From Kaistia terrae (lineage in GTDB: Bacteria > Pseudomonadota > Alphaproteobacteria > Rhizobiales > Kaistiaceae): DNA of 64,000 bases. The stretch is from contig NZ_JAPKNH010000002.1 of NCBI RefSeq assembly GCF_026344005.1, positions 496,001-560,000 of the forward strand, read 5' to 3'. The notes under the pieces are model-generated. The model was not told the DNA's origin, ran no database searches, and worked only from the letters and a program-made list of their open reading frames with translations. The position numbers were made by a program, and so were the translations under genes. Below, in pieces: positions 1 to 64,000 of this stretch (position 1 is its first letter; each line of letters starts with the position of its first letter).

Positions 1-1716
1 GGTTGGTACTGGGTTCCGGGCGACACGTGGTCGCCGGCCTGGGTGACGTTCCGCGTCGGCGGCGGCGCCGTCGGCTGGGCGCCGATCGCCCCCGATCGTC
101 CGGGCTATGCCTATGGCGCGCCGGAACGCTACGAACCGCCCGTCTCGGAAAGCTGGGTGTTTGTCGACGACCAGTATTTCGACGATGACGACATTGGTCG
201 CCGGGCAGCCCCCGTGCGCGATGTCGGCCGTTACCTCGGCGAGGCGCGCGACGTGCGTCGTCCGAGGTTCGAGGATGGCCGCTACTTCAACGAGCCCGTC
301 CGTCGCCGCGACAGGCCCGGCCGCGAGGTCGTGTATGTCGACGACCAGCGCGACATCTTCGATGACGATCAGGGCGGCCGTATCGGCGTGTTCCGTCCGC
401 GCATCGACGATCAGCGTTTCGATGGCCGTCCGGGCCGGTTCGACCGCGACGTCCCACGCGACGATCGCACGTTGATCCATCAGTATGTCGAGCCCGATCC
501 GAAGGCGGCGATTGCCGGCGTCGTGTCGGCAGCGCTGCTCTCCGTGCTCAACCCGGACGAGCGCCGCGATCTGCGTCGTGACCGCGATCAGCCGCAGCAG
601 CGCGACCGCATGCAGGCGGAGATCAAGAAGCTGCAAGCTGAAAAGGCCGATCTTGTCGATCAGCAGCGCAAGGCGGCCGACGCCCGCGCTGCCGAGATCG
701 ACGCGGCCACCCAGAAGGCGGCACAGCAGCGTCAGGCCGACCAGGAGCGCATCCGCCAGGAACGCGCCGCCAGGGCTGACGAGGTGCTGAAGAAGGTCGA
801 GGCCAATCCGCAGCCGGCCGAGCCGCAGGCGCCCGCCGACGGCAATCCGCCGCCGGTCAATCCGGATCAGCCTCAGCGCCCGAACCGGCCGGATCGCGGT
901 CCGGACCAGCAGGGTCAGCCCGCCGGCCAGCAGCCGGATGGCCAGCAAGGCGAACGTCCGCGCCGCGAGCGTCCGTCCCAGCCGGCCGATCAGGCGCCTG
1001 CTGCCGAGCAGCCCGCTGCTCCTTCCAAGCCTGCGCCGGAGCGCAAGCCTGCGCCCGAGCAGAAGCCTTCGTCGGAACCCAAGCCGGCACCGGAAGCGGC
1101 GCCTGCCGAGCCGACGCAGGAGCCGCCTGCCAAGCCGCGCCGCGAGCGTCCTGCGAAGCCGGCCGAGGAACAGCCTGCGCCTTCAGCCCAGCCGGAGGCT
1201 GCGCCCCAGGCCGAGCCGGAGCAGGCTAAGCCCGCTCCCGAGCCGGAGGCAAAGCCTGAGAAGCCGCGTCGCGAACGCCCGGCGAAGCCCGCGGAGGAAG
1301 CGCCGGCTCGCCAGGAGCAGCCTGCTGCCGAACCGCAGCCGGAGTCCAAGCCGACGCAGCAGGAGCCGGCCGAGCGCCCGCGTCGACAGCGCCCGCAGGC
1401 CGAGCCCCAGGCAGAGCCGGCAGCGCCTGCCCAGAGCGAGGAAGCGCCGCGCCAGCGTCGCCAGCAGCGGGAAGAGCAACCCCAGCCGCAGGAGCAGCCC
1501 CGTCAGGAGCAGCCGCGCCAGCAGGAGCCGCAGCCCGAGCAGGCACAGCCGGAGCCCCAGCAGGAGCGTCCGCGCCGTCAGCGCGAGCCGCAGGCCGAGC
1601 AGGGCCAGCCGGAGCAACAGCAGGAGCAGCGCCAGCCCGAGCGTCGCGAGCGCCCGCAGCGCGGCGGCGATTGCCCCGAGGGCGCCGCCCAGCCGGATGG
1701 AAGCTGCGCCCAGTAG
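1..1716 (+). CDS. DUF6600-like secreted protein with Pro/Glu/Gln/Arg-rich tail (5' end missing)
   Basis: The reading frame is open from base 1, so the start and any signal peptide lie upstream of the window. A GTG at 43 is in frame but sits inside conserved sequence. The first residues (GWYWVPGDTWSPAWVTFR, then GGGAVGWAPIAP) resemble the Trp/Gly-rich repeat of DUF6600-type secreted or envelope proteins. Next comes an Asp/Arg-rich stretch of about 130 residues, then a predicted coiled-coil segment (QQRDRMQAEIKKLQAEKADL and onward). The last 300 residues or so are low complexity, built from repeated Pro-Ala-Glu, Gln-Glu-Gln-Pro and Arg-Arg-Glu-Arg-Pro units, ending in a short tail with two Cys (GDCPEG...DGSCAQ). 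A strong terminator follows 25 bp after the stop. Function is unknown; an envelope-associated or periplasm-spanning protein is an inference from composition. Confidence 0.75.
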   Translation, partial: GWYWVPGDTWSPAWVTFRVGGGAVGWAPIAPDRPGYAYGAPERYEPPVSESWVFVDDQYFDDDDIGRRAAPVRDVGRYLGEARDVRRPRFEDGRYFNEPVRRRDRPGREVVYVDDQRDIFDDDQGGRIGVFRPRIDDQRFDGRPGRFDRDVPRDDRTLIHQYVEPDPKAAIAGVVSAALLSVLNPDERRDLRRDRDQPQQRDRMQAEIKKLQAEKADLVDQQRKAADARAAEIDAATQKAAQQRQADQERIRQERAARADEVLKKVEANPQPAEPQAPADGNPPPVNPDQPQRPNRPDRGPDQQGQPAGQQPDGQQGERPRRERPSQPADQAPAAEQPAAPSKPAPERKPAPEQKPSSEPKPAPEAAPAEPTQEPPAKPRRERPAKPAEEQPAPSAQPEAAPQAEPEQAKPAPEPEAKPEKPRRERPAKPAEEAPARQEQPAAEPQPESKPTQQEPAERPRRQRPQAEPQAEPAAPAQSEEAPRQRRQQREEQPQPQEQPRQEQPRQQEPQPEQAQPEPQQERPRRQREPQAEQGQPEQQQEQRQPERRERPQRGGDCPEGAAQPDGSCAQ

Positions 1717-1741
1717 GGCGTCGACTTCAGCCTAGAATGAG

Positions 1742-1777
1742 AAAGCCGGCCGCGTCACCGCGGCCGGCTTTTTCTTT
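1742..1777 (+). terminator. Rho-independent terminator
   Basis: A perfect 13-bp stem (AAAGCCGGCCGCG at 1742-1754, complement at 1759-1771) with a TCAC loop is followed by TTCTTT. It ends the DUF6600-like gene. The stem begins with AAA, so it could also stop minus-strand transcription from the HlyU-family gene. Confidence 0.85.
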
Positions 1778-1802
1778 GTAGAGCCTTGGATTCCGTTAGC
1801 GA

Positions 1803-2093
1803 TCAGTTGGTGTCGAAAATCCGGTCGCCCTGCTCGTCGATGATCTGCTTGCCCTTGAGGACAGAGAATTCGGCGGCGGCGTCGCGGCTTGCGTGCGAAT
1901 CAACGCGGACAAACCGATAGGATTTTTCGACGCCGTCGATGGTCTTCTCGATGAAGCCGGCGGTCTTGTACTGGCCGCCGTCCGAAAAGGGAGCCGGGCG
2001 GATGTTGTAGCCCTTGTACTCGGTGGCTTCTTCCTTGGCTTCGGCAGCTTTTCCACCACCACCACCGCCGAACAGCTTCTTCAGGAACGACAT
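1803..2093 (-). CDS. HlyU family protein
   Basis: This is a 96-residue protein starting MSFLKKLFGGGGGG, the usual N-terminus of alphaproteobacterial HlyU-family proteins. Further on are the motifs YKGYNIRPAP, GGQYKTAGFIEK and GKQIIDEQGDRIFD. HlyU of Vibrio is a hemolysin gene activator, but the short alphaproteobacterial members are uncharacterised. An ATG at 2093 was chosen over longer in-frame starts because an AGAGG Shine-Dalgarno lies just upstream and because the family begins at this Met. It is convergent with the upstream plus-strand gene and follows the Uma2 gene on the same strand by 35 bp. DNA binding is not evident from the sequence. Confidence 0.85.
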   Translation of the reverse strand: MSFLKKLFGGGGGGKAAEAKEEATEYKGYNIRPAPFSDGGQYKTAGFIEKTIDGVEKSYRFVRVDSHASRDAAAEFSVLKGKQIIDEQGDRIFDTN

Positions 2094-2128
2094 CGATAGA
2101 CCTCTGATTGACGCTTTGTGTCCGAGGC

Positions 2129-2719
2129 TTAGCGCGATCCGTCGTCCAGGTCGAGATCGGCAAGGCGCAGCCCGAACTGCGAAGGCGCGAAGGCGGGAAC
2201 GACGAGATCCTCGGCACGCCATGGCGTGATCGACTGGTAGCGCCCGTCCTTCGGCTCGCGATGGACGTGGACGATGTTGGCGACAGCGTCGATTACCCAG
2301 AGCTCACGGATGCCGAAATGGGCGTAAATGAGCGCTTTCGGTCCCAAGTCGAAACCGAGCGAACTGTCGGAGAGTTCGACGGCGAGCAGGGCAGTACCGC
2401 CGTCGAGACGGCGGATGCCGATCGCCCGTTCGAAGAGCACGACGTCAGGCTCCAGGTACGTATCCAGCGCCAGGCGAAAGGTTGTTTCCGGGATGAGCTC
2501 GATCGTCTCCGGCGCCACGCGATACCAGTGGCGGAGCAACCTTGCCTTCAATGTCTCGTGCCGGCTGCCTTTGGGATTCATCGGAATGAGCTCTCCCCCG
2601 ATCAGCTCGACCCGTTCCCCGTCGCGCAGCAAGCCGACCTCGCTCATACGCTCGACCTCCTTCACCGTGAAACCACGGCGGGGCAAACCGGCGTTCTCGA
2701 TCAGGGTGCGGACGTTCAT
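2129..2719 (-). CDS. Uma2 family endonuclease-like protein (DUF820)
   Basis: The 196-residue protein has the Uma2/DUF820 layout: an N-terminal helical part (FTVKEVERMSEVGLL), then GERVELIGGELIPM, HETLKARLLRHW, the core EPDVVLFER, LAVELSDSSLGFD, KALIYAHFGIRELWVID, and a C-terminal strand region. The PD-(D/E)XK-like set can be read as the E of VELIGGE, the D of EPDVV and E-x-S of VELSDSS; the usual Lys appears in GPKALIYA. These proteins are abundant in cyanobacteria and scattered in Alphaproteobacteria, and their role is unproven. The gene lies between HlyU and the rpoD terminator and is probably transcribed with HlyU. Confidence 0.8.
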   Translation of the reverse strand: MNVRTLIENAGLPRRGFTVKEVERMSEVGLLRDGERVELIGGELIPMNPKGSRHETLKARLLRHWYRVAPETIELIPETTFRLALDTYLEPDVVLFERAIGIRRLDGGTALLAVELSDSSLGFDLGPKALIYAHFGIRELWVIDAVANIVHVHREPKDGRYQSITPWRAEDLVVPAFAPSQFGLRLADLDLDDGSR

Positions 2720-2732
2720 TCGCCCATTCTAA

Positions 2733-2768
2733 AACAAAAGGGCCGCTCTCGCGAGCGGCCCTTTTGTT
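2733..2768 (-). terminator. Terminator downstream of rpoD (bidirectional in form)
   Basis: A perfect 16-bp inverted repeat (AACAAAAGGGCCGCTC at 2733-2748, complement at 2753-2768) with a TCGC loop is flanked on both sides by A/T runs. Read on the minus strand it follows the rpoD stop codon by 24 bp. Confidence 0.9.
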
Positions 2769-2792
2769 ATCGTCGAAGCGAGGCTTCGAAGA

Positions 2793-4790
2793 CTAATTGT
2801 CGAGGAACGAGCGCAGCTTGCGCGAACGGCTCGGGTGCTTGAGCTTGCGCAGCGCCTTGGCCTCGATCTGACGGATACGCTCGCGCGTCACCGAGAACTG
2901 CTGGCCGACTTCTTCCAGCGTGTGGTCGGTGTTCATGCCGATGCCGAAGCGCATGCGCAGCACGCGCTCTTCACGCGGCGTGAGCGAGGCCAGAACCCGC
3001 GTCGTCGTCTCGCGAAGGTTCGACTGGATCGCGGCGTCGATCGGCAGGATCGCCATCTTGTCCTCGATGAAGTCGCCGAGATGCGAATCTTCCTCGTCGC
3101 CGATCGGCGTTTCGAGGGAGATCGGCTCCTTGGCGATCTTCAGGACCTTGCGGACCTTTTCGAGCGGCATGGCCAGCTTCTCGGCCAGTTCTTCCGGGGT
3201 CGGCTCGCGGCCGATCTCGTGCAGCATCTGGCGCGAGGTGCGGACGATCTTGTTGATCGTCTCGATCATGTGAACCGGGATACGGATCGTGCGGGCCTGG
3301 TCGGCGATCGAACGCGTGATCGCCTGGCGGATCCACCAGGTCGCATAGGTCGAGAACTTGTAGCCGCGACGGTATTCGAACTTATCGACCGCCTTCATCA
3401 GGCCGATATTGCCTTCCTGGATCAGGTCGAGGAACTGCAGGCCACGGTTCGTGTACTTCTTGGCAATCGAGATCACGAGGCGAAGGTTGGCCTCGACCAT
3501 TTCCTTCTTGGCCTGGCGTGCTTCCTTCTCGCCCTTCTGCACCATGTGGACGATGCGGCGATATTCGGTGATTTCCAGGCCGGTCTCGGTCGCGAGATTC
3601 TGGATATCGCCGCGCAGTTCGCGGATCCGGTCCTTGCCGTTGGTGACAAAGTCCTTCCAGCCGCGACCGCCCAGATTGGCAACGCGACGCAGCCAGTTCG
3701 GATCGAGTTCCGAACCCTGGTATTCGCGCAAAAACTCTTCGCGCGATACGCGATAGCTTTCGGCCAGGCGCAGAAGGCGACCTTCGGAACTGACGAGGCT
3801 CTTGTTGATCGCATAGAGCTGCTCGACCAGCGAATCGATGCGGTGCTGGTTCAGCGAGAGCGACTTGACCTCGAGGATCAGGTCGTCCTTCAGCTTCTTG
3901 TAGCGGCGCTCCTGCGAGGGCGAGAGCGTCTCGTTCTTGAGACGGCCTTCGACCAGCTGGTCCTGCAGGCGGCGGAGCTTCTTGTAGTTCTCGGCGACGT
4001 TGTCGAAGGTCTCGACGACCTTCGGCTTCAGCTCGGCCTCCATGGCGGCAAGCGACATGTTGTTTTCGAGGTCGTCCTCGTCGTCATTGTCGTCGGTCGG
4101 CGGCGGAATCGGCGCTTCGGCGTCTTCCTCTTCCGCGGCAGCCTGGCCAAACGGCACGCCGCCGGGGCCCGCCATCGGGGCGTTCTTCGCCTCGGGGCCG
4201 GCATAAGTCGCTTCGAGATCGATGATGTCGCGCAGCAGGATCTTGCCTTCGGCAAGTTCCTCCTTCCAGATGATGATGGCCTGGAAGGTGAGGGGGCTCT
4301 CGCAGAGCCCGGCGATCATGGTTTCGCGACCGGCCTCGATGCGCTTCGCAATGGCGATTTCGCCTTCGCGCGACAGCAATTCGACCGAGCCCATCTCGCG
4401 CAGATACATGCGGACGGGATCGTCGGTACGGTCGGTCGGCTCCTTGGTGGTGGTGGTGCGCGCGACCGCGGTGCCGGTTGATTCGGCGAGCTCGCCCGCT
4501 TCCTCTTCGGCGTCGGCAGCCGTCGGTTCTTCGGCTTCTTCGACCTCGTCGGCCTCGATCACATTGATGCCCATTTCGGAGAGCATCGAGAGGATGTCTT
4601 CGATCTGTTCCGAACCGACCTGCTCGGACGGCAGGACCGAATTCAGCTCTTCATAGGTCACAAAGCCGCGCTTCTTGGCGACCTTGATCATCCGCTTGAC
4701 GGCGGCATCCGAGAGGTCGAGAAGCGGACCGTCCTGCGGCTCGGCCTGCGCGTCCTGCGCCTCTTCGTTTTCCTGAACCTTGGTCGCCAT
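2793..4790 (-). CDS. rpoD: RNA polymerase primary sigma factor RpoD (sigma-70)
   Basis: The 665-residue protein starts [12 protein letters not shown] and has the full primary sigma layout. There is an N-terminal region 1.1 ([20 protein letters not shown]), then [11 protein letters not shown] (1.2). A long acidic non-conserved spacer follows ([20 protein letters not shown]). Region 2 reads [36 protein letters not shown] and [15 protein letters not shown]. Region 3 follows, and region 4 carries [20 protein letters not shown] and ends [11 protein letters not shown]. It directs RNA polymerase to housekeeping promoters. ATG 4790 was chosen because GGAG lies just upstream and the N-terminus is canonical. 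dnaG lies 173 bp upstream on the same strand, the usual alphaproteobacterial order; the gap probably holds rpoD's own promoter. Confidence 0.98.
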
Positions 4791-4963
4791 GCTGTTCTCC
4801 GTCTTGGCAGAGGCTTCGCGCCAGACGGTTCTCGTCCGTCGCGCTCGCACACCACCGTTAAACCCTAGAGGCGGCAGGAGGTTTCCCTCTCACCGTCGGT
4901 CTCCCGACAATTAGACTTTCTTGTCTTAAGGCCCGCTTAACCTTACGCCGCCGACTGTCGATC

Positions 4964-6907
4964 CTACATCGACTTCTGTCGTCGGCCCGAACTGAGTCCG
5001 AAACCCTCGATCTGGGCCTCGGTGCCGTCGCTGTTTGCCATTTGGTTCTGGATGTCGATCATCTGCGCCAGATTGGCGTCGCTGGGGTCTGTGGCTAGAG
5101 CCGCCTCGGCATCCTTAAGTTCCTTATGTAACGTTCGCGCCTTCCTGTGCAAGGTTAGAGCCTGCATCCAACCGTCCGCAGCGTCACGATCCGACGCATC
5201 CGCCCTTGCCTGCCAATTGCCACATCGCTCGATTTGCTGGTCGAGCTTGTCGAGCAATTCGCCGAATCGCGCGGTTATGAGCCGGTCGCGCAAGCCTCCC
5301 CCTTCGATATGAGGATCCTCGGCCGCAATCTCTAGGATTTGCGTGCGAAGAGAGTCAAGTTCGCGATTCGTCAACTCGATCTGCGCGAACTCGTCCAGAA
5401 GGTCGGGGACAAGGCCCGGATGGTTAGCCATGGTCATCACCAGCACCACTTCGCGCAGTGGCGCCTGCACCCGGCCGGAGAGCGTCGTCGAGCGCTTCAG
5501 GCTCTCCGAAATGATCGGCGGAGGCTGACGAATCGGCCGCGAGGAGCCATTGCCGCCGCCGCCGCGCTGGTCATTGCGCCGCTCGCCATTGCCGCGCTGC
5601 TGGCGATTGCCGTTTTTCTGGCCATAGCCGAAAAACTCGCGCGCACGCTCGGAAAATGCCTGTTCGTAGTGATGGCGGATGCTCTCGTCGGCCACTGTGC
5701 GGGCGATGTCGCGCAGCCGCGCTTCCAGCGCCGCGCGCCGCTCCGGCGTTTCGAATCCGCCGCCATCGGTCTCGCGCGTCCACACCATGTCGAAGAGCGG
5801 GCGGGCGGCGGCCAGCACCTGCGCCATTGCCTCGCGACCGGCCGAACGGATCAGGTCGTCCGGATCCTGGCCTTCCGGCAAAAGCGCGAAACGCACCGTC
5901 TTGCCGGGCTTCAGGGCAGCCAGCGCCAGATCGGCGGCGCGATACGCCGCACGCAAACCGGCCTTGTCGCCGTCGAAACAGAGAATCGGTTCCGGCGTCA
6001 GCCGCCACAGCAGGTCGAGCTGGCGCTCGGTCAGCGCCGTGCCGAGCGGGGCGACGGTATGGCCGAAGCCCGCCGTCGACATCGCGATGACGTCGACATA
6101 GCCCTCGACGGTGATGATCGTGCCGGCGCTCTGCACCGCCTTGCGCGCCTCAAAGCCGTTGTAGAGCAGGTCGCCCTTGCGGAAGAGCACAGTCTCCGGC
6201 GAGTTCAGGTATTTGGCCTGCGCATCGGCGGAGAGCGCGCGACCGCCGAAGGCGACGATGCGGCCCCTGAAGTCCGTAATCGGGAACATGACGCGATCGC
6301 GAAAGCGGTCGTAGGAAACCGGAATGTCCTCGCCCGAGATCAGCAGGCCCGTCGCGATCATGTCCTCGTGCGGCACGCCTTTTGACGCGAGGTGTTCCTT
6401 CAGCGCGTTGCGGCTCTGGCGCGAATAGCCCAAGCGGAAGCGGCGCTGGATGTCGGGGCCGAGCGCGCGGCCGTTCAAATAGCCCCGGGCGCTGGCGCCG
6501 TCGCGCGATTGCAGCCCTTCCTCGAAGAAGCGGCAGGCAATCTCCATCACCTCATGCAGCGAGGCGCGCTTGCGCTCTTCTTCCTCGGCATGGACGTCGC
6601 GCGCCGGCATGGAAAGGCCAGCTTCGCCCGCCAGCCGCTCGACGGCTTCGGGGAAGGAGAGGCCTTCGAGCTTGGTCAGGAAGGTGAAGTGGTCGCCTGA
6701 TTCGCCGCAGCCGAAGCAATGGAAGCGGCCCTTGCGATCCTCGGCATGGAAGGAGGGGGATTTTTCGCCATGGAACGGGCAGCAGGCCCAGAAATCACCC
6801 TTCTGCGGCTGCGACTTGCGCCGGTCCCACGTCACACGTTGCCCGACGATCGAGGAGATCGGCAGGCGGGCACGGATGTCGTCGAGAAAGGAAGGCGAGA
6901 AGCGCAT
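4964..6907 (-). CDS. dnaG: DNA primase DnaG
   Basis: The 647-residue protein begins MRFSPSFLDDIRARLPIS. A CHC2 zinc finger is visible as CCPFH at about residues 42-46 plus HCFGCG at about 63-68. The RNA polymerase core has GRIVAFGGRAL, and a TOPRIM domain carries the acidic EGYVDVIAMS motif and CFDGDKAGLRAA. The C-terminal 200 residues form a variable helicase-interacting region after an Arg/Asn/Gly-rich linker (QKNGNRQQRGNGERRNDQRG). It makes RNA primers at the replication fork together with DnaB. ATG 6907 is preferred over an upstream in-frame ATG because homology begins there. The gene precedes rpoD on the same strand. Confidence 0.97.
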   Translation of the reverse strand: MRFSPSFLDDIRARLPISSIVGQRVTWDRRKSQPQKGDFWACCPFHGEKSPSFHAEDRKGRFHCFGCGESGDHFTFLTKLEGLSFPEAVERLAGEAGLSMPARDVHAEEEERKRASLHEVMEIACRFFEEGLQSRDGASARGYLNGRALGPDIQRRFRLGYSRQSRNALKEHLASKGVPHEDMIATGLLISGEDIPVSYDRFRDRVMFPITDFRGRIVAFGGRALSADAQAKYLNSPETVLFRKGDLLYNGFEARKAVQSAGTIITVEGYVDVIAMSTAGFGHTVAPLGTALTERQLDLLWRLTPEPILCFDGDKAGLRAAYRAADLALAALKPGKTVRFALLPEGQDPDDLIRSAGREAMAQVLAAARPLFDMVWTRETDGGGFETPERRAALEARLRDIARTVADESIRHHYEQAFSERAREFFGYGQKNGNRQQRGNGERRNDQRGGGGNGSSRPIRQPPPIISESLKRSTTLSGRVQAPLREVVLVMTMANHPGLVPDLLDEFAQIELTNRELDSLRTQILEIAAEDPHIEGGGLRDRLITARFGELLDKLDQQIERCGNWQARADASDRDAADGWMQALTLHRKARTLHKELKDAEAALATDPSDANLAQMIDIQNQMANSDGTEAQIEGFGLSSGRRQKSM

Positions 6908-7049
6908 TGGACCCCGGGGCAGGTGATGACCCTCCAATTTAGGGCCTGGCGGCGCGAAGCGCAAAGCCATCGAGCGACTTATGCCCGCTATGCAGGGCGG
7001 TATGATGGCGCAGGTCGAGGAGTCCTTATCGAGGGCGAAATCTGTCTTC

Positions 7050-7174
7050 CCACCTCTCCCTGAGGGAGAGGTCGGAGCGAAGCTCCGGGTGAGGGTTTAG
7101 GATACTATCCGGTGAGGCCGTAAGCCCTCACCCGCCGCACTTCGTGCGTCGACCTCTCCCTCAGGGAGAGGTGA
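7050..7174. repeat. Intergenic multi-hairpin palindromic repeat (family A)
   Basis: The element of about 125 bp is bounded by CACCTCTCCCTGAGGGAGAG and its inverted counterpart. Inside are a GGAGCGAAGCTCC hairpin and GGGTGAGGG / CCCTCACCC arms, then GCACTTCGTGC. Close copies occur at 49895-50017 and 52179-52300, and an isolated outer palindrome at 11268-11292. Such elements are common in Hyphomicrobiales intergenic DNA and may be REP/BIME-like and transcription-terminating. Confidence 0.85.
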
Positions 7175-7196
7175 AGTATAGCTATTCATTCATAGC

Positions 7197-8165
7197 CTAA
7201 ACCTCCAGCGCGTCGCCCCAGTCGATCCGGCGGGCTGCCTTGAACAGCTCGCCGTCGCGCTTGGTGATCAGCCGTGTTTCGGCCGCGCCGGACGCCAGAC
7301 AGAGTTTCAAGCTGACCTTGCCGCTGCCGGAGCGCGGGGGTGAGAGAACGCGACCGGTGGTGCGGGTGGCCGGCGCCTTCGACACGGCCAGATAGATGAA
7401 CTTCTCGTCCTCGAACGGCACCACCGCGCCCTTGCTGCGCAGATGGATTTTTGTTCGCGCCACGCGGCGGGAGAAATGGCACCAGTCGGGCGAAACGATC
7501 GGGCAGGGCGCCTCATGGGCGCAAGGCGCCACGATATGCGCACCAAGGCCCAGAAGCTGCGTGCGGACGTCGAGAATGCGTTGCCAGCCGGCTGGCGTGC
7601 CGGGCTCTACCACCAGCAGCAGCGAGCCGGTCGCGCGCCACGCGGCTTCAATCAGCGCCGCGCGGGCGTCGAGTTCAAGCTCGTCGAGCACATAGGCGAT
7701 GGTGACGAGATCGTGCGCATCGACAGCGAGCTTGCCCTTGGAAAAATCCGCCGCGCGCCATTCGCGCTTGAAGGGCAGGGCCGAGGCGGCGAGCTTTTCG
7801 CCCCAGCGCCGCATCGTCGGGCTGCCCTCGATCATCAGCGTATCGTCGATCGACGGCCATGTATCGCGCGCCGCCCACATGGCGGTGCCGGGGCCCGCGC
7901 CGAGGTCGAGCAGCGACTTCGGCGCGAAGTCCGGCATCTGCTGCTCGGCCTCGCCCATCGCGGCGCGGACGGCGGCGAAGGTGGCCGGCAGCCGCGCCGC
8001 CAGATAGGCGCGCGCGGCGTCGTCTTCGGAGACATGGAAGCGGCCATCGCGAAGCTCGCTGCGATAGCGCTGCGAGAGCATGGCGGACGCTTCGGCAAGC
8101 GCTGCCGTCGAGGCGCCCTCGAGCGCCGCGTCGACGGCGTCGCGAAGGGCCGGCGGCAGTTCCAT
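7197..8165 (-). CDS. Rsm22-family small ribosomal subunit methyltransferase-like protein
   Basis: The 322-residue protein begins MELPPALRDAVDAALEG. A SAM-binding core is visible as SLLDLGAGPGTAMWAARD, followed by the acidic-loop region LMIEGSPTMRRWGEK and the strand HDLVTIAYVLDEL. A Cys-containing segment CAHEAPCPI and WCHFSRRVAR match the Rsm22 family, where such cysteines are associated with an iron-sulfur cluster. The C-terminus (FIYLAVSK, TGRVLSPPR) also fits. The family is linked to small-subunit ribosome biogenesis; the bacterial target is not established. It follows the YqeY-like gene by 11 bp on the same strand, so the two are probably co-transcribed. Confidence 0.85.
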   Translation of the reverse strand: MELPPALRDAVDAALEGASTAALAEASAMLSQRYRSELRDGRFHVSEDDAARAYLAARLPATFAAVRAAMGEAEQQMPDFAPKSLLDLGAGPGTAMWAARDTWPSIDDTLMIEGSPTMRRWGEKLAASALPFKREWRAADFSKGKLAVDAHDLVTIAYVLDELELDARAALIEAAWRATGSLLLVVEPGTPAGWQRILDVRTQLLGLGAHIVAPCAHEAPCPIVSPDWCHFSRRVARTKIHLRSKGAVVPFEDEKFIYLAVSKAPATRTTGRVLSPPRSGSGKVSLKLCLASGAAETRLITKRDGELFKAARRIDWGDALEV

Positions 8166-8176
8166 TCTCGTCTACC

Positions 8177-8629
8177 CTAGCTGGAGAGAGCTGCCTTGAC
8201 GGCGGCGCTGGCCTTGGAGAAGTCCATCTGGCCGGCATAGCGGGCCTTCAGCTCGGACATCACCTTGTTCATGTCGCGGATGCCGCTGGCGCCCGTCTCG
8301 ACGACGATGGCGGCAATGGCTGCCTTCGCTTCGTCCTCGTTGAGCTGCTTGGGCAGGTATTCCTCGATGGTGGCGATTTCCTCGCGTTCCTGCGCGGCGA
8401 GCTCGGGACGGCCATTGTCCTCGTAGATCTTCGCCGATTCGAGCCGCTGCTTGACCATCTTGGCCAAGAGGTCGATCAGTTCGACATCGGTGGCCTCGCC
8501 GGTGCCGGCTGTGCGCGCGACGATATCGCGATCCTTGATCGCCGCCATGATCAGGCGAAGCGTTCCGGTGCGTTGCTTGTCCTTGGCCAGCATTGCCGTT
8601 TTCAGGGCAGCCGTGATGGTGTCGCGCAT
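8177..8629 (-). CDS. GatB/YqeY domain-containing protein
   Basis: The 150-residue all-helical protein begins MRDTITAALKTAMLAKDK, with the family motifs RLIMAAIKDRDI, IDLLAKMVKQRLES, IYEDNGRPELAAQEREEI, IEEYLPKQL and a C-terminal MNKVMSELKARYAGQMDFSK. YqeY proteins resemble the tRNA-binding tail of the GatB amidotransferase subunit; the function of the stand-alone form is poorly defined. ATG 8629 was chosen for an AGGAG Shine-Dalgarno nearby and the normal family start. It is divergent from carA, with about 250 bp between them. Confidence 0.92.
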   Translation of the reverse strand: MRDTITAALKTAMLAKDKQRTGTLRLIMAAIKDRDIVARTAGTGEATDVELIDLLAKMVKQRLESAKIYEDNGRPELAAQEREEIATIEEYLPKQLNEDEAKAAIAAIVVETGASGIRDMNKVMSELKARYAGQMDFSKASAAVKAALSS

Positions 8630-8737
8630 GGTCAATCTCCTTGAACGCTGCCGCACCATAGAGAAGCTTGGCGCGGCCTTCAAGCGCATCTATGCTAAAG
8701 CATTGAAATGTCTATCTTTTGTATTTTCCGGTTCGGG

Positions 8738-8766
8738 TTGACGGGTTGGGCCTCTTGGCCTAGTTT
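8738..8766 (+). promoter_or_regulatory. Putative sigma-70 promoter for carA
   Basis: TTGACG at 8738-8743 is separated by exactly 17 bp from TAGTTT at 8761-8766, about 110 bp before the carA ATG. The box quality is good at -35 and weak at -10. Confidence 0.5.
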
Positions 8767-8878
8767 CCCGGCAAATGGGCGCGAGGCGGTGGATCCCTAG
8801 GATCCGCTGCGTTTCTGTGTGGCATCAGCTTGCCGGCACGAGCTTGACGCCCGACCATTCGAGACCAGCAGGTAGACC

Positions 8879-10135
8879 ATGGCCGACACAATGCTGACCG
8901 ACACGATCGCGGACGAAAACGTCTGGGCAGAGCCGAAGCCGACCGCGCTTCTGATCCTCGCCGACGGAACCGTGATCGAAGGCCGAGGCATTGGCGCGGT
9001 CGGGCAGGCGGTCGGTGAAGTCTGCTTCAACACGGCGATGACCGGTTATCAGGAAATCCTGACCGACCCGTCCTATGCCGGCCAGATCATCACCTTCACC
9101 TTCCCGCATATCGGCAATGTCGGCACCAATGACGAAGACGTCGAGACCATCAACATGGCCTCGGCTTCCGGCGTGCGCGGCTGCGTGATCAAGACCGACA
9201 TCACCGACCCGTCCAACTATCGCGCCCTGAAAAATTTCGACGCCTGGCTGAAGTCGCGCGGCATCGTCGGCATCGCTGGCGTCGATACGCGCGCGCTCAC
9301 CTCGCTGATCCGCGACAAGGGCATGCCGAATGCCGTCATCGTCCATGCGCCGGACGGCGTCTTCGACCAGAAGGCTATTGCCAAGGAAGCGGCTGCATGG
9401 CCGGGCCTCGAAGGTATGGACCTCGCCAAGGACGTCACCACCGGACAGAGCTTCCGCTGGGATGAGACCACCTGGGTCTGGGACAAGGGCTTTGGCCGCC
9501 AGGAGAACCCGGTCCACAAGGTCGTGGCCGTCGATTACGGCATCAAGCGCAACATTCTGCGCCTGCTGGCGGACGCCGGCTGTGCCGTGACCGTGCTGCC
9601 GGCAACGGCGACCGGCGAGGAAATCCTGTCGCACAAGCCGGATGGCGTCTTCCTGTCGAACGGCCCGGGCGATCCAGCCGCGACCGGCGAATATGCCGTG
9701 CCGGCGATCAAGGAAGTGATCGCGGCCGACGTGCCGCTGTTCGGTATCTGCCTTGGCCACCAGATGCTGGGCATCGCGCTCGGCGGCGAGACCAAGAAGA
9801 TGCATCAGGGCCACCACGGCGCCAATCATCCGGTCCAGGATCGCACGACGGGCAAGGTCGAGATCACCTCGATGAACCACGGCTTCGCCGTCGACGCCGG
9901 CTCGCTGCCTGACACCGTCGAGGAGACGCATGTCTCGCTGTTCGACGGTTCGAATTGCGGCCTGCGCGTCAAGGACAAGCCGATCTTCTCGGTGCAGTAC
10001 CATCCGGAAGCATCGCCTGGCCCGCAGGACAGCCACTATCTGTTCACGCGCTTCGTCAACCTGATGCGCGCCCGCAAGGGTGACGCGCCGCTCTCGGAAG
10101 CGCGGCCCACGCCGGTGCCGTTGCAGACTCGTTAG
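8879..10135 (+). CDS. carA: Carbamoyl-phosphate synthase small subunit (glutamine amidotransferase)
   Basis: The 418-residue protein has an N-terminal CPSase small-subunit domain (TALLILADGTVIEGRGIG, CFNTAMTGYQEILTDPSYAG, GVDTRALTSLIRDKG). A C-terminal class I amidotransferase domain follows. The catalytic Cys is about residue 291 in FGICLGHQML, with His 375 and Glu 377 in QYHPEASPGP. It releases ammonia from glutamine for CarB to make carbamoyl phosphate for arginine and pyrimidine synthesis. carB is not adjacent, as in other Hyphomicrobiales where the genes are separate. A terminator lies 26 bp after the stop. Confidence 0.97.
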   Translation: MADTMLTDTIADENVWAEPKPTALLILADGTVIEGRGIGAVGQAVGEVCFNTAMTGYQEILTDPSYAGQIITFTFPHIGNVGTNDEDVETINMASASGVRGCVIKTDITDPSNYRALKNFDAWLKSRGIVGIAGVDTRALTSLIRDKGMPNAVIVHAPDGVFDQKAIAKEAAAWPGLEGMDLAKDVTTGQSFRWDETTWVWDKGFGRQENPVHKVVAVDYGIKRNILRLLADAGCAVTVLPATATGEEILSHKPDGVFLSNGPGDPAATGEYAVPAIKEVIAADVPLFGICLGHQMLGIALGGETKKMHQGHHGANHPVQDRTTGKVEITSMNHGFAVDAGSLPDTVEETHVSLFDGSNCGLRVKDKPIFSVQYHPEASPGPQDSHYLFTRFVNLMRARKGDAPLSEARPTPVPLQTR

Positions 10136-10161
10136 TTTCTGCCACTCGATCCGACGAATTT

Positions 10162-10196
10162 GAAGCGCCCGATTTTCGGGCGCTTCTTCGTTTTTG
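10162..10196 (+). terminator. Rho-independent terminator after carA
   Basis: An 11-bp perfect stem (GAAGCGCCCGA at 10162-10172 and its complement at 10176-10186) with a TTT loop is followed by TTCGTTTTT. Confidence 0.9.
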
Positions 10197-10308
10197 GCCC
10201 GTTTTCGGGACCGTGCAAGCGCGGTAGACAGGGGCGATGGATCGATCCGCTCGGCCTTGCGTTGTCCCCTGCCGATCGCCACTTTCAGGTGGTCCCGGGG
10301 AGCCTATC

Positions 10309-11235
10309 GTGGTCGATACCATCGTTATCCTGAATGCCAAGGCCGGCACGATCCATGATCGCGATCCGGCCGAAATCCGCGCCATCGTCGAGCGGGCCTT
10401 TGCCGATCGCGGCCATTCGGCCGAGGTGGTGCTGGCCGAGGAAAACGAGTTCGTCCATGCGATCGATCGGGCCGCGCAATCCGGCCCGCAAACCGTCGTC
10501 GTCGGCGGCGGCGATGGCTCGGTCGGCCATGCCATCCGCAAGATCGCTGGCACCGAACGCACACTCGGCGTCCTGCCTCTCGGCACGATGAACCTGTTCG
10601 CCAAGAGCCTCGGCATGCCGACGGACCTCGAAGCCGCGCTGGCGGCGCTGGCGGGCGCCAGCCCGAGCCGGATCGATCTTTCCGCGGTCAACGGGCGGCT
10701 GTTTCATTCCCTGGCGGGTCTTGGCTTCTTCGCTGAGGTGGCGCGTGGGCGGGCGCAATTTCGCGGCCTCAGCCTGCCTTTCGGCCGCTTCATCGCCGTG
10801 GCGCGCTCGTCGCTCCGGGCGTTTTCACGCGCCGGGATATTGCAATTGAAACTGGAAACGCCGCAGGGCGAGCGCGAAGTCGCCGCTTATGCGCTGCTGG
10901 TCACCAACAACCGCCTTTCAACCGGCGGCTTCGATCGCCCGCGGCTCGACGAGGGCGTGATCGAGATTCATTTTGCCGAAGGCGCAGAAATGGCGAGTCG
11001 GATGCAGGCGGGGCTGGATCTTCTGTCCGGGCGCTGGCGCGACAATCCGGAGATCGATTCACTGGCTGTCAGTCATGCGACGATCACCAGCCACAGGTCG
11101 CGAGTCTGGCTTTCTATCGATGGCGAACTGACGCGGATGCAAACACCGCTGGTGTTCGAGAGCTTGCCCGGCGCGATTTCCGTCCTCGCGCCCGAACCTG
11201 CCGGAATTGCCGAAGCCAGCGAGGATGCCGGCTAA
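10309..11235 (+). CDS. Diacylglycerol kinase family lipid kinase
   Basis: The protein of about 308 residues has a DAGK catalytic domain: IVILNAKAGTIHD at the N-terminus, the nucleotide loop TVVVGGGDGSVGHAI, then LGVLPLGTMNLFAKSLGMP. The C-terminal beta-rich domain includes YALLVTNNRLSTGGF and WLSIDGELTRM. These soluble kinases phosphorylate diacylglycerol or related lipids such as sphingosine-like substrates; the substrate here is not predictable. GTG 10309 is preferred because GGGGAG lies 6 bp upstream and the family starts here. An ATG at 10237 is in frame but adds a non-family leader. It is convergent with the SIMPL gene, with a palindrome between them. Confidence 0.85.
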   Translation: MVDTIVILNAKAGTIHDRDPAEIRAIVERAFADRGHSAEVVLAEENEFVHAIDRAAQSGPQTVVVGGGDGSVGHAIRKIAGTERTLGVLPLGTMNLFAKSLGMPTDLEAALAALAGASPSRIDLSAVNGRLFHSLAGLGFFAEVARGRAQFRGLSLPFGRFIAVARSSLRAFSRAGILQLKLETPQGEREVAAYALLVTNNRLSTGGFDRPRLDEGVIEIHFAEGAEMASRMQAGLDLLSGRWRDNPEIDSLAVSHATITSHRSRVWLSIDGELTRMQTPLVFESLPGAISVLAPEPAGIAEASEDAG

Positions 11236-11267
11236 GGCAGAGAACGTCGGCTTTGGAGCACGCCTTT

Positions 11268-11292
11268 TCACCTCTCCCTCAGGGAGAGGTGA
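11268..11292. repeat. Isolated outer palindrome of repeat family A
   Basis: TCACCTCTCCCT-C-AGGGAGAGGTGA is a 12-bp-arm palindrome between two convergent genes, identical in core to the outer arms of the elements at 7.1, 50 and 52.2 kb. It may act as a bidirectional terminator. Confidence 0.8.
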
Positions 11293-11323
11293 CCGTTTCG
11301 TGCGGGCCGAGGCGGCGCGAAAA

Positions 11324-12058
11324 TTAGCGCGGCGAGATCAGGTAGACGATCGTCGCATTGGCGGTGATCTGCTGCTCGCCACCCATTACCGGCGTCACCG
11401 AATCGGCCTTCATCGCCATCTGGGCGCGGAAGATCGGCACGCCGCCGCCATCGCTGGTCTGGATCGACTGGATCGCGCCCAGCTTGACGCCGGCAGCTTC
11501 CGCCATCAGTTCAGCCCGGCGACGGGCTTCGACGATCGCAGCCTTGGTAGCCTCGTCGCGCAGGGCGCCGGCCTTGTCGATGTCGAAATCGATCCCGGTG
11601 ACGCGGTTGGCGCCGGCCGAGACGACCTTGTCGAGCAGCGGACCGGACTTGGCGAGATCTCGGATCTTCACCGTCACCTGGTTCTGCACGCGGTAGCCGG
11701 TGACCTGGGAGCGGCCGTCAGAGCTCTTGGAGGGGTCGGAATAGACCGGGCTGACCGAGAGGCCGCTGGTCGCGATGTCCTTGGTCGCAATGCCGGCCTC
11801 GGTGATCGCGGCGATGACGGCGGTCATGTCGGTGGCGTTGGCAGCCAGCGCATCCTTGGCGGTCGGCGATTCGGAGATGACGCCGAGCGTCACGATGGCG
11901 ATGTCGGGAGCGGCGGTCGCGCTGCCGTCGGCAAAAACAGTCAGTGTCGGCGGCTGCGGCGCGGACTGCGCGAAGGCGGGCGCTGCGAACGCCGCGACGA
12001 GCAGGGTTGACCCCAGAATGGCGCTGCGGAGGATGCCGGTTCGGTTCAGGTTGTGCAT
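11324..12058 (-). CDS. SIMPL domain-containing (DUF541) secreted protein
   Basis: The 244-residue protein has a clear signal peptide (MHNLNRTGILRSAILGSTLL then VAAFAAPAFAQS). The SIMPL/DUF541 features are LTVFADGSATAAPDIAIVTL, GVISESPTAKDALAANA, IATSGLSVSPVY, a GYRVQNQVTVKIRDL strand, GANRVTGIDFD, and AIVEARRRAELMAEAAGVKLG. It is predicted to be periplasmic or outer-membrane linked. Family members include BP26/OMP28 of Brucella, an immunodominant periplasmic protein, but a biochemical role is not established. It is divergent from the amidohydrolase gene, with 242 bp between them. Confidence 0.88.
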   Translation of the reverse strand: MHNLNRTGILRSAILGSTLLVAAFAAPAFAQSAPQPPTLTVFADGSATAAPDIAIVTLGVISESPTAKDALAANATDMTAVIAAITEAGIATKDIATSGLSVSPVYSDPSKSSDGRSQVTGYRVQNQVTVKIRDLAKSGPLLDKVVSAGANRVTGIDFDIDKAGALRDEATKAAIVEARRRAELMAEAAGVKLGAIQSIQTSDGGGVPIFRAQMAMKADSVTPVMGGEQQITANATIVYLISPR

Positions 12059-12300
12059 GGTCGCGTTTCCCCTTCGTCACAATAGTTAGGCACTGGAGGT
12101 CGTTGAATAGGATGGCATTGCGACGGGACTGCGACCAGTTGCGGGCAACAGCGTGGTTGCCCCCGCCGAGGTTGCAATCCGGGCTTGCCGGGCAAACGCC
12201 AGCCGGCGGGCGATTTGCCAGTCCGTGCCAAACGGGTCCAAATGGGGCTCACGTCGTGGCAGTCATCCCCGCCGGAATGCGGGACGAGCGAGGGATACTC

Positions 12301-13644
12301 ATGGTCAAATCAATCGGCGCGTTTCTTGTGTTCGCCCTCGGGGTGTTCCTCGCGGTCCCGCCATTGCCGGTTCAGGCCGCCCCGCAATCGCTGGTCGTCT
12401 TTGATGATGTCCGGGTGTTTGACGGCACCACATTGACGCCGCCGATGAACGTGCTGGTCGAAGACAATCTGATTGCCAAGATTTCGGCCGAGCCGATCAT
12501 CACGATCGCGACCGCAACGCGCATCGCCGGCGGCGGCCGGACGCTGATGCCCGGGCTGATCGATGCGCATTGGCACAGCTTCATGGCGCGGCCCACGATG
12601 GCGATGGCAGCGGCTGCGCCCCTCAGCTTCATCACGTTGATGGCAGGGGCCGAGGCCGAGGCGACGCTGTTGCGCGGCTTTACCAGCGTTCGCGATGTAG
12701 GTGGGCCGGCGTTCGGCCTTAAAATGGCGATCGATGGAGGGGTCATCCGCGGGCCGCGTATCTGGCCATCGGGGGCGATGATTTCGCAGACCGGCGGTCA
12801 TGGCGATTTCCGCATGCTGTTCGAGATACCCACGACGCCCGACCAGCTGAGCTATCCGGAACGCATCGGCATGTCGGCCATCGTCGATTCGCCGGACGAG
12901 GTCCGCAAGCGCACCCGCGAGCAGTTGTTGCAGGGCGCCAGCCAGATCAAGCTGACCGGTGGCGGCGGTGTGTCGTCGCCCTATGGCCCGCTCGACACGG
13001 TCCAACTCAGCGTTGAAGAAATCCACGCGGCGGTGGAGGCGGCGGCCAATTGGGGCACCTATGTCACGGTGCATGCCTATACGTCCGAGGCGGTCCGCCA
13101 CGCCATCCAGGCCGGCGCAAAGGTCATCGAACATGGCCAACTCGTCGACGAGGCCACCGCAAAACTGATGGCCGAGACGGGGACATGGTGGAGTCTCCAG
13201 CCGTTTCTCGCCGATGAAAACGCGATCCAGCAGCCGGATGCTGCCGGACAGGCGCGAGCGGCGGAAGTTTTCGCGGGGACCGACAACGCCTATCGGCTGG
13301 CGCGGAAATACAACGTCAAAGTTGCCTTCGGCACAGATGTCCTGTTCGACGCAGCGCTCGCCGCCCGGCAAGGGTCGCAACTGGCGACGATGACGCGCTG
13401 GTACACACCGGCGGAAGTGTTGAAGATGGCGACAGCCGACAACGCCGCGCTACTGGCGCTGTCCGATCGTCGCAATCCCTATCCGGGCAAGCTCGGCGTC
13501 GTCGAGGTCGGGGCGATGGCAGACCTGTTGCTCGTCGACGGCGATCCGATTGCCGATATCGGGTTGCTGTCGGACCCGGCCAAGAACCTCGTCGTGATCA
13601 TGAAGGACGGTCACATCGTCAAGACGACGCTGGGGGCGAACTAG
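12301..13644 (+). CDS. Secreted amidohydrolase family protein
   Basis: The 447-residue protein starts with a signal peptide (MVKSIGAFLVFALGVFLAVP, then PLPVQAAP). It carries metal-dependent hydrolase motifs: H90-x-H92 in GLIDAHWHS, Lys 217 in IKLTGGGG (bridging Lys position), His 258 in VTVHAYT, His 278 in VIEHGQ and Asp 346 in AFGTDVLF. The C-terminal beta-domain closes with GVVEVGAMADLLLVDGDPI. It belongs to the imidazolonepropionase / prolidase-like branch of amidohydrolases; many secreted members cleave Xaa-Pro dipeptides or acyl-amino acids, and the substrate here is unknown. The start is set by ATG 12301 after GAGGGA and by the signal peptide. Confidence 0.88.
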   Translation: MVKSIGAFLVFALGVFLAVPPLPVQAAPQSLVVFDDVRVFDGTTLTPPMNVLVEDNLIAKISAEPIITIATATRIAGGGRTLMPGLIDAHWHSFMARPTMAMAAAAPLSFITLMAGAEAEATLLRGFTSVRDVGGPAFGLKMAIDGGVIRGPRIWPSGAMISQTGGHGDFRMLFEIPTTPDQLSYPERIGMSAIVDSPDEVRKRTREQLLQGASQIKLTGGGGVSSPYGPLDTVQLSVEEIHAAVEAAANWGTYVTVHAYTSEAVRHAIQAGAKVIEHGQLVDEATAKLMAETGTWWSLQPFLADENAIQQPDAAGQARAAEVFAGTDNAYRLARKYNVKVAFGTDVLFDAALAARQGSQLATMTRWYTPAEVLKMATADNAALLALSDRRNPYPGKLGVVEVGAMADLLLVDGDPIADIGLLSDPAKNLVVIMKDGHIVKTTLGAN

Positions 13645-13665
13645 GCGCTGCACCATGCGGCAAGA

Positions 13666-13693
13666 GCAACTCGCCGGAGGTCCGGCGAGTTGC
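13666..13693. terminator. Hairpin between convergent genes, terminator-like
   Basis: GCAACTCGCCGGA (13666-13678) and its exact complement (13681-13693) form a strong 13-bp stem between the amidohydrolase stop and the OmpA-family stop. There is no clear T run on either side, so termination is an inference from position. Confidence 0.5.
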
Positions 13694-13699
13694 TGCGGG

Positions 13700-14806
13700 T
13701 TAATTGGCTTTGACGAGAACGACTCTTCGGTTTTTCGCGCGCCCTGCCTCATTATCGTTCGAATCCACCGGCGCCATCATGCCTGCGCCTGCTGCCGTCA
13801 ATCGGCCCGCGGCGATGCCATACTTGGCGGTGAGGGCCGCCTTGACCGCCTGGGCGCGGCGCGAAGACAGGTCGATATTGTAGCTGAACTCACCCTCATT
13901 ATCGGTATGGCCAACCACGATGACCGCCATCGCCGGCTCATTGGCAAGAAGCGCGGCGATCTCTTTCAACGTCGGTTCGGATTCGGATTTCAGACTGGCC
14001 TTGTTGGTGTCGAAATAGATCCCGTAGAGCGAGATGCTGCCGGTCTCCGCCAGTGAATCCGCCATCTTCGCGGCTTCCACGACGACCATCTTGTTGTCGC
14101 GGGCCTTGGGTTCAAGCACGTGGACCAGAGCCACGGTGCGGCCGTTGAGTTCCTTGCAGTACAGATCGTCGATCAGCAAGAACGTCTGGACGGTCACATA
14201 CGCATCGCCCTCGGGCTGAGGCACCTTGGCCGCGAAGAAACGCTGGTCGTTGATCCCCGACGTCAGGGCGCATTTGCCGTTGCTGAAGTCCGCATCCTTC
14301 AGGTCGGAATCGTAGACGAACAGCATCGCCAAGCTCATATCGCCGCCGCCGCCACTTGCAGCGCGTTGGGCATCGCCACCGCATTCTTCCTTCTTGCATT
14401 CGAACAGCACCTCACCGCCGTTCGCCTGGACAACGTCCTGGTAGTTGCGCAGCACCTCGAGCGGCGAGCGACCGTCCGGCAGGACATAGGCGATCCGGGT
14501 CAGCGCGCCTTCGACCTCGATCTTCTTTTCCGGCGCGAAAACACGGTTGTTGTTCTTGTCCCGCGCGTCTGGATCCGGGCTGGCCTTCAGCGGCGACAGG
14601 GGCACCGTGAAATCGGTAAAGGCCAATTGTTCAAAGGAGACGATGAACGAGCCCTCATAACGTCTCACAAGAGGATTGTCGCTGGCGCCCGCAATGTCCT
14701 CTTGGGGGATGGTCGCATCTGCAAAACTCAGTGTTGCCGACCCTGCCACAAGTGCAAGAACGGTTGCGGCCAGCCAGGCTGCCCATGTGATGCTTCGCCG
14801 TTTCAT
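13700..14806 (-). CDS. OmpA family protein with DUF4892-like N-terminal domain
   Basis: The 368-residue protein has a signal peptide starting MKRRSITWAAWLAATVLALV. A DUF4892-like N-terminal region follows (DNPLVRRYEGSFIVSFEQ, RIAYVLPDGRSPLEVLRNYQ), with Cys-containing loops. The C-terminal OmpA/MotB peptidoglycan-binding domain shows GIYFDTNKASLKSESEPTL, VVGHTDNEGEFSYNIDLSS and a terminal RAKNRRVVLVKAN. It is predicted to be periplasmic or outer membrane, binding peptidoglycan through the conserved Asp and Arg of that domain. ATG 14806 follows GGGAGAGG and starts a proper signal peptide; longer in-frame starts add 34 unlikely residues. Confidence 0.9.
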   Translation of the reverse strand: MKRRSITWAAWLAATVLALVAGSATLSFADATIPQEDIAGASDNPLVRRYEGSFIVSFEQLAFTDFTVPLSPLKASPDPDARDKNNNRVFAPEKKIEVEGALTRIAYVLPDGRSPLEVLRNYQDVVQANGGEVLFECKKEECGGDAQRAASGGGGDMSLAMLFVYDSDLKDADFSNGKCALTSGINDQRFFAAKVPQPEGDAYVTVQTFLLIDDLYCKELNGRTVALVHVLEPKARDNKMVVVEAAKMADSLAETGSISLYGIYFDTNKASLKSESEPTLKEIAALLANEPAMAVIVVGHTDNEGEFSYNIDLSSRRAQAVKAALTAKYGIAAGRLTAAGAGMMAPVDSNDNEAGRAKNRRVVLVKAN

Positions 14807-15014
14807 GGCCTCTCCCGCCGATTTCAAGAAAAGACTCGCGAACTTCTTGGTCCCGTGCGTCCGTCCTAGGACCCTGTCGAACTTGCGGGGTAGCGGCTTG
14901 AGCGGCAAGTGATCGCCTTCACAGAACGAGATGGGCCTCTGGAGCCACGTCGTTCAGGCTTCGATTCCGAACCTGAAGCAGGCGATGGCGGGCGTACCCG
15001 CCACCGCCATTGCG

Positions 15015-15221
15015 CTAGAGACTAACGCCTGCCAGCTTGCTCGCCAGCGTTTGCCGATCCTCGATGGATTTGAGGCGGATGGTCAAAGTCTCGCTTTTGG
15101 CCGGAACCTGAAGCGGGAGGTTGATGTCCATGCCAGGCGCATGCTCGCCGGCCCAGTCCTTGAAGCGCGGCAACTTATTCGCACCGCTGATCGGGAGCGT
15201 GAAGGTATATCGGAAGGTCAT
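15015..15221 (-). CDS. Hypothetical small protein
   Basis: A 68-residue frame begins MTFRYTFTLPISGANKLPRF and ends LKSIEDRQTLASKLAGVSL. I do not recognise it. The alternation of beta-like and charged segments looks protein-like. It has no transmembrane segment or signal peptide, and the Shine-Dalgarno is weak. It stands alone between the OmpA-family gene and the small coiled-coil gene on the same strand. Confidence 0.4.
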   Translation of the reverse strand: MTFRYTFTLPISGANKLPRFKDWAGEHAPGMDINLPLQVPAKSETLTIRLKSIEDRQTLASKLAGVSL

Positions 15222-15537
15222 GGGTGGATCCCAATAGATGTGGGCTCCCGGCTTCGAGCGGCGCGCAAAAAAACAGGCGCAGCCAATCGCTCAGCCAGGA
15301 CACACAGATTCATGATGTTGTGCGTGTTGCTTCCCTGGCGCCGCTCTTGCTCTCGCAGGTAGCAGCACCAGGCAGTCAGCCTGTTTGAAGGCTGCCTTTG
15401 CGGATCATGCGTGGGGCAAAGGAAACTGTTTGCATGGCCGATGTCTCGGCCAAATGGCAAAAATTGTCAAACCGGGTGCATCGGTCAGTTCGCCGCACGG
15501 CTGATCGGAGCGATCTTCGGCGCAAGTGGCTCTGCGT
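15222..15537. other. Intergenic stretch with no recognisable gene
   Basis: No frame here has convincing coding character. I see only weak imperfect inverted repeats and no tRNA or mobile element remnant. Confidence 0.5.
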
Positions 15538-15726
15538 TCACTCGAGCGCTTCGCGCTCCTTGATCAGGACTGCGAGCATTTCTTCAAGTGCTGCGATCCG
15601 ATCCGACACCCGGCTTTCATTCGAAGCGCCGTGTAGCGAAGAAGCCTGATCGGCGAGGTTCCGAATGTTCTCGCGGACCGCTGCGATGCGCCCATCGAGT
15701 TCAATCAAGGTTGCGGAGTCGGTCAT
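15538..15726 (-). CDS. Small coiled-coil protein, 62 aa (paralogue A)
   Basis: The 62-residue charged helical protein begins MTDSATLIELDGRIAAVREN and continues through heptad-like Leu/Ile/Ala spacing to LEEMLAVLIKEREALE. An ATG at 15726 is preceded by GGAG. It aligns without gaps to the 62-residue product at 32022-32210: shared GRIA, RE-x-IR, QA and R-x-S-(D/E)-RIA-x-LE. The paralogy supports real coding. Function is unknown; a dimeric coiled coil is the only structural inference. Confidence 0.75.
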   Translation of the reverse strand: MTDSATLIELDGRIAAVRENIRNLADQASSLHGASNESRVSDRIAALEEMLAVLIKEREALE

Positions 15727-15911
15727 ACTCGTTCTCCGAATGATCCACCCTCACCAAGGATCGCCAGTCAGCCACGTCGTCGAAAAACAATCAAGGAAAT
15801 CAAATACCGTCAGGCACGGCGCTCGTCCGGCGCCGGACGTGAAATCGGCAGGCTCTCGCGCTTCAGACCCGCTGAAACGATAGGTGGGCTTGGGCCTCGC
15901 TGGATCAGACC

Positions 15912-17357
15912 TCAGGCCGTCCAGAGCCCGACGATACGGAACGGCGCGGCGGCGAGCCTGGCGATTTCGGCGGCCGTCGCCTTGGGTCGCGCCAGTTCGA
16001 GCGACCTGGCCGAGATGACGAGATGGAGGCTGTCGCGCTTTCCCTTCGGCACCGGCATCCGAAAGAGCCGGTCGACCGGCTCGCTGGAGCCTCCGCCGCC
16101 GACGCGGGTCCTCAGCCGGGCAATGACGACGCCATCGACGCTGACCTCGAAGAGAAAGCGGCGTGGCTTCTCCGGCGGATCCATCCGCAACCGGAGAAAG
16201 AGCGCGGCATGGTCCTGCACGTCGCGCAGCGACCGGTGATGATCGAGCGCTGCTTCGGACGGGGGAGCGTCGTGACCGCGGCGCCGGTTCATCCAGACGC
16301 CGGGCGTCCGCATCGCCCGGATCAGTCGCGCATCCTTGACCACCAGGTCGAAGCCCCGGCGACGCAGGATGCGATCGGCGAACCCGTCCGCCAGATCTTC
16401 GACGCGGCTGCGGTCGTCCGGGTGGCGGGTATTGGACCAGTGCTTGAGCCGTTCGGTCGCCGATACCCGCGCCCGGGCCAGCCTGGCCGGAACGTGCGCA
16501 GGCACGGGGAGCCCGACACCCTGTATGAGATAGGCGATCCCGTCGCGGCAGCCCGGAACAAGGCCTCGTTGCTCTGCCGTCGCGATCAGACGGTCCCAGT
16601 CGATCGGCTGTCGGGCCATGCGCGTGGCGGCGTCGATTGCCCAGTCGCCCCCTCCGCCCTCTGCGCCATGCGCCAGAAGGAGCAGCATCGAATCCGTCGG
16701 ATCTGGAACCAGAACGGGCCGAAGCGCCAGACTTACCGGCTTCGCCCGCGCCCATAGCGCCTCCTCGAGGGCAGGGGTGCTGCGGGCAAAATGAAAGGGG
16801 CTGATATGGAGATCGATCTCGCCATACTGCCCTTTCCTGAAATTTCCCCGCAACCGGGTCGGCAGGACCTGCCGCAGGAATGCGAACGACTCGCCCCCCA
16901 CTGGCAGCCATCCGCTTGCCTCGAGGGCGACCAACGCAGGCGCGACGTCACGCTTCTGAATCAGGACGTCGATATCGCCCATGACGCGGCGGGGCGAGAC
17001 CGCCAGGCCTTCGGCATATTGGGCGCCGCCCTTGAACACGATGAAGGGCACGCACGCCGCGTTGAGGCTCTCGAGAGCCATGCAGGACTCGCGCAGCCGG
17101 ATCTGGGTTCGCGTCCAGATCTGTTTCGCCAGCCCGTCGATGCGGGGCCGCAGGGGCGAGGTTGGGTCGAGTTCGGCCAGACGCGCCGCCACAGGCACCA
17201 GCAGGCGCATCTCATCCCACGTGATGTCATCGAAGTTCCGCGCGGCCTTCCAGTCCCGCCAGGCACGGGCGGCCTCGGCCGGCGGACAGAGCGCCGCACG
17301 CACCAGTTGCGCCACGCGACCGGTCGGCCAGCTCTTCGCCTGCGTCATTGCGGTCAC
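15912..17357 (-). CDS. Nucleotidyltransferase family protein (NTP_transf_5-like)
   Basis: The 481-residue protein has a helical N-terminus and a nucleotidyltransferase core: VPFIVFKGGAQYAEG (residues about 104-117) and RRVMGDIDVLIQ (124-134) with the D-x-D metal motif. Then come WLPVGGESF and EIDLHISPFH, a second acidic strand. This matches the NTP_transf_5 family found with HPr-kinase-like and PqqD-like genes in lasso-peptide and exopolysaccharide loci. The C-terminal 130 residues (after about 350) look like an extra beta-rich domain (RRFLFEVSVDGVVIARLRTR, DSLHLVISARSLEL). GTG 17357 overlaps the deacetylase stop by 4 bp; ATG 17348 is an alternative. Translational coupling with the deacetylase is likely. 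The substrate is unknown. Confidence 0.8.
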   Translation of the reverse strand: MTAMTQAKSWPTGRVAQLVRAALCPPAEAARAWRDWKAARNFDDITWDEMRLLVPVAARLAELDPTSPLRPRIDGLAKQIWTRTQIRLRESCMALESLNAACVPFIVFKGGAQYAEGLAVSPRRVMGDIDVLIQKRDVAPALVALEASGWLPVGGESFAFLRQVLPTRLRGNFRKGQYGEIDLHISPFHFARSTPALEEALWARAKPVSLALRPVLVPDPTDSMLLLLAHGAEGGGGDWAIDAATRMARQPIDWDRLIATAEQRGLVPGCRDGIAYLIQGVGLPVPAHVPARLARARVSATERLKHWSNTRHPDDRSRVEDLADGFADRILRRRGFDLVVKDARLIRAMRTPGVWMNRRRGHDAPPSEAALDHHRSLRDVQDHAALFLRLRMDPPEKPRRFLFEVSVDGVVIARLRTRVGGGGSSEPVDRLFRMPVPKGKRDSLHLVISARSLELARPKATAAEIARLAAAPFRIVGLWTA

Positions 17358-18340
17358 CGGCCTGCCTTCAAGAGCGAGGCCTCGCGCACCACCGCGCCAT
17401 GAGGTGGCGATCCAATGCGGTCAAGATCGTCGGAAAGTTGAGCGTAGGTGCAGAACGTCACGTCCGGCCGATCCATGATGCTCTCGATGAACCGCATCAG
17501 GGCCTTGCGGTAGACGAGCCCGCGATAATCCGTGAAGTGATGGCCGATGTGGATGGGAGCGCGATCCGTGAGATAGTTCCTCTTGAAGTACTGCAGGTAC
17601 GCTTCCACGACGCGCTCCTCCAGGCACTCAAGATCATCGAAGACTTCGGGATTTTCCTGCGACTGTACGATGAAGAGATTGTAGTCCATCGAGAGGGGCG
17701 CCCGCCGGTATCCCCGCAGCGGTATGCTGGCCAGCTTGAACTTCCAGATACCGTCTTGGTTCTTCCTCGGCCAATCGCCTGCGCGGCCGGCCATGCTGGC
17801 ATCATAGCGGTACTCGCGCGCGGCAAGCGCGGCGTCGAGCCCCGGCCCGATGCTCAGGAAGGGCGCACGAAAACCCTTGATGTCGTCCGGGCCGAAAGCG
17901 AGGCCTTGCCTGGCGTCGAGACCGTTATTGCCAGCAAAGTTCTCGATCAGCCGGTCGTAGGTCCCGAACTCGGCCAGCCATTCGGCCGGGCTCCAGGATG
18001 CGCCATCCAGATGCCCGACAGCGTGTGAGGCGATCTCGTGGCCCGACAGGAAGAGCGCGTTCATGCAGGCGACGCGCTCGAGCAACTCGGGCTGCGTTCC
18101 GCCAAACCGGATCCTTGCCTTGCCGGGTTCGCTGCCCGGACCTTGGTAGAGGTTGCGCTGCTCGTCAGTGAGGAAACAGGTTCCGCTGACAAAGAACGTG
18201 AGGCGGAGACGGGGATGCTTGTCGCGGAATTCCGCCCAGGCGCGCCAGCTCTCGATGTCGACGCAACCATCGAACGAAATCAGCACATATTGCTCAGTCA
18301 CGTCCGGATCGACCTTCCCCCTAGCGCAGTCCTGCGGCAT
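17354..18340 (-). CDS. Polysaccharide deacetylase family (NodB-like) protein
   Basis: The 328-residue protein has a NodB-like fold. Motif 1 is the strand YVLISFDGC (residues 18-26), motif 2 is SGHEIASHAVGH (99-110), motif 3 is KGFRAPFLSIG, and a late GHHF matches the C-terminal His region. In active NodB enzymes motif 1 is TFDD, the second Asp binding metal; here that position is Gly, which may alter or abolish deacetylation. There is no signal peptide, so it would act in the cytoplasm or on a membrane-bound intermediate. It overlaps the following nucleotidyltransferase by 4 bp and is divergent from the large GT2 gene. An internal GTG at 18301 is an alternative start behind GGGGGAAGG. Confidence 0.8.
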   Translation of the reverse strand: MPQDCARGKVDPDVTEQYVLISFDGCVDIESWRAWAEFRDKHPRLRLTFFVSGTCFLTDEQRNLYQGPGSEPGKARIRFGGTQPELLERVACMNALFLSGHEIASHAVGHLDGASWSPAEWLAEFGTYDRLIENFAGNNGLDARQGLAFGPDDIKGFRAPFLSIGPGLDAALAAREYRYDASMAGRAGDWPRKNQDGIWKFKLASIPLRGYRRAPLSMDYNLFIVQSQENPEVFDDLECLEERVVEAYLQYFKRNYLTDRAPIHIGHHFTDYRGLVYRKALMRFIESIMDRPDVTFCTYAQLSDDLDRIGSPPHGAVVREASLLKAGR

Positions 18341-18393
18341 CCTCGCATGCGATATACGCGGTATCCAGAACTACGGCTGGCCGACTGGCCGAT

Positions 18394-20256
18394 ATGAACG
18401 GATTGATTTCGTCGCGAACCCCTCGAACGAGCGATCCAACCTTGCCGACCTATTCCGAACCGGCCTCGCAAATGGCAAACGTGCAGGCGCCCTGCCGTGA
18501 TATCGCCATCCGCATGCTTGCGAGCGTGCGCCAGGGCAAGAGGCAGGCGGCCTGCGATCTCGCGGGGGAGATCACAGGGTGCGAGACCGCCGACCTGCAT
18601 AGCCTGGCGCTGGCGGGGCGCATCCTCGAACTCGCGGGAGCTGGCAATGGTGAATCGGAGTGGCTTTATCGTCGCATGGCGGCGGCGGCACCCGAGCTTA
18701 TCTATCCCCGTTACCGACTCTGCGAACTCCTTCTGAAGTGCGGCCAGACCTTCGAGGCGGCGGAGCTCGCCACGAGACTGGTGGCGCAGGCGCCCGACAA
18801 TGCACGCATTCAGGACCTCGAGAAGCGGGTGACGGCGTTCGCAGCGGGGTCAGGCTTTGACCTCTGGCGACGATGGTGCGCGGGCTCGGGCTCATCGCGC
18901 GAGGGCGGCGGCATCGCGAACTCGGCGATGGCCGTCGTCGTGATCGGCTTCCGCGCTCAGCCGAGCCTTGTCCATGCCGTCGCGTCCCTGCTCGAGCAGG
19001 AAGAGCCGGCCGAGATCGTCGTCGTCAACTCAGGCGGCGGCGACCCCGCGACGCTGCTGGCGCCCTTCGCAGCCCGCATTCGCCTGATCGATGTCCAGGC
19101 GCCGCTCTATGCTGGAGCGGCCCGCAACATCGGCATCGACGCGAGCAGGGCGCCCCACATAGCCTTCCTCGCAGGGGACTGCAGGGCAAGGCCCGGCTGG
19201 ATCAGGACGCGGCTGGCCGCGCATGAAAGAGGCGCAAGGGCGGTTGCCTCTGCGATCGTTCCCTCGGATCACGATAAAGATCTCGCGCTGGCGGCCCATC
19301 TCTGCCTGTTCGGTGCCCGGTCGCCAGAGACGCCGCCGACCCAAGCGCTTCGATACGGTGCATCCTATGATCGGCAGGTCTTTGCCGAGTTCGGCTATTT
19401 CAATCCGACGCTAAGGATCAGCGAGGACACGGATCTGGCCAGGCGATTGGGCAGGCAGGTTCACCCTGCCTGGGTTCCGCAGGTGCAGACCGAGCATGGC
19501 AGCCCGCAAGGCCGGCTGCGTTTTTGGCGCGAGATGTTCGGCCGAGGCCGCCGGGCGGCGCGCTATCAGCCAGCCCGTGAACCGCAATCGTCCGCGCGTG
19601 CAGCGGTCGTCCGTGAGTTGCTCGCCGCCGCGCGCCAGCGCACCGCAACGGTGTTGCGCATCGCAGACGAGTTCCTGAAGCTTGAGCCGACGCGGCAGGC
19701 TGCCATCCGGAAGCTCGTCGGCCCGGCCTCGCTAGCTTATGGCGCCGGAAACTATATCGGGCTTGTCTCGCTTCACCGCGCCCGACGCTTTCATCAGGAA
19801 AGTCGCCGGTCGCGATCGCGTGGCGCCATTCAGCCAGCGCTTCGCAAAGCCGAAAAGGCGCTGCGGGCAGACCCGGCAAACCTGGCGGTTCGGCTTGAGT
19901 TGATCGATCTCCTGCGCGCGAGCGGCGGGGGCGACCACTGCGCGAAAGCCGACACGCATCTGGACATCGCCATGTGGCAATCGGCCTTTCACGACGAAAG
20001 GCTGGCCGGCATGGCCGATTGGCTGCTTGAACGGAAGATGACCGAGCGGGCGTGGCGGCTCGGCGAGATCGCGACCTTCAGCCTGCCGTCGGCAATCCTC
20101 GTCCATGAACGCCTGGCGCGGGCGGCCGAAACCATCGGCGATCCCGTCGCCTTCGAACTCGCGGCGTTCGATGCGCTGGCGCGCGATCCCGCCGCGGCGC
20201 CGATTGGCCCGCGGCTCGATGCGCTTTACGAAACCAGTTCCCGCGCACTCGCCTGA
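18394..20256 (+). CDS. GT2 glycosyltransferase flanked by helical repeat regions
   Basis: The 620-residue protein has an N-terminal helical, TPR-like region (ADLHSLALAGRILELAGAGN and on through YRLCELLLKCGQTFEAAELA). A GT2 domain spans about residues 175-400: AVVVIGFRAQPSLVHAVASL, EIVVVNSGGG, AGAARNIGIDASRAPHIAFL, AGDCRARPGW (DxD-like position) and FNPTLRISEDTDLARRLG (E-D base). The C-terminal region is again helical and TPR-like (AEKALRADPANLAVRLELID). The repeats suggest assembly with partners or a peptide or polymer acceptor. The last 31 bp overlap the convergent HPr-kinase-like gene. The start is uncertain; a later Met at about residue 27 is possible. Confidence 0.82.
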   Translation: MNGLISSRTPRTSDPTLPTYSEPASQMANVQAPCRDIAIRMLASVRQGKRQAACDLAGEITGCETADLHSLALAGRILELAGAGNGESEWLYRRMAAAAPELIYPRYRLCELLLKCGQTFEAAELATRLVAQAPDNARIQDLEKRVTAFAAGSGFDLWRRWCAGSGSSREGGGIANSAMAVVVIGFRAQPSLVHAVASLLEQEEPAEIVVVNSGGGDPATLLAPFAARIRLIDVQAPLYAGAARNIGIDASRAPHIAFLAGDCRARPGWIRTRLAAHERGARAVASAIVPSDHDKDLALAAHLCLFGARSPETPPTQALRYGASYDRQVFAEFGYFNPTLRISEDTDLARRLGRQVHPAWVPQVQTEHGSPQGRLRFWREMFGRGRRAARYQPAREPQSSARAAVVRELLAAARQRTATVLRIADEFLKLEPTRQAAIRKLVGPASLAYGAGNYIGLVSLHRARRFHQESRRSRSRGAIQPALRKAEKALRADPANLAVRLELIDLLRASGGGDHCAKADTHLDIAMWQSAFHDERLAGMADWLLERKMTERAWRLGEIATFSLPSAILVHERLARAAETIGDPVAFELAAFDALARDPAAAPIGPRLDALYETSSRALA

Positions 20257-21317
20257 GCCGGCAATCCCTCGATGAAGTCGCGCAGCACAAGCCCGTTCGC
20301 AGCCGCGTCGGCGGAGAGCTCCATGTGGTAGCAGGGCAGGCGCGCCAAAAGACGCGCGAAAAACGACATGCCGTCATCTGTTTCGCCGGCGAACTGATGC
20401 AGGTTCGAACTCATCAGCGCCAGCATAAGCGCCTGCGGCCGGGCGGCAACGATGGCAGGCCGACTAGCCTGCGCGATACGCGGCAGGATGGCAGCGCGCA
20501 GGGCCATCGTTTCGACCGTCGCGCCCCGGAAGAACTGGTCCGGGTCGAACTCGACCTTGCCGCGCCAGTTGTCGCCGATATGCGCCGTCCTCGCATCGAG
20601 TTCCGGAGTGCGAGCCAATCCCGCCCGGTCCTGCTTGAGCCCGCGATAGAGCGGGCGCGCCGCCGGCGCGGGGCCATCAACGAGAGCGACATAGTCGTCT
20701 CCGACCGTTGAAAGTCCTGCCGTGAGCCCGGCCAGCGTGGTGCCGGATTTGCCCGCGCCGCCCTTGCCGAACAGCACGACGCCACGATCTCGCCAGCCCA
20801 GCGTTGCGGCATGAGCCAAGCGGAGGCCGTTCTCACCCAATAGCCAGTGGAGATGCTGTCGAAGCGGTGCTGAACCGTCCCACGGTGGCAGGTCGTCCGG
20901 ACTGGCCGTCCATTGCACGCCGACCCGCGACCGGGTGTCAAAGAACCGCCAGACACGTGCCTGGAAGGGATAGGCCGCGCGCAGGCCCGCGGCCTTGATC
21001 ATGGCGTGAAACGCGGCAGGCAGAAAATCTGTATCGTGCCATGCCGGCACTGCCTGAAATCCCGGCAACTTGCCCGTCAGCACATAGAGGCGGTCGATCG
21101 GCGCGTCGTTCACGCCGACATTGCGAAACCGGCTCGTATAGGCAGCGGCGAAATCGGGATCATCGTAATGCGTCTCGATGTTGAGGCCCGCCGGCGAAAT
21201 GCGGTGGGTGGTGAAAGGCGCACGCGGCATCGCTTGAAGATCGCGGATCACCTGGCGCATCCAGCCGACCAGATTGGCCCGATCCACACCTGCTCCCTGA
21301 GCGGCCGCCAGCTTCAT
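20226..21317 (-). CDS. HPr kinase-related protein (HprK-like, PqqD-associated)
   Basis: The 363-residue protein has a C-terminal HprK-type P-loop domain. The Walker A motif VVLFGKGGAGKSGTTLAGL puts GKGGAGKS at residues 184-191, and STVGDDYVALV (about 204-213) is the acidic strand after it. The N-terminal 170 residues are unlike classical HPr kinase and match the 'HPr-rel' kinases that sit with PqqD-like and NTP_transf_5 genes. Proteins of this type phosphorylate a serine in some lasso peptide precursors; the substrate here is unknown. It lies between two plus-strand glycosylation genes on the opposite strand and overlaps the end of the GT2 gene by 31 bp. Confidence 0.82.
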   Translation of the reverse strand: MKLAAAQGAGVDRANLVGWMRQVIRDLQAMPRAPFTTHRISPAGLNIETHYDDPDFAAAYTSRFRNVGVNDAPIDRLYVLTGKLPGFQAVPAWHDTDFLPAAFHAMIKAAGLRAAYPFQARVWRFFDTRSRVGVQWTASPDDLPPWDGSAPLRQHLHWLLGENGLRLAHAATLGWRDRGVVLFGKGGAGKSGTTLAGLTAGLSTVGDDYVALVDGPAPAARPLYRGLKQDRAGLARTPELDARTAHIGDNWRGKVEFDPDQFFRGATVETMALRAAILPRIAQASRPAIVAARPQALMLALMSSNLHQFAGETDDGMSFFARLLARLPCYHMELSADAAANGLVLRDFIEGLPAQASARELVS

Positions 21318-21429
21318 GTCTTCGTATCTCCCATCCGGCGCGCCGGAAAATGCTCGTAGCCGTTGAAGCTCGGGACCGTTTGCTGTTTAGCTCGGCCCCT
21401 TGCAACACCGGACAATTCAAAGCCTTAGC

Positions 21430-22383
21430 ATGCTGACCTTAGTGAATATCAAGAGCATTGAAGTCCGTCAGGCCAGCGATGCGATCTCCAAACGGGTTCA
21501 CGCATGGTTTCAGTCGGACAGGCGGGTCGGTTTCCCCGATGGCAGTCGCTCCATCCACCTGCCTCACCCGGAGAAAAGCGATTTCACCCTCAAGATCAAA
21601 GGGGCGGGGCTCAATGGTGGCGCCGTGCGTTTCGGGGTTTTCAGCAAGACGGGCCCGGCCGCAAAGCGCTTCGATTTCGACGGCCGGGTCATGGACGACG
21701 TGGCCTCTGGCCACGACAATGCCTTCCTGGGAGGCGCCTCTTTCCAGCAGGCATCCACCGAATTCCATGTCAGCCAGCTGCTGGCCGGGCGGGGCGTCGC
21801 CGTCGTGCCATGCCTGGGCTATGGCAGGGTCGACACGGACACGCACGCATCATGGTTCTCCATCTTCGAATGGAAGCGCGACTGGAGATCCGGTCTCATC
21901 CCGAGCCCCAGCTCGGGCAGAGCCTATGGCGAGGCCAATATCCGCCTGACCAACACCATGTTGCAGCTCGCGGTCGAGCACGACCTCATCGGTTATTGTG
22001 GTCATGTCCTCACCAGCGCAGGACAAACCCTGCTGAAGGACCTGCATCCCTTCCATCGCGCGGATCCGATCAGCATGTCGCAATTGTCCTGGGTCATGCA
22101 GGTGCTGTTCGCGCTGAATATCCGCTGCCATGCCGCCCGGCAATTTTCCATTGCCGCCGGTCTCGATGTGCTGCCGGACGACATCGTTGCCTATCCGCTG
22201 CGCGCGATCGTGCCCGACGCGAACTTTGACGACTACGCCGCGCTGCGGGACCGGATCGTCAAGCCCTACATGATCCGGGCGCCCGACGATTTTAGCCCCC
22301 GAGCCCTGCATGGTGCGCTTCGCAGCATCCGGGTAAGCAGCGCGTTGCTGGATCTTTGTCCGCCCCAATTTACCCGCTGGTAA
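21430..22383 (+). CDS. Unrecognised protein, possible divergent kinase-like fold
   Basis: I cannot assign this 317-residue protein to a family. It begins MLTLVNIKSIEVRQASDAIS. Segments that recall the SelO/kinase-like fold are a beta-strand with Lys (FTLKIKGAG, about 52-60), FDGR (83-86), STEFHVSQLLAGRG (109-122) and HVLTSAGQTLLKDLHPF (192-208), the last resembling a metal-binding Asn/Asp region. The similarity is short and eye-read. It sits just upstream of the two small GT2 genes on the same strand. ATG 21430 is preferred over an upstream in-frame TTG at 21400; neither has a strong Shine-Dalgarno. Confidence 0.7.
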   Translation: MLTLVNIKSIEVRQASDAISKRVHAWFQSDRRVGFPDGSRSIHLPHPEKSDFTLKIKGAGLNGGAVRFGVFSKTGPAAKRFDFDGRVMDDVASGHDNAFLGGASFQQASTEFHVSQLLAGRGVAVVPCLGYGRVDTDTHASWFSIFEWKRDWRSGLIPSPSSGRAYGEANIRLTNTMLQLAVEHDLIGYCGHVLTSAGQTLLKDLHPFHRADPISMSQLSWVMQVLFALNIRCHAARQFSIAAGLDVLPDDIVAYPLRAIVPDANFDDYAALRDRIVKPYMIRAPDDFSPRALHGALRSIRVSSALLDLCPPQFTRW

Positions 22384-22480
22384 ATCTTGCTTTTTCCCTG
22401 CGCGCACTTGCCCTGCGAAATCGAGACAGGCAGTAAGGTATTTAGCCTTAGTTAATTCGTTATTTGGACAGTTGAGGGAC

Positions 22481-23173
22481 ATGAAGAGCGCCACGAGCAG
22501 CAGGGTCAGTGTCGTGATTCCCGCCTTCAACGCCGAGGCCTATCTTGCCGAGGCTGTGGCGAGCGTCCTCGAGCAGACGGTCCCGGCGACCGAGATCATC
22601 CTTGTCGATGACGGGTCCACCGACGGCACCGGCGACATCGCTCGGAGCGTCGCCGCCGTGACCTATGTCCGCCAGGCCAATGCGGGCGTCGCCGCTGCGC
22701 TCAATCACGGGGCCCGCATCGCCAGCGGCGATTGCATCGCGTTCCTGAGCGCCGACGACATCTGGTGCCCCGACAAGCTCGCGCGTCAGAGCCAGGCCTT
22801 GCAGGACGCGCCGAACCGGCTTGTCTTCGGCCCTATGCAGCACTTCGTTTCGCCCGAGCTGACCCCGGCGCAGGCAGCCGGGCTGGCATGTCCGCCTGAG
22901 CCGATGCCCGCTTTTTCCGCCGGCACGCTGCTGACCCGTCTCGATACGTTTCGCGCCATCGGCCCGCTGAACGAAAGCTTCAAGGTCGGTGAATTCCTCG
23001 ATTGGTATGGCAGGGCGCGCGATGGCGGCGCCGAGGTGATCATGCTCGACACCGTCGTGTCCCGCCGCCGGGTCCACCTCGCCAACCAGAGCACCAAGGC
23101 TCTGCGCGAAAAGAGCTACGCCCCCGTCCTGAAGGCGATGCTGGACCGCCGACGCAGCGCGAAGGAAGGCTGA
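22481..23173 (+). CDS. GT2 family glycosyltransferase A
   Basis: The 230-residue classical GT2 fold has VSVVIPAFNAEAYLAEAVAS near the N-terminus, EIILVDDGSTDGTGDIA (UDP-sugar binding Asp), GVAAALNHGARIASGD and FLSADDIWCPDKL (DXD-type). The C-terminal part has FSAGTLLTRLDTFRAIGPLN and GEFLDWYGRARDGGAEVIML. It is soluble, with no membrane segments, and transfers a sugar to an unknown acceptor. The true start is ATG 22481 after GAGGG. The stop TGA shares a base with the ATG of the next GT2, so the pair is translationally coupled. Confidence 0.92.
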   Translation: MKSATSSRVSVVIPAFNAEAYLAEAVASVLEQTVPATEIILVDDGSTDGTGDIARSVAAVTYVRQANAGVAAALNHGARIASGDCIAFLSADDIWCPDKLARQSQALQDAPNRLVFGPMQHFVSPELTPAQAAGLACPPEPMPAFSAGTLLTRLDTFRAIGPLNESFKVGEFLDWYGRARDGGAEVIMLDTVVSRRRVHLANQSTKALREKSYAPVLKAMLDRRRSAKEG

Positions 23174-23910
23174 TGCGGCTCGTTGTTCTTCTGCAGGCCC
23201 GCAACGAACAGCGCTTCCTGCCCGGCTGGCTCGAGAACGTCGCCCCGGCCGTCGATGGCATCATCGCGCTGGACGACGGCTCCGAGGATGCCACCGCCGA
23301 GATTCTCGCCGGGCATCCGAAGCTGATCCAGCTCATCCGCAATCCCGTGGGGCAGCCATGGAGCGAACGCGGCAATCACATCGCGCTCATCAAGGCTGCC
23401 CGCCAGCATGGCGCCGAATGGCTGCTCTGCGTCGACGCCGACGAGCGGCTGGAGCAACGGTTCGCTGGCGACATCGCCCAAATTCTCGATGACGCCGACA
23501 CGAAGGGCATCGAGGCCTATTCGTTGCAGCTCCGCGAACTCTGGAACGACCGGTCGCACTACCGGAAGGATGGCATCTGGGGCCGCAAGGCGCGCTACCG
23601 GCTGTTTCGGAACGATCCTCGCCACACCAAGTTCGATCCCCGCCCGCTTCACCGCTATTGGATGCCGCTCGATATCGTCACGCGGCTGGCAAGCGTCGGC
23701 GCCCATCTGCCGCATAATCTCTATCACCTGCGCATGGTGCGCGCCGAGGACCGGCAGGCGCGCCACCAGCGCTATGTCACGCTGGATCCGGACAACCGCT
23801 ACCAGCCCCAGGGCTACGACTATCTGGTCGATGAGACCGGGATGGAGTTGGCCACGATCCCACCCGAGCGCGATTTTCTGCCCCGGCGGGACAGCGCTCT
23901 TTTCGAATGA
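23173..23910 (+). CDS. GT2 family glycosyltransferase B
   Basis: The 245-residue GT2-like protein has LVVLLQARNEQRFLPGWLEN, DGIIALDDGSEDATAEIL, RGNHIALIKAARQHGAEWLL and the VDADERLE motif (DxD). Then come ELWNDRSHYRKDGIWGRKAR and FDPRPLHRYWMP, a pattern typical of GT2 enzymes from glycan or tailoring clusters. The start ATG overlaps the previous stop and follows GAAGGAAGG. Its own stop overlaps the PqqD ATG (ATGA). Donor and acceptor are not predictable. Confidence 0.88.
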   Translation: MRLVVLLQARNEQRFLPGWLENVAPAVDGIIALDDGSEDATAEILAGHPKLIQLIRNPVGQPWSERGNHIALIKAARQHGAEWLLCVDADERLEQRFAGDIAQILDDADTKGIEAYSLQLRELWNDRSHYRKDGIWGRKARYRLFRNDPRHTKFDPRPLHRYWMPLDIVTRLASVGAHLPHNLYHLRMVRAEDRQARHQRYVTLDPDNRYQPQGYDYLVDETGMELATIPPERDFLPRRDSALFE

Positions 23911-24371
23911 ACTCGCGCCCTCATTTTCAATCACTCTTATCGTCAGGACAGGCTGTGTCGCCCCATCACCTTGAACTTGCGTCGCCCCAGTGCTCGGCGG
24001 ATGATTTCGATGGCGAGATCGTCGCGATCAATCTCGAAACCGGAATCTACTACAGCATCAAGGACTCCGGCGCCGTGCTCTGGCACGACCTGATCGCTGG
24101 CCACTCGGTCGAGGCGCTGGTCGATCTGGCCGGCGAAAACGCCGAGTTGGCTGCCGGGATCGCGAGTTTCGCCGACGAAGTGGTGAGTTGTGGCCTGATG
24201 CGCCCGACGAGCGAGGCGCCTGTCCCGAGCGAGCCGGCCGTGACCGCCGTACAAGCCGCGACGATGACGGCTCCGGCGCTGGAGTCGTTCGGCGACATGC
24301 AGGACTTGCTGCTGCTCGACCCGGTGCATGAGGTCGACGAGGAGATGGGCTGGCCCAAGGCGCCGGACTAG
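23907..24371 (+). CDS. PqqD family peptide-modification chaperone with conserved acidic tail
   Basis: The 154-residue protein has a PqqD-like winged-helix domain at about residues 20-100: DDFDGEIVAINLETGIYYSI, GAVLWHDLIAGHSVEALVDL and a helical end with FADEVVSCGLM. A Pro/Ala/Val linker follows. The C-terminus ends with a distinct motif DMQDLLLLDPVHEVDEEMGW (130-149), a pattern I associate with PqqD-like proteins of HPr-rel loci. PqqD proteins bind peptide substrates for modifying enzymes. It is the last gene of a plus-strand trio with 4-bp overlap. No separate precursor peptide gene is obvious, so the tail itself may be relevant. Confidence 0.85.
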   Translation: MNSRPHFQSLLSSGQAVSPHHLELASPQCSADDFDGEIVAINLETGIYYSIKDSGAVLWHDLIAGHSVEALVDLAGENAELAAGIASFADEVVSCGLMRPTSEAPVPSEPAVTAVQAATMTAPALESFGDMQDLLLLDPVHEVDEEMGWPKAPD

Positions 24372-24437
24372 GCGCGGAGTCTTAGCTTGGTTCGGCTGAC
24401 GGGCAGCCAGAGAACAGGCGGTCGTGGAACACGTTTT

Positions 24438-24489
24438 GGTTCAGTAGCAGGCGAACGGGATTGCCACGTTCGCCTGCTGCCTCTGAACC
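24438..24489. terminator. Strong palindrome between convergent genes
   Basis: A nested inverted repeat has inner arms AGCAGGCGAACG (24446-24457 / 24467-24478) and outer arms GGTTCAG / CTGAACC (24438-24444 / 24483-24489). It sits between the PqqD stop and the aldolase stop. There is no T run, so it is a terminator by position only. Confidence 0.55.
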
Positions 24490-24490
24490 C

Positions 24491-25165
24491 CTAGGCGTTG
24501 TTTTTGCTGGGCGCGTTCTGCCCCGCATAGTTTGAAGAGAAGCCCTTGATCCGGGTTTCCTCCATCACCTCGTCCGAGAGGATCACCGGGCCCCCCATCA
24601 GCAGTGCATTGAAATACTGCTGTGCGATCGCTTCCAGTTCGACCGCGCGCCACATGGCGTTCTGGAGGTCGTGGCCGGTGGAGATCGCGCCATGGTTAGC
24701 CAGCAGGCAGGCCGAGCGGTTCTCAAGCGCCTTCAGCGCGTTGATCGACAGTTCCTTGGTGCCATAGGTCGCGTAATCGGCGCAGCGGACGTCGGTGCCG
24801 CCGAAGGCTGCGATCATGTAGTGGCAGGCCGGGATCGCCCGGCGGGTGATGGCGATGCTGGTGCAATACATCGGATGCGAATGGACGATGGCGCCGACAT
24901 CGGGTCGCGACAGCATGATGTCGAGGTGGAAGCGCCATTCGCTCGAAGGCGGGCGAGGGCCTTCCCAGGCGCCATATTCGCCGTCGAAGCGCATGGTGAC
25001 GATGTCTTCCGGCACCAGCTTGTCATAAGCGATCGAGGTCGGCGTGATCAGCATCCGGTCTCCGAGGCGGACTGAGATATTGCCGGCGACGCCCTGGTTC
25101 AGTCCATTTTCATTCATCATCAGGCAATGCGCGATGATCTGCTTGCGGACGTCTGCTTCAGTCAT
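24491..25165 (-). CDS. Class II aldolase/adducin family protein, L-fuculose-phosphate aldolase-like
   Basis: The 224-residue protein has the class II aldolase fold. GLNQGVAGNISVRLGDRM holds the phosphate loop, LITPTS follows, and SSEWRFHLDI supplies Glu 76 (catalytic position). IVHSHPMYCT supplies zinc ligands H95 and H97, and CLLANHGAI supplies H158. Such enzymes cleave ketose-1-phosphates to DHAP plus an aldehyde. It lies 78 bp downstream of a sugar permease gene and opposite an FGGY kinase, which could make its substrate. Which ketose is used cannot be told from sequence. Confidence 0.88.
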   Translation of the reverse strand: MTEADVRKQIIAHCLMMNENGLNQGVAGNISVRLGDRMLITPTSIAYDKLVPEDIVTMRFDGEYGAWEGPRPPSSEWRFHLDIMLSRPDVGAIVHSHPMYCTSIAITRRAIPACHYMIAAFGGTDVRCADYATYGTKELSINALKALENRSACLLANHGAISTGHDLQNAMWRAVELEAIAQQYFNALLMGGPVILSDEVMEETRIKGFSSNYAGQNAPSKNNA

Positions 25166-25243
25166 GGAATGATCCTCGGATCAAGTTGGATTTCGGTGTT
25201 GTCGAGCGAGCCGGCGTTTTGAAGCCGGCTCTGTTTCTTGGGT

Positions 25244-26074
25244 TTACTTGACGGCGCCAGCCGTCACGCCGGCGATGAACTGGCGTTGCAGGGCAAAGAA
25301 GACGATCATGATCGGAACGGCAGTGATGAGGACGCCGGCGCTGATCAGTGCGTAGTTGAGCGTGTAGGTGCCGCCCTGCAGGTAGAACAGGCCGAGGGTG
25401 ACGGTGCGCAGGGCGGGGTCCTGGATGATGATCAGCGGTAGCAGGAAGTCGTTCCACGAGAACATGAACTGCAGGGTTGCCAGCGTCAGCGTCGGGGCGG
25501 CGGCGATCGGCATGATCACCCGCATCAGGATGGTCAGGTCGCCGGCACCGTCGATCCGCGCTGCCTCGATCAGTTCCTTCGGAATGCCGAGGAAGAAGGA
25601 GCGCATCAGGAAGATGCCGAACGGCAACCCGATGGCCGCCTGCGACAGGATCAGCCCGAGCCGCGAGTTGAGCAGGCCGAAGCCGTTCAGATTGTGGAAC
25701 AGCGGCACGATGATCGCCTGCAACGGCACGATCAGGCCGATCATGAACAGGCCGAGGATCGCGGTCGTACCGGGAAGCCCGGCGAAGACGATGCCGTAGG
25801 CCGCGAGGCTGGAGAACACCACGACCAGCGCGATGACGGGCGCGGCGACCAGCAGGCTGTTGGTGTAATACTGGCCGAAGCGGCCATTTACCCAGGCCTC
25901 GCCAAGCTGGTTGAAGCGCCAGACCGAGGGAAGCCCGACGGGATTGGCGAAGATCTCGGGGTTTGACTTGAAGGCCATCAGGCCGATCAGGCCGAGCGGG
26001 AACAACGTCAGCAGAGCACCTGCGATCAGGAAGCCATGCAGGAGGATGGTGTTCCGCTTGCGCTGCGCCATCAT
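25244..26074 (-). CDS. Carbohydrate ABC transporter permease (MalG type)
   Basis: The 276-residue membrane protein begins MMAQRKRNTILLHGFLIAGA. Six membrane segments are expected, and the EAA loop is readable as ELIEAARIDGAGDLTILMRV. A C-terminal YALISAGVLITAVPIMIVFF segment closes the protein. ATG 26074 overlaps the stop of the MalF-type gene by 4 bp (ATGA); a second ATG follows immediately. It pairs with the upstream permease to form the channel of a CUT1-type sugar importer. Confidence 0.92.
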   Translation of the reverse strand: MMAQRKRNTILLHGFLIAGALLTLFPLGLIGLMAFKSNPEIFANPVGLPSVWRFNQLGEAWVNGRFGQYYTNSLLVAAPVIALVVVFSSLAAYGIVFAGLPGTTAILGLFMIGLIVPLQAIIVPLFHNLNGFGLLNSRLGLILSQAAIGLPFGIFLMRSFFLGIPKELIEAARIDGAGDLTILMRVIMPIAAAPTLTLATLQFMFSWNDFLLPLIIIQDPALRTVTLGLFYLQGGTYTLNYALISAGVLITAVPIMIVFFALQRQFIAGVTAGAVK

Positions 26075-26988
26075 CGCTTCGGCTCCCTCGACATCATCAG
26101 CAGGCAGGATGCGCTTGCGACGAAGACGGTGAGGAGAACGGCCAGGGCGGCGCCATAGCCAAGACTGCCATTCATGAAGGACTGCCAATACATGTACGTT
26201 GCGATGACTTCGCTGGCATGGTTGGGGCCGCCCTTGGTCATGACATAGACGATGTCGAAGACCTTGAACGAGCCGATGACGCTGAGCACGGCGATGAGCC
26301 GGACCTGGTCGGCGAGCGACGGCACGACGATGTGGAAGAATTTGCGGACTGCATTGGCGCCGTCGAGGGTCGCGGCTTCCAACTGCTCGACGTTCATGGT
26401 TCGAAGCCCTTGCAGGAAGATGACCGTGCAGAAGCCGAAGAAGGTCCAGTTGCCGGCAAAGATGATCGCCGGGGTCGCGGTCAGGGAATCGCCGAGCCAG
26501 CCCTTCGCATAGGCGCCAAGGCCGATGACCTTCAGGAACCGGTTCAGCGGGCCGATCAGCGGGTTGTAGATCAGGCCCCAGACCAGCGCGACGATGATCA
26601 GGTTCAGCACCACCGGCATGAAGAAGATGCCGGAATAGATCTTCTGGCCGCGGCCGACATTCGAGATCATCACGGCCAGCACGAGGCCGAAGCCCATCGG
26701 CAGTATGAACGAGGCGACCACCCAGAGAAAATTGTTGAACAGCGCCGTCCAGAAGATCCTGTCGGAGAAGGCGCGGACGAAATTGTCGAGGCCGAAAAAG
26801 GTCCAGTCCGGCGACACGCCGTTCCACTGATGCAGCGAGAGATAGAAGGTCTCGATCAACGGCCGCAGCACGAACGGCAGATAGAGGGCCGCGGCCGGAC
26901 CCAGGAAGAGAAGGTACTTTCCGGCGATGGCGAGGGTGAAGCGGGGCCGACGCGAAGAGCGGGACGCGGTCGGGTTGGGTATGGCCAT
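26071..26988 (-). CDS. Carbohydrate ABC transporter permease (MalF type)
   Basis: The 305-residue membrane protein begins MAIPNPTASRSSRRPRF and continues with a hydrophobic segment. It has a typical extended N-terminus, FNNFLWVVASFILPMGFGLV, and the EAA loop NVEQLEAATLDGANAVRKFF (charged helix contacting the ATPase). It is co-transcribed with the MalG-type gene through a 4-bp overlap. The binding protein gene ends 113 bp upstream on the same strand. Confidence 0.92.
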   Translation of the reverse strand: MAIPNPTASRSSRRPRFTLAIAGKYLLFLGPAAALYLPFVLRPLIETFYLSLHQWNGVSPDWTFFGLDNFVRAFSDRIFWTALFNNFLWVVASFILPMGFGLVLAVMISNVGRGQKIYSGIFFMPVVLNLIIVALVWGLIYNPLIGPLNRFLKVIGLGAYAKGWLGDSLTATPAIIFAGNWTFFGFCTVIFLQGLRTMNVEQLEAATLDGANAVRKFFHIVVPSLADQVRLIAVLSVIGSFKVFDIVYVMTKGGPNHASEVIATYMYWQSFMNGSLGYGAALAVLLTVFVASASCLLMMSREPKR

Positions 26989-27101
26989 GGCTCGGTTCCT
27001 TGAGACGGAAGGTTATTTTGCCGTTCCGCCTCCCAATCACATCACGAAGGGAAGAACCGGGAGACGACGCGCGTCCCCCGGTCGATCCTCGGCTGGAGGG
27101 G

Positions 27102-28430
27102 CTAGCGCGCCTTCCAGATCTTGCCTTCGGCCTTTGCCTTCTCCCAGGCTGTCTGCATCGCGGCCGAGACCGCGGCTGACGTGGACGATCCGTCGAGCAG
27201 CGACTGGGTGCCGGCCGTCATGGCCTGGTTCCATTCCGCTGGCATGACGACGTCGAGATTGTAGGAAAGGGGCAGGGACGCGCCGGCGACGACGCGCTTC
27301 AGCATCGGCGACAGCTTCATCGAGTCCGTATCGAGGTCCTGGATCGGCGGAACGATATTGGCCTGCTCCAGCCAGCGCTTGCCAGCCTCCTTCGACATCA
27401 GGAAGCCGAGGAAGTCGAGGGCTTCCTTCTTGTGGGCCGACTTGTCCGAGACGGCGAAGGTCGAGCCGATGCCGGCAGCGGCGCTGAGCGGCAGATCCTT
27501 CGAGGCGCTCGGCAGCAGGAAGAAGTCGAAGTTGGACGCTTCCGGCACCTGGTCCACGATGTCGCCGACCAGCCAGGTGCCGGTGATGTTGCTGGCCGCG
27601 CCGCCGTTGAAGAACAGCGCATTGCCTTCATCATAGGAAATGGCGTTCGGCGACGGCGGGTAGAAGCCGGCATCGTTGAACGACTTGTAGAGGTCCCAGG
27701 CGGCGATCACCTTCGGATCGTCCCAGCGGCCGTCGCCGAACAGGATCGTGTCGACGAAGTCCTTGCCGGCCGTCAGCGTCAGGAAATAGGAGAACAGATG
27801 GCCGCCACGGCCGGGATCGCGATTGCCGAAGGCGATCGGGATGACGCCGCCATCCTTGGCTGCCTTCATCATCGCCGTGAAATCGTCGAGCGAGGCGAGC
27901 GTCAGCAGGTCCGGGTGGCCTTCCGCCGGCACCAGCTTGTCCTTCATGCCGATCTTGTCGAGTACGGCGAGGTCGACATAGACGTTGGTGTATTCGATCT
28001 CGTTGGGGACGCCCCAGATCTTGCCGTTATACGTCACGCGCTCGACCGGCCAGGTGACCAGTGCCTTGTCCCAGCCGCGGGCGGCGTATTCCTGCGTCAG
28101 GTCGGCGACGAGACCTGCCTGCACGAGCGGGCCGAGGAAGGCCGGGCCGGCGTCATAATAGAAGATGTCCGGGCCCTGTCCGGAGGCGAGGGCCGAAGGC
28201 AGCGTCGCGCGGATCGAGTCGGTATCAAGGACGTTGCGCTTGATCTGCACGTCGGGATGGGCGGCCTCGAACTCGGCGACGAATTCGTCCATCAACTTGT
28301 TCGGCGCGGCCGAAAAGAACTGATCCCACATGGTGATCACGGTCTTGTCCTGGGCCAGCGCGCTGCCGGACGCCAGGCCCAGCAGCATGGTGGACGCGAA
28401 TAGCGCCCGCTTCACGATCGATCCGTACAT
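27102..28430 (-). CDS. Extracellular sugar-binding protein of ABC importer
   Basis: The 442-residue protein begins MYGSIVKRALFASTMLLGLA and ends its signal peptide near SGSALAQD. Mature protein motifs fit the CUT1 binding-protein family: VITMWDQFFSAAPNKLMDEF, AHPDVQIKRNV, LASGQGPDIFYYDAG, NGKIWGVPNEIEYTNVYVD, ALFFNGGAASNITGTW. ATG 28430 has a GGAGGAAA Shine-Dalgarno and starts the signal peptide. It is first in the minus-strand operon, behind a clear promoter, and divergent from the RpiR-type regulator. Confidence 0.93.
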   Translation of the reverse strand: MYGSIVKRALFASTMLLGLASGSALAQDKTVITMWDQFFSAAPNKLMDEFVAEFEAAHPDVQIKRNVLDTDSIRATLPSALASGQGPDIFYYDAGPAFLGPLVQAGLVADLTQEYAARGWDKALVTWPVERVTYNGKIWGVPNEIEYTNVYVDLAVLDKIGMKDKLVPAEGHPDLLTLASLDDFTAMMKAAKDGGVIPIAFGNRDPGRGGHLFSYFLTLTAGKDFVDTILFGDGRWDDPKVIAAWDLYKSFNDAGFYPPSPNAISYDEGNALFFNGGAASNITGTWLVGDIVDQVPEASNFDFFLLPSASKDLPLSAAAGIGSTFAVSDKSAHKKEALDFLGFLMSKEAGKRWLEQANIVPPIQDLDTDSMKLSPMLKRVVAGASLPLSYNLDVVMPAEWNQAMTAGTQSLLDGSSTSAAVSAAMQTAWEKAKAEGKIWKAR

Positions 28431-28492
28431 GCGTTTCCTCCGCAAGCGCCGCTTGATGCGGCTTTGAACGCCGTTGTCGGCGTGTGGCCGGA

Positions 28493-28521
28493 AAATTACG
28501 TACCGCAATTTAGCGAGTCAA
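28493..28521 (-). promoter_or_regulatory. Sigma-70 promoter for the sugar-ABC operon
   Basis: On the minus strand TTGACT (28521-28516) is followed after exactly 17 bp by TAATTT (28498-28493), about 60 bp before the binding-protein ATG. This is one of the best promoter matches in the window. Confidence 0.65.
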
Positions 28522-28550
28522 TACGAAACTTCTTTATTTCGGCATTCGCA

Positions 28551-28604
28551 GGAACTGGCTTCCAAACTGTTCTGACGCCAATCCCTAGATTTTAAGCCAG
28601 TTCC
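28551..28604. promoter_or_regulatory. Inverted repeat in divergent promoter region, putative RpiR operator
   Basis: GGAACTGGCTT (28551-28561) and its perfect inverse AAGCCAGTTCC (28594-28604) flank 32 bp, upstream of the minus-strand promoter and before the RpiR-family gene. Spacing fits two dimer half-sites about four turns apart. Binding by the neighbouring regulator is an inference. Confidence 0.45.
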
Positions 28605-28663
28605 GGCCAGTCGGTGCTCGGAACTTATTTCTTTTCGTGTTTACGGCAGTACGAATTCCATCC

Positions 28664-29569
28664 ATGATGGCGTCAACACAAACGGACACCACGCCAATGG
28701 AAGATCCCATCCATCGCCTGCAGAGCATGGAGCGCTTCAGCTCCAACGCGCTCGAAAAGCTGGCGCGTTTCACCATGGAAAACCGCGAGGCGATCCCCTC
28801 GATGGCGATCGCCGAATTTGCGCATGAGGCGAAGGTCAGCCAGACCACGGTCGTCCGCCTCTGCAAGGAGCTTGGCTATGCCGGCTACCGCGAGTTCCGT
28901 ATCGCCATGGCCGAGAGCCGGGGGCATCGGCGCGGCGCCGACCTGCTGGGCATCGACATGCCCGCCTATACAGGCGCGTCGACCGAGATTGGCACGATCG
29001 CCAAGCATGTGATCCGCATCAACGCGGACATTCTCTCGGATACGTTCGACCTGCTCGATTTTGCCGTCATCGAACAGGCGATCGACCTGATCCTGTCGTC
29101 ATCGCATGTGCACATGATCGGCTTTGGCAGTTCCGCCCCCGTCGCGCTCGATGTCTATCAGCGCTTCCTGCGGCTGGGCATTCCGTCGAGCTTCCACTCG
29201 GACCCGCATGTGGTGGCAATCATCAGCGCCAATGCACCGCGCGGCTCGATGTTCTTCGGCATCAGCTATTCCGGCACGACCCGCGATATCGTCGAATGCC
29301 TGGAGACGGTGCGCGAGCGGCGCCTGCGCAGCCTGATCCTGACCAGCGTTTCGGCCTCACCGGCGGCGCGCGCCGCGGATGTCGCGTTGATATCGGCGCT
29401 GCGCGGATCGCAGCTTGCGGCCGAGACGATCTCGTCGCGTATCAGCCAACTCGCCATCATCGATATCCTGTTCGCCGGTCTTGCCATGCGCCACCCATGG
29501 AAGCCGGAACTGGTCGAAGCGCTGGAACGTGAGCTGAAGAAGAAGCGCATGGATCCGCAAGGCGCCTGA
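28664..29569 (+). CDS. MurR/RpiR family transcriptional regulator
   Basis: The protein of about 301 residues has an N-terminal RpiR helix-turn-helix (NREAIPSMAIAEFAHEAKVS, TTVVRLCKELGYAGYREFRI) and a C-terminal SIS sugar-phosphate binding domain (IDLILSSSHVHMIGFGSSAP, GSMFFGISYSGTTRDIVECL). It likely senses a phosphorylated sugar and controls the divergent ABC/aldolase operon and the kinase that follows by 38 bp. The start is uncertain: ATGs at 28664, 28667 and 28697 and a GTG at 28637 are possible, none with a clear Shine-Dalgarno. Confidence 0.9.
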   Translation: MMASTQTDTTPMEDPIHRLQSMERFSSNALEKLARFTMENREAIPSMAIAEFAHEAKVSQTTVVRLCKELGYAGYREFRIAMAESRGHRRGADLLGIDMPAYTGASTEIGTIAKHVIRINADILSDTFDLLDFAVIEQAIDLILSSSHVHMIGFGSSAPVALDVYQRFLRLGIPSSFHSDPHVVAIISANAPRGSMFFGISYSGTTRDIVECLETVRERRLRSLILTSVSASPAARAADVALISALRGSQLAAETISSRISQLAIIDILFAGLAMRHPWKPELVEALERELKKKRMDPQGA

Positions 29570-29607
29570 CGCCGCCCCCTACCTCCTATCTCGCCAAGGT
29601 TTTCTCC

Positions 29608-31122
29608 ATGTCCCTTCTGGGTGTTGACGTCGGCACGACCGGCTGCAAATCGATTGCGTTTGACGTTACCGGGCGGATCCTCGCCGAGGCGCGGCGCGAA
29701 TATCCGCTTTTGAATCCGAAGCCGGGCTATTGGGAGCTGGACGCCGAACAGGTCTGGCGCGATGTCACGGCAACGATCGCCGAGGTCGCCGCCAAGACGG
29801 GCGCCGATCCCATCACCGCGCTCGCCGTCTCTGCGCTTGGTGAGGCAGTGGTCCCCGTCGGCCATGACCGGCGGCCGCTTGCCGGCGGTCCCGTCAGCGC
29901 CGATTTCCGTGCACCGGCGCAGATGGAACGGCTTTCGGCCACGCTTGGCGACGCGGCGATCTATGCCATCACCGGCCAACCGGGAACCGCCTTCTACAGC
30001 CTGCCCAAGATGATGTGGTGGCGCGAGGCGACGCCGGAACTCTATGACCGCGTCTGGAAATTCCTCTGCTTCGGCGATTATGTGCTGGCGCGGATGGGGC
30101 TCGATCCGGTGATCGATCATTCCATGGCGGCGCGCACGCTGGCCTTCGACATTCATCGCGGCGAATGGTCAGCGACGATCCTTGAGGCTGCGGGCATTCC
30201 CGTCGATCGCCTGCCGATCGCGCTGCCGAGCGGCACGCTTGTCGGCCATCTCGATGCCGACATGGCGGCATCGCTCGGATTGCCTGCATCCGTCGCCGTC
30301 GTGACAGGCGGATTCGACCAGGCCTGCGGCGCGCTTGGCGTCGGCGTCATCGATGCCGGCACCGGCTTTTACGGGCTTGGCACCACCGAAGCCCTGGCGC
30401 TGGTGGTCGAACCGCCGCTGCCGAATCTCGAAGCGCTCCACGTCGCGCTCTGCCCGCATGTGGCAACGGGGAAGATGCTGGCAATGGCCGGCAGCCAGAC
30501 CGGCGGACGCTTGCTGAACTGGTACAGGAACGAATTCGCGGCGCGCGAGGAGGAATTGGCCCGCGAGAGCGGCCGCGACGTCTACGAGGTGATCCTGGAG
30601 AGCCTGTCGCCCGAGCCGAGCCCGTTGATCGTCCTGCCGCATTTCACCGGCAGCGGCACGATCCACAATGATCCCTATTCCAAGGGCGCGATCATCGGGC
30701 TGACCTTCGACAGCAAGCGCGCCGACGTCGCCAAGGCGGTGCTGGAGGGCGTCACCTATGAACAGGCAAGCTGCCTCGCCCATCTCGACGCATCCGGCGT
30801 CGCCATTCGCCGCCTGATGGTTGTCGGCGGCGGCGCGCGTTCGGATACGGCGTTGCAGATCAAGGCTGATATCATGGGGCGCGAGCTTTGCCGGCAGGAC
30901 ACGTCGGACGCGTCCTGCCTTGGCGCTGCCCTGCTGGCCGGGCTTGCCACCGGGATCTATTCCGATCTGGCCGACGTGAAGAAGATCGTCGAGCGCGATT
31001 CAGTCACCTTCACCCCGGATCCCGATCGCCACCGCGTCTATGCGCGAAGACTTGCGATCTATGAAGGCCTGTATGACGCGCTGATCGGCGCTTCGCGCGA
31101 ATTGGATAGAGCGCTGGTGTAG
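29608..31122 (+). CDS. FGGY family carbohydrate kinase
   Basis: The 504-residue kinase has an N-terminal phosphate-1 motif SLLGVDVGTTGCKSIAFDV, the central TGGFDQACGALGVGVIDAGT (catalytic Asp in the GGFDQ segment) and a C-terminal adenosine motif RRLMVVGGGARSDTALQIKA. The N-terminal part also has PGYWELDAEQVW. The family includes xylulokinase, fuculokinase and glycerol kinase; no specific substrate is clear. The setting with a class II aldolase suggests a ketose kinase whose product the aldolase splits. It is transcribed with the RpiR gene. Confidence 0.9.
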   Translation: MSLLGVDVGTTGCKSIAFDVTGRILAEARREYPLLNPKPGYWELDAEQVWRDVTATIAEVAAKTGADPITALAVSALGEAVVPVGHDRRPLAGGPVSADFRAPAQMERLSATLGDAAIYAITGQPGTAFYSLPKMMWWREATPELYDRVWKFLCFGDYVLARMGLDPVIDHSMAARTLAFDIHRGEWSATILEAAGIPVDRLPIALPSGTLVGHLDADMAASLGLPASVAVVTGGFDQACGALGVGVIDAGTGFYGLGTTEALALVVEPPLPNLEALHVALCPHVATGKMLAMAGSQTGGRLLNWYRNEFAAREEELARESGRDVYEVILESLSPEPSPLIVLPHFTGSGTIHNDPYSKGAIIGLTFDSKRADVAKAVLEGVTYEQASCLAHLDASGVAIRRLMVVGGGARSDTALQIKADIMGRELCRQDTSDASCLGAALLAGLATGIYSDLADVKKIVERDSVTFTPDPDRHRVYARRLAIYEGLYDALIGASRELDRALV

Positions 31123-31347
31123 TTCTTCTAGCGCTAGCCCGCCTCTGCCGCACGCTGGGGTGGGCTATTTGCATTCCATGCAAGGTGTTCACCTTGGTCG
31201 CTGGAGTGGCTGGTGGTGCGGTCGGGCCCATGTTTTCGGGCGCTCGATTCGATAGCCAGCCAGGCTCGCTGCGGGCTCAATGATTGCCGCAATCATTGCC
31301 GTAGAACGGCGAGGCGGTTAGAGTATCAGCTAACTCATTGAAAAGAC
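31123..31347. other. Intergenic region with one small palindrome
   Basis: No gene is visible. AATGATTG-CCG-CAATCATT at 31279-31297 is a short perfect hairpin downstream of the tRNA on its strand. It has no T run. Confidence 0.5.
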
Positions 31348-31423
31348 TGGTGGGCCCACCAGGACTCGAACCTGGAACCAGACCGTTATGAGCGGTCGGC
31401 TCTAACCATTGAGCTATAGGCCC
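31348..31423 (-). tRNA. tRNA with CAT anticodon, probably tRNA-Ile2 (lysidine-modified)
   Basis: The 76-nt gene reads on the minus strand from GGGCCTATAGCTC to ...GGGCCCACCA. The acceptor stem GGGCCTA pairs with TGGGCCC (one G-T pair). The D stem is GCTC/GAGC, the anticodon stem GACCG/CGGTC with loop CTCATAA, and the T stem CCAGG/CCTGG with TTCGAGT. CCA is encoded. A CAT anticodon fits Met or Ile2. The CAATGGTTAGAGC D arm and overall sequence resemble alphaproteobacterial Ile2 better than elongator or initiator Met. Confidence 0.9.
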
Positions 31424-31635
31424 CCAAGGGCTTTCCGTATCGCCTTTGGCTGAGCTTGTCGACCCGGATCGCACGTCCTCAGCCGGTCATGACAAATCCA
31501 TGCGGAGGCCTGTGCAACAACCCGGTGCGGGCTCGTCTATCGACCGCCGGTCCTTCGGCGGCGGGATGCGTCGCCGGAGAGGATTGCAGCCAACGGTGCC
31601 GAGCGCCATCTCTTTATCAAAGGCGAGAGGGGCAC

Positions 31636-31926
31636 ATGGCGAGGCGAGAGGAGTTCGGCATCATCATGAGCAACGAGATGATCAAACGGGTCGCGATGGC
31701 GATTTGCGAGGCGAGCGCCGGGGAATCAGGCCGTGCGCGCGACGACCTCATTCTCGATTGGCGGAAATACGAACCGCACGCGCGCGCCGCAATCGAGGCC
31801 ATGCGCCCTCCGACCGAAGCGATGATCTTTCGCGGGGAGTTGGTCAGCAACGGCCCCATGGAGGGCAGGAAGCCCGGTCGTATTCTATCCGCGATGATCG
31901 ACGCGGCGTTGCAGGACAGTCCGTGA
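31636..31926 (+). CDS. Conserved-looking small hypothetical protein
   Basis: A 96-residue product begins MARREEFGIIMSNEMIKRVA and contains AICEASAGESGRARDDLILD, WRKYEPHARAAIEAMRPPT and ILSAMIDAALQD. This layout (helix, Trp/Tyr segment, then ARAAIEAMRPPTEAM) recurs in small uncharacterised rhizobial proteins, some in prophage settings. ATG 31636 follows GAGGGG; ATG 31666 (MSNEMIK) is a possible shorter start. Function is unknown. It lies about 210 bp beyond the 5' end of the tRNA gene. Confidence 0.65.
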   Translation: MARREEFGIIMSNEMIKRVAMAICEASAGESGRARDDLILDWRKYEPHARAAIEAMRPPTEAMIFRGELVSNGPMEGRKPGRILSAMIDAALQDSP

Positions 31927-32021
31927 GGGAGCAGCACTTGTCCCGATTGGAGCGCATCCATCGGTAAATAGCCTCCGGTCGATCGGGTCGGTCATCCGGA
32001 GGCTTGGTCGGTCGTTGGAAC

Positions 32022-32210
32022 TCAGGCCGGCTGGCTCGGCCGATTCTGGAGTTCGGCCAGTTCGGCTTCCAGTTCTGCGATCCGCTCGCTCAGCCGCTCC
32101 TCGACAGCCCCGCCTGTCTCCGCGGCTGCCTGTTCGGTCGCGATGCGGATCTGCTCGCGGATGACCGCGATGCGTCCGCTGGTTTCGCTGAGGTCTCTCG
32201 GGTCGCTCAT
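32022..32210 (-). CDS. Small coiled-coil protein, 62 aa (paralogue B)
   Basis: The product begins MSDPRDLSETSGRIAVIREQ and runs as a charged helix to ELEAELAELQNRPSQPA. ATG 32210 has AGGAG at good spacing. It is the same length as the protein at 15538-15726 and matches it without gaps across GRIA, RE-x-IR, QA and R-x-S-(D/E)-RIA-x-LE. Function is unknown. It is a free-standing gene between the small hypothetical and the glp operon end. Confidence 0.78.
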   Translation of the reverse strand: MSDPRDLSETSGRIAVIREQIRIATEQAAAETGGAVEERLSERIAELEAELAELQNRPSQPA

Positions 32211-32347
32211 TGCAAATCTCCTTTGGCGTGCCGGTATTTTGACCACTGCAAGATCAACGGCGGCCGCGTCGAGAGGTTCAACTTTCGCCGAACAATCTGC
32301 AAGCGGGCAGGCGCCATGAGCTCGCCCGCAAGACGCAGCGCGTCATG

Positions 32348-32381
32348 AAAAAAAGACCGGGCCGCTTGCGCGGTCCGGCCG
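32348..32381 (-). terminator. Rho-independent terminator of the glp operon
   Basis: On the minus strand a stem GGCCGGACCGC / GCGGCCCGGTC (one G-T pair, GCAA loop) is followed by seven T. It lies about 30 bp after the glpV stop. Confidence 0.88.
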
Positions 32382-32409
32382 TTTGTCGAACCGATGATAG
32401 CTCGAAGAT

Positions 32410-34146
32410 TTACTGCGCCTTGCCGGCGGCCCAGCTCTTCACCAGCTGGTCATAATCGACGGTGATCGGCTTTTCCTTCTCGTTCTCGATCTTCAGCTGC
32501 GGCGCGAGATTGCCCTTCTTGACCGCATCGGCGTTCCAGTAGGCGAGGTCGTGCTCCTCGGCGAGCTTCGGGCCGATATCGCCCTGGATGCCGGCCCGCT
32601 CGAGGCGCTGCAGCACTTTCTCCTGCTCGGCGCAGAGCGAGTCCATCGCTTCCTGCGGCGTCTTGGCGCCGGAGGCGGCGTCACCGACCGCCTGCCACCA
32701 GAGCTGTGCCAGCTTCGGATAGTCCGGCACGTTGGTGCCGGTCGGCGACCACTGCACGCGGGCCGGCGAACGGTAGAACTCGATCAGGCCGCCCAGTTCC
32801 GGCGCGCGCTTGGTGAAGCTCGGGTGCTGGATCGAGCTTTCGCGGATCAGGGTCAGGCCGACATGGCTTTTCTTGACGTCGACGGTCTTGGAGGTGACGA
32901 ACTGCGCATAGAGCCATGCGGCCTTGGCGCGGTCCTCAGGCGTCGATTTCAGGATCGTCCACGAGCCAACGTCCTGGTAGCCGAGCTTCATGCCGTCCTT
33001 CCAGTAGACGCCATGCGGCGAGGGCGCCATCCGCCACTTTGGCGTGCCGTCCGCGTTCATCACGGGTAGTCCGGGCTTGACCATGTCTGCCGTGAAAGCG
33101 GTGTACCAGAAGATCTGCTGCGCGACCGCGCCCTGGGCCGGCACGGGGCCGGATTCGGAGAAGGTCATGCCTTGAGCTTCCGGCGGCGCGTAGGCCTTCA
33201 GCCAGTCGAGATATTTCTGGACCGAATAGACAGAGGCCGGTCCGTTGGTGTCGCCGCCGCGTGCGACGCAGGAGCCGACGGGTCTCGACTTCTCGTCGAC
33301 CTTGATGCCCCATTCGTCGACCGGCAGGCCGTTCGGAATGCCCTTGTCGCCATTGCCGGCCATGGAGAGCCAGGCGTCGGTGAAGCGCCAGCCGAGCGAC
33401 GGGTCCTTCTTGCCATAGTCCATATGGCCATAGACCTTCTTCCCGTCGACGTCGCGACCGGTGAAGAATTCGGCGATGTCCTCATAGGCCGACCAGTTGA
33501 CCGGAACGCCGAGGTCGTAGCCATACTTGGCCTTGAACTCTTCCTTGTTCTTGGCGTCGTTGAACCAGTCATACCGGAACCAGTAGAGGTTGGCGAACTG
33601 CTGGTCGGGCAGCTGGTAGAGCTTGCCGTCCGGGGCGGTGGTGAAGGAGGTTCCGATGAAATCGGCGATGTCGAGGCCCGGATTGGTGACGTCCTTGCCC
33701 TCGTTCGCCATCCAGTCGGTCAGGCTGCGGGCCTGCAGGTAGCGCCAGTGCGTACCGATCAGGTCGCTGTCGTTGACATAGGCGTCGTAGATATTCTCGC
33801 CCGACTGCATCTGTGTCTGCAGCTTCTCGATGACGTCGCCTTCGCCGATCAGGTCATGCGTGATCTTGATGCCGGTGATATCGGTGAACGCCTTGGCGAG
33901 CGTCTTCGACTCATATTCGTGCGTGGTGATCGGCTCCGACACGACCTTGATGTCCATGCCGGCAAACGGCTTGGCGGCATCGATGAACCACTGCATTTCC
34001 TTTTCCTGATCGGCGCGCGAGAGCGACGACAGGTCGCCGATCTCGCCGTCGAGGAACTTCTTCGCGGCGTCCATATCTGCGAAGGCAGGCGTAGCAAATA
34101 TCATGACGACCATCGTCGCCGTGGATGTTAAGAGACTGCGTCGCAT
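32410..34146 (-). CDS. glpV: Glycerol/glycerol-3-phosphate ABC transporter binding protein GlpV
   Basis: The 578-residue periplasmic protein has a signal peptide MRRSLLTSTATMVVMIFATP ending at AFA-DMDAAKK. Its length and the sequences WFIDAAKPFAGMDIKVVSEP and KLYQLPDQQFANLYWFRYDW match GlpV of the rhizobial GlpSTPQUV glycerol importer. ATG 34146 follows GGGAGGA; longer in-frame extension is not coding-like. It is the last gene of the glp operon, 73 bp after glpU, and is followed by a terminator. Confidence 0.93.
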   Translation of the reverse strand: MRRSLLTSTATMVVMIFATPAFADMDAAKKFLDGEIGDLSSLSRADQEKEMQWFIDAAKPFAGMDIKVVSEPITTHEYESKTLAKAFTDITGIKITHDLIGEGDVIEKLQTQMQSGENIYDAYVNDSDLIGTHWRYLQARSLTDWMANEGKDVTNPGLDIADFIGTSFTTAPDGKLYQLPDQQFANLYWFRYDWFNDAKNKEEFKAKYGYDLGVPVNWSAYEDIAEFFTGRDVDGKKVYGHMDYGKKDPSLGWRFTDAWLSMAGNGDKGIPNGLPVDEWGIKVDEKSRPVGSCVARGGDTNGPASVYSVQKYLDWLKAYAPPEAQGMTFSESGPVPAQGAVAQQIFWYTAFTADMVKPGLPVMNADGTPKWRMAPSPHGVYWKDGMKLGYQDVGSWTILKSTPEDRAKAAWLYAQFVTSKTVDVKKSHVGLTLIRESSIQHPSFTKRAPELGGLIEFYRSPARVQWSPTGTNVPDYPKLAQLWWQAVGDAASGAKTPQEAMDSLCAEQEKVLQRLERAGIQGDIGPKLAEEHDLAYWNADAVKKGNLAPQLKIENEKEKPITVDYDQLVKSWAAGKAQ

Positions 34147-34219
34147 GTGGAATCCTCCCAAGGGTTTTTCTAGCGACTTGGCGCGGCCATCTGCAAAATG
34201 GCCGCGCCATCCTTCTTTC

Positions 34220-34501
34220 TCACACCCAGCGGAACACGAGGACCGCATAGACGAGAGAGAGGCCGAGCGCCCACCACAGGTTCGGGCCGACAAGGCCGAG
34301 CCAGGCGAGGCAGATGAAGGCGCTGCCGAGCAGCGAAACGAAAAGCCGGTCACCGCGCGTTGTCTCGAAGCGCAGAATTCCGACACGCGGCGCGCCGCCG
34401 GGGCGGGCATATTCCCAGACCCCCATGCCGACGAGCAGCAGGAAAATCGTCGCGAAGAAGATCGCGGTCGGCGGCGTCCAGGCCATCCAGGCGAAGTTCA
34501 T
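34220..34501 (-). CDS. glpU: Small membrane protein GlpU (DUF2160)
   Basis: The 93-residue protein begins MNFAWMAWTPPTAIFFATIF, then LLLVGMGVWEYARPGG and RGDRLFVSLLGSAFICLAWL, ending LVYAVLVFRWV. Three hydrophobic segments are visible. It is the DUF2160 protein found in the rhizobial glp operon between glpQ and glpV. Its role in glycerol uptake is unclear. ATG 34501 overlaps the glpQ stop (ATGA). Confidence 0.9.
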   Translation of the reverse strand: MNFAWMAWTPPTAIFFATIFLLLVGMGVWEYARPGGAPRVGILRFETTRGDRLFVSLLGSAFICLAWLGLVGPNLWWALGLSLVYAVLVFRWV

Positions 34502-35409
34502 CAGACCCTCCCGAGGGCAAAGCCCTTGGCGATATAGTTTCGGACAAACCAGATCACGAGCGCGCCGGGGATGATGGTCAGCACGCCAGCCGCCGCCAGC
34601 ACGCCCCAGTCGAGCCCCGAGGCGGAGACGGTGCGGGTCATGATCGCGGCGATCGGCTTGGCCGCCGTCGTCGTCAGCGTGCGGGCGATCAGCAGTTCGA
34701 CCCACGAGAACATGAAGCAGAAGAAGGCGGCGACGCCGATGCCGGAGGCGATCAGCGGCATGAAGATCTTCACGAAGAAGCGCGGGAAGGAATAGCCGTC
34801 GATATAGGCGGTCTCGTCGATCTCGCGCGGCACGCCGGACATGAAACCCTCAAGGATCCAGACCGCCAGCGGCACATTGAACAGGCAATGCGCCAGCGCC
34901 ACGGCGAGGTGGGTGTCGATCAGGCCGAAGGCGGAATAGAGCTGGAAGAAGGGCAGGGCGAACACCGCAGGCGGCGCCATCCGGTTGGTCAAAAGCCAGA
35001 AGAACAGGTGCTTGTCGCCGAGGAAACGATAGCGCGAGAAGGCGTAGGCCGCCGGCAAGGCCACGGCGATCGATATCACCGTATTCATCACCACATAGGT
35101 GATCGAATTGATATAGCCGTTGTACCAGGACGGATCGGTGAAGATGACGGTGTAGTTGCGCAGCGTCGGATTGTTGGGCCAGAGCGAGAAGGTATTGGTG
35201 ATCTCGACATTGGTCTTGAAGCTCATATTGACGAGCCAGTAGATCGGCAGCAGCAGGAAGGTGAGATAGATCGTCATCACCAACCAGCCGAGATGGAGCG
35301 GTTTTCGTACTTTTGGCGGCGCGACGAAACCATGGGCCTTGGCCGCGCTGGCCGGGAGCGTGCCGGCCGGGCCGTTCAGATTGATGCTCTTTGTGACGCC
35401 GGTGCTCAC
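34501..35409 (-). CDS. glpQ: Glycerol ABC transporter permease GlpQ
   Basis: The 302-residue permease begins MSTGVTKSINLNGPAGTL and has a MalG-like topology. Segments include LGWLVMTIYLTFLLLPIYWL and the EAA loop GVPREIDETAYIDGYSFPRF. It overlaps glpU by 1 bp and the preceding permease by 4 bp. With GlpP it forms the channel for glycerol. Confidence 0.93.
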   Translation of the reverse strand: MSTGVTKSINLNGPAGTLPASAAKAHGFVAPPKVRKPLHLGWLVMTIYLTFLLLPIYWLVNMSFKTNVEITNTFSLWPNNPTLRNYTVIFTDPSWYNGYINSITYVVMNTVISIAVALPAAYAFSRYRFLGDKHLFFWLLTNRMAPPAVFALPFFQLYSAFGLIDTHLAVALAHCLFNVPLAVWILEGFMSGVPREIDETAYIDGYSFPRFFVKIFMPLIASGIGVAAFFCFMFSWVELLIARTLTTTAAKPIAAIMTRTVSASGLDWGVLAAAGVLTIIPGALVIWFVRNYIAKGFALGRV

Positions 35410-36281
35410 TGTCCGCCCCGCTCATAGTTCGTCATGACGGTGTAGAAGACCCAGGAAAGCAGCAGCACGATCAGGAAGTAGATGATCGACATCGCCGCCG
35501 CCGGACCGAGATCGAACTGGCCGACCGCCAACTTCACCAGATCGATCGACAGGACGGTGGTCGAGTTGCCGGGACCGCCGCCGGTGACGACGAAGGGCTC
35601 GGTGTAGATCATGAATGAATCCATGAAGCGCAGCAGGACGGCGATCAGCAGCACGCGGTTCATCTTCGGCAGCTGGATGTAGCGGAACACCGCCCAGCGT
35701 GAGGCGCCGTCGATGCGCGCCGCCTGGTAATAAGCCTCGGGGATCGAGACCAATCCGGCATAGCAAAGCAGTGCGACGAGGCTGGTCCAGTGCCAGACAT
35801 CCATGATGATGATGGTGAACCACGCGTCGAGCGGGTCGCGGACGTAGTTGTAGTCGATGCCGAGCGCTTCCAGCGTATGGCCGAGAAGACCGATGTCGAC
35901 GCGACCGAACACCTGCCAGATCGTGCCGACGACGTTCCACGGAATGAGCAGCGGCAGCGCCATCAGCACCAGGCAGATCGAGACGCCGACGCCCTTTCGC
36001 GGCATGGAGAGCGCGACGACGATGCCGAGCGGGATCTGGATGACCAGGATGATGGCGGAGAAGATCAGGTTGCGCGCCAGGGCCTGATGGAAGCGCGGCG
36101 AACGTAGCATCTCCTCGAACCAGGCCGTGCCGGCCCAGAAGAACTCGTTGTTTCCGAACGTGTCCTGGACCGAATAATTGACGACGGTCATCAGCGGGAT
36201 GACGGCCGAGAAGGCGACGAGCAGCAGAACGGGGAGGACGAGGAACCAGGCCTTCTGGTTGATCGGCTTGTCCATGATCAC
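35406..36281 (-). CDS. glpP: Glycerol ABC transporter permease GlpP
   Basis: The 291-residue permease begins MIMDKPINQKAWFLVLPVLL and has a MalF-like topology, ending with YFLIVLLLSWVFYTVMTNYE. The EAA loop is IPEAYYQAARIDGASRWAVF. It overlaps glpT by 4 bp at its start and glpQ by 4 bp at its end. It is the partner of GlpQ. Confidence 0.93.
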   Translation of the reverse strand: MIMDKPINQKAWFLVLPVLLLVAFSAVIPLMTVVNYSVQDTFGNNEFFWAGTAWFEEMLRSPRFHQALARNLIFSAIILVIQIPLGIVVALSMPRKGVGVSICLVLMALPLLIPWNVVGTIWQVFGRVDIGLLGHTLEALGIDYNYVRDPLDAWFTIIIMDVWHWTSLVALLCYAGLVSIPEAYYQAARIDGASRWAVFRYIQLPKMNRVLLIAVLLRFMDSFMIYTEPFVVTGGGPGNSTTVLSIDLVKLAVGQFDLGPAAAMSIIYFLIVLLLSWVFYTVMTNYERGGQ

Positions 36282-37369
36282 GCCTCCCTTGCCGGCGCGC
36301 CGTCGACGAGATGACCGTCGACATACACATTGAGATGGGCGGGATCGAAGATGGCGCCAGCCCCGTCGGCCGGGAATTCCGTGCCTTCGGGCGCGACCGC
36401 CGCGATCTCGCGATTGCCGAAGGTGAGTCGCGCGATCTTGTAGCTGCCGACATCCTCGACCTTGCGGATCGTCACCGGCAAACCCTCGCCGCGGGCGACG
36501 CGGACGAATTCCGGCCGGATGCCAAGCTCGACCTTGCGATCGGCCTGCGCCTTGCCATAGGCGCGGGGCAGGCGGATCGGCGTGCCGTCAACGGTCGCGA
36601 CCGTGCCGTCGACGTCGGCGGCGAACACGTTCATGCCGGGCGAACCGATGAAATAGCCGACGAAGGTGTGGGCCGGGCGCTCGAACAATTCGGCCGGCGT
36701 GCCCATCTGCACCACCTCGCCCTCCAGCATCACCACGACCTTGTCGGCGAAAGTCAGCGCCTCGGTCTGGTCGTGCGTGACATAGACCATGGTGTAGCCG
36801 GACTTCTTGTGCAGTTGCTTCAACTGCGACCGCAGCTGCCATTTGAGCTGCGGGTCGATCACCGTCAGCGGCTCGTCGAACAGGATGGCGGCGACGTCGG
36901 AGCGCACGAGGCCACGCCCGAGCGAGATCTTCTGCTTGGCGTCGGCGGTAAGGCCGCGCGCTCGCTTGTCCAACACGTCGGTCATTTCGAGCATGGTCGC
37001 GATCTCACGGACGCGGGCATCGACGGCGGGCTCGGGAACCCGGCGGTTGCGCAGCGGGAAGGCGAGATTGTCGTAGACGGTCATCGTGTCGTAGATGACG
37101 GGGAACTGGAACACCTGCGCGATGTTGCGCGCCTCGGTCGGCATCGAGGTGACGTCGACGCCGTCGAACACAACCTGGCCGTGGCTCGGCGTGATTAGCC
37201 CTGAAATGATGTTGAGCAAAGTGGTCTTGCCACAGCCGGAGGGGCCGAGCAGGGCATAGGCGCCGCCATCTTCCCAGGTGTGGTTCAGCGGCTTCAGCGC
37301 ATAGCCGCTCGGGCCTTGCGGGTTGGGTCCGTAGGCGTGGGCGAGATTGCGAAGGTCGATCCTGGCCAT
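36278..37369 (-). CDS. glpT: Glycerol ABC transporter ATP-binding protein GlpT (degenerate signature)
   Basis: The 363-residue ATPase has Walker A GPSGCGKT (42-49), Walker B AAILFDEPL and the switch His in VTHDQTEA, all canonical. The ABC signature is not LSGGQ but LTADAKQKISLGR (140-152). The C-terminal regulatory domain follows (IRPEFVRVARGEGLPV). It works with GlpS as two different ATPase subunits. The gene starts 11 bp after glpS. Confidence 0.93.
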   Translation of the reverse strand: MARIDLRNLAHAYGPNPQGPSGYALKPLNHTWEDGGAYALLGPSGCGKTTLLNIISGLITPSHGQVVFDGVDVTSMPTEARNIAQVFQFPVIYDTMTVYDNLAFPLRNRRVPEPAVDARVREIATMLEMTDVLDKRARGLTADAKQKISLGRGLVRSDVAAILFDEPLTVIDPQLKWQLRSQLKQLHKKSGYTMVYVTHDQTEALTFADKVVVMLEGEVVQMGTPAELFERPAHTFVGYFIGSPGMNVFAADVDGTVATVDGTPIRLPRAYGKAQADRKVELGIRPEFVRVARGEGLPVTIRKVEDVGSYKIARLTFGNREIAAVAPEGTEFPADGAGAIFDPAHLNVYVDGHLVDGAPAREA

Positions 37370-37380
37370 CTCAAATCCCC

Positions 37381-38466
37381 TCAGGCCGCCATCGCGGGCG
37401 GCGTCACGACGGCGCGGCCGCTATCGGCCGAAAACACGAAGAAGCGTTCCGGATCGAGCCGAACCTCGACGCGGGCGCCGATCTCGATCGGTCGGATGCC
37501 GTGGATCAGCCCGACCCAGCGCCCGTCCGGCGCGTCGAGATGGACAAAGCTTTCCGACCCGGTGATCTCGGTGATCGCAACCGTCGCCGGCACGGAGATC
37601 GTGTCCGTGGCGGTCGGTTCCAGATGCAAATCGTGCGGGCGGAAGCCGAACAGATAGGCGCCATCGGCGAGGCGGCCGAGCCGGCCCGTGGCCGGCAGTG
37701 TCGAGCCATCCGAGACGGTGATGCGGTCGCCGGTCTTGGTGGCGCGCAACGTGTTCATCGGCGGGTCGGAGAAGGTGGTCGCGGTGGTCAGGTCGGCCGG
37801 GCGGCGATAGACCTCGGTCGTCGGGCCAAACTGGGTGACGCGTCCCTTGGAAAGCGTCGCCGTGCTGCCGCCCAGAAGCAGCGCCTCGGTCGGCTCCGTC
37901 GTCGCGTAGACGAAGATGGCGCCGGTTTCGGCGAACAGGCGTGGCAGTTCGGCGCGCAGTTCCTCGCGCAGCTTGTAGTCGAGATTGGCGAGCGGCTCGT
38001 CGAGCAGGACGAGATCGGCCTTCTTGACCACGGCGCGGGCGAGCGCAGTGCGCTGCTGCTGGCCGCCGGAAAGCTCAAGCGGGGTGCGCTTCAGCATCGG
38101 CGTCAGGCGCATCAGCTCTGCCGTCTGGCGCACGCGGCGGTCGATCTCGGTCTTGTCGACGCCGGCGACGCGCAAGGGCGAGGCGATGTTCTCGTAGACG
38201 GTCAACGTCGGGTAGTTGATGAACTGCTGGTAGACCATGGCGACGTTGCGCTTCTGGACCGGCAGGCCGGTGACCTTGACGCCGTTCATGAACACGTCGC
38301 CGCTGGTCGGCGTGTCGAGGCCGGCCATCAGGCGCATCAGGGAGGTCTTGCCCGCGAGCGTCGGGCCCAGCAGGACGTTGAGCGAGCCGCTTTCGAGGAT
38401 GAGAGAGACATCCTCGATATGCGTTGCCGCGCCGACCTTCTTCGTGACCTGTCTGAGTTCGAGCAT
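37381..38466 (-). CDS. glpS: Glycerol ABC transporter ATP-binding protein GlpS (switch His replaced)
   Basis: The 361-residue ATPase has Walker A GPTLAGKT (34-41), a good signature ELSGGQQQRTALARA and Walker B LVLLDEPLANLD. The usual switch His region reads FVYATTEPTEA, with Thr in place of His. The C-terminal TOBE-like domain has LFGFRPHDLHLEPTATDT. With GlpT it forms an asymmetric ATPase pair. It lies 27 bp after the glpD stop. Confidence 0.93.
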   Translation of the reverse strand: MLELRQVTKKVGAATHIEDVSLILESGSLNVLLGPTLAGKTSLMRLMAGLDTPTSGDVFMNGVKVTGLPVQKRNVAMVYQQFINYPTLTVYENIASPLRVAGVDKTEIDRRVRQTAELMRLTPMLKRTPLELSGGQQQRTALARAVVKKADLVLLDEPLANLDYKLREELRAELPRLFAETGAIFVYATTEPTEALLLGGSTATLSKGRVTQFGPTTEVYRRPADLTTATTFSDPPMNTLRATKTGDRITVSDGSTLPATGRLGRLADGAYLFGFRPHDLHLEPTATDTISVPATVAITEITGSESFVHLDAPDGRWVGLIHGIRPIEIGARVEVRLDPERFFVFSADSGRAVVTPPAMAA

Positions 38467-38493
38467 GGTTCCTCCCGCGCCCGAAACGGCCCT

Positions 38494-40044
38494 CTATTGG
38501 GCCGCTGTCGGTAGTCTTTCCTGCAATGCGCTGCGCATGTAATCGTCGAGCGCGGCGATCTCCGTCGCCGTCATTCGAAGACCGAGCTTGCTCCGCCGCC
38601 AGACGATATCGGCAGCGGTCCGGGCCCATTCCTGATCGATCAGATAGTGAACTTCCGCGGCGGTGAGGCCCGCGCCGAACGCGCGGCCGAGTTCGGCCTC
38701 GTTCCGCGCTGCGCCGAGAATGTCTCGCGTCCGCGTGCCGTAGTGGCGGACGAGCCGGCGGATCAACGCGCGGTTGATCGCGGGATATCTCGTGGCCAGC
38801 GTAGCGATCGTCGCCTCGACGCCGTCGACGGGGAAATCACCGCCCGGCAACGTCGCCCTGGCAGTCCATGCCGGGCCGCGCTTGCCGAGTATCGCCTCGA
38901 CATGCTCCAGCACATGCTCGGACAGCTTGCGGAAGGTTGTGATCTTGCCGCCGAAGACGTTGACGATCTTTGGCGCGTCGGCCGCGCCGTCGACCTTCAG
39001 CACGTATTCGCGGGTCGCCGCCTGCGCACTGTCGGCGCCATCGTCATAGAGCGGCCGGACGCCGGAATAGCTCCAGACCACGGAAGGCCGCAGCACCGGC
39101 TTCTTGAAATACTCGCTCGCCGCCGCGCAGAGATATTCGGTCTCCTCCTCGGAGATCTCGATCTCGCTGAGGTCGCCCTTGTAGTCACGGTCGGTGGTGC
39201 CGATCAGCGTGAAATCATCCTCATAGGGAATGGCGAAGATGATGCGGCCATCGGCATTCTGGAAGATGTAGCAGCGGTCGTGATCGAACATCTTCGGCAC
39301 GACGATGTGGCTGCCCTGCACGAGGCGGACATGGTGGCCGGCATCGGCGCCCGCCATGCCGCGCAGCACGCGGTCGGCCCAGGGGCCGGCGGCGTTGATC
39401 AGCAGCCTGGCCTCGACATGCCGGGTCTCGCCCGTCGTCATATCCTCGAGCGCGATGCGCCAATGACCGTTGATGCGCTCGACATGGCTCACGCGCGTTC
39501 GCGTAAAAATCTGCGCGCCACGATCGGCGGCGTCGCGGGCGGTCAGCGCCACGAGGCGGGCATCGTCGACCCAGCAATCGGAATATTCGAAGCCGCGACG
39601 AAAATCGCCCTTGAGCGGCGCGCCGGCCGGATCGCGGGTCAGGTCGATCGTCCTGGTGGCGGGCAAAAGCTTGCGGCCGCCGAGATGATCGTAAAGAAAC
39701 AGGCCGAGCCTCAGCAGCCAGGCCGGGCGCAGACCTTTGTGATGCGGCAGCACGAAGCGCAGCGGATGGATGATGTGCGGCGCGCTGGCCCAGAGCACTT
39801 CGCGCTCCATCAGCGATTCCCGCACCAGCCGGAATTCGTAATATTCGAGATAGCGCAGGCCGCCATGCACCAGCTTGGTCGAGCGGGACGAGGTGCCGCT
39901 CGCCAGATCGTTCATCTCGGCCAGGCCGACGCTGTAGCCACGACCGACCGCGTCGCGGGCAATGCCGCAACCGTTTACTCCGCCACCGATAATGAAGAGA
40001 TCGAGTAGGGGCAAAGTCCGGCAGTCTCCTGTGCAGTGCAGCAT
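38494..40044 (-). CDS. glpD: Glycerol-3-phosphate dehydrogenase
   Basis: The 516-residue flavoprotein has the N-terminal FAD motif LFIIGGGVNGCGIARDA, SGTSSRSTKLVHGGLRYLEY (GlpD signature), and a C-terminal DAO domain with a helical cap. It oxidises sn-glycerol-3-phosphate to DHAP on the membrane and feeds electrons to quinone. Order glpR-glpD-glpS is as in rhizobia. ATG 40044 gives the longest form; a TTG at 40014 (MPLLDLFIIGGG) after AGGAG is a plausible true start. Confidence 0.95.
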   Translation of the reverse strand: MLHCTGDCRTLPLLDLFIIGGGVNGCGIARDAVGRGYSVGLAEMNDLASGTSSRSTKLVHGGLRYLEYYEFRLVRESLMEREVLWASAPHIIHPLRFVLPHHKGLRPAWLLRLGLFLYDHLGGRKLLPATRTIDLTRDPAGAPLKGDFRRGFEYSDCWVDDARLVALTARDAADRGAQIFTRTRVSHVERINGHWRIALEDMTTGETRHVEARLLINAAGPWADRVLRGMAGADAGHHVRLVQGSHIVVPKMFDHDRCYIFQNADGRIIFAIPYEDDFTLIGTTDRDYKGDLSEIEISEEETEYLCAAASEYFKKPVLRPSVVWSYSGVRPLYDDGADSAQAATREYVLKVDGAADAPKIVNVFGGKITTFRKLSEHVLEHVEAILGKRGPAWTARATLPGGDFPVDGVEATIATLATRYPAINRALIRRLVRHYGTRTRDILGAARNEAELGRAFGAGLTAAEVHYLIDQEWARTAADIVWRRSKLGLRMTATEIAALDDYMRSALQERLPTAAQ

Positions 40045-40057
40045 AATAAGTTCATCA

Positions 40058-40115
40058 CGAAACTAAAAATGAACGATAAACGAAAGGTAATGCGGGTCAA
40101 GCGAAAGCTTCGAAA
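40058..40115. promoter_or_regulatory. Repeated CGAAA boxes upstream of glpD, putative GlpR sites
   Basis: CGAAA occurs at 40058, 40081, 40102 and 40111 (TTTCG on the coding strand), in the 230-bp gap between glpR and glpD. Such boxes are typical of DeoR/GlpR operators; assignment is by position. Confidence 0.45.
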
Positions 40116-40275
40116 GGTGTCGACGCGCCGGGAAGGGGGCTCTAAGTGGCTGGCATCGCTGCGCAATGGCTCACCCGCTTCGACGCGGGCAAGCCGTGAC
40201 CAGCGCGCAGACTGCGGCTTCGCGGACGGATTCAGCGGAGAAACGGCATGGGGCGGGGCGCGTGCGCCGCAGCGC

Positions 40276-41058
40276 TCAATCGTCCTGGCGGGCCGATTCC
40301 GGCAGAGCCTCGATCAACTCGACCTCGTTGTCGGCGCAAATCGCGCGAACGGACTCGCTCGGGCAGACATCGGTAACGAAGGTGTGGATCTGCTTCAAGC
40401 TGCCGATCCGCACCGGGGCGGTTCGGGAAAACTTGGTCGAATCCGACGCCAGAATGACATGGCGCGCATTGGCGATGATCGCCTGCGCCACTTTCACTTC
40501 GCGAAAATCATAATCGAGCAGGGAGCCGTCCTCGTCGATCGCCGAGGTGCCGACAATGGCATAGTCGACCTTGAACTGGCGGATGAAGTCGATCGCCGCC
40601 TCGCCGACGATGCCGCCATCCGAACTGCGCACGACGCCGCCGACGATCACCACCTCGATCTGCGGATAGGGGCGCATGATGTGGGCGACGTTGATGTTGT
40701 TGGTGATCACCATCAGGCCCTGATGCTGCAGCAGCGCCTGTGCGACGGCCTCGGTCGTGGTACCGATATTGATGAACAGCGAGGCGTCGTTGGGGATCCG
40801 TTCCGCCACTGCCTGGCCGATCGCCGCCTTTTCGCGGGCGGCGATCTGCGAGCGCGCCTCATAGCCGACATTCTCAACGCCGGAAGCGAGGATGGCGCCG
40901 CCATGCGTCCGCGCCATCAGCTTGCGATCGCAAAGATCGTTCAGATCCTTGCGGATCGTCTGCGGCGTGACGGCGAATTGCACGGCCAGTTCGTCGACGA
41001 GGACGCGACCGCGCTGCTTGGCGATTTCGAGAATGGCGGTCTGGCGCGATGGCAGCAT
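40276..41058 (-). CDS. glpR: DeoR family regulator GlpR
   Basis: The 260-residue protein has an N-terminal DeoR helix-turn-helix (MLPSRQTAILEIAKQRGRVL, ELAVQFAVTPQTIRKDLNDL) and a C-terminal sugar-phosphate sensor domain (IVGTSAIDEDGSLLDYDFRE). It is expected to repress glpD and the transporter genes unless glycerol-3-phosphate is bound. It is first in the minus-strand glp block. Confidence 0.93.
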   Translation of the reverse strand: MLPSRQTAILEIAKQRGRVLVDELAVQFAVTPQTIRKDLNDLCDRKLMARTHGGAILASGVENVGYEARSQIAAREKAAIGQAVAERIPNDASLFINIGTTTEAVAQALLQHQGLMVITNNINVAHIMRPYPQIEVVIVGGVVRSSDGGIVGEAAIDFIRQFKVDYAIVGTSAIDEDGSLLDYDFREVKVAQAIIANARHVILASDSTKFSRTAPVRIGSLKQIHTFVTDVCPSESVRAICADNEVELIEALPESARQDD

Positions 41059-41068
41059 GCGCTTGGCT

Positions 41069-41101
41069 TTCGAAAGTTTCGATTCAACCGAAAAACGAAA
41101 C
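41069..41101. promoter_or_regulatory. CGAAA/TTTCG cluster upstream of glpR, putative autoregulatory operator
   Basis: CGAAA at 41071, 41089 and 41096 and an inverse TTTCG at 41078 lie between the glpR ATG and the TIM-barrel gene stop. Confidence 0.45.
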
Positions 41102-41129
41102 TAGCACCGCAATCGCCTGACCGCATCCC

Positions 41130-41966
41130 TCAGCGCGGGGTCTTTTCCCAAAGCTCGCGCACCAGATCCTTCAGCATCAAGGCCTCCTGCCAGCGATCCG
41201 ACTGATCGAAGCCGTCGGGTCCGCTGATCGCATAGGGCTTCGGACCCAATTCGCAGGTAAAGGAAAGCGTGTCGTTCGGCCCGGCGCGGCGGCTCCAGCT
41301 TTCGAACAGATATCCCCACCAGGTGAGGAACTGGTCGAGATAGGGTTTGTTGTGCGGGAAGGAGATTTCGACCTGAACCTGTTCCGGCGAGGCGACGCGG
41401 CCATGCGCTGCCCAGGACCGGTCGAGAACTCTACGGATCTGGTCGTCCATTTCCTTCGGCACTGGCGGCTCCGGAAATTCGCGCCCGACCATGAAATGCG
41501 ACAGGTCGGCGAGCAGTCTCAAGTCCGGCATGGCGTCGAGGATATCGAGCGTCACCAGCAGATCGTTGGTGATGCGGCCGCGATGCGTCTCGACATAGAC
41601 CGGCACGTCGGAATCCTCGGCCATCCGGTTCCAGCCTTCGAGAATGCGCAGGCTTTCGGTCAGGGCTCGCGGGCGCACATCCGGCTGGATGGTCAAGTGA
41701 TGGATGCCGAAATGATTGGCGAGTTCCAACGCCGGCTTCAGTTCCTCGATCGAGGTTGGAAAGCACTGACCCTCGACCTGGATGCCGTTGTCGCTCGCCG
41801 CCTGCGCCAGCGGGGCGGCCAGTTCCTTTGTGAAGAACAGATTGGTGACGCCGTCGAAGCCGGCAGCGGCGGCTTCCGCGACCATGTCGGCGAGCGGTAG
41901 ATCCGCGCCGCGCCCCTTCAGGCGCTGCATGCCCCAGAGCGATTCAAACACGAGCAGGCGTTGCAT
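41130..41966 (-). CDS. Sugar phosphate isomerase/epimerase family TIM-barrel protein
   Basis: The 278-residue protein begins MQRLLVFESLWGMQRLKGRG. It has the AP-endonuclease-2 / xylose-isomerase-like barrel: MVAEAAAAGFDGVTNLFF, VYVETHRGRITNDLLVTLDI (metal ligand Glu) and LLADLSHFMVG (Asp-His). MocC and IolE belong to the same superfamily; the exact reaction here is unknown. It is on the same strand as glpR but the gap holds glpR regulatory boxes. Upstream are repeats and a ferredoxin reductase gene. Confidence 0.83.
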   Translation of the reverse strand: MQRLLVFESLWGMQRLKGRGADLPLADMVAEAAAAGFDGVTNLFFTKELAAPLAQAASDNGIQVEGQCFPTSIEELKPALELANHFGIHHLTIQPDVRPRALTESLRILEGWNRMAEDSDVPVYVETHRGRITNDLLVTLDILDAMPDLRLLADLSHFMVGREFPEPPVPKEMDDQIRRVLDRSWAAHGRVASPEQVQVEISFPHNKPYLDQFLTWWGYLFESWSRRAGPNDTLSFTCELGPKPYAISGPDGFDQSDRWQEALMLKDLVRELWEKTPR

Positions 41967-42049
41967 TTTTGGGGCTCCGGAGTGGATGGGTTGAAAGAGG
42001 TTTTAGCGCTGGTTGGAGGTGTGGTCGACAGCCGTCGTCACAGGTCCGC

Positions 42050-42163
42050 CGTCATCCCGGCCCCGCGGCGGAAGCCAATCAGCTGCGACATCGGGAGGTT
42101 GAGCGACATCGGGTCGAGGCTGCGGCTGCATGGATTCCTGCTTTCGCAGGAATGACGACGGAG
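42050..42163. repeat. Intergenic palindromic repeat family B
   Basis: The unit starts CGCCGTCATCCCGGCCCC and ends in GATTCCTGCTTTCGCAGGAA then TGACGACGG. Related copies lie at 49732-49821, 52011-52114 and 52350-52453, and a half copy at 42248-42290 (GTCATCCCGGCCTCCGAGCC, then GGGATCCATTC). Confidence 0.8.
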
Positions 42164-42305
42164 GGTGGGGCGAAGTGAGTGGCAGGCTGAAGGATGGTCT
42201 CAACGCTCTGTCTCCTAGCAGAACTCCGGCGTCGCCCCGCGCTCGCCGTCATCCCGGCCTCCGAGCCGGGATCCATTCTGTTGTGTCATCGGGATTCCAC
42301 CAGAA

Positions 42306-42438
42306 GACCCTCACCCCATCCCTCTCCCGCGAGCGGGCGAGGGGGTGCATCGCGTCGGTTGCAGCAACGAACTCGATGAAGAGCGCCGGCCGGAAAAGCC
42401 CTCGCCCGCTTGCGGGAGAGGGTTGGGTGAGGGGCTTG
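42306..42438. repeat. Intergenic palindromic repeat family C
   Basis: The arms CCCTCACCCCATCCCTCTCC and GGAGAGGGTTGGGTGAGGGG are inverted copies flanking CGCGAGCGGGCGAG. A shorter copy lies at 44284-44327 and an abbreviated relative around 51947-51995. Confidence 0.8.
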
Positions 42439-42444
42439 CTTCCG

Positions 42445-43692
42445 TCACCCTGCCAGCAATCCCTTCAGTTTCACGCTCACATCCGCCAGCGCCGCCTTGT
42501 CCGGCATCGCCCGTTTCGCGATCAACATCTCAGCCAGTCGCACTTCTCTAGCGATCTTGCCGTTTGGGCCGACAGCACTGGCGGCGACCAGCCTTCCGTC
42601 CGCCGCGAGGTGGAAATCCAGCCTGGCGCCATCGCCAAGATCCCTTGTCACCGTCTCGGAACCTTCATCGGCGAGGCCCGCGATCTGCAGCGTCAAATCA
42701 TACTGATCCGACCAGAACCACGGCACCGCGTCATAGGCATCGCTACCGCCAAGCATGGCCTTTGCCGCCGCGTTGCCCTGGTCCTGCGCGTTGCGCCAGG
42801 CTTCCAGCCGCAGCCGCCGTCCGCCATAGAGAGCGTGCGGGAATGAGCAGCAATCGCCGGCGGCAAAAATGTCGGGATCGGTTGTCGCCAGCCGCTCATC
42901 GACGGCGATGCCGTTTTCGATGGCGAGCCCGGCGCGTTCGGCAAGAGCCGTTTCCGCCACCGCGCCGATGCCGGCAAAAATGCCGTCGCAGACGATCCGC
43001 TCGCCGGTGGAAAGCACGATGGCGTGGCGCTCTCCCACCGCCTCGATCCGTTCGATGCCGGTGCCAAGCAGCAGTCGCACACCCGCCGCCTCGTGCCGTG
43101 CCGCGATCACGCCGGCGATCGCTGCCGGTACTGCGCGGGCAAGCAGGCGGGGCGCCAGCTCGATCAGCGTCACCTCCGCGCCTCTTGCACGCGCGGATGC
43201 CGCGAGTTCCAGCCCGATAAACCCGCCACCGATGATGGCGATGTGCGAGCCCGGCGTGAGGCGTGAGCGCAGGGCGCGCGCCTCCTCGAAGGTGCGGAGA
43301 TAGTGGACACTTTCCGGCGTCGCCCCGGGCAGCGCCAACTTTCGCGCCCGCGCCCCTGTCGCGATCAGCAGCCGGTCATAGCGAAGCCGCTCGCCAGTCT
43401 CGAGATGCACTTCATGCGCGGCACGGTCGATCGTCGTGACGGGCGCGTTGGCGCGATGCGCGATGCCGTGTTCGTCGAGCCGGTCGGGCGTCAGGATGAA
43501 GGCCGCCTGCGGTTCGTCCGCGTCGGTCAGCGCCGCCTTGGAGAGGGGCGGGCGCTCATAGGGGCGATGCGCCTCGTCGCCGAGGATCGTCACTTTGCCG
43601 GCAAAGCCATTCTCGCGCAGCGCCATGGCGGCGCGCGCGCCGGCCTCGCCCGCGCCGATCACGATGAATTCCGGCTTTGCTCCGCCCGCCAT
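42445..43692 (-). CDS. FAD/NAD-dependent ferredoxin reductase (MocF-like)
   Basis: The 415-residue protein has two dinucleotide folds: FIVIGAGEAGARAAMAL near the N-terminus and HIAIIGGGFIGLELAASARA near residue 150. The family-type PYERPPLSKAALTD and DIFAAGDCCSFPH are present. It belongs to the rhodocoxin/putidaredoxin reductase type. It lies 4 bp downstream of a Rieske ferredoxin gene, which it probably reduces, and close to a desaturase-like oxygenase. This suggests the reductase of a three-component oxygenase. Confidence 0.88.
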   Translation of the reverse strand: MAGGAKPEFIVIGAGEAGARAAMALRENGFAGKVTILGDEAHRPYERPPLSKAALTDADEPQAAFILTPDRLDEHGIAHRANAPVTTIDRAAHEVHLETGERLRYDRLLIATGARARKLALPGATPESVHYLRTFEEARALRSRLTPGSHIAIIGGGFIGLELAASARARGAEVTLIELAPRLLARAVPAAIAGVIAARHEAAGVRLLLGTGIERIEAVGERHAIVLSTGERIVCDGIFAGIGAVAETALAERAGLAIENGIAVDERLATTDPDIFAAGDCCSFPHALYGGRRLRLEAWRNAQDQGNAAAKAMLGGSDAYDAVPWFWSDQYDLTLQIAGLADEGSETVTRDLGDGARLDFHLAADGRLVAASAVGPNGKIAREVRLAEMLIAKRAMPDKAALADVSVKLKGLLAG

Positions 43693-43696
43693 GATT

Positions 43697-44023
43697 TTAC
43701 GCCAGACCGAGGAAGACTTTGCCGCCGTCGAGCTTGACCGGATAGGTCTTCAAGTTGACGCAGACCGGCGCGCCCTTGGCCTGGCCGGTGCGATAATCGA
43801 AGCGGCCATTGTGCTTCGGGCATTCGATGATGTGGTCCATGACAAGGCCATCGGCGAGATGGATCTGCTCATGCGTGCAGAGCCCGTCAGTGGCGAAATA
43901 CTCGTCGTCGGGCGAGCGATAGATCGCATAGGTGCGGCCGTCATGGTCGAAGCGCATGACGTCCTCCTCGTCGATCTCGTCGGCGTCGCAGGCGGCGATC
44001 CAGTTCGTGGCGGCGGTGTTCAT
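43697..44023 (-). CDS. mocE: Rieske 2Fe-2S ferredoxin, MocE-like
   Basis: The 108-residue protein begins MNTAATNWIAACDADEIDEE. The cluster motifs are C49-x-H51 (LCTHEQ) and C68-x2-H71 (IECPKHNGRF). It is typical of MocE-type Rieske ferredoxins. ATG 44023 follows GAGGAGA. It stands between the reductase and the MocD-like oxygenase genes on the same strand, consistent with passing electrons from the first to the second. Confidence 0.9.
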   Translation of the reverse strand: MNTAATNWIAACDADEIDEEDVMRFDHDGRTYAIYRSPDDEYFATDGLCTHEQIHLADGLVMDHIIECPKHNGRFDYRTGQAKGAPVCVNLKTYPVKLDGGKVFLGLA

Positions 44024-44087
44024 GGTGGTCTCCTCACTGGTTCTTCTTGCCGCCGCCCCACGAGAGAGACGTCGGTCAATCAAAGTC

Positions 44088-44249
44088 ATCATCCTGAGGT
44101 GCCCGGCGAGGCCGGGCCTCGAAGGAGGCTCCAGGGGAACCTCCCGATATCGGTCCTGAGGCGCGGACTACTCGATTTCGCTTCAGCAAGTGGGTGCTTC
44201 CTGGACCCTCCTTCGAGGCTTCGCTCACGCGAAGCACCTCCGGATGATG
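44088..44249. repeat. Intergenic palindromic repeat family D
   Basis: CATCATCCTGAGGTGCCCGG near the left end and GCACCTCCGGATGATGG near the right end are inverted; inside are GGCCTCGAAGGAGGCTCCA and its inverse GGACCCTCCTTCGAGG. Confidence 0.75.
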
Positions 44250-44283
44250 GTGGAGGTGGGTCGACCGGCCTGCATTCGATAAG

Positions 44284-44327
44284 TCCTCGCCCGCCTGCGG
44301 GAGAGGGTTGGGTGAGGGGCTTGCTTG
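44284..44327. repeat. Short copy of repeat family C
   Basis: TCCTCGCCCGCCTGCGGGAG is followed by AGGGTTGGGTGAGGGGCTTG, the same right arm as at 42306-42438. It lies directly after the mocD stop. Confidence 0.75.
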
Positions 44328-44332
44328 CCCTC

Positions 44333-45427
44333 TCACTCCGCCGGCACGGCCTGGACGAACTGCGTGCCGTGATTGTGCGGCACTGACTTTTCCGGATTGG
44401 GAAGCTGGCGCTTGACGAAATAACCGGGCTCCCGGACCTGGCGCAGTAGCGCCGGGATGATCTCGGCATAGGCTTCCCGGAGGCCGTTATAGGGCGTCGG
44501 GCAATCGTCCTTGATCGCCGCGTGCAGTCTTGGAAGCGCGTGATAGGGCACCATCGGGAACATGTGGTGTTCGACGTGATAATTCATGTTCAGGTACAGG
44601 AACCGATAGACCGGGTTCATGTAGACCGTGCGGCTGTTCAGCCGATGGTCGAGAACGTCCTCGTCGAGGCCGGCATGCTGCGTCAGGCCGAAGATGATGG
44701 TGAAGAAGCCGCCATAGAGCGTCGGCAGGCCGATGAACATCGCCGGCAGGATCGAGCCGATGGCAACGCACCAGATTGCGACGGCGGCGAAGATCGCCAG
44801 ATACAGCCGCGCCACCCAGTAGACTTTCGAACGCTCCATCTCGGGGATGTAGGTCAACTCTTCGTCCGTCAGCTTCCCCACCGCGTGCAAAAACAGCTTC
44901 TTGAAGGCGGCAACCGTGCTTTTCAGCGCGAAGACGTTGAGCAGGAGCCCGAGAATATCCGGCGGGCGCGGCACGGCGATTTCGGGGTCGCGGCCGACGA
45001 TGATCGTGTCGGTGTGGTGGCGCGTATGGCTCCAGCGCCAGACAGTCGGCTCGCGCAGGATCATGAAACAGGCGATGTGATAGACGACGTCGTTCATCCA
45101 GCGCGTCTTGAAGGCGGTGCCGTGGCCGCATTCGTGCCAGCGCGAGTCCGACGACGAGCCATAGAGCACGCCATAGACGAGGAAGAACGGCACGGCCCAC
45201 CACGTGCCCCAGAAATAATAGCCGCCGAGGCCGGAGAGGAAGAGCGCCGCGAACCAGATCGCCGTGTCGCGCAGCGCCGGTCCGTCGGAGCGTTTCATCA
45301 GCTCCTTCAGTTCCTTGCGCGGGATCGGGCATTGATACCACTGCGCCGCCGCGAGGCCGTTTTCCTCGGCCCGCTTGGTGTCGCGCCCGACAAGCGAGTA
45401 ATCGCGCTGAACCGTCTCGGTGGTCAT
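44333..45427 (-). CDS. mocD: MocD-like fatty acid desaturase-family oxygenase
   Basis: The 364-residue membrane di-iron protein has three histidine boxes: HECGH (98-102), HTRHH (134-138) and HVEHH (284-288). The hydrophobic segments lie between boxes one and two and around 205-245. The family includes MocD, the terminal oxygenase proposed to remove the O-methyl group from the rhizopine 3-O-methyl-scyllo-inosamine; other members have unrelated substrates. The neighbouring Rieske ferredoxin and reductase make a complete electron chain. ATG 45427 follows GGAGGAA. It is divergent from a LacI-family regulator across a region with twin operators. Confidence 0.88.
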   Translation of the reverse strand: MTTETVQRDYSLVGRDTKRAEENGLAAAQWYQCPIPRKELKELMKRSDGPALRDTAIWFAALFLSGLGGYYFWGTWWAVPFFLVYGVLYGSSSDSRWHECGHGTAFKTRWMNDVVYHIACFMILREPTVWRWSHTRHHTDTIIVGRDPEIAVPRPPDILGLLLNVFALKSTVAAFKKLFLHAVGKLTDEELTYIPEMERSKVYWVARLYLAIFAAVAIWCVAIGSILPAMFIGLPTLYGGFFTIIFGLTQHAGLDEDVLDHRLNSRTVYMNPVYRFLYLNMNYHVEHHMFPMVPYHALPRLHAAIKDDCPTPYNGLREAYAEIIPALLRQVREPGYFVKRQLPNPEKSVPHNHGTQFVQAVPAE

Positions 45428-45535
45428 CCGTTCCTCCGCCGCATCGCGCTTTTGTGCCGTTCCGCGAGCGGAGGCGCGCCTTTTCGATGTCGGGAATGAG
45501 TCTAGTCTTCACCTGTTCCAAGCTCAATCAGTCGA

Positions 45536-45550
45536 TGATAGAATCTCTCA
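45536..45550. promoter_or_regulatory. Putative LacI-family operator O1
   Basis: TGATAGAATCTCTCA matches the perfect palindrome at 45580-45594 at 13 of 15 positions. It overlaps a possible minus-strand -10 region (TATCAT) for mocD. Confidence 0.6.
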
Positions 45551-45579
45551 TGAAAGCTCAAGGATGCGGCGCGTGTTGA

Positions 45580-45594
45580 TGATAGAAACTATCA
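45580..45594. promoter_or_regulatory. Putative LacI-family operator O2
   Basis: TGATAGAAACTATCA is a perfect 6-bp-arm palindrome with a 3-bp centre, 10 bp before the regulator start. Centre-to-centre distance to O1 is 44 bp, about four helical turns. Confidence 0.65.
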
Positions 45595-45604
45595 GGAACC
45601 GGAC

Positions 45605-46645
45605 ATGATGGACGGCGTGACCCGGCCCACGATCCGCGACCTGGCCTTGGCCGCCGGGGTCGGCGTCGCCACCGTCGATCGCGTGCTGAACCAGCGCGCG
45701 CCGGTCAAGCGCGAGACGGCCGAGCGCGTGCTCGCCGCCGCTGAAGCGATCGGTTACCACGGCACCGGCCTTTTGAAGCGCCGGCTGGAAGAAACCGTGC
45801 CGAACCGCACCTTCGGCTTCCTGCTGCAGCGCCGGGCCGATGCCTTCTATCAGGACATGGCTGCGGCGCTGGTCGCGGCGACGCGGGCGGCTCCCGGCCT
45901 GCGCGGAAAACCGATCGTCGAGTTTGTCGAGGATATCTCGGCCGGCACGGTGGCGGAAAAGCTGCTGGCGCTGGGGGCACGCGTCGATGCGCTCGCGGTC
46001 GTCGCCGCCGATCATCCCAAGGTGACGGAGGCGGTCGAGACGCTGGCCGCGCGCGGCGTTGGCGTGATGACGCTTTTGTCCGAGCTGTCGGCGCCGGGAA
46101 GCATCGGCCATGTCGGCATCGATTACCGCAAGGCCGGCCGCACCGCCGCCTGGGCGATTTCGCGGCTGGCGAAAAAGCCGGGCAGTGTCGGCATCTTCGT
46201 CGGCAGCCATCGCTATGTCGGCCACGAACTCTCCGAGATCAGTTTTCGCAGCTATTTTCGTGAGCATGCGCCAAAATTTCGCCTGCTGGAGCCGCTGGCC
46301 AATCTGGAAGATCCGCATCTGGCGCATGAGGGCACGCTCGAGCTTCTGCGGCGCAATCCCGATCTCGTCGGCATCTATGTCGCCGGCGGCGGCATGGCCG
46401 GGTTGATCTCGGCGCTGCGCGAAAGCGGGGCCGCCGGTCGCATCATCGCCGTCTGCAACGAGCTTGTGCCGGAGACGCGAGCGGCGCTGGTCGACGGCGT
46501 GCTCGACGCCGTGATCGCGACGCCCGTGCACGCCTTGGCGGAAAAGGCGGTCGAGATCCTGAGCCGCGCCGTCGCGGGCGGGGCGGGCGAGACGGATAGT
46601 CGTATTCTGTTGTCCTTTGAGCTCTACGTTTCCGAGAATGTCTGA
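45605..46645 (+). CDS. LacI family transcriptional regulator
   Basis: The 346-residue protein has an N-terminal LacI helix-turn-helix (PTIRDLALAAGVGVATVDRV, LNQRAPVKRETAERVLAAAE) and a periplasmic-binding-protein-like sensor (TFGFLLQRRADAFYQDMAAA, IFVGSHRYVGHELSEISFRS, AGGGMAGLISALRE). This sensor type fits sugar or cyclitol ligands. It probably represses itself and the divergent mocD gene through the two operators just upstream. Confidence 0.92.
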   Translation: MMDGVTRPTIRDLALAAGVGVATVDRVLNQRAPVKRETAERVLAAAEAIGYHGTGLLKRRLEETVPNRTFGFLLQRRADAFYQDMAAALVAATRAAPGLRGKPIVEFVEDISAGTVAEKLLALGARVDALAVVAADHPKVTEAVETLAARGVGVMTLLSELSAPGSIGHVGIDYRKAGRTAAWAISRLAKKPGSVGIFVGSHRYVGHELSEISFRSYFREHAPKFRLLEPLANLEDPHLAHEGTLELLRRNPDLVGIYVAGGGMAGLISALRESGAAGRIIAVCNELVPETRAALVDGVLDAVIATPVHALAEKAVEILSRAVAGGAGETDSRILLSFELYVSENV

Positions 46646-46701
46646 TGAGCGCGAGCGGATAAACGGGGTTAGGGTGGAACGGCGCTGCGCATCCCCGCAA
46701 G

Positions 46702-46725
46702 AATCGCATCGTTAATCGCATCGTT
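46702..46725. repeat. 12-bp tandem direct repeat
   Basis: AATCGCATCGTT occurs twice in immediate tandem, in the gap before the FUSC gene. Its meaning is unknown. Confidence 0.6.
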
Positions 46726-46779
46726 CCGCCACTGGCGCGATCCCGCCATGCGATCAATTCTAGTAATTCTCGGGAACAG

Positions 46780-47898
46780 GTGAGCCGCGTGATCGTCCAT
46801 CGTCTTCTTCGCGGCCGGATCCCGGTTCGTCGCTATAGCCAGGAGATGTTCGCCTTCCGCCGTGGCGATATCCGGCCGGAAACGGTCATCGCCTGCATGC
46901 CGGCGATAGCCATCTGCCTCGCCGCAGGCATCTGGTTCGGGAGCCCGGATTTCGGCCTCGTCGCGGCCAGCGGCGCCTTCTCGGTCGGCTTCGGCGCGTT
47001 CCAGCGCTTCACGGCGGTGCGCGCCGCGCCGATGATCCTCGCCATGGTCGGCATGAGCGTGGCCGCGTGGGTTGGGTCGTTTTCCGGCAGCTACATGCCG
47101 TTGATGCTGCTGTTCGCAGCCGTTTTCGGTGCGCTGTGCGGCGGCGCCAATGCGGCCGGGCCGGGGGCTTGGTGGATCACGCTGCAATGGGCGATCGCCT
47201 TCTTCGTCGCCGACGCTTTTCCCTCCGATATGATGGGCGCGCTGGGCCGAGCCGCCCTGATCTTCAGCGGCGGCCTGCTGCAGATCCTGGTGGTGACGAT
47301 CGTCTGGGCGCTGGCCGGCAAATCGTCGATCATCCGCGAACATGACGGCACCGAGCGCTGGCAAGACCTGTTCGCCGTGATGGGGCGCCGCCTTACCGGC
47401 CATTCGGATACGCTCCGGATCGCTATCGCGACCGCGATCCTGGCGGTGGTGACGACCTTGATGACCAAGACCGCGGATATCCCGAACGGCTACTGGATCC
47501 CGGTGACGGCGCTGATCATCCTGAAGCCGCAATCCGACAAGACGATCGAGCGCGTCGTCTTCCGTATCTGCGGCACGGTCGCCGGCGCCGGCATCGCCAC
47601 GCTGATCGCCGCCCTGCTCAGGCCGGACGAAAGCCTGCTGGCCGTGCTGGTGGTCGTGCTGGCGGGCCTCGCCTATTCGATGCAGCGCTCCGGCTATGCC
47701 GCGTTCGTCGCCACCGTTACCGCCTGCGTCGCCTTCCTGGTGTCGCTTGCCGGCCTGCCGGAGATCGAGGTCGTCGAGCATCGCATCACCGCGACGGTGA
47801 TCGGCGGCCTGCTGGCGCTGGTGACGGCGATCTGCGTCGACGCCTGGGCTCGGCGCAGCCGTGGCAGCGCCGAGCCTCCGCCGGCTTCCGAGGGTTAG
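46780..47898 (+). CDS. FUSC family membrane protein
   Basis: The 372-residue protein has two blocks of hydrophobic segments. The N-terminal one includes VIACMPAIAICLAAGIWFGS, LLFAAVFGALCGGANAAGP and WITLQWAIAFFVADAF. The C-terminal FUSC block has NGYWIPVTALIILKPQSDKT and CGTVAGAGIATLIAALL. FUSC (fusaric acid resistance) proteins are putative aromatic acid exporters. The GTG start at 46780 is uncertain; ATG 46846 after AGGAG is possible but too close. It sits between the LacI gene and iolB, and its stop overlaps the iolB stop by 4 bp. Confidence 0.83.
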   Translation: MSRVIVHRLLRGRIPVRRYSQEMFAFRRGDIRPETVIACMPAIAICLAAGIWFGSPDFGLVAASGAFSVGFGAFQRFTAVRAAPMILAMVGMSVAAWVGSFSGSYMPLMLLFAAVFGALCGGANAAGPGAWWITLQWAIAFFVADAFPSDMMGALGRAALIFSGGLLQILVVTIVWALAGKSSIIREHDGTERWQDLFAVMGRRLTGHSDTLRIAIATAILAVVTTLMTKTADIPNGYWIPVTALIILKPQSDKTIERVVFRICGTVAGAGIATLIAALLRPDESLLAVLVVVLAGLAYSMQRSGYAAFVATVTACVAFLVSLAGLPEIEVVEHRITATVIGGLLALVTAICVDAWARRSRGSAEPPPASEG

Positions 47899-48692
47899 CG
47901 CTTCAGCAGCCACTCATGCTCGGGTTCGTTGTGGAACTTCCACGTCCGCGTGGGCCCGGCCATGACGTTGAGATAATAGAGGTCATAGCCGTGGATGGTG
48001 GCGCAGGGGTGATATCCCTTCGGCACCAGCGTCACGTCTCCGTCCTCGATCAGCATCGTCTCGTCGAGCGAGCGGTCGTCGGTATAGACGCGCTGGAAGG
48101 CATAGCCCTGCGGCGGGTTGAGACGATGGTAGTACGTCTCCTCCAGTAAAGATTCCAGCGGCAGATTGTCGGTGTCGTGCTTGTGCGGCGGGTAGCTCGA
48201 GGTGTGGCCGCCCGGCGTGATCACCTCGACCACCAGCAGCGAATCCGCCTTGGCCGTCTCCGGCAGGATGTTGGTCACATGGCGCACATTGGTGCCACGC
48301 CCGCGGGTTTCCTGCGTAACTTTTTCCGGCCGGATATGGCGGGGCGGCAGCAGGCCACCCTTCGACGGGGCCGAGCAGACGGCGAGCGTCACCTCGGTCG
48401 TCGCCGTCACGATCCAGTCGTGATCGGCCGGGACATAAACGGAATGCGGCTTGCCGTCGAAGGGCGACATCCGCTCGCCCAAAATGTTGAAATCGATATC
48501 CTCGACGATGATGCGCGCCTTGCCGGAGATCAGCACCAGGCAGATCTCGCGGTCGTTGGTGTTGCCCTGCGCCATCTCGCCCGGCGCCAACCGATGAAGG
48601 TCGAAGCCGACATAGTTCCATCCGGCCGATTGCGGCGTGACGTGGACAGTCTGTCCCTTGTTGCCGGCCGGTTTGACGAGAAGGTCTGCCAT
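47895..48692 (-). CDS. iolB: 5-deoxy-glucuronate isomerase
   Basis: The 265-residue cupin-type protein has NYVGFDLHRLAPGEM, SVYVPADHDWIVTATTEVTL, TPGGHTSSYPPHKHDTDN (metal His) and ETYYHRLNPPQGYAFQRVYT. It converts 5-deoxy-glucuronate to 5-dehydro-2-deoxy-gluconate in myo-inositol breakdown. It follows iolE by 94 bp on the same strand. Confidence 0.95.
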   Translation of the reverse strand: MADLLVKPAGNKGQTVHVTPQSAGWNYVGFDLHRLAPGEMAQGNTNDREICLVLISGKARIIVEDIDFNILGERMSPFDGKPHSVYVPADHDWIVTATTEVTLAVCSAPSKGGLLPPRHIRPEKVTQETRGRGTNVRHVTNILPETAKADSLLVVEVITPGGHTSSYPPHKHDTDNLPLESLLEETYYHRLNPPQGYAFQRVYTDDRSLDETMLIEDGDVTLVPKGYHPCATIHGYDLYYLNVMAGPTRTWKFHNEPEHEWLLKR

Positions 48693-48786
48693 TAAGGTCT
48701 CCCGATATGTCTGCCTTCAACACCCGTGCTTTCCCTCTCGCCGCATAGGCAGGAGAGGGGGCGGTTCGCGACGAGAATCCAGCGCC

Positions 48787-49671
48787 TTACCGCTTCAGTC
48801 CTGCAGCATCGATAAACCGGTTCAGATTGTCGAATCCCATCTTCACATAGTGCGCCGGCGGCGCTTTGACGGGGTCCTGCTCGGCTTCGATGATGATCCA
48901 GCCGGAATAATCCGGGATCTGCTTGAAGACGGAAACATAGTCGATCGCGCCATCGCCGGGCACGGTATAGACGCCGGCCAAAACGCTATCGAGGAACGAC
49001 CAGTCGCCGGCCGCCGCCTGCTTTGCCACGTCGGGGCGGACGTCCTTGGTGTGCACATGGGCGATGCGCGAGCGATAGTGCCGCGCCAGCCGGGCCGGGT
49101 CGCCGCCGGCCCAGGTGATGTGGCCGGTGTCGAGCAGCAGTTTCACCGCCGGGCCAGTCGCTTCCATCATCCGGTCGATGTCGGCCTCGGTCTGGATCAC
49201 CGTGCCCATGTGGTGGTGATAGACCAGCGTCAGCCCCTCGCGGGAAAGATAGTCGGCGAATTCGGTCAGCCGCGCGGTGAAGCGGCCCCATTCGACCTCG
49301 GTCATCACCGGCCGGGTCGACAGCGGAGCCGACTGCGTGCCGTGGATGGTGCGGGTGCATTCGGCGACGATGAATACCTTGCAGCCGAACGCCTTCAGCA
49401 GGTCGATATGGGCGCGGGCCTGCTTCAATTCCTCTTCGGCGTCGCGCTCGATCAAAAAGGTTGAATACCAGCCGCCGACGAGATCCAGCGGATAGCCGGC
49501 CAGGATCGGTCGCAGAGTTTCGGCGTCGCGCGGAAACTTGTGGCCGAGCTCCATGCCCTCGATGCCGATGGCCTTGGCTTCCGACAGGCATTGCTCGAGC
49601 GAAATGTCGCCGCCGATGTCCTGCTTGTCGTCATTGGACCAGCAGATCGGGTTGGCGCCGATGCGGATCAT
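48787..49671 (-). CDS. iolE: Myo-inosose-2 dehydratase
   Basis: The 294-residue TIM-barrel protein begins MIRIGANPICWSNDDKQDIG and has GIEGMELGHKFPRDAETL, LTLVYHHHMGTVIQTEADID, LLLDTGHITWAGGDPA, IAHVHTKDVRPDV and WIIIEAEQDPVKAPP, carrying metal ligands. It dehydrates scyllo-inosose to the 3D-trihydroxycyclohexane-1,2-dione precursor. It lies between iolD and iolB. Confidence 0.95.
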   Translation of the reverse strand: MIRIGANPICWSNDDKQDIGGDISLEQCLSEAKAIGIEGMELGHKFPRDAETLRPILAGYPLDLVGGWYSTFLIERDAEEELKQARAHIDLLKAFGCKVFIVAECTRTIHGTQSAPLSTRPVMTEVEWGRFTARLTEFADYLSREGLTLVYHHHMGTVIQTEADIDRMMEATGPAVKLLLDTGHITWAGGDPARLARHYRSRIAHVHTKDVRPDVAKQAAAGDWSFLDSVLAGVYTVPGDGAIDYVSVFKQIPDYSGWIIIEAEQDPVKAPPAHYVKMGFDNLNRFIDAAGLKR

Positions 49672-49731
49672 GGGTGTTTCCTCGTTCTGTGTCTGAAGCG
49701 TCGATTGCGTTCTGAAACCTGGACTCCGCCG

Positions 49732-49821
49732 TCATCCCGGGCAAGCGAAGCGCGACCCGGGATCCATGCCTCCGCCTGTCGCAGGCGGATGGATGGATCC
49801 CTGCTTTCGCAGGGATGACGA
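49732..49821. repeat. Palindromic repeat family B copy
   Basis: GCCGTCATCCCGGGCAAGCG begins the copy and ATCCCTGCTTTCGCAGGGAT then GACGACCGA ends it. An internal CCTCCGCCTG-TCG-CAGGCGGA hairpin is also present. Confidence 0.8.
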
Positions 49822-49894
49822 CCGAGGGTTTTTTTCTGCGCCCCACGCTCTCCGTCCCGGAACGTCTCTGCTCATCCCCCGATGCTCTCCTCTT

Positions 49895-50017
49895 CACCTC
49901 TCCCTGAGGGAGAGGTCGGAGCGCAGCTCCGGGTGAGGGTTTAGGGACCCATCCGGAGAAGCCGTAAACCCTCACCCGCCGCACTCCGTGCGCCGACCTC
50001 TCCCTCAGGGAGAGGTG
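49895..50017. repeat. Palindromic repeat family A copy
   Basis: CACCTCTCCCTGAGGGAGAG to GACCTCTCCCTCAGGGAGAG, with an internal GGAGCGCAGCTCC hairpin and GGGTGAGGG / CCCTCACCC arms, as at 7.1 kb. It lies 10 bp after the iolD stop. Confidence 0.85.
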
Positions 50018-50027
50018 AGGGAAGACC

Positions 50028-51872
<1,845 letters not shown>

Positions 51873-52010
51873 CAGGCTATTTCCTCGCCCATTTTCTGTA
51901 GCACTCCGCCCCGGTCGTCTGCGGCGGTCTCCCTTGTTCGGCTCTCCCGCGGGAGAGGGTATTCTTTCGGCGCTCCCTCGGGGAGGGGCCTGCGCCATTT
52001 CCACTCTCGC

Positions 52011-52114
52011 CGTCATCCCGGGCTTGACCCGGGATCCATTCATCCGGGTTCGCAGTCGTGCGAAACGCCCGATGGCGCGGCTGCATGGATCCCCGCCTTC
52101 GCGGGGATGACGCC
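52011..52114. repeat. Palindromic repeat family B copy
   Basis: GTCATCCCGGGCTTGACCCG near the start and TGGATCCCCGCCTTCGCGGG then GATGACGCCGG at the end. Confidence 0.8.
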
Positions 52115-52178
52115 GGAGGTTGTGGTTCCGACGTTAGCTCAACTCTTTGCGGCACCGTGCGGTGTCGCAGTCTCCTTC

Positions 52179-52300
52179 ATCTCTCCCTCAGGGAGAGGTC
52201 GACGGCCGTAGGCCGGCGGGTGAGGGTTTACGGCCTCACCGGACAGTTCCCTGAACCCTCAGCCGGCTCTTCGAGCCCACCTCTCCCTGAGGGAGAGGTG
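52179..52300. repeat. Palindromic repeat family A copy
   Basis: ATCTCTCCCTCAGGGAGAGG near the start and ACCTCTCCCTGAGGGAGAGG near the end, with an internal CGGGTGAGGGTTTACGGCCT segment. Confidence 0.8.
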
Positions 52301-52349
52301 AAGGAAGGAAATTGTCCAACGCCTTGCGCCACTCGTATTCCCACCGTCG

Positions 52350-52453
52350 TCGTCATCCCTGCGAAAGCAGGGATCCATTTCAGCCGGGTTGGCCCTTACT
52401 CGAAACGCCCGAGGTGGCGGATGGATGGATCCCTGCTTTCGCAGGGATGACGA
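52350..52453. repeat. Palindromic repeat family B copy
   Basis: CGTCATCCCTGCGAAAGCAG and its inverse CTGCTTTCGCAGGGATGACG bound the element, a long perfect terminal inversion. Confidence 0.85.
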
Positions 52454-52486
52454 CCGCGTGTCACAGCAACCTCGTACTCAAAACCC

Positions 52487-54424
52487 TCACGCCACTTCCG
52501 TTTGCCGCGCGCTTTCCCAGGCCGCCACCAGCTTGCCGAAGCGGGTGGTCATGTCGGCGACCGCAGCCTCGTCGTCGATCCGGCCCGATAGCCAGCCTTC
52601 GGCGGCCTCGGCAAAAATCGTTCGGCCAACCGCAAAACCCTTGACCAGCGGCGTCGTGGCGGCGGCACGGAAGGCGGCCACCAGCTCATGCTCCGGCGCC
52701 TCCAGCCCGAGCAGGACGATGCCCCGGCAGAGCGGATCATTGGCAAGGATGACCTGTTCGATCGCTTGCCACGCGGCCGGGCTCGTCTGCGGCTCCAGCT
52801 TCCACCAGTCCGGCTTGATGCCGAGTTCGTAGAGCCGGGCGAGGATCGACGACACCGTCGTTTCGTCGAGTGCGCCATGCTTGCCGGCGATGATCTCGAT
52901 CAGCAGCTCGCGTCCGGCGGTGCGGGCGGCATCGGCCACGCGCAAAAGCTCGCGCTCCTGCCGCGCCTTCAACTCGGCGCTGTCGTCGGGATGATAGAAG
53001 CAGAGGCACTTGATCGTATGGCCGATCGGCCATTCCGCCAGATGGCTGCCTAGATCTGGCAGATGATCGAAATCGAGCGGGCGCGAGCCGGGCTTCTCCA
53101 CCGGCCGGCCGATCCAAAAACCCTGTTCGGAAGCGCGCGGAAACGCCTTCTGGCCGTAGGTGGAATCGAGCAGCATGCCGAAGCCAGGTCGCCCCTTGGC
53201 AATCCGCGCCGCCGCCTCGACGGCGAGCGCCTTGATGCCCTCGATCTTGTCACGCGGCACGTTGAGCCGGTCCGCCACCGCTTCCAACTGTGAGCGATGG
53301 TCGATTGCCAACGCCATCAGTGTCTCCGGCTGGTCGCGGCGGGTCGTCGCCCAGTGCAGGTGGTTGATCGCCGCGTCCTTGCGCAGCGCGCGGTGGGGGC
53401 TGCCATGGGCGAGGAAGTACGAAAGCTCGGCCCAGGTCGGATACTCCGGCGAGCAGAGCAGCCGCGATACGGCGAAGGCGCCGCAGGCATTGGCCCAGGT
53501 GGCGGCGGTCTCCAGTGCCTCGCCCTTCAGCCAGCCGCGCAGGAAGCCCGACATGAAAGCGTCGCCGGCGCCGAGCACATTATAGATCTCGATCGGAAAG
53601 CCCTCGCCGACGATGCCCTGTTCGAGGTCGTCGGGGATCGCGCCCTCATAGACGATGCAGCCCATGGCGCCGCGCTTCAGCACGATGGTCGCCTTCGACA
53701 GCGCCCGGATCGTCTTCAGGGCGCCGAGCACGTCGTCGGCGCCGGAGGCGATGCGGATTTCCTCCTCCGTGCCGACGATCAGGTCGCAATCGGGCAGGAT
53801 CGACTTCAGCTGGTCGGAGACGCGGTCGGATTTCACATAGCGGGCGAATCCATCGCCATGGCCGGCGAGGCCCCAGAGATTGGGGCGATAGTCGATGTCG
53901 AACACGACCTTGCCGCCATTCGCCTTGGCAATGCGGATCGCCTTGCGCTGCGCTGCGTCGCTGTTCGGCCGCGAAAAATGCGTCCCGGTGACGACGATCG
54001 CCTCCGCCGAGGCGATGAACGCCTCGTCGATATCCGCTTCCGACAGCGCCATGTCGGCGCAGTCGGTGCGGTAGAAGATCATGGGCGAGACGCCTTCATC
54101 CTCGACCGCCAGCAGCACCAGCGCCGTCAGGCGATCGGGATCGGTGGCGATGCCGTCAGTGGCGACGCCCTCGCGCACCATCTGCTCGCGGATGAAGCGG
54201 CCCATCTGCTCGTCGCCGACGCGCGTGATCACGGCCGACTTCAGTCCGAGCCGGGCCGTCCCGATCGCGATGTTGGACGGGCAGCCGCCGACCGACTTGG
54301 CGAAGGAGGTGATGTCCTCGAGGCGGGAGAAGATCTGCTGGCCATAGAGGTCGACCGATGATCGCCCGATGGTGATCACGTCGAGCGGTCGGGCCGCCGT
54401 CTCGGCCCCACGAGCCTCGGTCAT
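52487..54424 (-). CDS. iolC: Bifunctional 5-dehydro-2-deoxygluconokinase / DUF2090 aldolase-like fusion
   Basis: The 645-residue fusion has an N-terminal PfkB kinase (about 1-330): LDVITIGRSSVDLYGQQIFS, SVGGCPSNIAIGTARLGLKS and YNVLGAGDAFMSGFLRGWLK (catalytic GAGD). The C-terminal DUF2090 domain (about 340-645) has ETLMALAIDHRSQLEAVADR, GFGMLLDSTYGQKAF, LLIEIIAGKHGALDETTVSS and LVKGFAVGRTIFAEAAEGWL. The kinase makes the 6-phosphate; the second part is likely the aldolase giving DHAP and malonate semialdehyde (IolJ role). This fusion is common in Alphaproteobacteria. The gene is 130 bp downstream of the regulator gene. Confidence 0.95.
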   Translation of the reverse strand: MTEARGAETAARPLDVITIGRSSVDLYGQQIFSRLEDITSFAKSVGGCPSNIAIGTARLGLKSAVITRVGDEQMGRFIREQMVREGVATDGIATDPDRLTALVLLAVEDEGVSPMIFYRTDCADMALSEADIDEAFIASAEAIVVTGTHFSRPNSDAAQRKAIRIAKANGGKVVFDIDYRPNLWGLAGHGDGFARYVKSDRVSDQLKSILPDCDLIVGTEEEIRIASGADDVLGALKTIRALSKATIVLKRGAMGCIVYEGAIPDDLEQGIVGEGFPIEIYNVLGAGDAFMSGFLRGWLKGEALETAATWANACGAFAVSRLLCSPEYPTWAELSYFLAHGSPHRALRKDAAINHLHWATTRRDQPETLMALAIDHRSQLEAVADRLNVPRDKIEGIKALAVEAAARIAKGRPGFGMLLDSTYGQKAFPRASEQGFWIGRPVEKPGSRPLDFDHLPDLGSHLAEWPIGHTIKCLCFYHPDDSAELKARQERELLRVADAARTAGRELLIEIIAGKHGALDETTVSSILARLYELGIKPDWWKLEPQTSPAAWQAIEQVILANDPLCRGIVLLGLEAPEHELVAAFRAAATTPLVKGFAVGRTIFAEAAEGWLSGRIDDEAAVADMTTRFGKLVAAWESARQTEVA

Positions 54425-54534
54425 CGCATTCTCCGTCCCGGTTAACGAGGGGCTGACGGACCGTTACCAGAAAACGGCCTCAACGCACCCCTGACTCACA
54501 CCGGGCAGTGAAACAAAAATTCTGCGATTTCGTC

Positions 54535-54548
54535 AATATGGAATATCC
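54535..54548. promoter_or_regulatory. Possible IolR half-site upstream of iolC
   Basis: On the minus strand GGATATTCCATATT recalls the GGAATATTCATTCC sequence in front of the inositol transporter gene. It lies in the gap between iolC and the RpiR-family gene. The resemblance is partial. Confidence 0.35.
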
Positions 54549-54554
54549 AAACCG

Positions 54555-55394
54555 TCAACTGCGGCGTGCTTCGGCCACGGCGACGGTCAGGGTCATCGCC
54601 AGCGCCATCGAGGCGGAAAGCGAGCGGAAACCCTCATAATCAGCCTCGACCACCTCGAACCAGACGCCAATCTTGGGGATTAGCGGGCTGAACGGGCTGT
54701 CGGTGATGACGACGAGCGGCGTGCCGCCCTCATTGATCTGGCGCGCATAATTCAGCGTCGCCGAGGCGTAGGGCGTGAAGGAAATCGCGATCGCGGCGTC
54801 GCGCGGGGTGGCGAAGGAGAGCGTTTCCGGGTCGTTGCCCTGGGCTGAGCCGACCAGGACCGACTTCACGCCGAGTTTGCCGAAGGCGTAGCTCATATAG
54901 GAGGTGACGGGAAAGGAGCGGCGCTGGCCGATCAGGTAGATCGTCTCGGCGCGGGCCAGTAATCCGGCCGCCTCATCGATCTGCTCGACCTGCACGCGCT
55001 CGCGCAGTGAACCCACGGACCGTTCCGCTGCCTTGCAGAATCCAGAGAAAAGTGTCGCCGACTTGCTGTCGCCGGCGACATGCGAGCGCAGCGACGATAG
55101 GCGTTCGGAATAGTTCGAGGTGCGGTCGCGCAGGCGATCCTGGAACACGGCCTGCAGGTCGGAAAAGCCTTGGTATCCAAAGGCCTGGGCGAAGCGGACC
55201 AGCGTCGAGGGCTGGACCTCGGCTTTCTCGGCAATGCTCGCCGCCGTGCCGAAGGCGACATCGTCTGGATTGGCGACGGCATAGATGGCGACCTGGGCCA
55301 GGCGCTTCGGCAGCGTGTCCTTCCGGCTCACCATCAAATTGCGAAGGCTCCAGAAATCGCGCGGCGGCAGGGCGTCATTGTCGTCGATGGTCAT
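54555..55394 (-). CDS. iolR: MurR/RpiR family regulator, IolR-like
   Basis: The 279-residue protein begins MTIDDNDALPPRDFWSLRNL. The helix-turn-helix is at GTAASIAEKAEVQPSTLVRF and FAQAFGYQGFSDLQAV. The SIS domain has TIYLIGQRRSFPVTSYMSYA, AIAISFTPYASATLNYARQI and LVVITDSPFSPL. Rhizobial IolR proteins of this family repress inositol genes and are relieved by an inositol intermediate. ATG 55394 follows AGGAAAGG. It is divergent from the inositol-type binding protein gene and upstream of iolC on the same strand. Confidence 0.88.
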   Translation of the reverse strand: MTIDDNDALPPRDFWSLRNLMVSRKDTLPKRLAQVAIYAVANPDDVAFGTAASIAEKAEVQPSTLVRFAQAFGYQGFSDLQAVFQDRLRDRTSNYSERLSSLRSHVAGDSKSATLFSGFCKAAERSVGSLRERVQVEQIDEAAGLLARAETIYLIGQRRSFPVTSYMSYAFGKLGVKSVLVGSAQGNDPETLSFATPRDAAIAISFTPYASATLNYARQINEGGTPLVVITDSPFSPLIPKIGVWFEVVEADYEGFRSLSASMALAMTLTVAVAEARRS

Positions 55395-55457
55395 GATCGC
55401 GGGCCTTTCCTGCGCATTTGGCGCAGCTTTCCCTGACTTCGGCGCGAAAATCAACTC

Positions 55458-55527
55458 TTGACGCGCATATGGGTTGATGGAATGAATATTCCGGCATTGA
55501 TGTGAAGGGTCTGTTTATTCCGAATAT
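55458..55527 (+). promoter_or_regulatory. Promoter/operator region of the inositol ABC operon
   Basis: TTGACG at 55458 is followed by the palindrome GGAAT-GAAT-ATTCC (55479-55492) and then TATTC-C-GAATA (55516-55526). The first palindrome fits a GGAA-N6-TTCC IolR-type motif and would overlap the -10 region. IolR binding is an inference. Confidence 0.5.
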
Positions 55528-55598
55528 CGATGCGGCGAGGTCGCAGAGCAGCAAAAACGGCCGGAATCTCGCATTTTTTCATTCTCGGGAGGAATGTC

Positions 55599-56522
55599 AT
55601 GAAGATGAAACTCAAGGCGATGTTGGCAGCCACAGCTTTGGCGGTCTCCGCCGTTGCCGCCCATGCCGATATCATCGTTGTCACCCACGGTCAGGCATCG
55701 GATCCGTTCTGGTCGGTGGTCAAGAACGGCGTCGCCGAGGCCGGCAAGGATCTGGGCGTCAAGGTCGACTACCGCGCCCCGGAAACCTTCGACATGGTCG
55801 CCATGGCGCAGTTGATCGACGCCGCCGTCAACCAGAAGCCGGAGGGCATCGTCGTATCGATCCCCGACGCCGACGCGCTTGGACCGTCGATCCAGAAGGC
55901 CGTCGCTGCCGGCATTCCCGTCATCTCGATGAACTCGGGATCGGATGTCTCGAAGAAGCTCGGCGCGCTGCTGCATGTCGGCCAGAGCGAGTATGACGCG
56001 GGCAAGGCCGCCGGCGAGAAGCTCAAGACGATGGGCGGCAAGAAGGGCCTCTGCGTCAACCAGGAAGTCGGCAACGTCGCGCTCGATCTGCGCTGCAAGG
56101 GCTTCACCGACGGTTTCGGCGCCGTGACCGTCCTGCCGACCTCCGCCGATCCGGCCGACGTCAAGGCAAAGGTCAAGGCGGCGCTGGCTTCCGATCCGAC
56201 CGTCGACGCAATCATCACGCTCAATGCCTCGCTGGCGGGTGAACCCGCTGTCGCGGCCGTCAGTGAATCCGGCATGGACGGCAAGGTCAATGTCGCGACC
56301 TTCGACCTCTCGGCCGGCTTCCTGCAGGCCGTCGCCGACGGCAAGGCGGCCTTCGCCATCGACCAGCAGCAGTTCCTGCAGGGCTATCTGCCGGTCGCGT
56401 TCCTGGCGCTGCACAGCAAGTATGGCCTGATGCCCGGCGGAGACGTGCCGTCCGGTCCCAATCTGGTGACCAAGGATTCGGCTGCCAAGGTCGTTGATCT
56501 GTCGGCCAAGGGCATCCGCTAG
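55599..56522 (+). CDS. Sugar (inositol-type) ABC transporter binding protein
   Basis: The 307-residue protein has a signal peptide MKMKLKAMLAATALAVSAVA then AHADI. Mature motifs TDIIVV-type start, QASDPFWSVVKNGVAEAGKD, VNQKPEGIVVSIPDADALGP and ATFDLSAGFLQAVADGKAAF belong to the pentose/inositol periplasmic-binding family (IbpA, MocB, RbsB). ATG 55599 follows GGGAGGA. It is the first gene of the transporter operon, and a hairpin follows in the 204-bp gap before the permease. Confidence 0.9.
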   Translation: MKMKLKAMLAATALAVSAVAAHADIIVVTHGQASDPFWSVVKNGVAEAGKDLGVKVDYRAPETFDMVAMAQLIDAAVNQKPEGIVVSIPDADALGPSIQKAVAAGIPVISMNSGSDVSKKLGALLHVGQSEYDAGKAAGEKLKTMGGKKGLCVNQEVGNVALDLRCKGFTDGFGAVTVLPTSADPADVKAKVKAALASDPTVDAIITLNASLAGEPAVAAVSESGMDGKVNVATFDLSAGFLQAVADGKAAFAIDQQQFLQGYLPVAFLALHSKYGLMPGGDVPSGPNLVTKDSAAKVVDLSAKGIR

Positions 56523-56576
56523 ACCGGCCCCAGCCAATGTGCGTGGGCCGAAATGCCCGCGCGTATTGGCGTGCTT

Positions 56577-56600
56577 GCCGAGAGGCTTCGGTCTCTCGGC
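56577..56600 (+). other. Intercistronic hairpin after the binding-protein gene
   Basis: GCCGAGAG (56577-56584) pairs with CTCTCGGC (56593-56600), loop 8 nt. There is no T run. Such hairpins often protect the binding-protein mRNA and lower downstream expression. Confidence 0.5.
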
Positions 56601-56726
56601 CCCACCTGGCCGGCAAGGCCGTGAACGAAATCGCCTCGTCTCCCGTCGCACGCTGCGTCCGACGGCCGGCGGGCGACGTCCTCGAAAGACCTGCGGAGCG
56701 CAGGTTCGCGCGCTGGCGGGGAGAGA

Positions 56727-57854
56727 ATGATGGACAGGAACAGCTTGATCGAAGCGGCGGCGGACGAGCGGCTCAAGCATGCCTCGGCGCTGACGCGCAT
56801 CTTTCGACGGCCCGAGCTCGGAGCTATTCTCGGCCTCGTCATCGTCACGGTTTTTTTTATAGCCGTTGCCAATCCGGTTATGTTCGAGCTGTCGGGGATC
56901 ATGAATTTCATGGCACCGGCCGCGCAACTCGGCATCCTGGCGATCGGCGCCTCGCTGCTGATGGTCGGCGGCGAGTTCGACCTGTCGGTCGGTTCCATGG
57001 TGGCGTTCGCAGGGCTGATCTTCGCGGCCTGCGTCGTGACGTTCGGCCTTCCGCTGCCGGTGGCGATCGCCGTGGCCTTCGCCTGCGCTGCCGCGATCGG
57101 CTTCCTGAACGGGCAGCTTGTCATTCATACCGGCCTACCGAGCTTCATCGTTACGCTGGCTTTCCTGTTCGTTCTGCGCGGTCTTTCGCTGGTCGGTCTC
57201 AAATGGGCGACCGGCGGCGCGACGCAGCTCCGTGGCGTGCGCGAGGCGGCGACGGATACGCCGCTCGACGCGTTCTTCTACAAGCTGTTTGCCGGCGATG
57301 CCTTCGAGAGCCAGTTCGCCTGGCTCGCCGCGCATGACTGGATCGCCAAGTTTCCAAATGGCCAGCCGAAGGTGACGGGCGTTCCGGTCGAGATCATCTG
57401 GTTTGTCGTGCTGGCGGCGCTAGCAGCCGTCGTGCTGTCGCGAACCCGCTATGGCAACTGGATCTTCGCCGCCGGCGGCGATCCGAACGCGGCGCGCAAT
57501 TCCGGTGTGCCGACGCGACGGGTGAAGACGTCACTGTTCGTTCTGACGGCGTGCTGCGCTGCCCTGGTCGCCGTCCTGACCGTGCTCGACGCCGGATCGA
57601 CGGACGCGCGACGTGGTTTCCAGAAGGAGTTCGAGGCGATCATCGCGGCGGTCATCGGCGGGTGCCTGCTGACGGGCGGCTACGGCTCGGTGGTCGGCGC
57701 AGCGATCGGCGCAGTCATCTTCGGCATGGTGCTGATCGGGCTCACCTACACCAACATCGACCAGGATTGGTATCTGGTCTTCCTTGGCGGCATGCTGTTG
57801 ATGGCGGTGTTCTTCAACAACATCATCCGCAAGCGTGTGACGGGAGAGCGGTGA
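56727..57854 (+). CDS. Sugar (inositol-type) ABC transporter permease
   Basis: The 375-residue permease has about ten hydrophobic segments. [60 protein letters not shown] and [20 protein letters not shown] are typical of the RbsC/inositol class. A variable extracellular loop ([19 protein letters not shown]) is longer than in RbsC. The stop overlaps the ATPase ATG by one base. Confidence 0.92.
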
Positions 57855-58633
57855 TGGATACGCCTATCCTGGAAATGCGCGATATTGAGAAGCACTTCGG
57901 TTCCGTCGTGGCGCTGGCCGGCGTGTCGATCGAAATCCACCCGGGCGAGGTGCATTGCCTGCTTGGCGACAATGGCGCCGGAAAATCGACCTTCATCAAG
58001 ACGATGGCGGGCGTGCACAGGCTGACCAAGGGCCAGATGTTCCTGAATGGACAGCCGGTCCAGTTCAGCAGCCCGCGCCAGGCTCTCGATGCCGGCATCG
58101 CCACGGTCTATCAGGATCTCGCCATGATCCCGCTGATGTCGGTGACGCGGAACTTCTTCATGGGGCGGGAGCCGGTGAAGGGGATTTGGCCGTTCCGCTT
58201 CATGGATATGGGGTTCTGCGATCGTATCACTCGCGAGGAGATGAAGCGGATCGGCATCGACGTGCGCGATCCCGGCCAGGCGGTCGGCACACTGTCCGGC
58301 GGCGAGCGCCAGTGCGTCGCGATCTCGCGCGCCGTCTATTTCGGCGCCAAGGTGCTGATCCTCGACGAACCGACCTCGGCGCTCGGCGTGCGGCAGACCT
58401 CGATGGTGCTGAAATATATCGACATGGTGCGCAAGCGCGGCCTCGGCGTCGTCTTCATCACCCACAATGTTCGACACGCCATGGCTGTCGGCGATCGCTT
58501 CACTGTGCTGAACCGTGGCCGGACGTTGGGCACGGCGGCGCGCGGCGAGATCACGGCGGATGAATTGCAGAACCTGATGGCCGGCGGCAAGGAGCTGGCG
58601 GATCTGTCGTCCGAGCTCGGCGGTACCGTCTAA
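57854..58633 (+). CDS. Sugar (inositol-type) ABC transporter ATP-binding protein
   Basis: The 259-residue single-domain ATPase has Walker [16 protein letters not shown]-loop VYQDLAMIP, signature [17 protein letters not shown], Walker [13 protein letters not shown] and switch [10 protein letters not shown]. RbsA-type ATPases usually have two tandem domains of about 500 residues, so this is the single-domain variant seen in rhizobial inositol importers. ATG 57854 overlaps the permease stop. Confidence 0.92.
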
Positions 58634-58656
58634 ACCTCATCTTACCTTCATCGGGA

Positions 58657-59784
58657 ATGACCAGCATGAAATCCCTCGGGATCGGCTTGATCGGCACGGG
58701 CTATATGGGCAAGTGCCATGCGCTTGCCTGGAACGCCGTCGCGCCGACATTTGGCGATGTGGCGCGGCCGAAGCTGGTGCATCTGGGCGAGGCCAATGCG
58801 GCACTCGCCACCTGCAAGGCGGAAGAGCTTGGCTTCGCACGGGCATCCGGCGACTGGCGCGCTGCGGTCGAGGATCCGGACGTCGATGTCGTCTCGATCA
58901 CGACCCCAAACCAGTTCCACGCCGAGATGGCGATCGCGGCGCTGAAAGCCGGCAAGCATGTCTGGTGCGAGAAGCCGATGGCGACGTCAGCCGCCGATGC
59001 CGTCGCCATGCTGGAGGCAGCCAAGGCCTCCGGCAAAGTCGCGGCGCTTGGGTATAACTACATCCAGAATCCGGCCGTCCGGCACATGCGCGGGCTGATC
59101 GAGCAAGGGGCGATCGGCACGGTCAACCATGTCCGTGTCGAGATGGACGAAGACTTCATGGCCGATCCGGCCGCGACCTTCGGCTGGAAGAGCGAGGCGG
59201 CGTCCGGCTATGGCGCGCTCGACGATTTTGCCGTCCATCCGCTGTCGCTGCTTTCCGTTCTGGTCGGGCGGATCGCCAGCGTCGTCGTCGATATGGCAAA
59301 ACCTTATGCCGAACGGCCGCTGGCCGACGGCGGCAGCCGTGCGGTCGAAACGCATGACATCGCCAACATCCTGTTCCGGCTTGAAAACGGTGCTTCCGGC
59401 AGCCTGCTGGTCAACCGTTCGGCCTGGGGCCGCAAGGGCCGGATCGCCATTCAGATCTTCGGCTCGGAAGGGTCGCTGCTGTTCGACCAGGAACGCATGA
59501 ACGAGCTTCAACTGTTCCAAGCGCGCGGTCCCGTGGCCGAGCAGGGGTTTCGCACCATCCTGACTGGCACGTCTCATCCGCCCTATGACCGCTTCATTCC
59601 GGCGCCCGGTCACGGTCTCGGCTTCAACGATTTGAAAGTGATTGAGGCGCGCGAGCTGATGCGTCGAATTGCCGGCGAGCCCGCCCATCTGATCGAGTTC
59701 GAGACGGGTTTGCAGATCGAACGAAGCGTCCATGCCATGGCTCGTTCGCACGAGGTGCGAGGCTGGGTGGACGTGCCCGGATAA
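58657..59784 (+). CDS. Gfo/Idh/MocA family oxidoreductase
   Basis: The 375-residue protein has a Rossmann motif LGIGLIGTGYMGKCHALAWN, the EKP motif HVWCEKPMATSAADAV (catalytic Lys), and a C-terminal domain with GYGALDDFAVHPLSLLSVL (His). The family includes MocA, iolX/W-type inositol dehydrogenases and glucose-fructose oxidoreductase; the substrate is unclear. It lies 24 bp after the ATPase gene and 82 bp before iolG. A cyclitol or cyclitol derivative is the likely substrate from context. Confidence 0.9.
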   Translation: MTSMKSLGIGLIGTGYMGKCHALAWNAVAPTFGDVARPKLVHLGEANAALATCKAEELGFARASGDWRAAVEDPDVDVVSITTPNQFHAEMAIAALKAGKHVWCEKPMATSAADAVAMLEAAKASGKVAALGYNYIQNPAVRHMRGLIEQGAIGTVNHVRVEMDEDFMADPAATFGWKSEAASGYGALDDFAVHPLSLLSVLVGRIASVVVDMAKPYAERPLADGGSRAVETHDIANILFRLENGASGSLLVNRSAWGRKGRIAIQIFGSEGSLLFDQERMNELQLFQARGPVAEQGFRTILTGTSHPPYDRFIPAPGHGLGFNDLKVIEARELMRRIAGEPAHLIEFETGLQIERSVHAMARSHEVRGWVDVPG

Positions 59785-59866
59785 TTCTACCGCCGATGGG
59801 GCGCGCATCTCTGTCGAGGTGGCGCGGACGACTGTTTAATTCGCATGAGCTTTCAGGGACTTTGAC

Positions 59867-60862
59867 ATGACCGTGAGACTGGGACTTCTGGGCGCTGGCC
59901 GCATCGGCAAGGTGCATGCGGCAGCGATTGCTGCGAATGCGGGCGCCACGCTCGTCGCTGTCGCCGATGCCTTTCCCGAGGCGGCCAAGGCGCTCGCCGC
60001 CTCGACCGGCGCGGAAGTGCGCGAGGCGGACGCGATCATGAACGCCTCGGATATCGACGCCGTTTTGATCACGACGCCGACCGATTTGCACGCCACTATG
60101 ATCGAGCAGGCGGCGCGGGCCAAAAAGGCGATCTTCTGCGAGAAGCCGGTTGATCTCGACGTCGCCCGCGTCAAGCAATGCCTTGCCGTCGTCAAGGCTG
60201 AGAACGCGCTGCTGATGGTCGGCTTCAACCGCCGCTTCGATCCGAACTTCATTGAGGTGCGCCGGCAAATCGATGACGGCGCCATCGGCAAGGTCGAGAT
60301 GGTGTCGATCACCTCGCGCGACCCTGGACCGCCGCCAGCCGATTACATCAGCCGGTCGGGCGGGCTGTTCCGCGACATGACGATCCATGATTTCGACATG
60401 GCGCGCTTCCTTCTCGGCGAGGAGCCGGTCAGCGTCTATGCCAGCGCGTCGGTGCTGGTCGATCCCGAAATCGGCAAGCTCGGCGATTTTGACAGCGCTT
60501 CGGTCGTGCTGACGACGAAATCCGGCCGGATCGCGCAGATATCGAATTCGCGCCGCGCCAGCTATGGCTACGACCAGCGCATCGAGGTGCATGGCTCGAA
60601 GGGATTGGTCAGCGCCGACAATCTGCGCGCCACCAATGTCGAGGTCGCCAATGCCGAAGGCTATCGCCGCGAGCCGCTGCTGAACTTCTTCATGACCCGC
60701 TACACCGAAGCCTATCGCAACGAGATCGCCGCCTTTGTCGCGGCGGTGAAAGATGGCGGCCCGGCGACGCCGTCGGGTGAGGATGGCTGGAAGGCGCTGG
60801 TTCTCGCCGACGCGGCACTGCAATCGGTCAAGGAAAAGCGCGCGATCGCCGTTTCGATTTGA
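59867..60862 (+). CDS. iolG: Inositol 2-dehydrogenase
   Basis: The 331-residue protein begins MTVRLGLLGAGRIGKVHAAA (NAD motif). It has IFCEKPVDLDVARVKQCLA, MVGFNRRFDPNFIEVRRQID, DMTIHDFDMARFLLGEEP (catalytic Asp-His) and PLLNFFMTRYTEAYRNEIAA. It oxidises myo-inositol to scyllo-inosose, the first step before IolE. It is part of the plus-strand transporter operon. Confidence 0.93.
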   Translation: MTVRLGLLGAGRIGKVHAAAIAANAGATLVAVADAFPEAAKALAASTGAEVREADAIMNASDIDAVLITTPTDLHATMIEQAARAKKAIFCEKPVDLDVARVKQCLAVVKAENALLMVGFNRRFDPNFIEVRRQIDDGAIGKVEMVSITSRDPGPPPADYISRSGGLFRDMTIHDFDMARFLLGEEPVSVYASASVLVDPEIGKLGDFDSASVVLTTKSGRIAQISNSRRASYGYDQRIEVHGSKGLVSADNLRATNVEVANAEGYRREPLLNFFMTRYTEAYRNEIAAFVAAVKDGGPATPSGEDGWKALVLADAALQSVKEKRAIAVSI

Positions 60863-60921
60863 GGCGCGATATTCTTCTGCAGACGGTGGCGATATCGGAT
60901 CGCCGCCGTCGTTTGTGCATT

Positions 60922-60949
60922 TTGACACGCATTTGCTGGCCGATAAACC
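60922..60949 (+). promoter_or_regulatory. Weak candidate promoter before the SDR gene
   Basis: TTGACA at 60922-60927 is followed after 16 bp by TAAACC at 60944-60949. The -35 is perfect and the -10 is poor. Confidence 0.35.
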
Positions 60950-61030
60950 TTCCGTTGCTCCTGTGTCAGGAAAACGCTGTAATCCACCTCCGCCTCTTGT
61001 CGATGGCGGGAAGCTTCGGGGGAGGCACGG

Positions 61031-61798
61031 ATGACTGGACGTCTCGCTGGCAAGACTGCCTTGATCTCGGGAGGCGCGACCGGGATGGGCGGGGCGACCT
61101 CGGTCCTGTTTGCGCGCGAAGGCGCCCGGGTCGCCATCGTGGATCGCAACGAGGCGGCGGCGCTGGCGCTGGTCGAGGAAATCCGGGCCGCCGGTGGCGA
61201 TGCGATCCATGCGGTGGCCGATGTCTCCTCTGCCGCCGAAGTCGAGGCTGCCGTCGCCAGCGTTCTGGCGGCCTATGGCCGGATTGACGTGCTGTTCAAT
61301 CATGCCGGTTCGATCGTCATCAAGCCGTTCCTGGAAACCACCGAGGAGGAGTGGGACAGGCTGACCGCCATCAATGTGAAGAGCATGTTCCTGATGACGA
61401 AGGCTGTGCTACCGCAGATGATCGCCAATGGCGGCGGCTCGATTGTCTGCACTTCGTCGATTTCAGCCGTGGCGGCGACGCCGATGGAGGTGCTCTACGA
61501 CACGACCAAGGGCGCTTGTCACATGTTCGCCCGCGCCATCGCCATCGAATTCCGTGACCGCAACATCCGCTGCAATGCCGTCTGCCCCGGTTTCGTGCGT
61601 ACGCCGCATGGCAATCGCGAAGTGGCCGACCTGCTTCGCTACGGCGTCGATGTTTCCGACGCGGCGCTGGCCGCCCAGCAGGGACGCGTCTGCGAGCCGG
61701 AGGAAGTGGCAAAGGCGGTTCTGTTCCTCGCCAGCGACGAGGCCAGCTTCATCAATGGCACGCATCTCTTCGTCGACAACGGCTTTACGGCTGCCTGA
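61031..61798 (+). CDS. SDR family oxidoreductase
   Basis: The 255-residue protein has the NAD motif TALISGGATGMGGATSVLFA, the NHAG strand DVLFNHAGSIVIKPFLE, catalytic Ser in IVCTSSISAVA and Y-x3-K in VLYDTTKGACHMFAR. The C-terminus (EASFINGTHLFVDNGFTAA) is typical of classical SDRs. The substrate is unknown; its position after iolG suggests a sugar or cyclitol dehydrogenase. Confidence 0.92.
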   Translation: MTGRLAGKTALISGGATGMGGATSVLFAREGARVAIVDRNEAAALALVEEIRAAGGDAIHAVADVSSAAEVEAAVASVLAAYGRIDVLFNHAGSIVIKPFLETTEEEWDRLTAINVKSMFLMTKAVLPQMIANGGGSIVCTSSISAVAATPMEVLYDTTKGACHMFARAIAIEFRDRNIRCNAVCPGFVRTPHGNREVADLLRYGVDVSDAALAAQQGRVCEPEEVAKAVLFLASDEASFINGTHLFVDNGFTAA

Positions 61799-61912
61799 AG
61801 CCCCAAATACCCCACGAAAGGCGGCGGGAAGGGCTGAAGACGCGTCCTTTTGCCTTTCTGAGGCCATTCGCCGAAGGTAGGCTGGCACAATCTGATAGTT
61901 TGGGAAGCATTC

Positions 61913-62971
61913 ATGCGCGTAGTTGTTACCGGTGGTGCCGGGTTCATTGGTTCGGCTGTTTGCCGGCATCTGGTCAGGGATCTTGGCGTTGGCGTCGTCA
62001 ATGTCGACAAGCTGACCTATGCCGCCAACCTCGCCTCGCTGGCGCCGATCACCGATCACTCGCTGTACAGCTTTGTCCACGCGGATGTGTGCGACGCGAC
62101 CGCCATGGCCGACGTGTTTCGCCGGTATGAGCCGGATGCCGTGATTCACCTCGCGGCCGAAAGCCATGTCGATCGTTCGATCGGCAATCCGGGCGAGTTC
62201 CTGCAGACCAACATCATGGGCACCGCGACGCTGCTTGAAGCGACGCGCGCGTATCTCGACCGGCTCGGCGCCGAGAAGCGTACGGCGTTCCGTTTCCTGC
62301 ATGTCTCGACGGACGAAGTGTTCGGCTCGCTCGGGGCGGACGGATTGTTTCATGAGGCGACGCCCTATGATCCGTCCTCGCCCTATTCGGCCAGCAAGGC
62401 GGCGTCCGACCATCTGGTCCGCGCCTGGCAGCGCACCTATGGCGTGCCGGCGCTGATTTCCAACTGCTCGAACAATTACGGGCCGTATCATTTCCCGGAA
62501 AAGCTGATCCCGCTCGTCATCCTCAATGCCATCGAAGGCAAGCCGATCCGCGTCTATGGCGACGGGCTAAACGTGCGCGACTGGCTCTATGTCGAGGACC
62601 ATGCCCGCGCGCTGTTCCTCGCGCTGACGCGTGGAACGCCGGGCGAGAGCTACAATATCGGCGGCCGCAACGAGCGGACCAATCTCGACGTGGTGCGCAG
62701 CATCTGCGCCATCCTCGACCGCCGGCGCGATGCCGGGGCTCCGCATGAAGAACTGATCGAGTTCGTCGCCGACCGGCCCGGTCATGATCACCGCTATGCG
62801 ATCGACCCGACCAAGGCTGAGGCGGAACTGGGCTGGCAGGCGGCGGAAAGCTTCGACAGCGGCATCGAAAAGACCGTTGTATGGTATCTCGACCGGCGCG
62901 ACTGGTGGGAGCCGATCCGCAGCGGTACCTATCAGGGCCAACGGCTCGGCCTGCTGGCGAGCGTGCCGTGA
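61913..62971 (+). CDS. rfbB: dTDP-glucose 4,6-dehydratase
   Basis: The 352-residue extended SDR has [34 protein letters not shown] (Thr-Asp-Glu active site), [16 protein letters not shown] (Tyr-x3-Lys) and [17 protein letters not shown]. It makes dTDP-4-keto-6-deoxy-glucose for dTDP-L-rhamnose. Its stop overlaps the rfbD ATG by one base. Confidence 0.96.
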
Positions 62972-63855
62972 TGCGGATTTTTGTCGCCGGTTCCGCCGGT
63001 CAGTTGGCGCGCGCTTTGACGTCGCGGGCCGCCGCGCACGACCAGGTCGTCGCCACGTTCGGCCGGCCGGAGTTCGACCTGGCCCGTCCCGCCGAGATGG
63101 CGCGGGTGATCGCCGGCTTCGAGCCGGATCTCGTCATCAATGCCGCAGCCTATACAGCCGTCGACCGGGCGGAGAGCGAGGCCGATCTGGCCATGGCGAT
63201 CAATCGCGATGGCGCAGCGCAGCTTGCCGTGGTTTCGCGCCAGCTGGGCCTGCCGTTCCTGCATGTTTCGACGGACTATGTCTTCGATGGCGAGAAGGGC
63301 GCGCCCTATGTCGAGACCGACGCGACCCATCCGCTCGGCGTCTATGGCCATACCAAGCTTGCGGGCGAGAACGCGGTCCTGTCCCAAAATCCCGATGCGC
63401 TGATCTTCCGCACCGGCTGGGTCTATGGCCCGGACGGCGGCAATTTTGTCCGCACGATGGTCCGTCTCGCCGGAGAGAAAGAGCATCTGGATATCGTCGC
63501 CGATCGCTTCGGCAATCCGACATCGGCGTCCGATCTCGCAGATGCCTTGCTGGCCATCGCCCATCGGGCGAAGGGCGCGGCCGGCGGCGTGTTTCATCTT
63601 GCTGGCGGCGCCGAGGCGAGCTGGTTCGATCTCGCCAGCGGCGTCATGGCGCGGCTCGCGGAAACCGGGCGCAAGGTGCCGACGCTAGGAAAAATATCGG
63701 GCGACGCCTATGTCGCCCCTGCCGCGCGACCGCGTGATTCAAGGCTCGATGGCTCGCTTGCGGAGCGAACTTTTGGCGTCCGCCTGCCCGGCTGGACGGA
63801 CAGTCTCGGTGTCACTGTCGACGCCATCCTCAATCCCGAACGGAATGCTGCATGA
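62971..63855 (+). CDS. rfbD: dTDP-4-dehydrorhamnose reductase
   Basis: The 294-residue protein begins [20 protein letters not shown] and has [40 protein letters not shown] and [18 protein letters not shown] (Tyr-x3-Lys). It performs the last step of dTDP-L-rhamnose synthesis. The stop overlaps the rfbA ATG by 4 bp. Confidence 0.95.
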
Positions 63856-64000
63856 AGGGTATCGTACTCGCCGGCGGCGCCGGCACGCGGTTGCATCCGA
63901 TGACGATGGTCACCAGCAAGCAATTGCTGCCGATCTACGACAAGCCGATGATCTACTATCCGCTGTCGACGCTGATGCTGGCAGGCATCCGCGACATCCT
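63852..64000 (+). CDS. rfbA: Glucose-1-phosphate thymidylyltransferase (3' end missing)
   Basis: The first 49 residues are visible: [20 protein letters not shown] with the nucleotide-binding GGAGTRL, then [20 protein letters not shown]. This is the classical RmlA N-terminus. It makes dTDP-glucose from dTTP and glucose-1-phosphate. The gene continues past the window. rfbC was not seen and may follow. Confidence 0.95.

Follow-up and report, generated by a model that had tools for sequence, protein, structure and literature searches.

A PqqD-family protein with a near-invariant C-terminal tail, conserved beside HprK-like kinase and GT2 genes across bacterial phyla

A PqqD-family protein encoded in the Kaistia terrae window analyzed here (the whole stretch of 64,000 nucleotides) has an RRE fold and a near-invariant C-terminal tail, and computation places its gene in a conserved association with genes for GT2 enzymes and for a kinase bearing the HprK-type motif. 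The system is best read as a fused relative of the phosphorylated lasso-peptide and LPP pathways, and the occurrence of its gene set across many phyla suggests a type of pathway for modifying peptides that has not been described. The original prediction had taken the cluster for an HPr-rel-A-like set; its grouping of PqqD, HprK and NTP_transf_5 genes with GT2s holds, the HPr-rel-A label does not, and the phosphorylated or glycosylated peptide that it envisaged is still a plausible product.

Gene content of the cluster

The cluster genes at 15912–24371 encode an NTP_transf_5 protein, a NodB-like protein, three GT2s, an HprK-like kinase and the PqqD-family protein, each lying where it had been predicted, together with a 317-aa protein. 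The nucleotidyltransferase (481 aa, 15912..17357, minus strand) matches PF14907 (E 1.5e-22, 80.8 bits, cut-off 31.2), and next to it on the same strand lies the NodB-like, polysaccharide deacetylase-like gene (17354..18340), whose Polysacc_deac_1 score of 19.5 bits is below the cut-off of 23.1. Among the neighborhoods compared, the latter gene was seen only in the Kaistia variant of the cluster, with a full tblastn match at locus L026 and a fragment at L027; no homologue was present in the stretches of the motif scan described below, among the matches listed.

The TPR-GT2 protein (620 aa, 18394..20256, plus strand) matches Glycos_transf_2 (E 4.3e-11) and TPR_19 (E 1e-7). The kinase (363 aa, 20226..21317, minus strand) does have the predicted Walker A motif GKGGAGKS, although its Pfam match is weak (Hpr_kinase_C, E 0.015), and its family conserves His, GxxGxGKS and DD, which are the residues named for lasso kinases (PMC10368454). 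GT2 a (22481..23173, plus strand; ORF listed from 22472) matches NCBIfam GT2 models under their cut-offs (best E 9.6e-22), and GT2 b (23173..23910, plus strand; Glyco_tranf_2_4, E 5.8e-10) overlaps the start of the PqqD-family gene (154 aa, 23907..24371, plus strand). The PqqD score of this last protein is 21.8 bits as a whole protein vs a cut-off of 23.4, and 23.6 with its neighbors in a genome search.

The 317-aa gene (21430..22383, plus strand), a feature of the Kaistia/Pelagibacterium variant, matched nothing in Pfam, NCBIfam or PDB, and has homologues at L026, L027 and L122 (51%). It had gone unnoticed in the original prediction, as had the C-terminal tail of the PqqD-family protein, which is the decisive feature.

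Membership of the HPr-rel-A system (TIGR04352/TIGR04353) was rejected on scores far under both curated cut-offs. Against HprK_rel_A (TIGR04352, cut-off 200 bits) the window kinase scored 27.3 and three relatives 16.3 to 27.5, while PqqD_rel_X (TIGR04353, cut-off 35 bits) gave no match at E up to 1 for the window protein and at best 21.7 bits among seven relatives.

The RRE, the leader-like segment and the tail

Residues 20–102 of the PqqD-family protein (23964..24212, plus strand; the model range aligned to 5v1v) adopt the RRE fold of RRE-dependent RiPP pathways by fold comparison and AF2 model. The domain is of the B1 type of lasso biosynthesis, and its fold is nearest to leader-bound lasso B1 proteins. 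It is followed by a leader-like segment, M-x-x-P-x-L-E-x-F-G-D (residues 120–130, 24264..24296, plus strand), with the spacing of the lasso leader motif YxxPxL and with Met for Tyr in the window protein. Among the matches listed, 33 of 82 proteins carry [FYW]xxPx[LVIMF] at position −18, vs 4 of 8071 upstream positions. The AF2 model has a predicted strand at 125–128, a pLDDT of 92 for the block 121–130 and of 92–94 for residues 101–130, falling to about 64 beyond 130; the leader-like segment in cis is a prediction at pLDDT 92.

The near-invariant tail motif DPVHEVDEEMGWP (residues 138–150, 24318..24356, plus strand) is predicted to be flexible (pLDDT about 64–65). Both DP[IV]H[DE] and GWP are present in all 23 aligned proteins, namely the window protein and 22 homologues that a similarity search with the whole protein retrieved, which serve as an unbiased check on conservation, though the search query included the tail; the spacing is one residue shorter in four of the 22. 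With six near-copies dropped, the remaining 17 of the 23 proteins have a mean pairwise identity of 0.52 over the tail, vs 0.29 over the domain and 0.14 over the linker, and tail variability is far below that of the usual RiPP core. Tails alone found no match up to E 10 in NCBIfam (10 tails) or Pfam (9 tails), a comparison that HMMER filters limit.

Among the matches listed, 26 of 82 tail cores have no Ser or Thr, the core of the window among them, and eight of 82 end in Ser. Because there is no conserved tail Ser/Thr and few cores end in Ser, the acceptor known for HprK-like kinases is missing, and phosphorylation of a C-terminal Ser, as in paeninodin, was rejected as a general explanation on these same counts. 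One locus, L182, fuses RRE, tail and kinase in a single protein, with the tail internal. Viral carriage was also rejected, the single viral match to the motif being a chance look-alike without tail context.

Gene association across genomes

The original prediction had proposed comparing relatives for co-occurrence of the HprK-like and PqqD-like genes with GT2 genes, and such co-occurrence was found. In 21 fetched neighborhoods (20 of the 21 non-window homologue places and one cyanobacterial plasmid), tblastn detected an HprK homologue in 18, rising to 20 with ORF clustering added (the exception being L028), and a homologue of GT2 a in 20. A motif scan of genomes, in a non-random sample and over stretches of up to 8 kb, added at least 102 tail stretches and 15 polymerase look-alikes; because the scan pattern requires D, P, H, G, W, P and a four-residue gap, these columns are conserved by construction in the 102. 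The tail set is spread over at least 13 bacterial phyla. Among the matches listed, 92 of the 102 tail stretches contain HprK, at a median gap of 14 bp and in 90 cases on the same strand; GT2 occurs in 81, NTP_transf_5 in 70 and the full set of three partners in 59, vs none of the three in any of the 15 look-alikes. The cluster set is no chance juxtaposition, and a combination of PqqD, HprK and NTP_transf_5 genes that includes several GT2s but no lasso protease or cyclase, as originally predicted, proved to be real and conserved widely.

The kinase is not specific to the tail. Within 1.5 kb of 26 tail-less PqqD loci, HprK was present at 13, that is half, GT2 at none and NTP_transf_5 at five, vs 20, 20 and one of 24 tail loci; taxonomy is unmatched in this comparison (tail loci mostly from the order of the window, tail-less loci mostly a whole-phylum sample), and the models, derived from proteins of tail loci, may favor such loci. 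In the RRE-domain tree and the kinase tree alike, one change parts tail from tail-less proteins, the split in the RRE tree having weak SH-aLRT support (98/40) with few columns and an unsettled bootstrap, and the kinase tree placing 50 of 59 tail kinases with only five tail-less rows and carrying long-branch warnings.

A separate precursor was sought by comparing small ORFs of 20–120 aa all against all in 92 loci, which yielded no widely conserved family and no group of more than eight loci, in a comparison that would miss very short or variable peptides; the largest groups consisted of flanking genes in Mesorhizobium and of ORFs shadowing GT2 genes on the antisense strand, and the idea of a separate precursor peptide was rejected. 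Nor was a recurrent peptidase seen among ORFs of at least 150 aa, the commonest unassigned family occurring in four of 82 stretches, among the matches listed. This set of 82 is what remains of the 102 after removal of 20, which were either the fusion L182 or shared more than 75% identity with another member, and it retains the fragments L167 and L186. An unspecific ABC model matched in 21 of the 102 stretches, among the matches listed, and ABC exporters adjoin L037 and L041; no transporter of the MsbA-like kind that belongs to the LPP pathway was present among the 20 window ORFs scanned at and next to the cluster.

Proposed mechanism and alternative explanations

We propose that one polypeptide carries the RRE, the leader-like segment and the tail that the partner enzymes would act on, a reading that, taken as a whole, we regard as evenly poised. 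In this proposal P-x-[LV]-E-x-[YF]-x-D, the leader-like segment, would fold onto its own RRE in cis, a predicted docking patterned on the binding of a lasso or LPP leader to its separate B1 protein. Docking would then display the flexible DP[IV]H[DE]VDxxxGWP tail to the partners that would jointly make a phospho-glycan or glycan on or near it, namely the HprK-like kinase, the NTP_transf_5 enzyme and the small GT2s. We infer that the tail is the part modified, and likewise in which order and by what chemistry the steps proceed. It has been reported that the RRE boosts lasso kinase activity (PMC10368454), and that the nucleotidyltransferase of pseudomycoidin puts a hexose on the phosphate (PMC8498205). 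More specifically, and tentatively, the protein may be a self-recognising precursor or carrier whose near-invariant core DPIHDVDxxxGWP is phosphorylated and/or glycosylated into a product conserved over at least 13 phyla. If true, this would be a RiPP-like pathway with a product constant like a cofactor, unlike a variable antibiotic, and, with the tail as substrate, the entire family would escape precursor searches that target separate small ORFs.

It is also possible, if short of probable, that the tail is an adaptor or docking handle recruiting the kinase and GT2s, the true substrate being a surface glycan, a lipid, or an unrecognized peptide with little conservation. The near-invariance of the tail across phyla would agree with this, as would the 26 of 82 cores without a Ser/Thr acceptor and the lack of a recurrent peptidase in ORFs of at least 150 aa from the 82 stretches (both among the matches listed), and the internal tail of the RRE-kinase fusion. 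A leader-like motif on the same chain would, however, be expected to vie with any external leader for access to the cleft of the RRE, and the 92 neighborhoods hold no widely conserved small ORF of 20–120 aa, very short or variable peptides being missed.

We consider it improbable that this is an ordinary cluster for capsule, LPS or exopolysaccharide with PqqD and HprK in a side role. The GT2s and NodB-like gene of the window would fit such a cluster, GT4 occurs in 12 of 101 tail stretches (best model per ORF, among the matches listed), Asn synthase does occur at L040 and L043, loci of two same-family genomes, and LPP and paeninodin genes have been reported next to capsule loci (PMC13381572). 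Yet no partner is as constant as HprK (92 of 102) and there is no NodB-like homologue in the motif-scan stretches, both among the matches listed; the GT2s track the tail, and polysaccharide polymerase and flippase families are absent from the 20 ORFs scanned at the cluster and beside it. A lasso-peptide locus that is degenerate or of an alternative kind, with distant protease and cyclase, is disfavored and very improbable. The RRE, kinase and nucleotidyltransferase are of lasso type and the B2 leader protease family, PF13471, occurs elsewhere in nine of 18 genomes, including that of the window, but near the tail gene in none of the 18, the nearest on the same contig being about 129 kb away (in genome G094); two of the tail contigs are only 11–15 kb long. 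Moreover, the cluster in the window has no Asn-synthase-like cyclase, the matches in its own genome exceeding the Pfam cut-off being partial (best E 1e-5, each at most 66 of 354 positions), and the AsnB model matched none of the 102 tail stretches, among the matches listed.

Returning to the tail as a whole, 21% of PF05402 proteins are, according to a recent survey, larger than a discrete RRE yet without another Pfam domain (PMC12710340). The tail family may account for part of that set, for which it supplies a defined motif and partners, and a defined motif makes the question of the substrate directly testable.

Comparison with known systems

Among characterized systems, the lasso-peptide and LPP kinase/RRE pathways come closest to this one. 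PQQ and mycofactocin pathways also combine a PqqD-type RRE with a near-invariant precursor, as here, but that precursor is separate and short, and those pathways have radical SAM enzymes, a class that does not recur as a partner in this system. HPr-rel-A systems (TIGR04352/TIGR04353) share a PqqD-like and an HprK-like protein, and are paired with NTP_transf_5.

GT2s are known from some lasso clusters, and those of ruminal Butyrivibrio are reported to hold nucleotidyltransferase, HPr kinase/phosphorylase, GT2 and PqqD genes together, as here; they differ in that a lasso protease and cyclase are reported for them, and the tail goes unmentioned where that report describes the clusters (PMC7533575). 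Paeninodin, pseudomycoidin and Bsf, which are phosphorylated or phosphoglycosylated lasso peptides, share with this system a B1-type RRE, an HprK-like kinase with H/GxxGxGKS/DD, a nucleotidyltransferase and the YxxPxL spacing. Unlike in those pathways, the tail here is near-invariant, no separate precursor was found, the window cluster has no cyclase and no B2 protease lies beside the tail gene in 18 genomes.

The pathway of linear polyphosphorylated peptides, LPP (LppA/B/K/N/D/S), is described as having an RRE, an HprK-like kinase, an uncharacterized NTP transferase, no macrolactam cyclase, a YxxP leader motif and precursors that bind the RRE (PMC13381572), and a kinase and NTP transferase of this type do stand beside the RRE in the window. 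The same report gives it a separate precursor, an SpI-type leader peptidase, a Ser3 acceptor and a restriction to Bacillota, whereas here RRE and leader-like tail share one chain, several GT2s are present and at least 13 phyla are represented. By motif comparison the tail differs from the LPP precursor motif YxxPxVLxHQxIxFETxxS, and none of 18 genomes has an SpI-type peptidase over the TIGR02228 cut-off (four have weak matches away from the cluster). LPP membership was accordingly rejected, with no separate precursor in the small-ORF comparison, no SpI and no conserved Ser, but the two systems may work alike.

Cluster Content and Distribution in Kaistia

The genes named in the original prediction, among them an HprK-like kinase (20226..21317, minus strand), an NTP_transf_5 protein (15912..17357, minus strand), two adjoining GT2 glycosyltransferases (22481..23173 and 23173..23910), a NodB-like protein and a PqqD-family RRE protein (23907..24371, plus strand), are all present as stated. 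The distribution of the cluster within the genus is patchy, with the PqqD gene found at E 0.001 or better in 7 of 14 same-genus genomes, the window's own counted. Genome G010, one of the seven, carries only a 3' remnant of this gene (L028, 9672-10145), ∼90% identical from residue 47 onward, and the other cluster genes are absent from the 20 kb fetched around it. The variant seen in the window, with a divergent kinase, the gene at 21430-22383 and the second GT2 gene, recurs in Kaistia genomes G002 and G011 and in Pelagibacterium lacus. Homologues of 21430-22383 are confined to Kaistia and Pelagibacterium among the loci fetched, and its 317-aa product gave no family match and no PDB sequence match. 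In the loci compared, NodB-like matches outside the window were limited to those of G002 and G011, one of them a fragment. A second set is present in the window's own genome, G000, separate from this cluster (L001:48-1776, on contig C1 at about 496.6-498.3 kb), and comprises a 97-aa PqqD-like protein without the tail discussed below, a Transglut_core3 (lasso B2-like) gene and a 367-aa HprK-like kinase; Asn_synthase gave only partial matches in this genome.

A Conserved Tail and Its Gene Neighbors

The PqqD-family protein ends in a tail with the motif DP[IV]H[DE]VDxxxGWP. A scan of GTDB contigs that used this motif alone, written as a DNA pattern, returned at least 117 stretches, and the 117 listed comprise 102 encoding PqqD-tail proteins, all matching the PqqD-tail profile, and 15 encoding DNA polymerase I, used as a control for partner association. 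Among these listed matches, HprK was found in 92 of the 102 tail stretches (median gap 14 bp; same strand in 90), GT2 in 81, NTP_transf_5 in 70 and all three together in 59, versus none of these families in the 15 polymerase stretches. Four of the ten listed stretches lacking HprK (L098, L164, L175, L187) have <700 bases remaining downstream, and the L187 gene is contained in L043, a wider stretch that does carry an HprK homologue. The polymerase look-alike (QIDPIHEVVRLLGWPV) comes mostly from Variovorax and other Burkholderiales (e.g., L078, L111, L128).

By record title, the tail loci, one of which lies on a Kaistia defluvii contig (L125), span at least 13 bacterial phyla, with another contig from a Woesearchaeota bin and two lacking a phylum, although many are MAG contigs for which single assignments may be wrong. 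The public annotation of a Crinalium plasmid lists an equivalent set (PqqD family, nucleotidyltransferase, HPr kinase, FkbM methyltransferase and glycosyltransferases). Besides this FkbM-bearing variant, others carry an ABC exporter, some add GT4 plus a family of unknown kind, and the loci of G023 and G025 contain an Asn synthase. Adjoining the cluster in L041 is a 749-aa ORF (4839-7088) that, judging from its sequence, looks to combine an FkbM-type methyltransferase with a radical-SAM/SPASM-like part in one chain.

In a comparison of sets unmatched for taxonomy, the tail goes with GT2 genes, which lie within 1.5 kb of 20 of 24 tail genes versus 0 of 26 tail-less PqqD genes; some ruminal lasso clusters have also been reported with GT2s (PMC7533575). 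HprK neighbors were found at 13 of the 26 tail-less genes (a set drawn almost entirely from the phylum sample), as would be expected for lasso-like loci. One branch parts tail from tail-less proteins in an RRE-domain-only tree (bootstrap 98%, SH-aLRT just 40), which has few columns and an unsettled bootstrap, and the kinase tree gives a matching split, with just five tail-less rows and long-branch warnings.

Possible Role of the Tail

Counting upstream from the motif in 82 listed tail proteins, position -15 is P, L, I or F, -13 is hydrophobic and -10 is aromatic or His in 77, while [FYW]xxPx[LVIMF] occurs at -18 in 33, versus 4 of 8071 upstream positions. Equal spacing is seen in the lasso leader motif, YxxPxL (PMC10368454), whose Tyr is replaced by Met in the window protein. 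A structure model of this protein places a strand at 125-128 and has pLDDT 92-94 across residues 101-130; beyond residue 130, in the part that holds the tail motif, pLDDT is about 64. We read the model as predicting that the leader-like segment docks in cis on the RRE, leaving a free end. In the Nitrospirota loci L091 and L164, the tail runs on past GWP into a second W-P segment.

Whether the tail is itself modified, or is a handle recruiting enzymes to a substrate elsewhere, has to be weighed against several observations. Among the matches listed, 26 of 82 tail cores, and the window's own, contain neither Ser nor Thr, which speaks against a substrate since Ser and Thr are the kinase acceptors that have been reported. 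No recurrent peptidase was seen in the 82 listed stretches, the commonest unassigned family of at least 150 aa occurring in four, and in a Gemmatimonadetes MAG contig (L182:1140-2918) RRE, tail and HprK kinase are fused in one open frame, so that the tail is not at an end of the protein. Together these observations keep the recruiting handle in contention and, as between a modified carrier and a released peptide, they favor the carrier. A tail acting as substrate or carrier nonetheless appears the more likely of the two roles.

Comparison With Known Pathways

The cluster is a real, widespread variant of RRE/HprK/nucleotidyltransferase pathways, distinguished by an RRE that bears a leader-like segment of its own together with a tail that hardly varies, and that is tied to small GT2s. 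As far as searched, this tail-bearing variant is undescribed: no comparable tail or RRE-precursor fusion, and none of four literal tail strings, was found in the PMC literature, which lacks most subscription papers, and the available portions of PMC7470986 and PMC12710340 discuss RRE fusions without one of this type. The nearest functional precedents are the lasso kinases, the pseudomycoidin pathway and the linear polyphosphorylated peptides. Among the matches listed, 85 kinases from 83 stretches conserve at 93-100% a His, two Asp and, within GxxGxGKS, the three Gly together with Lys and Ser. These are identical to residues named for lasso kinases, whose phosphorylating activity is strongly enhanced by the RRE protein (PMC10368454). 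In the pseudomycoidin pathway, a nucleotidyltransferase adds hexoses onto the phosphate (PMC8498205), and the linear polyphosphorylated peptides of Bacillota are linear products made by an RRE, HprK-like kinase, NTP transferase and SpI peptidase (PMC13381572).
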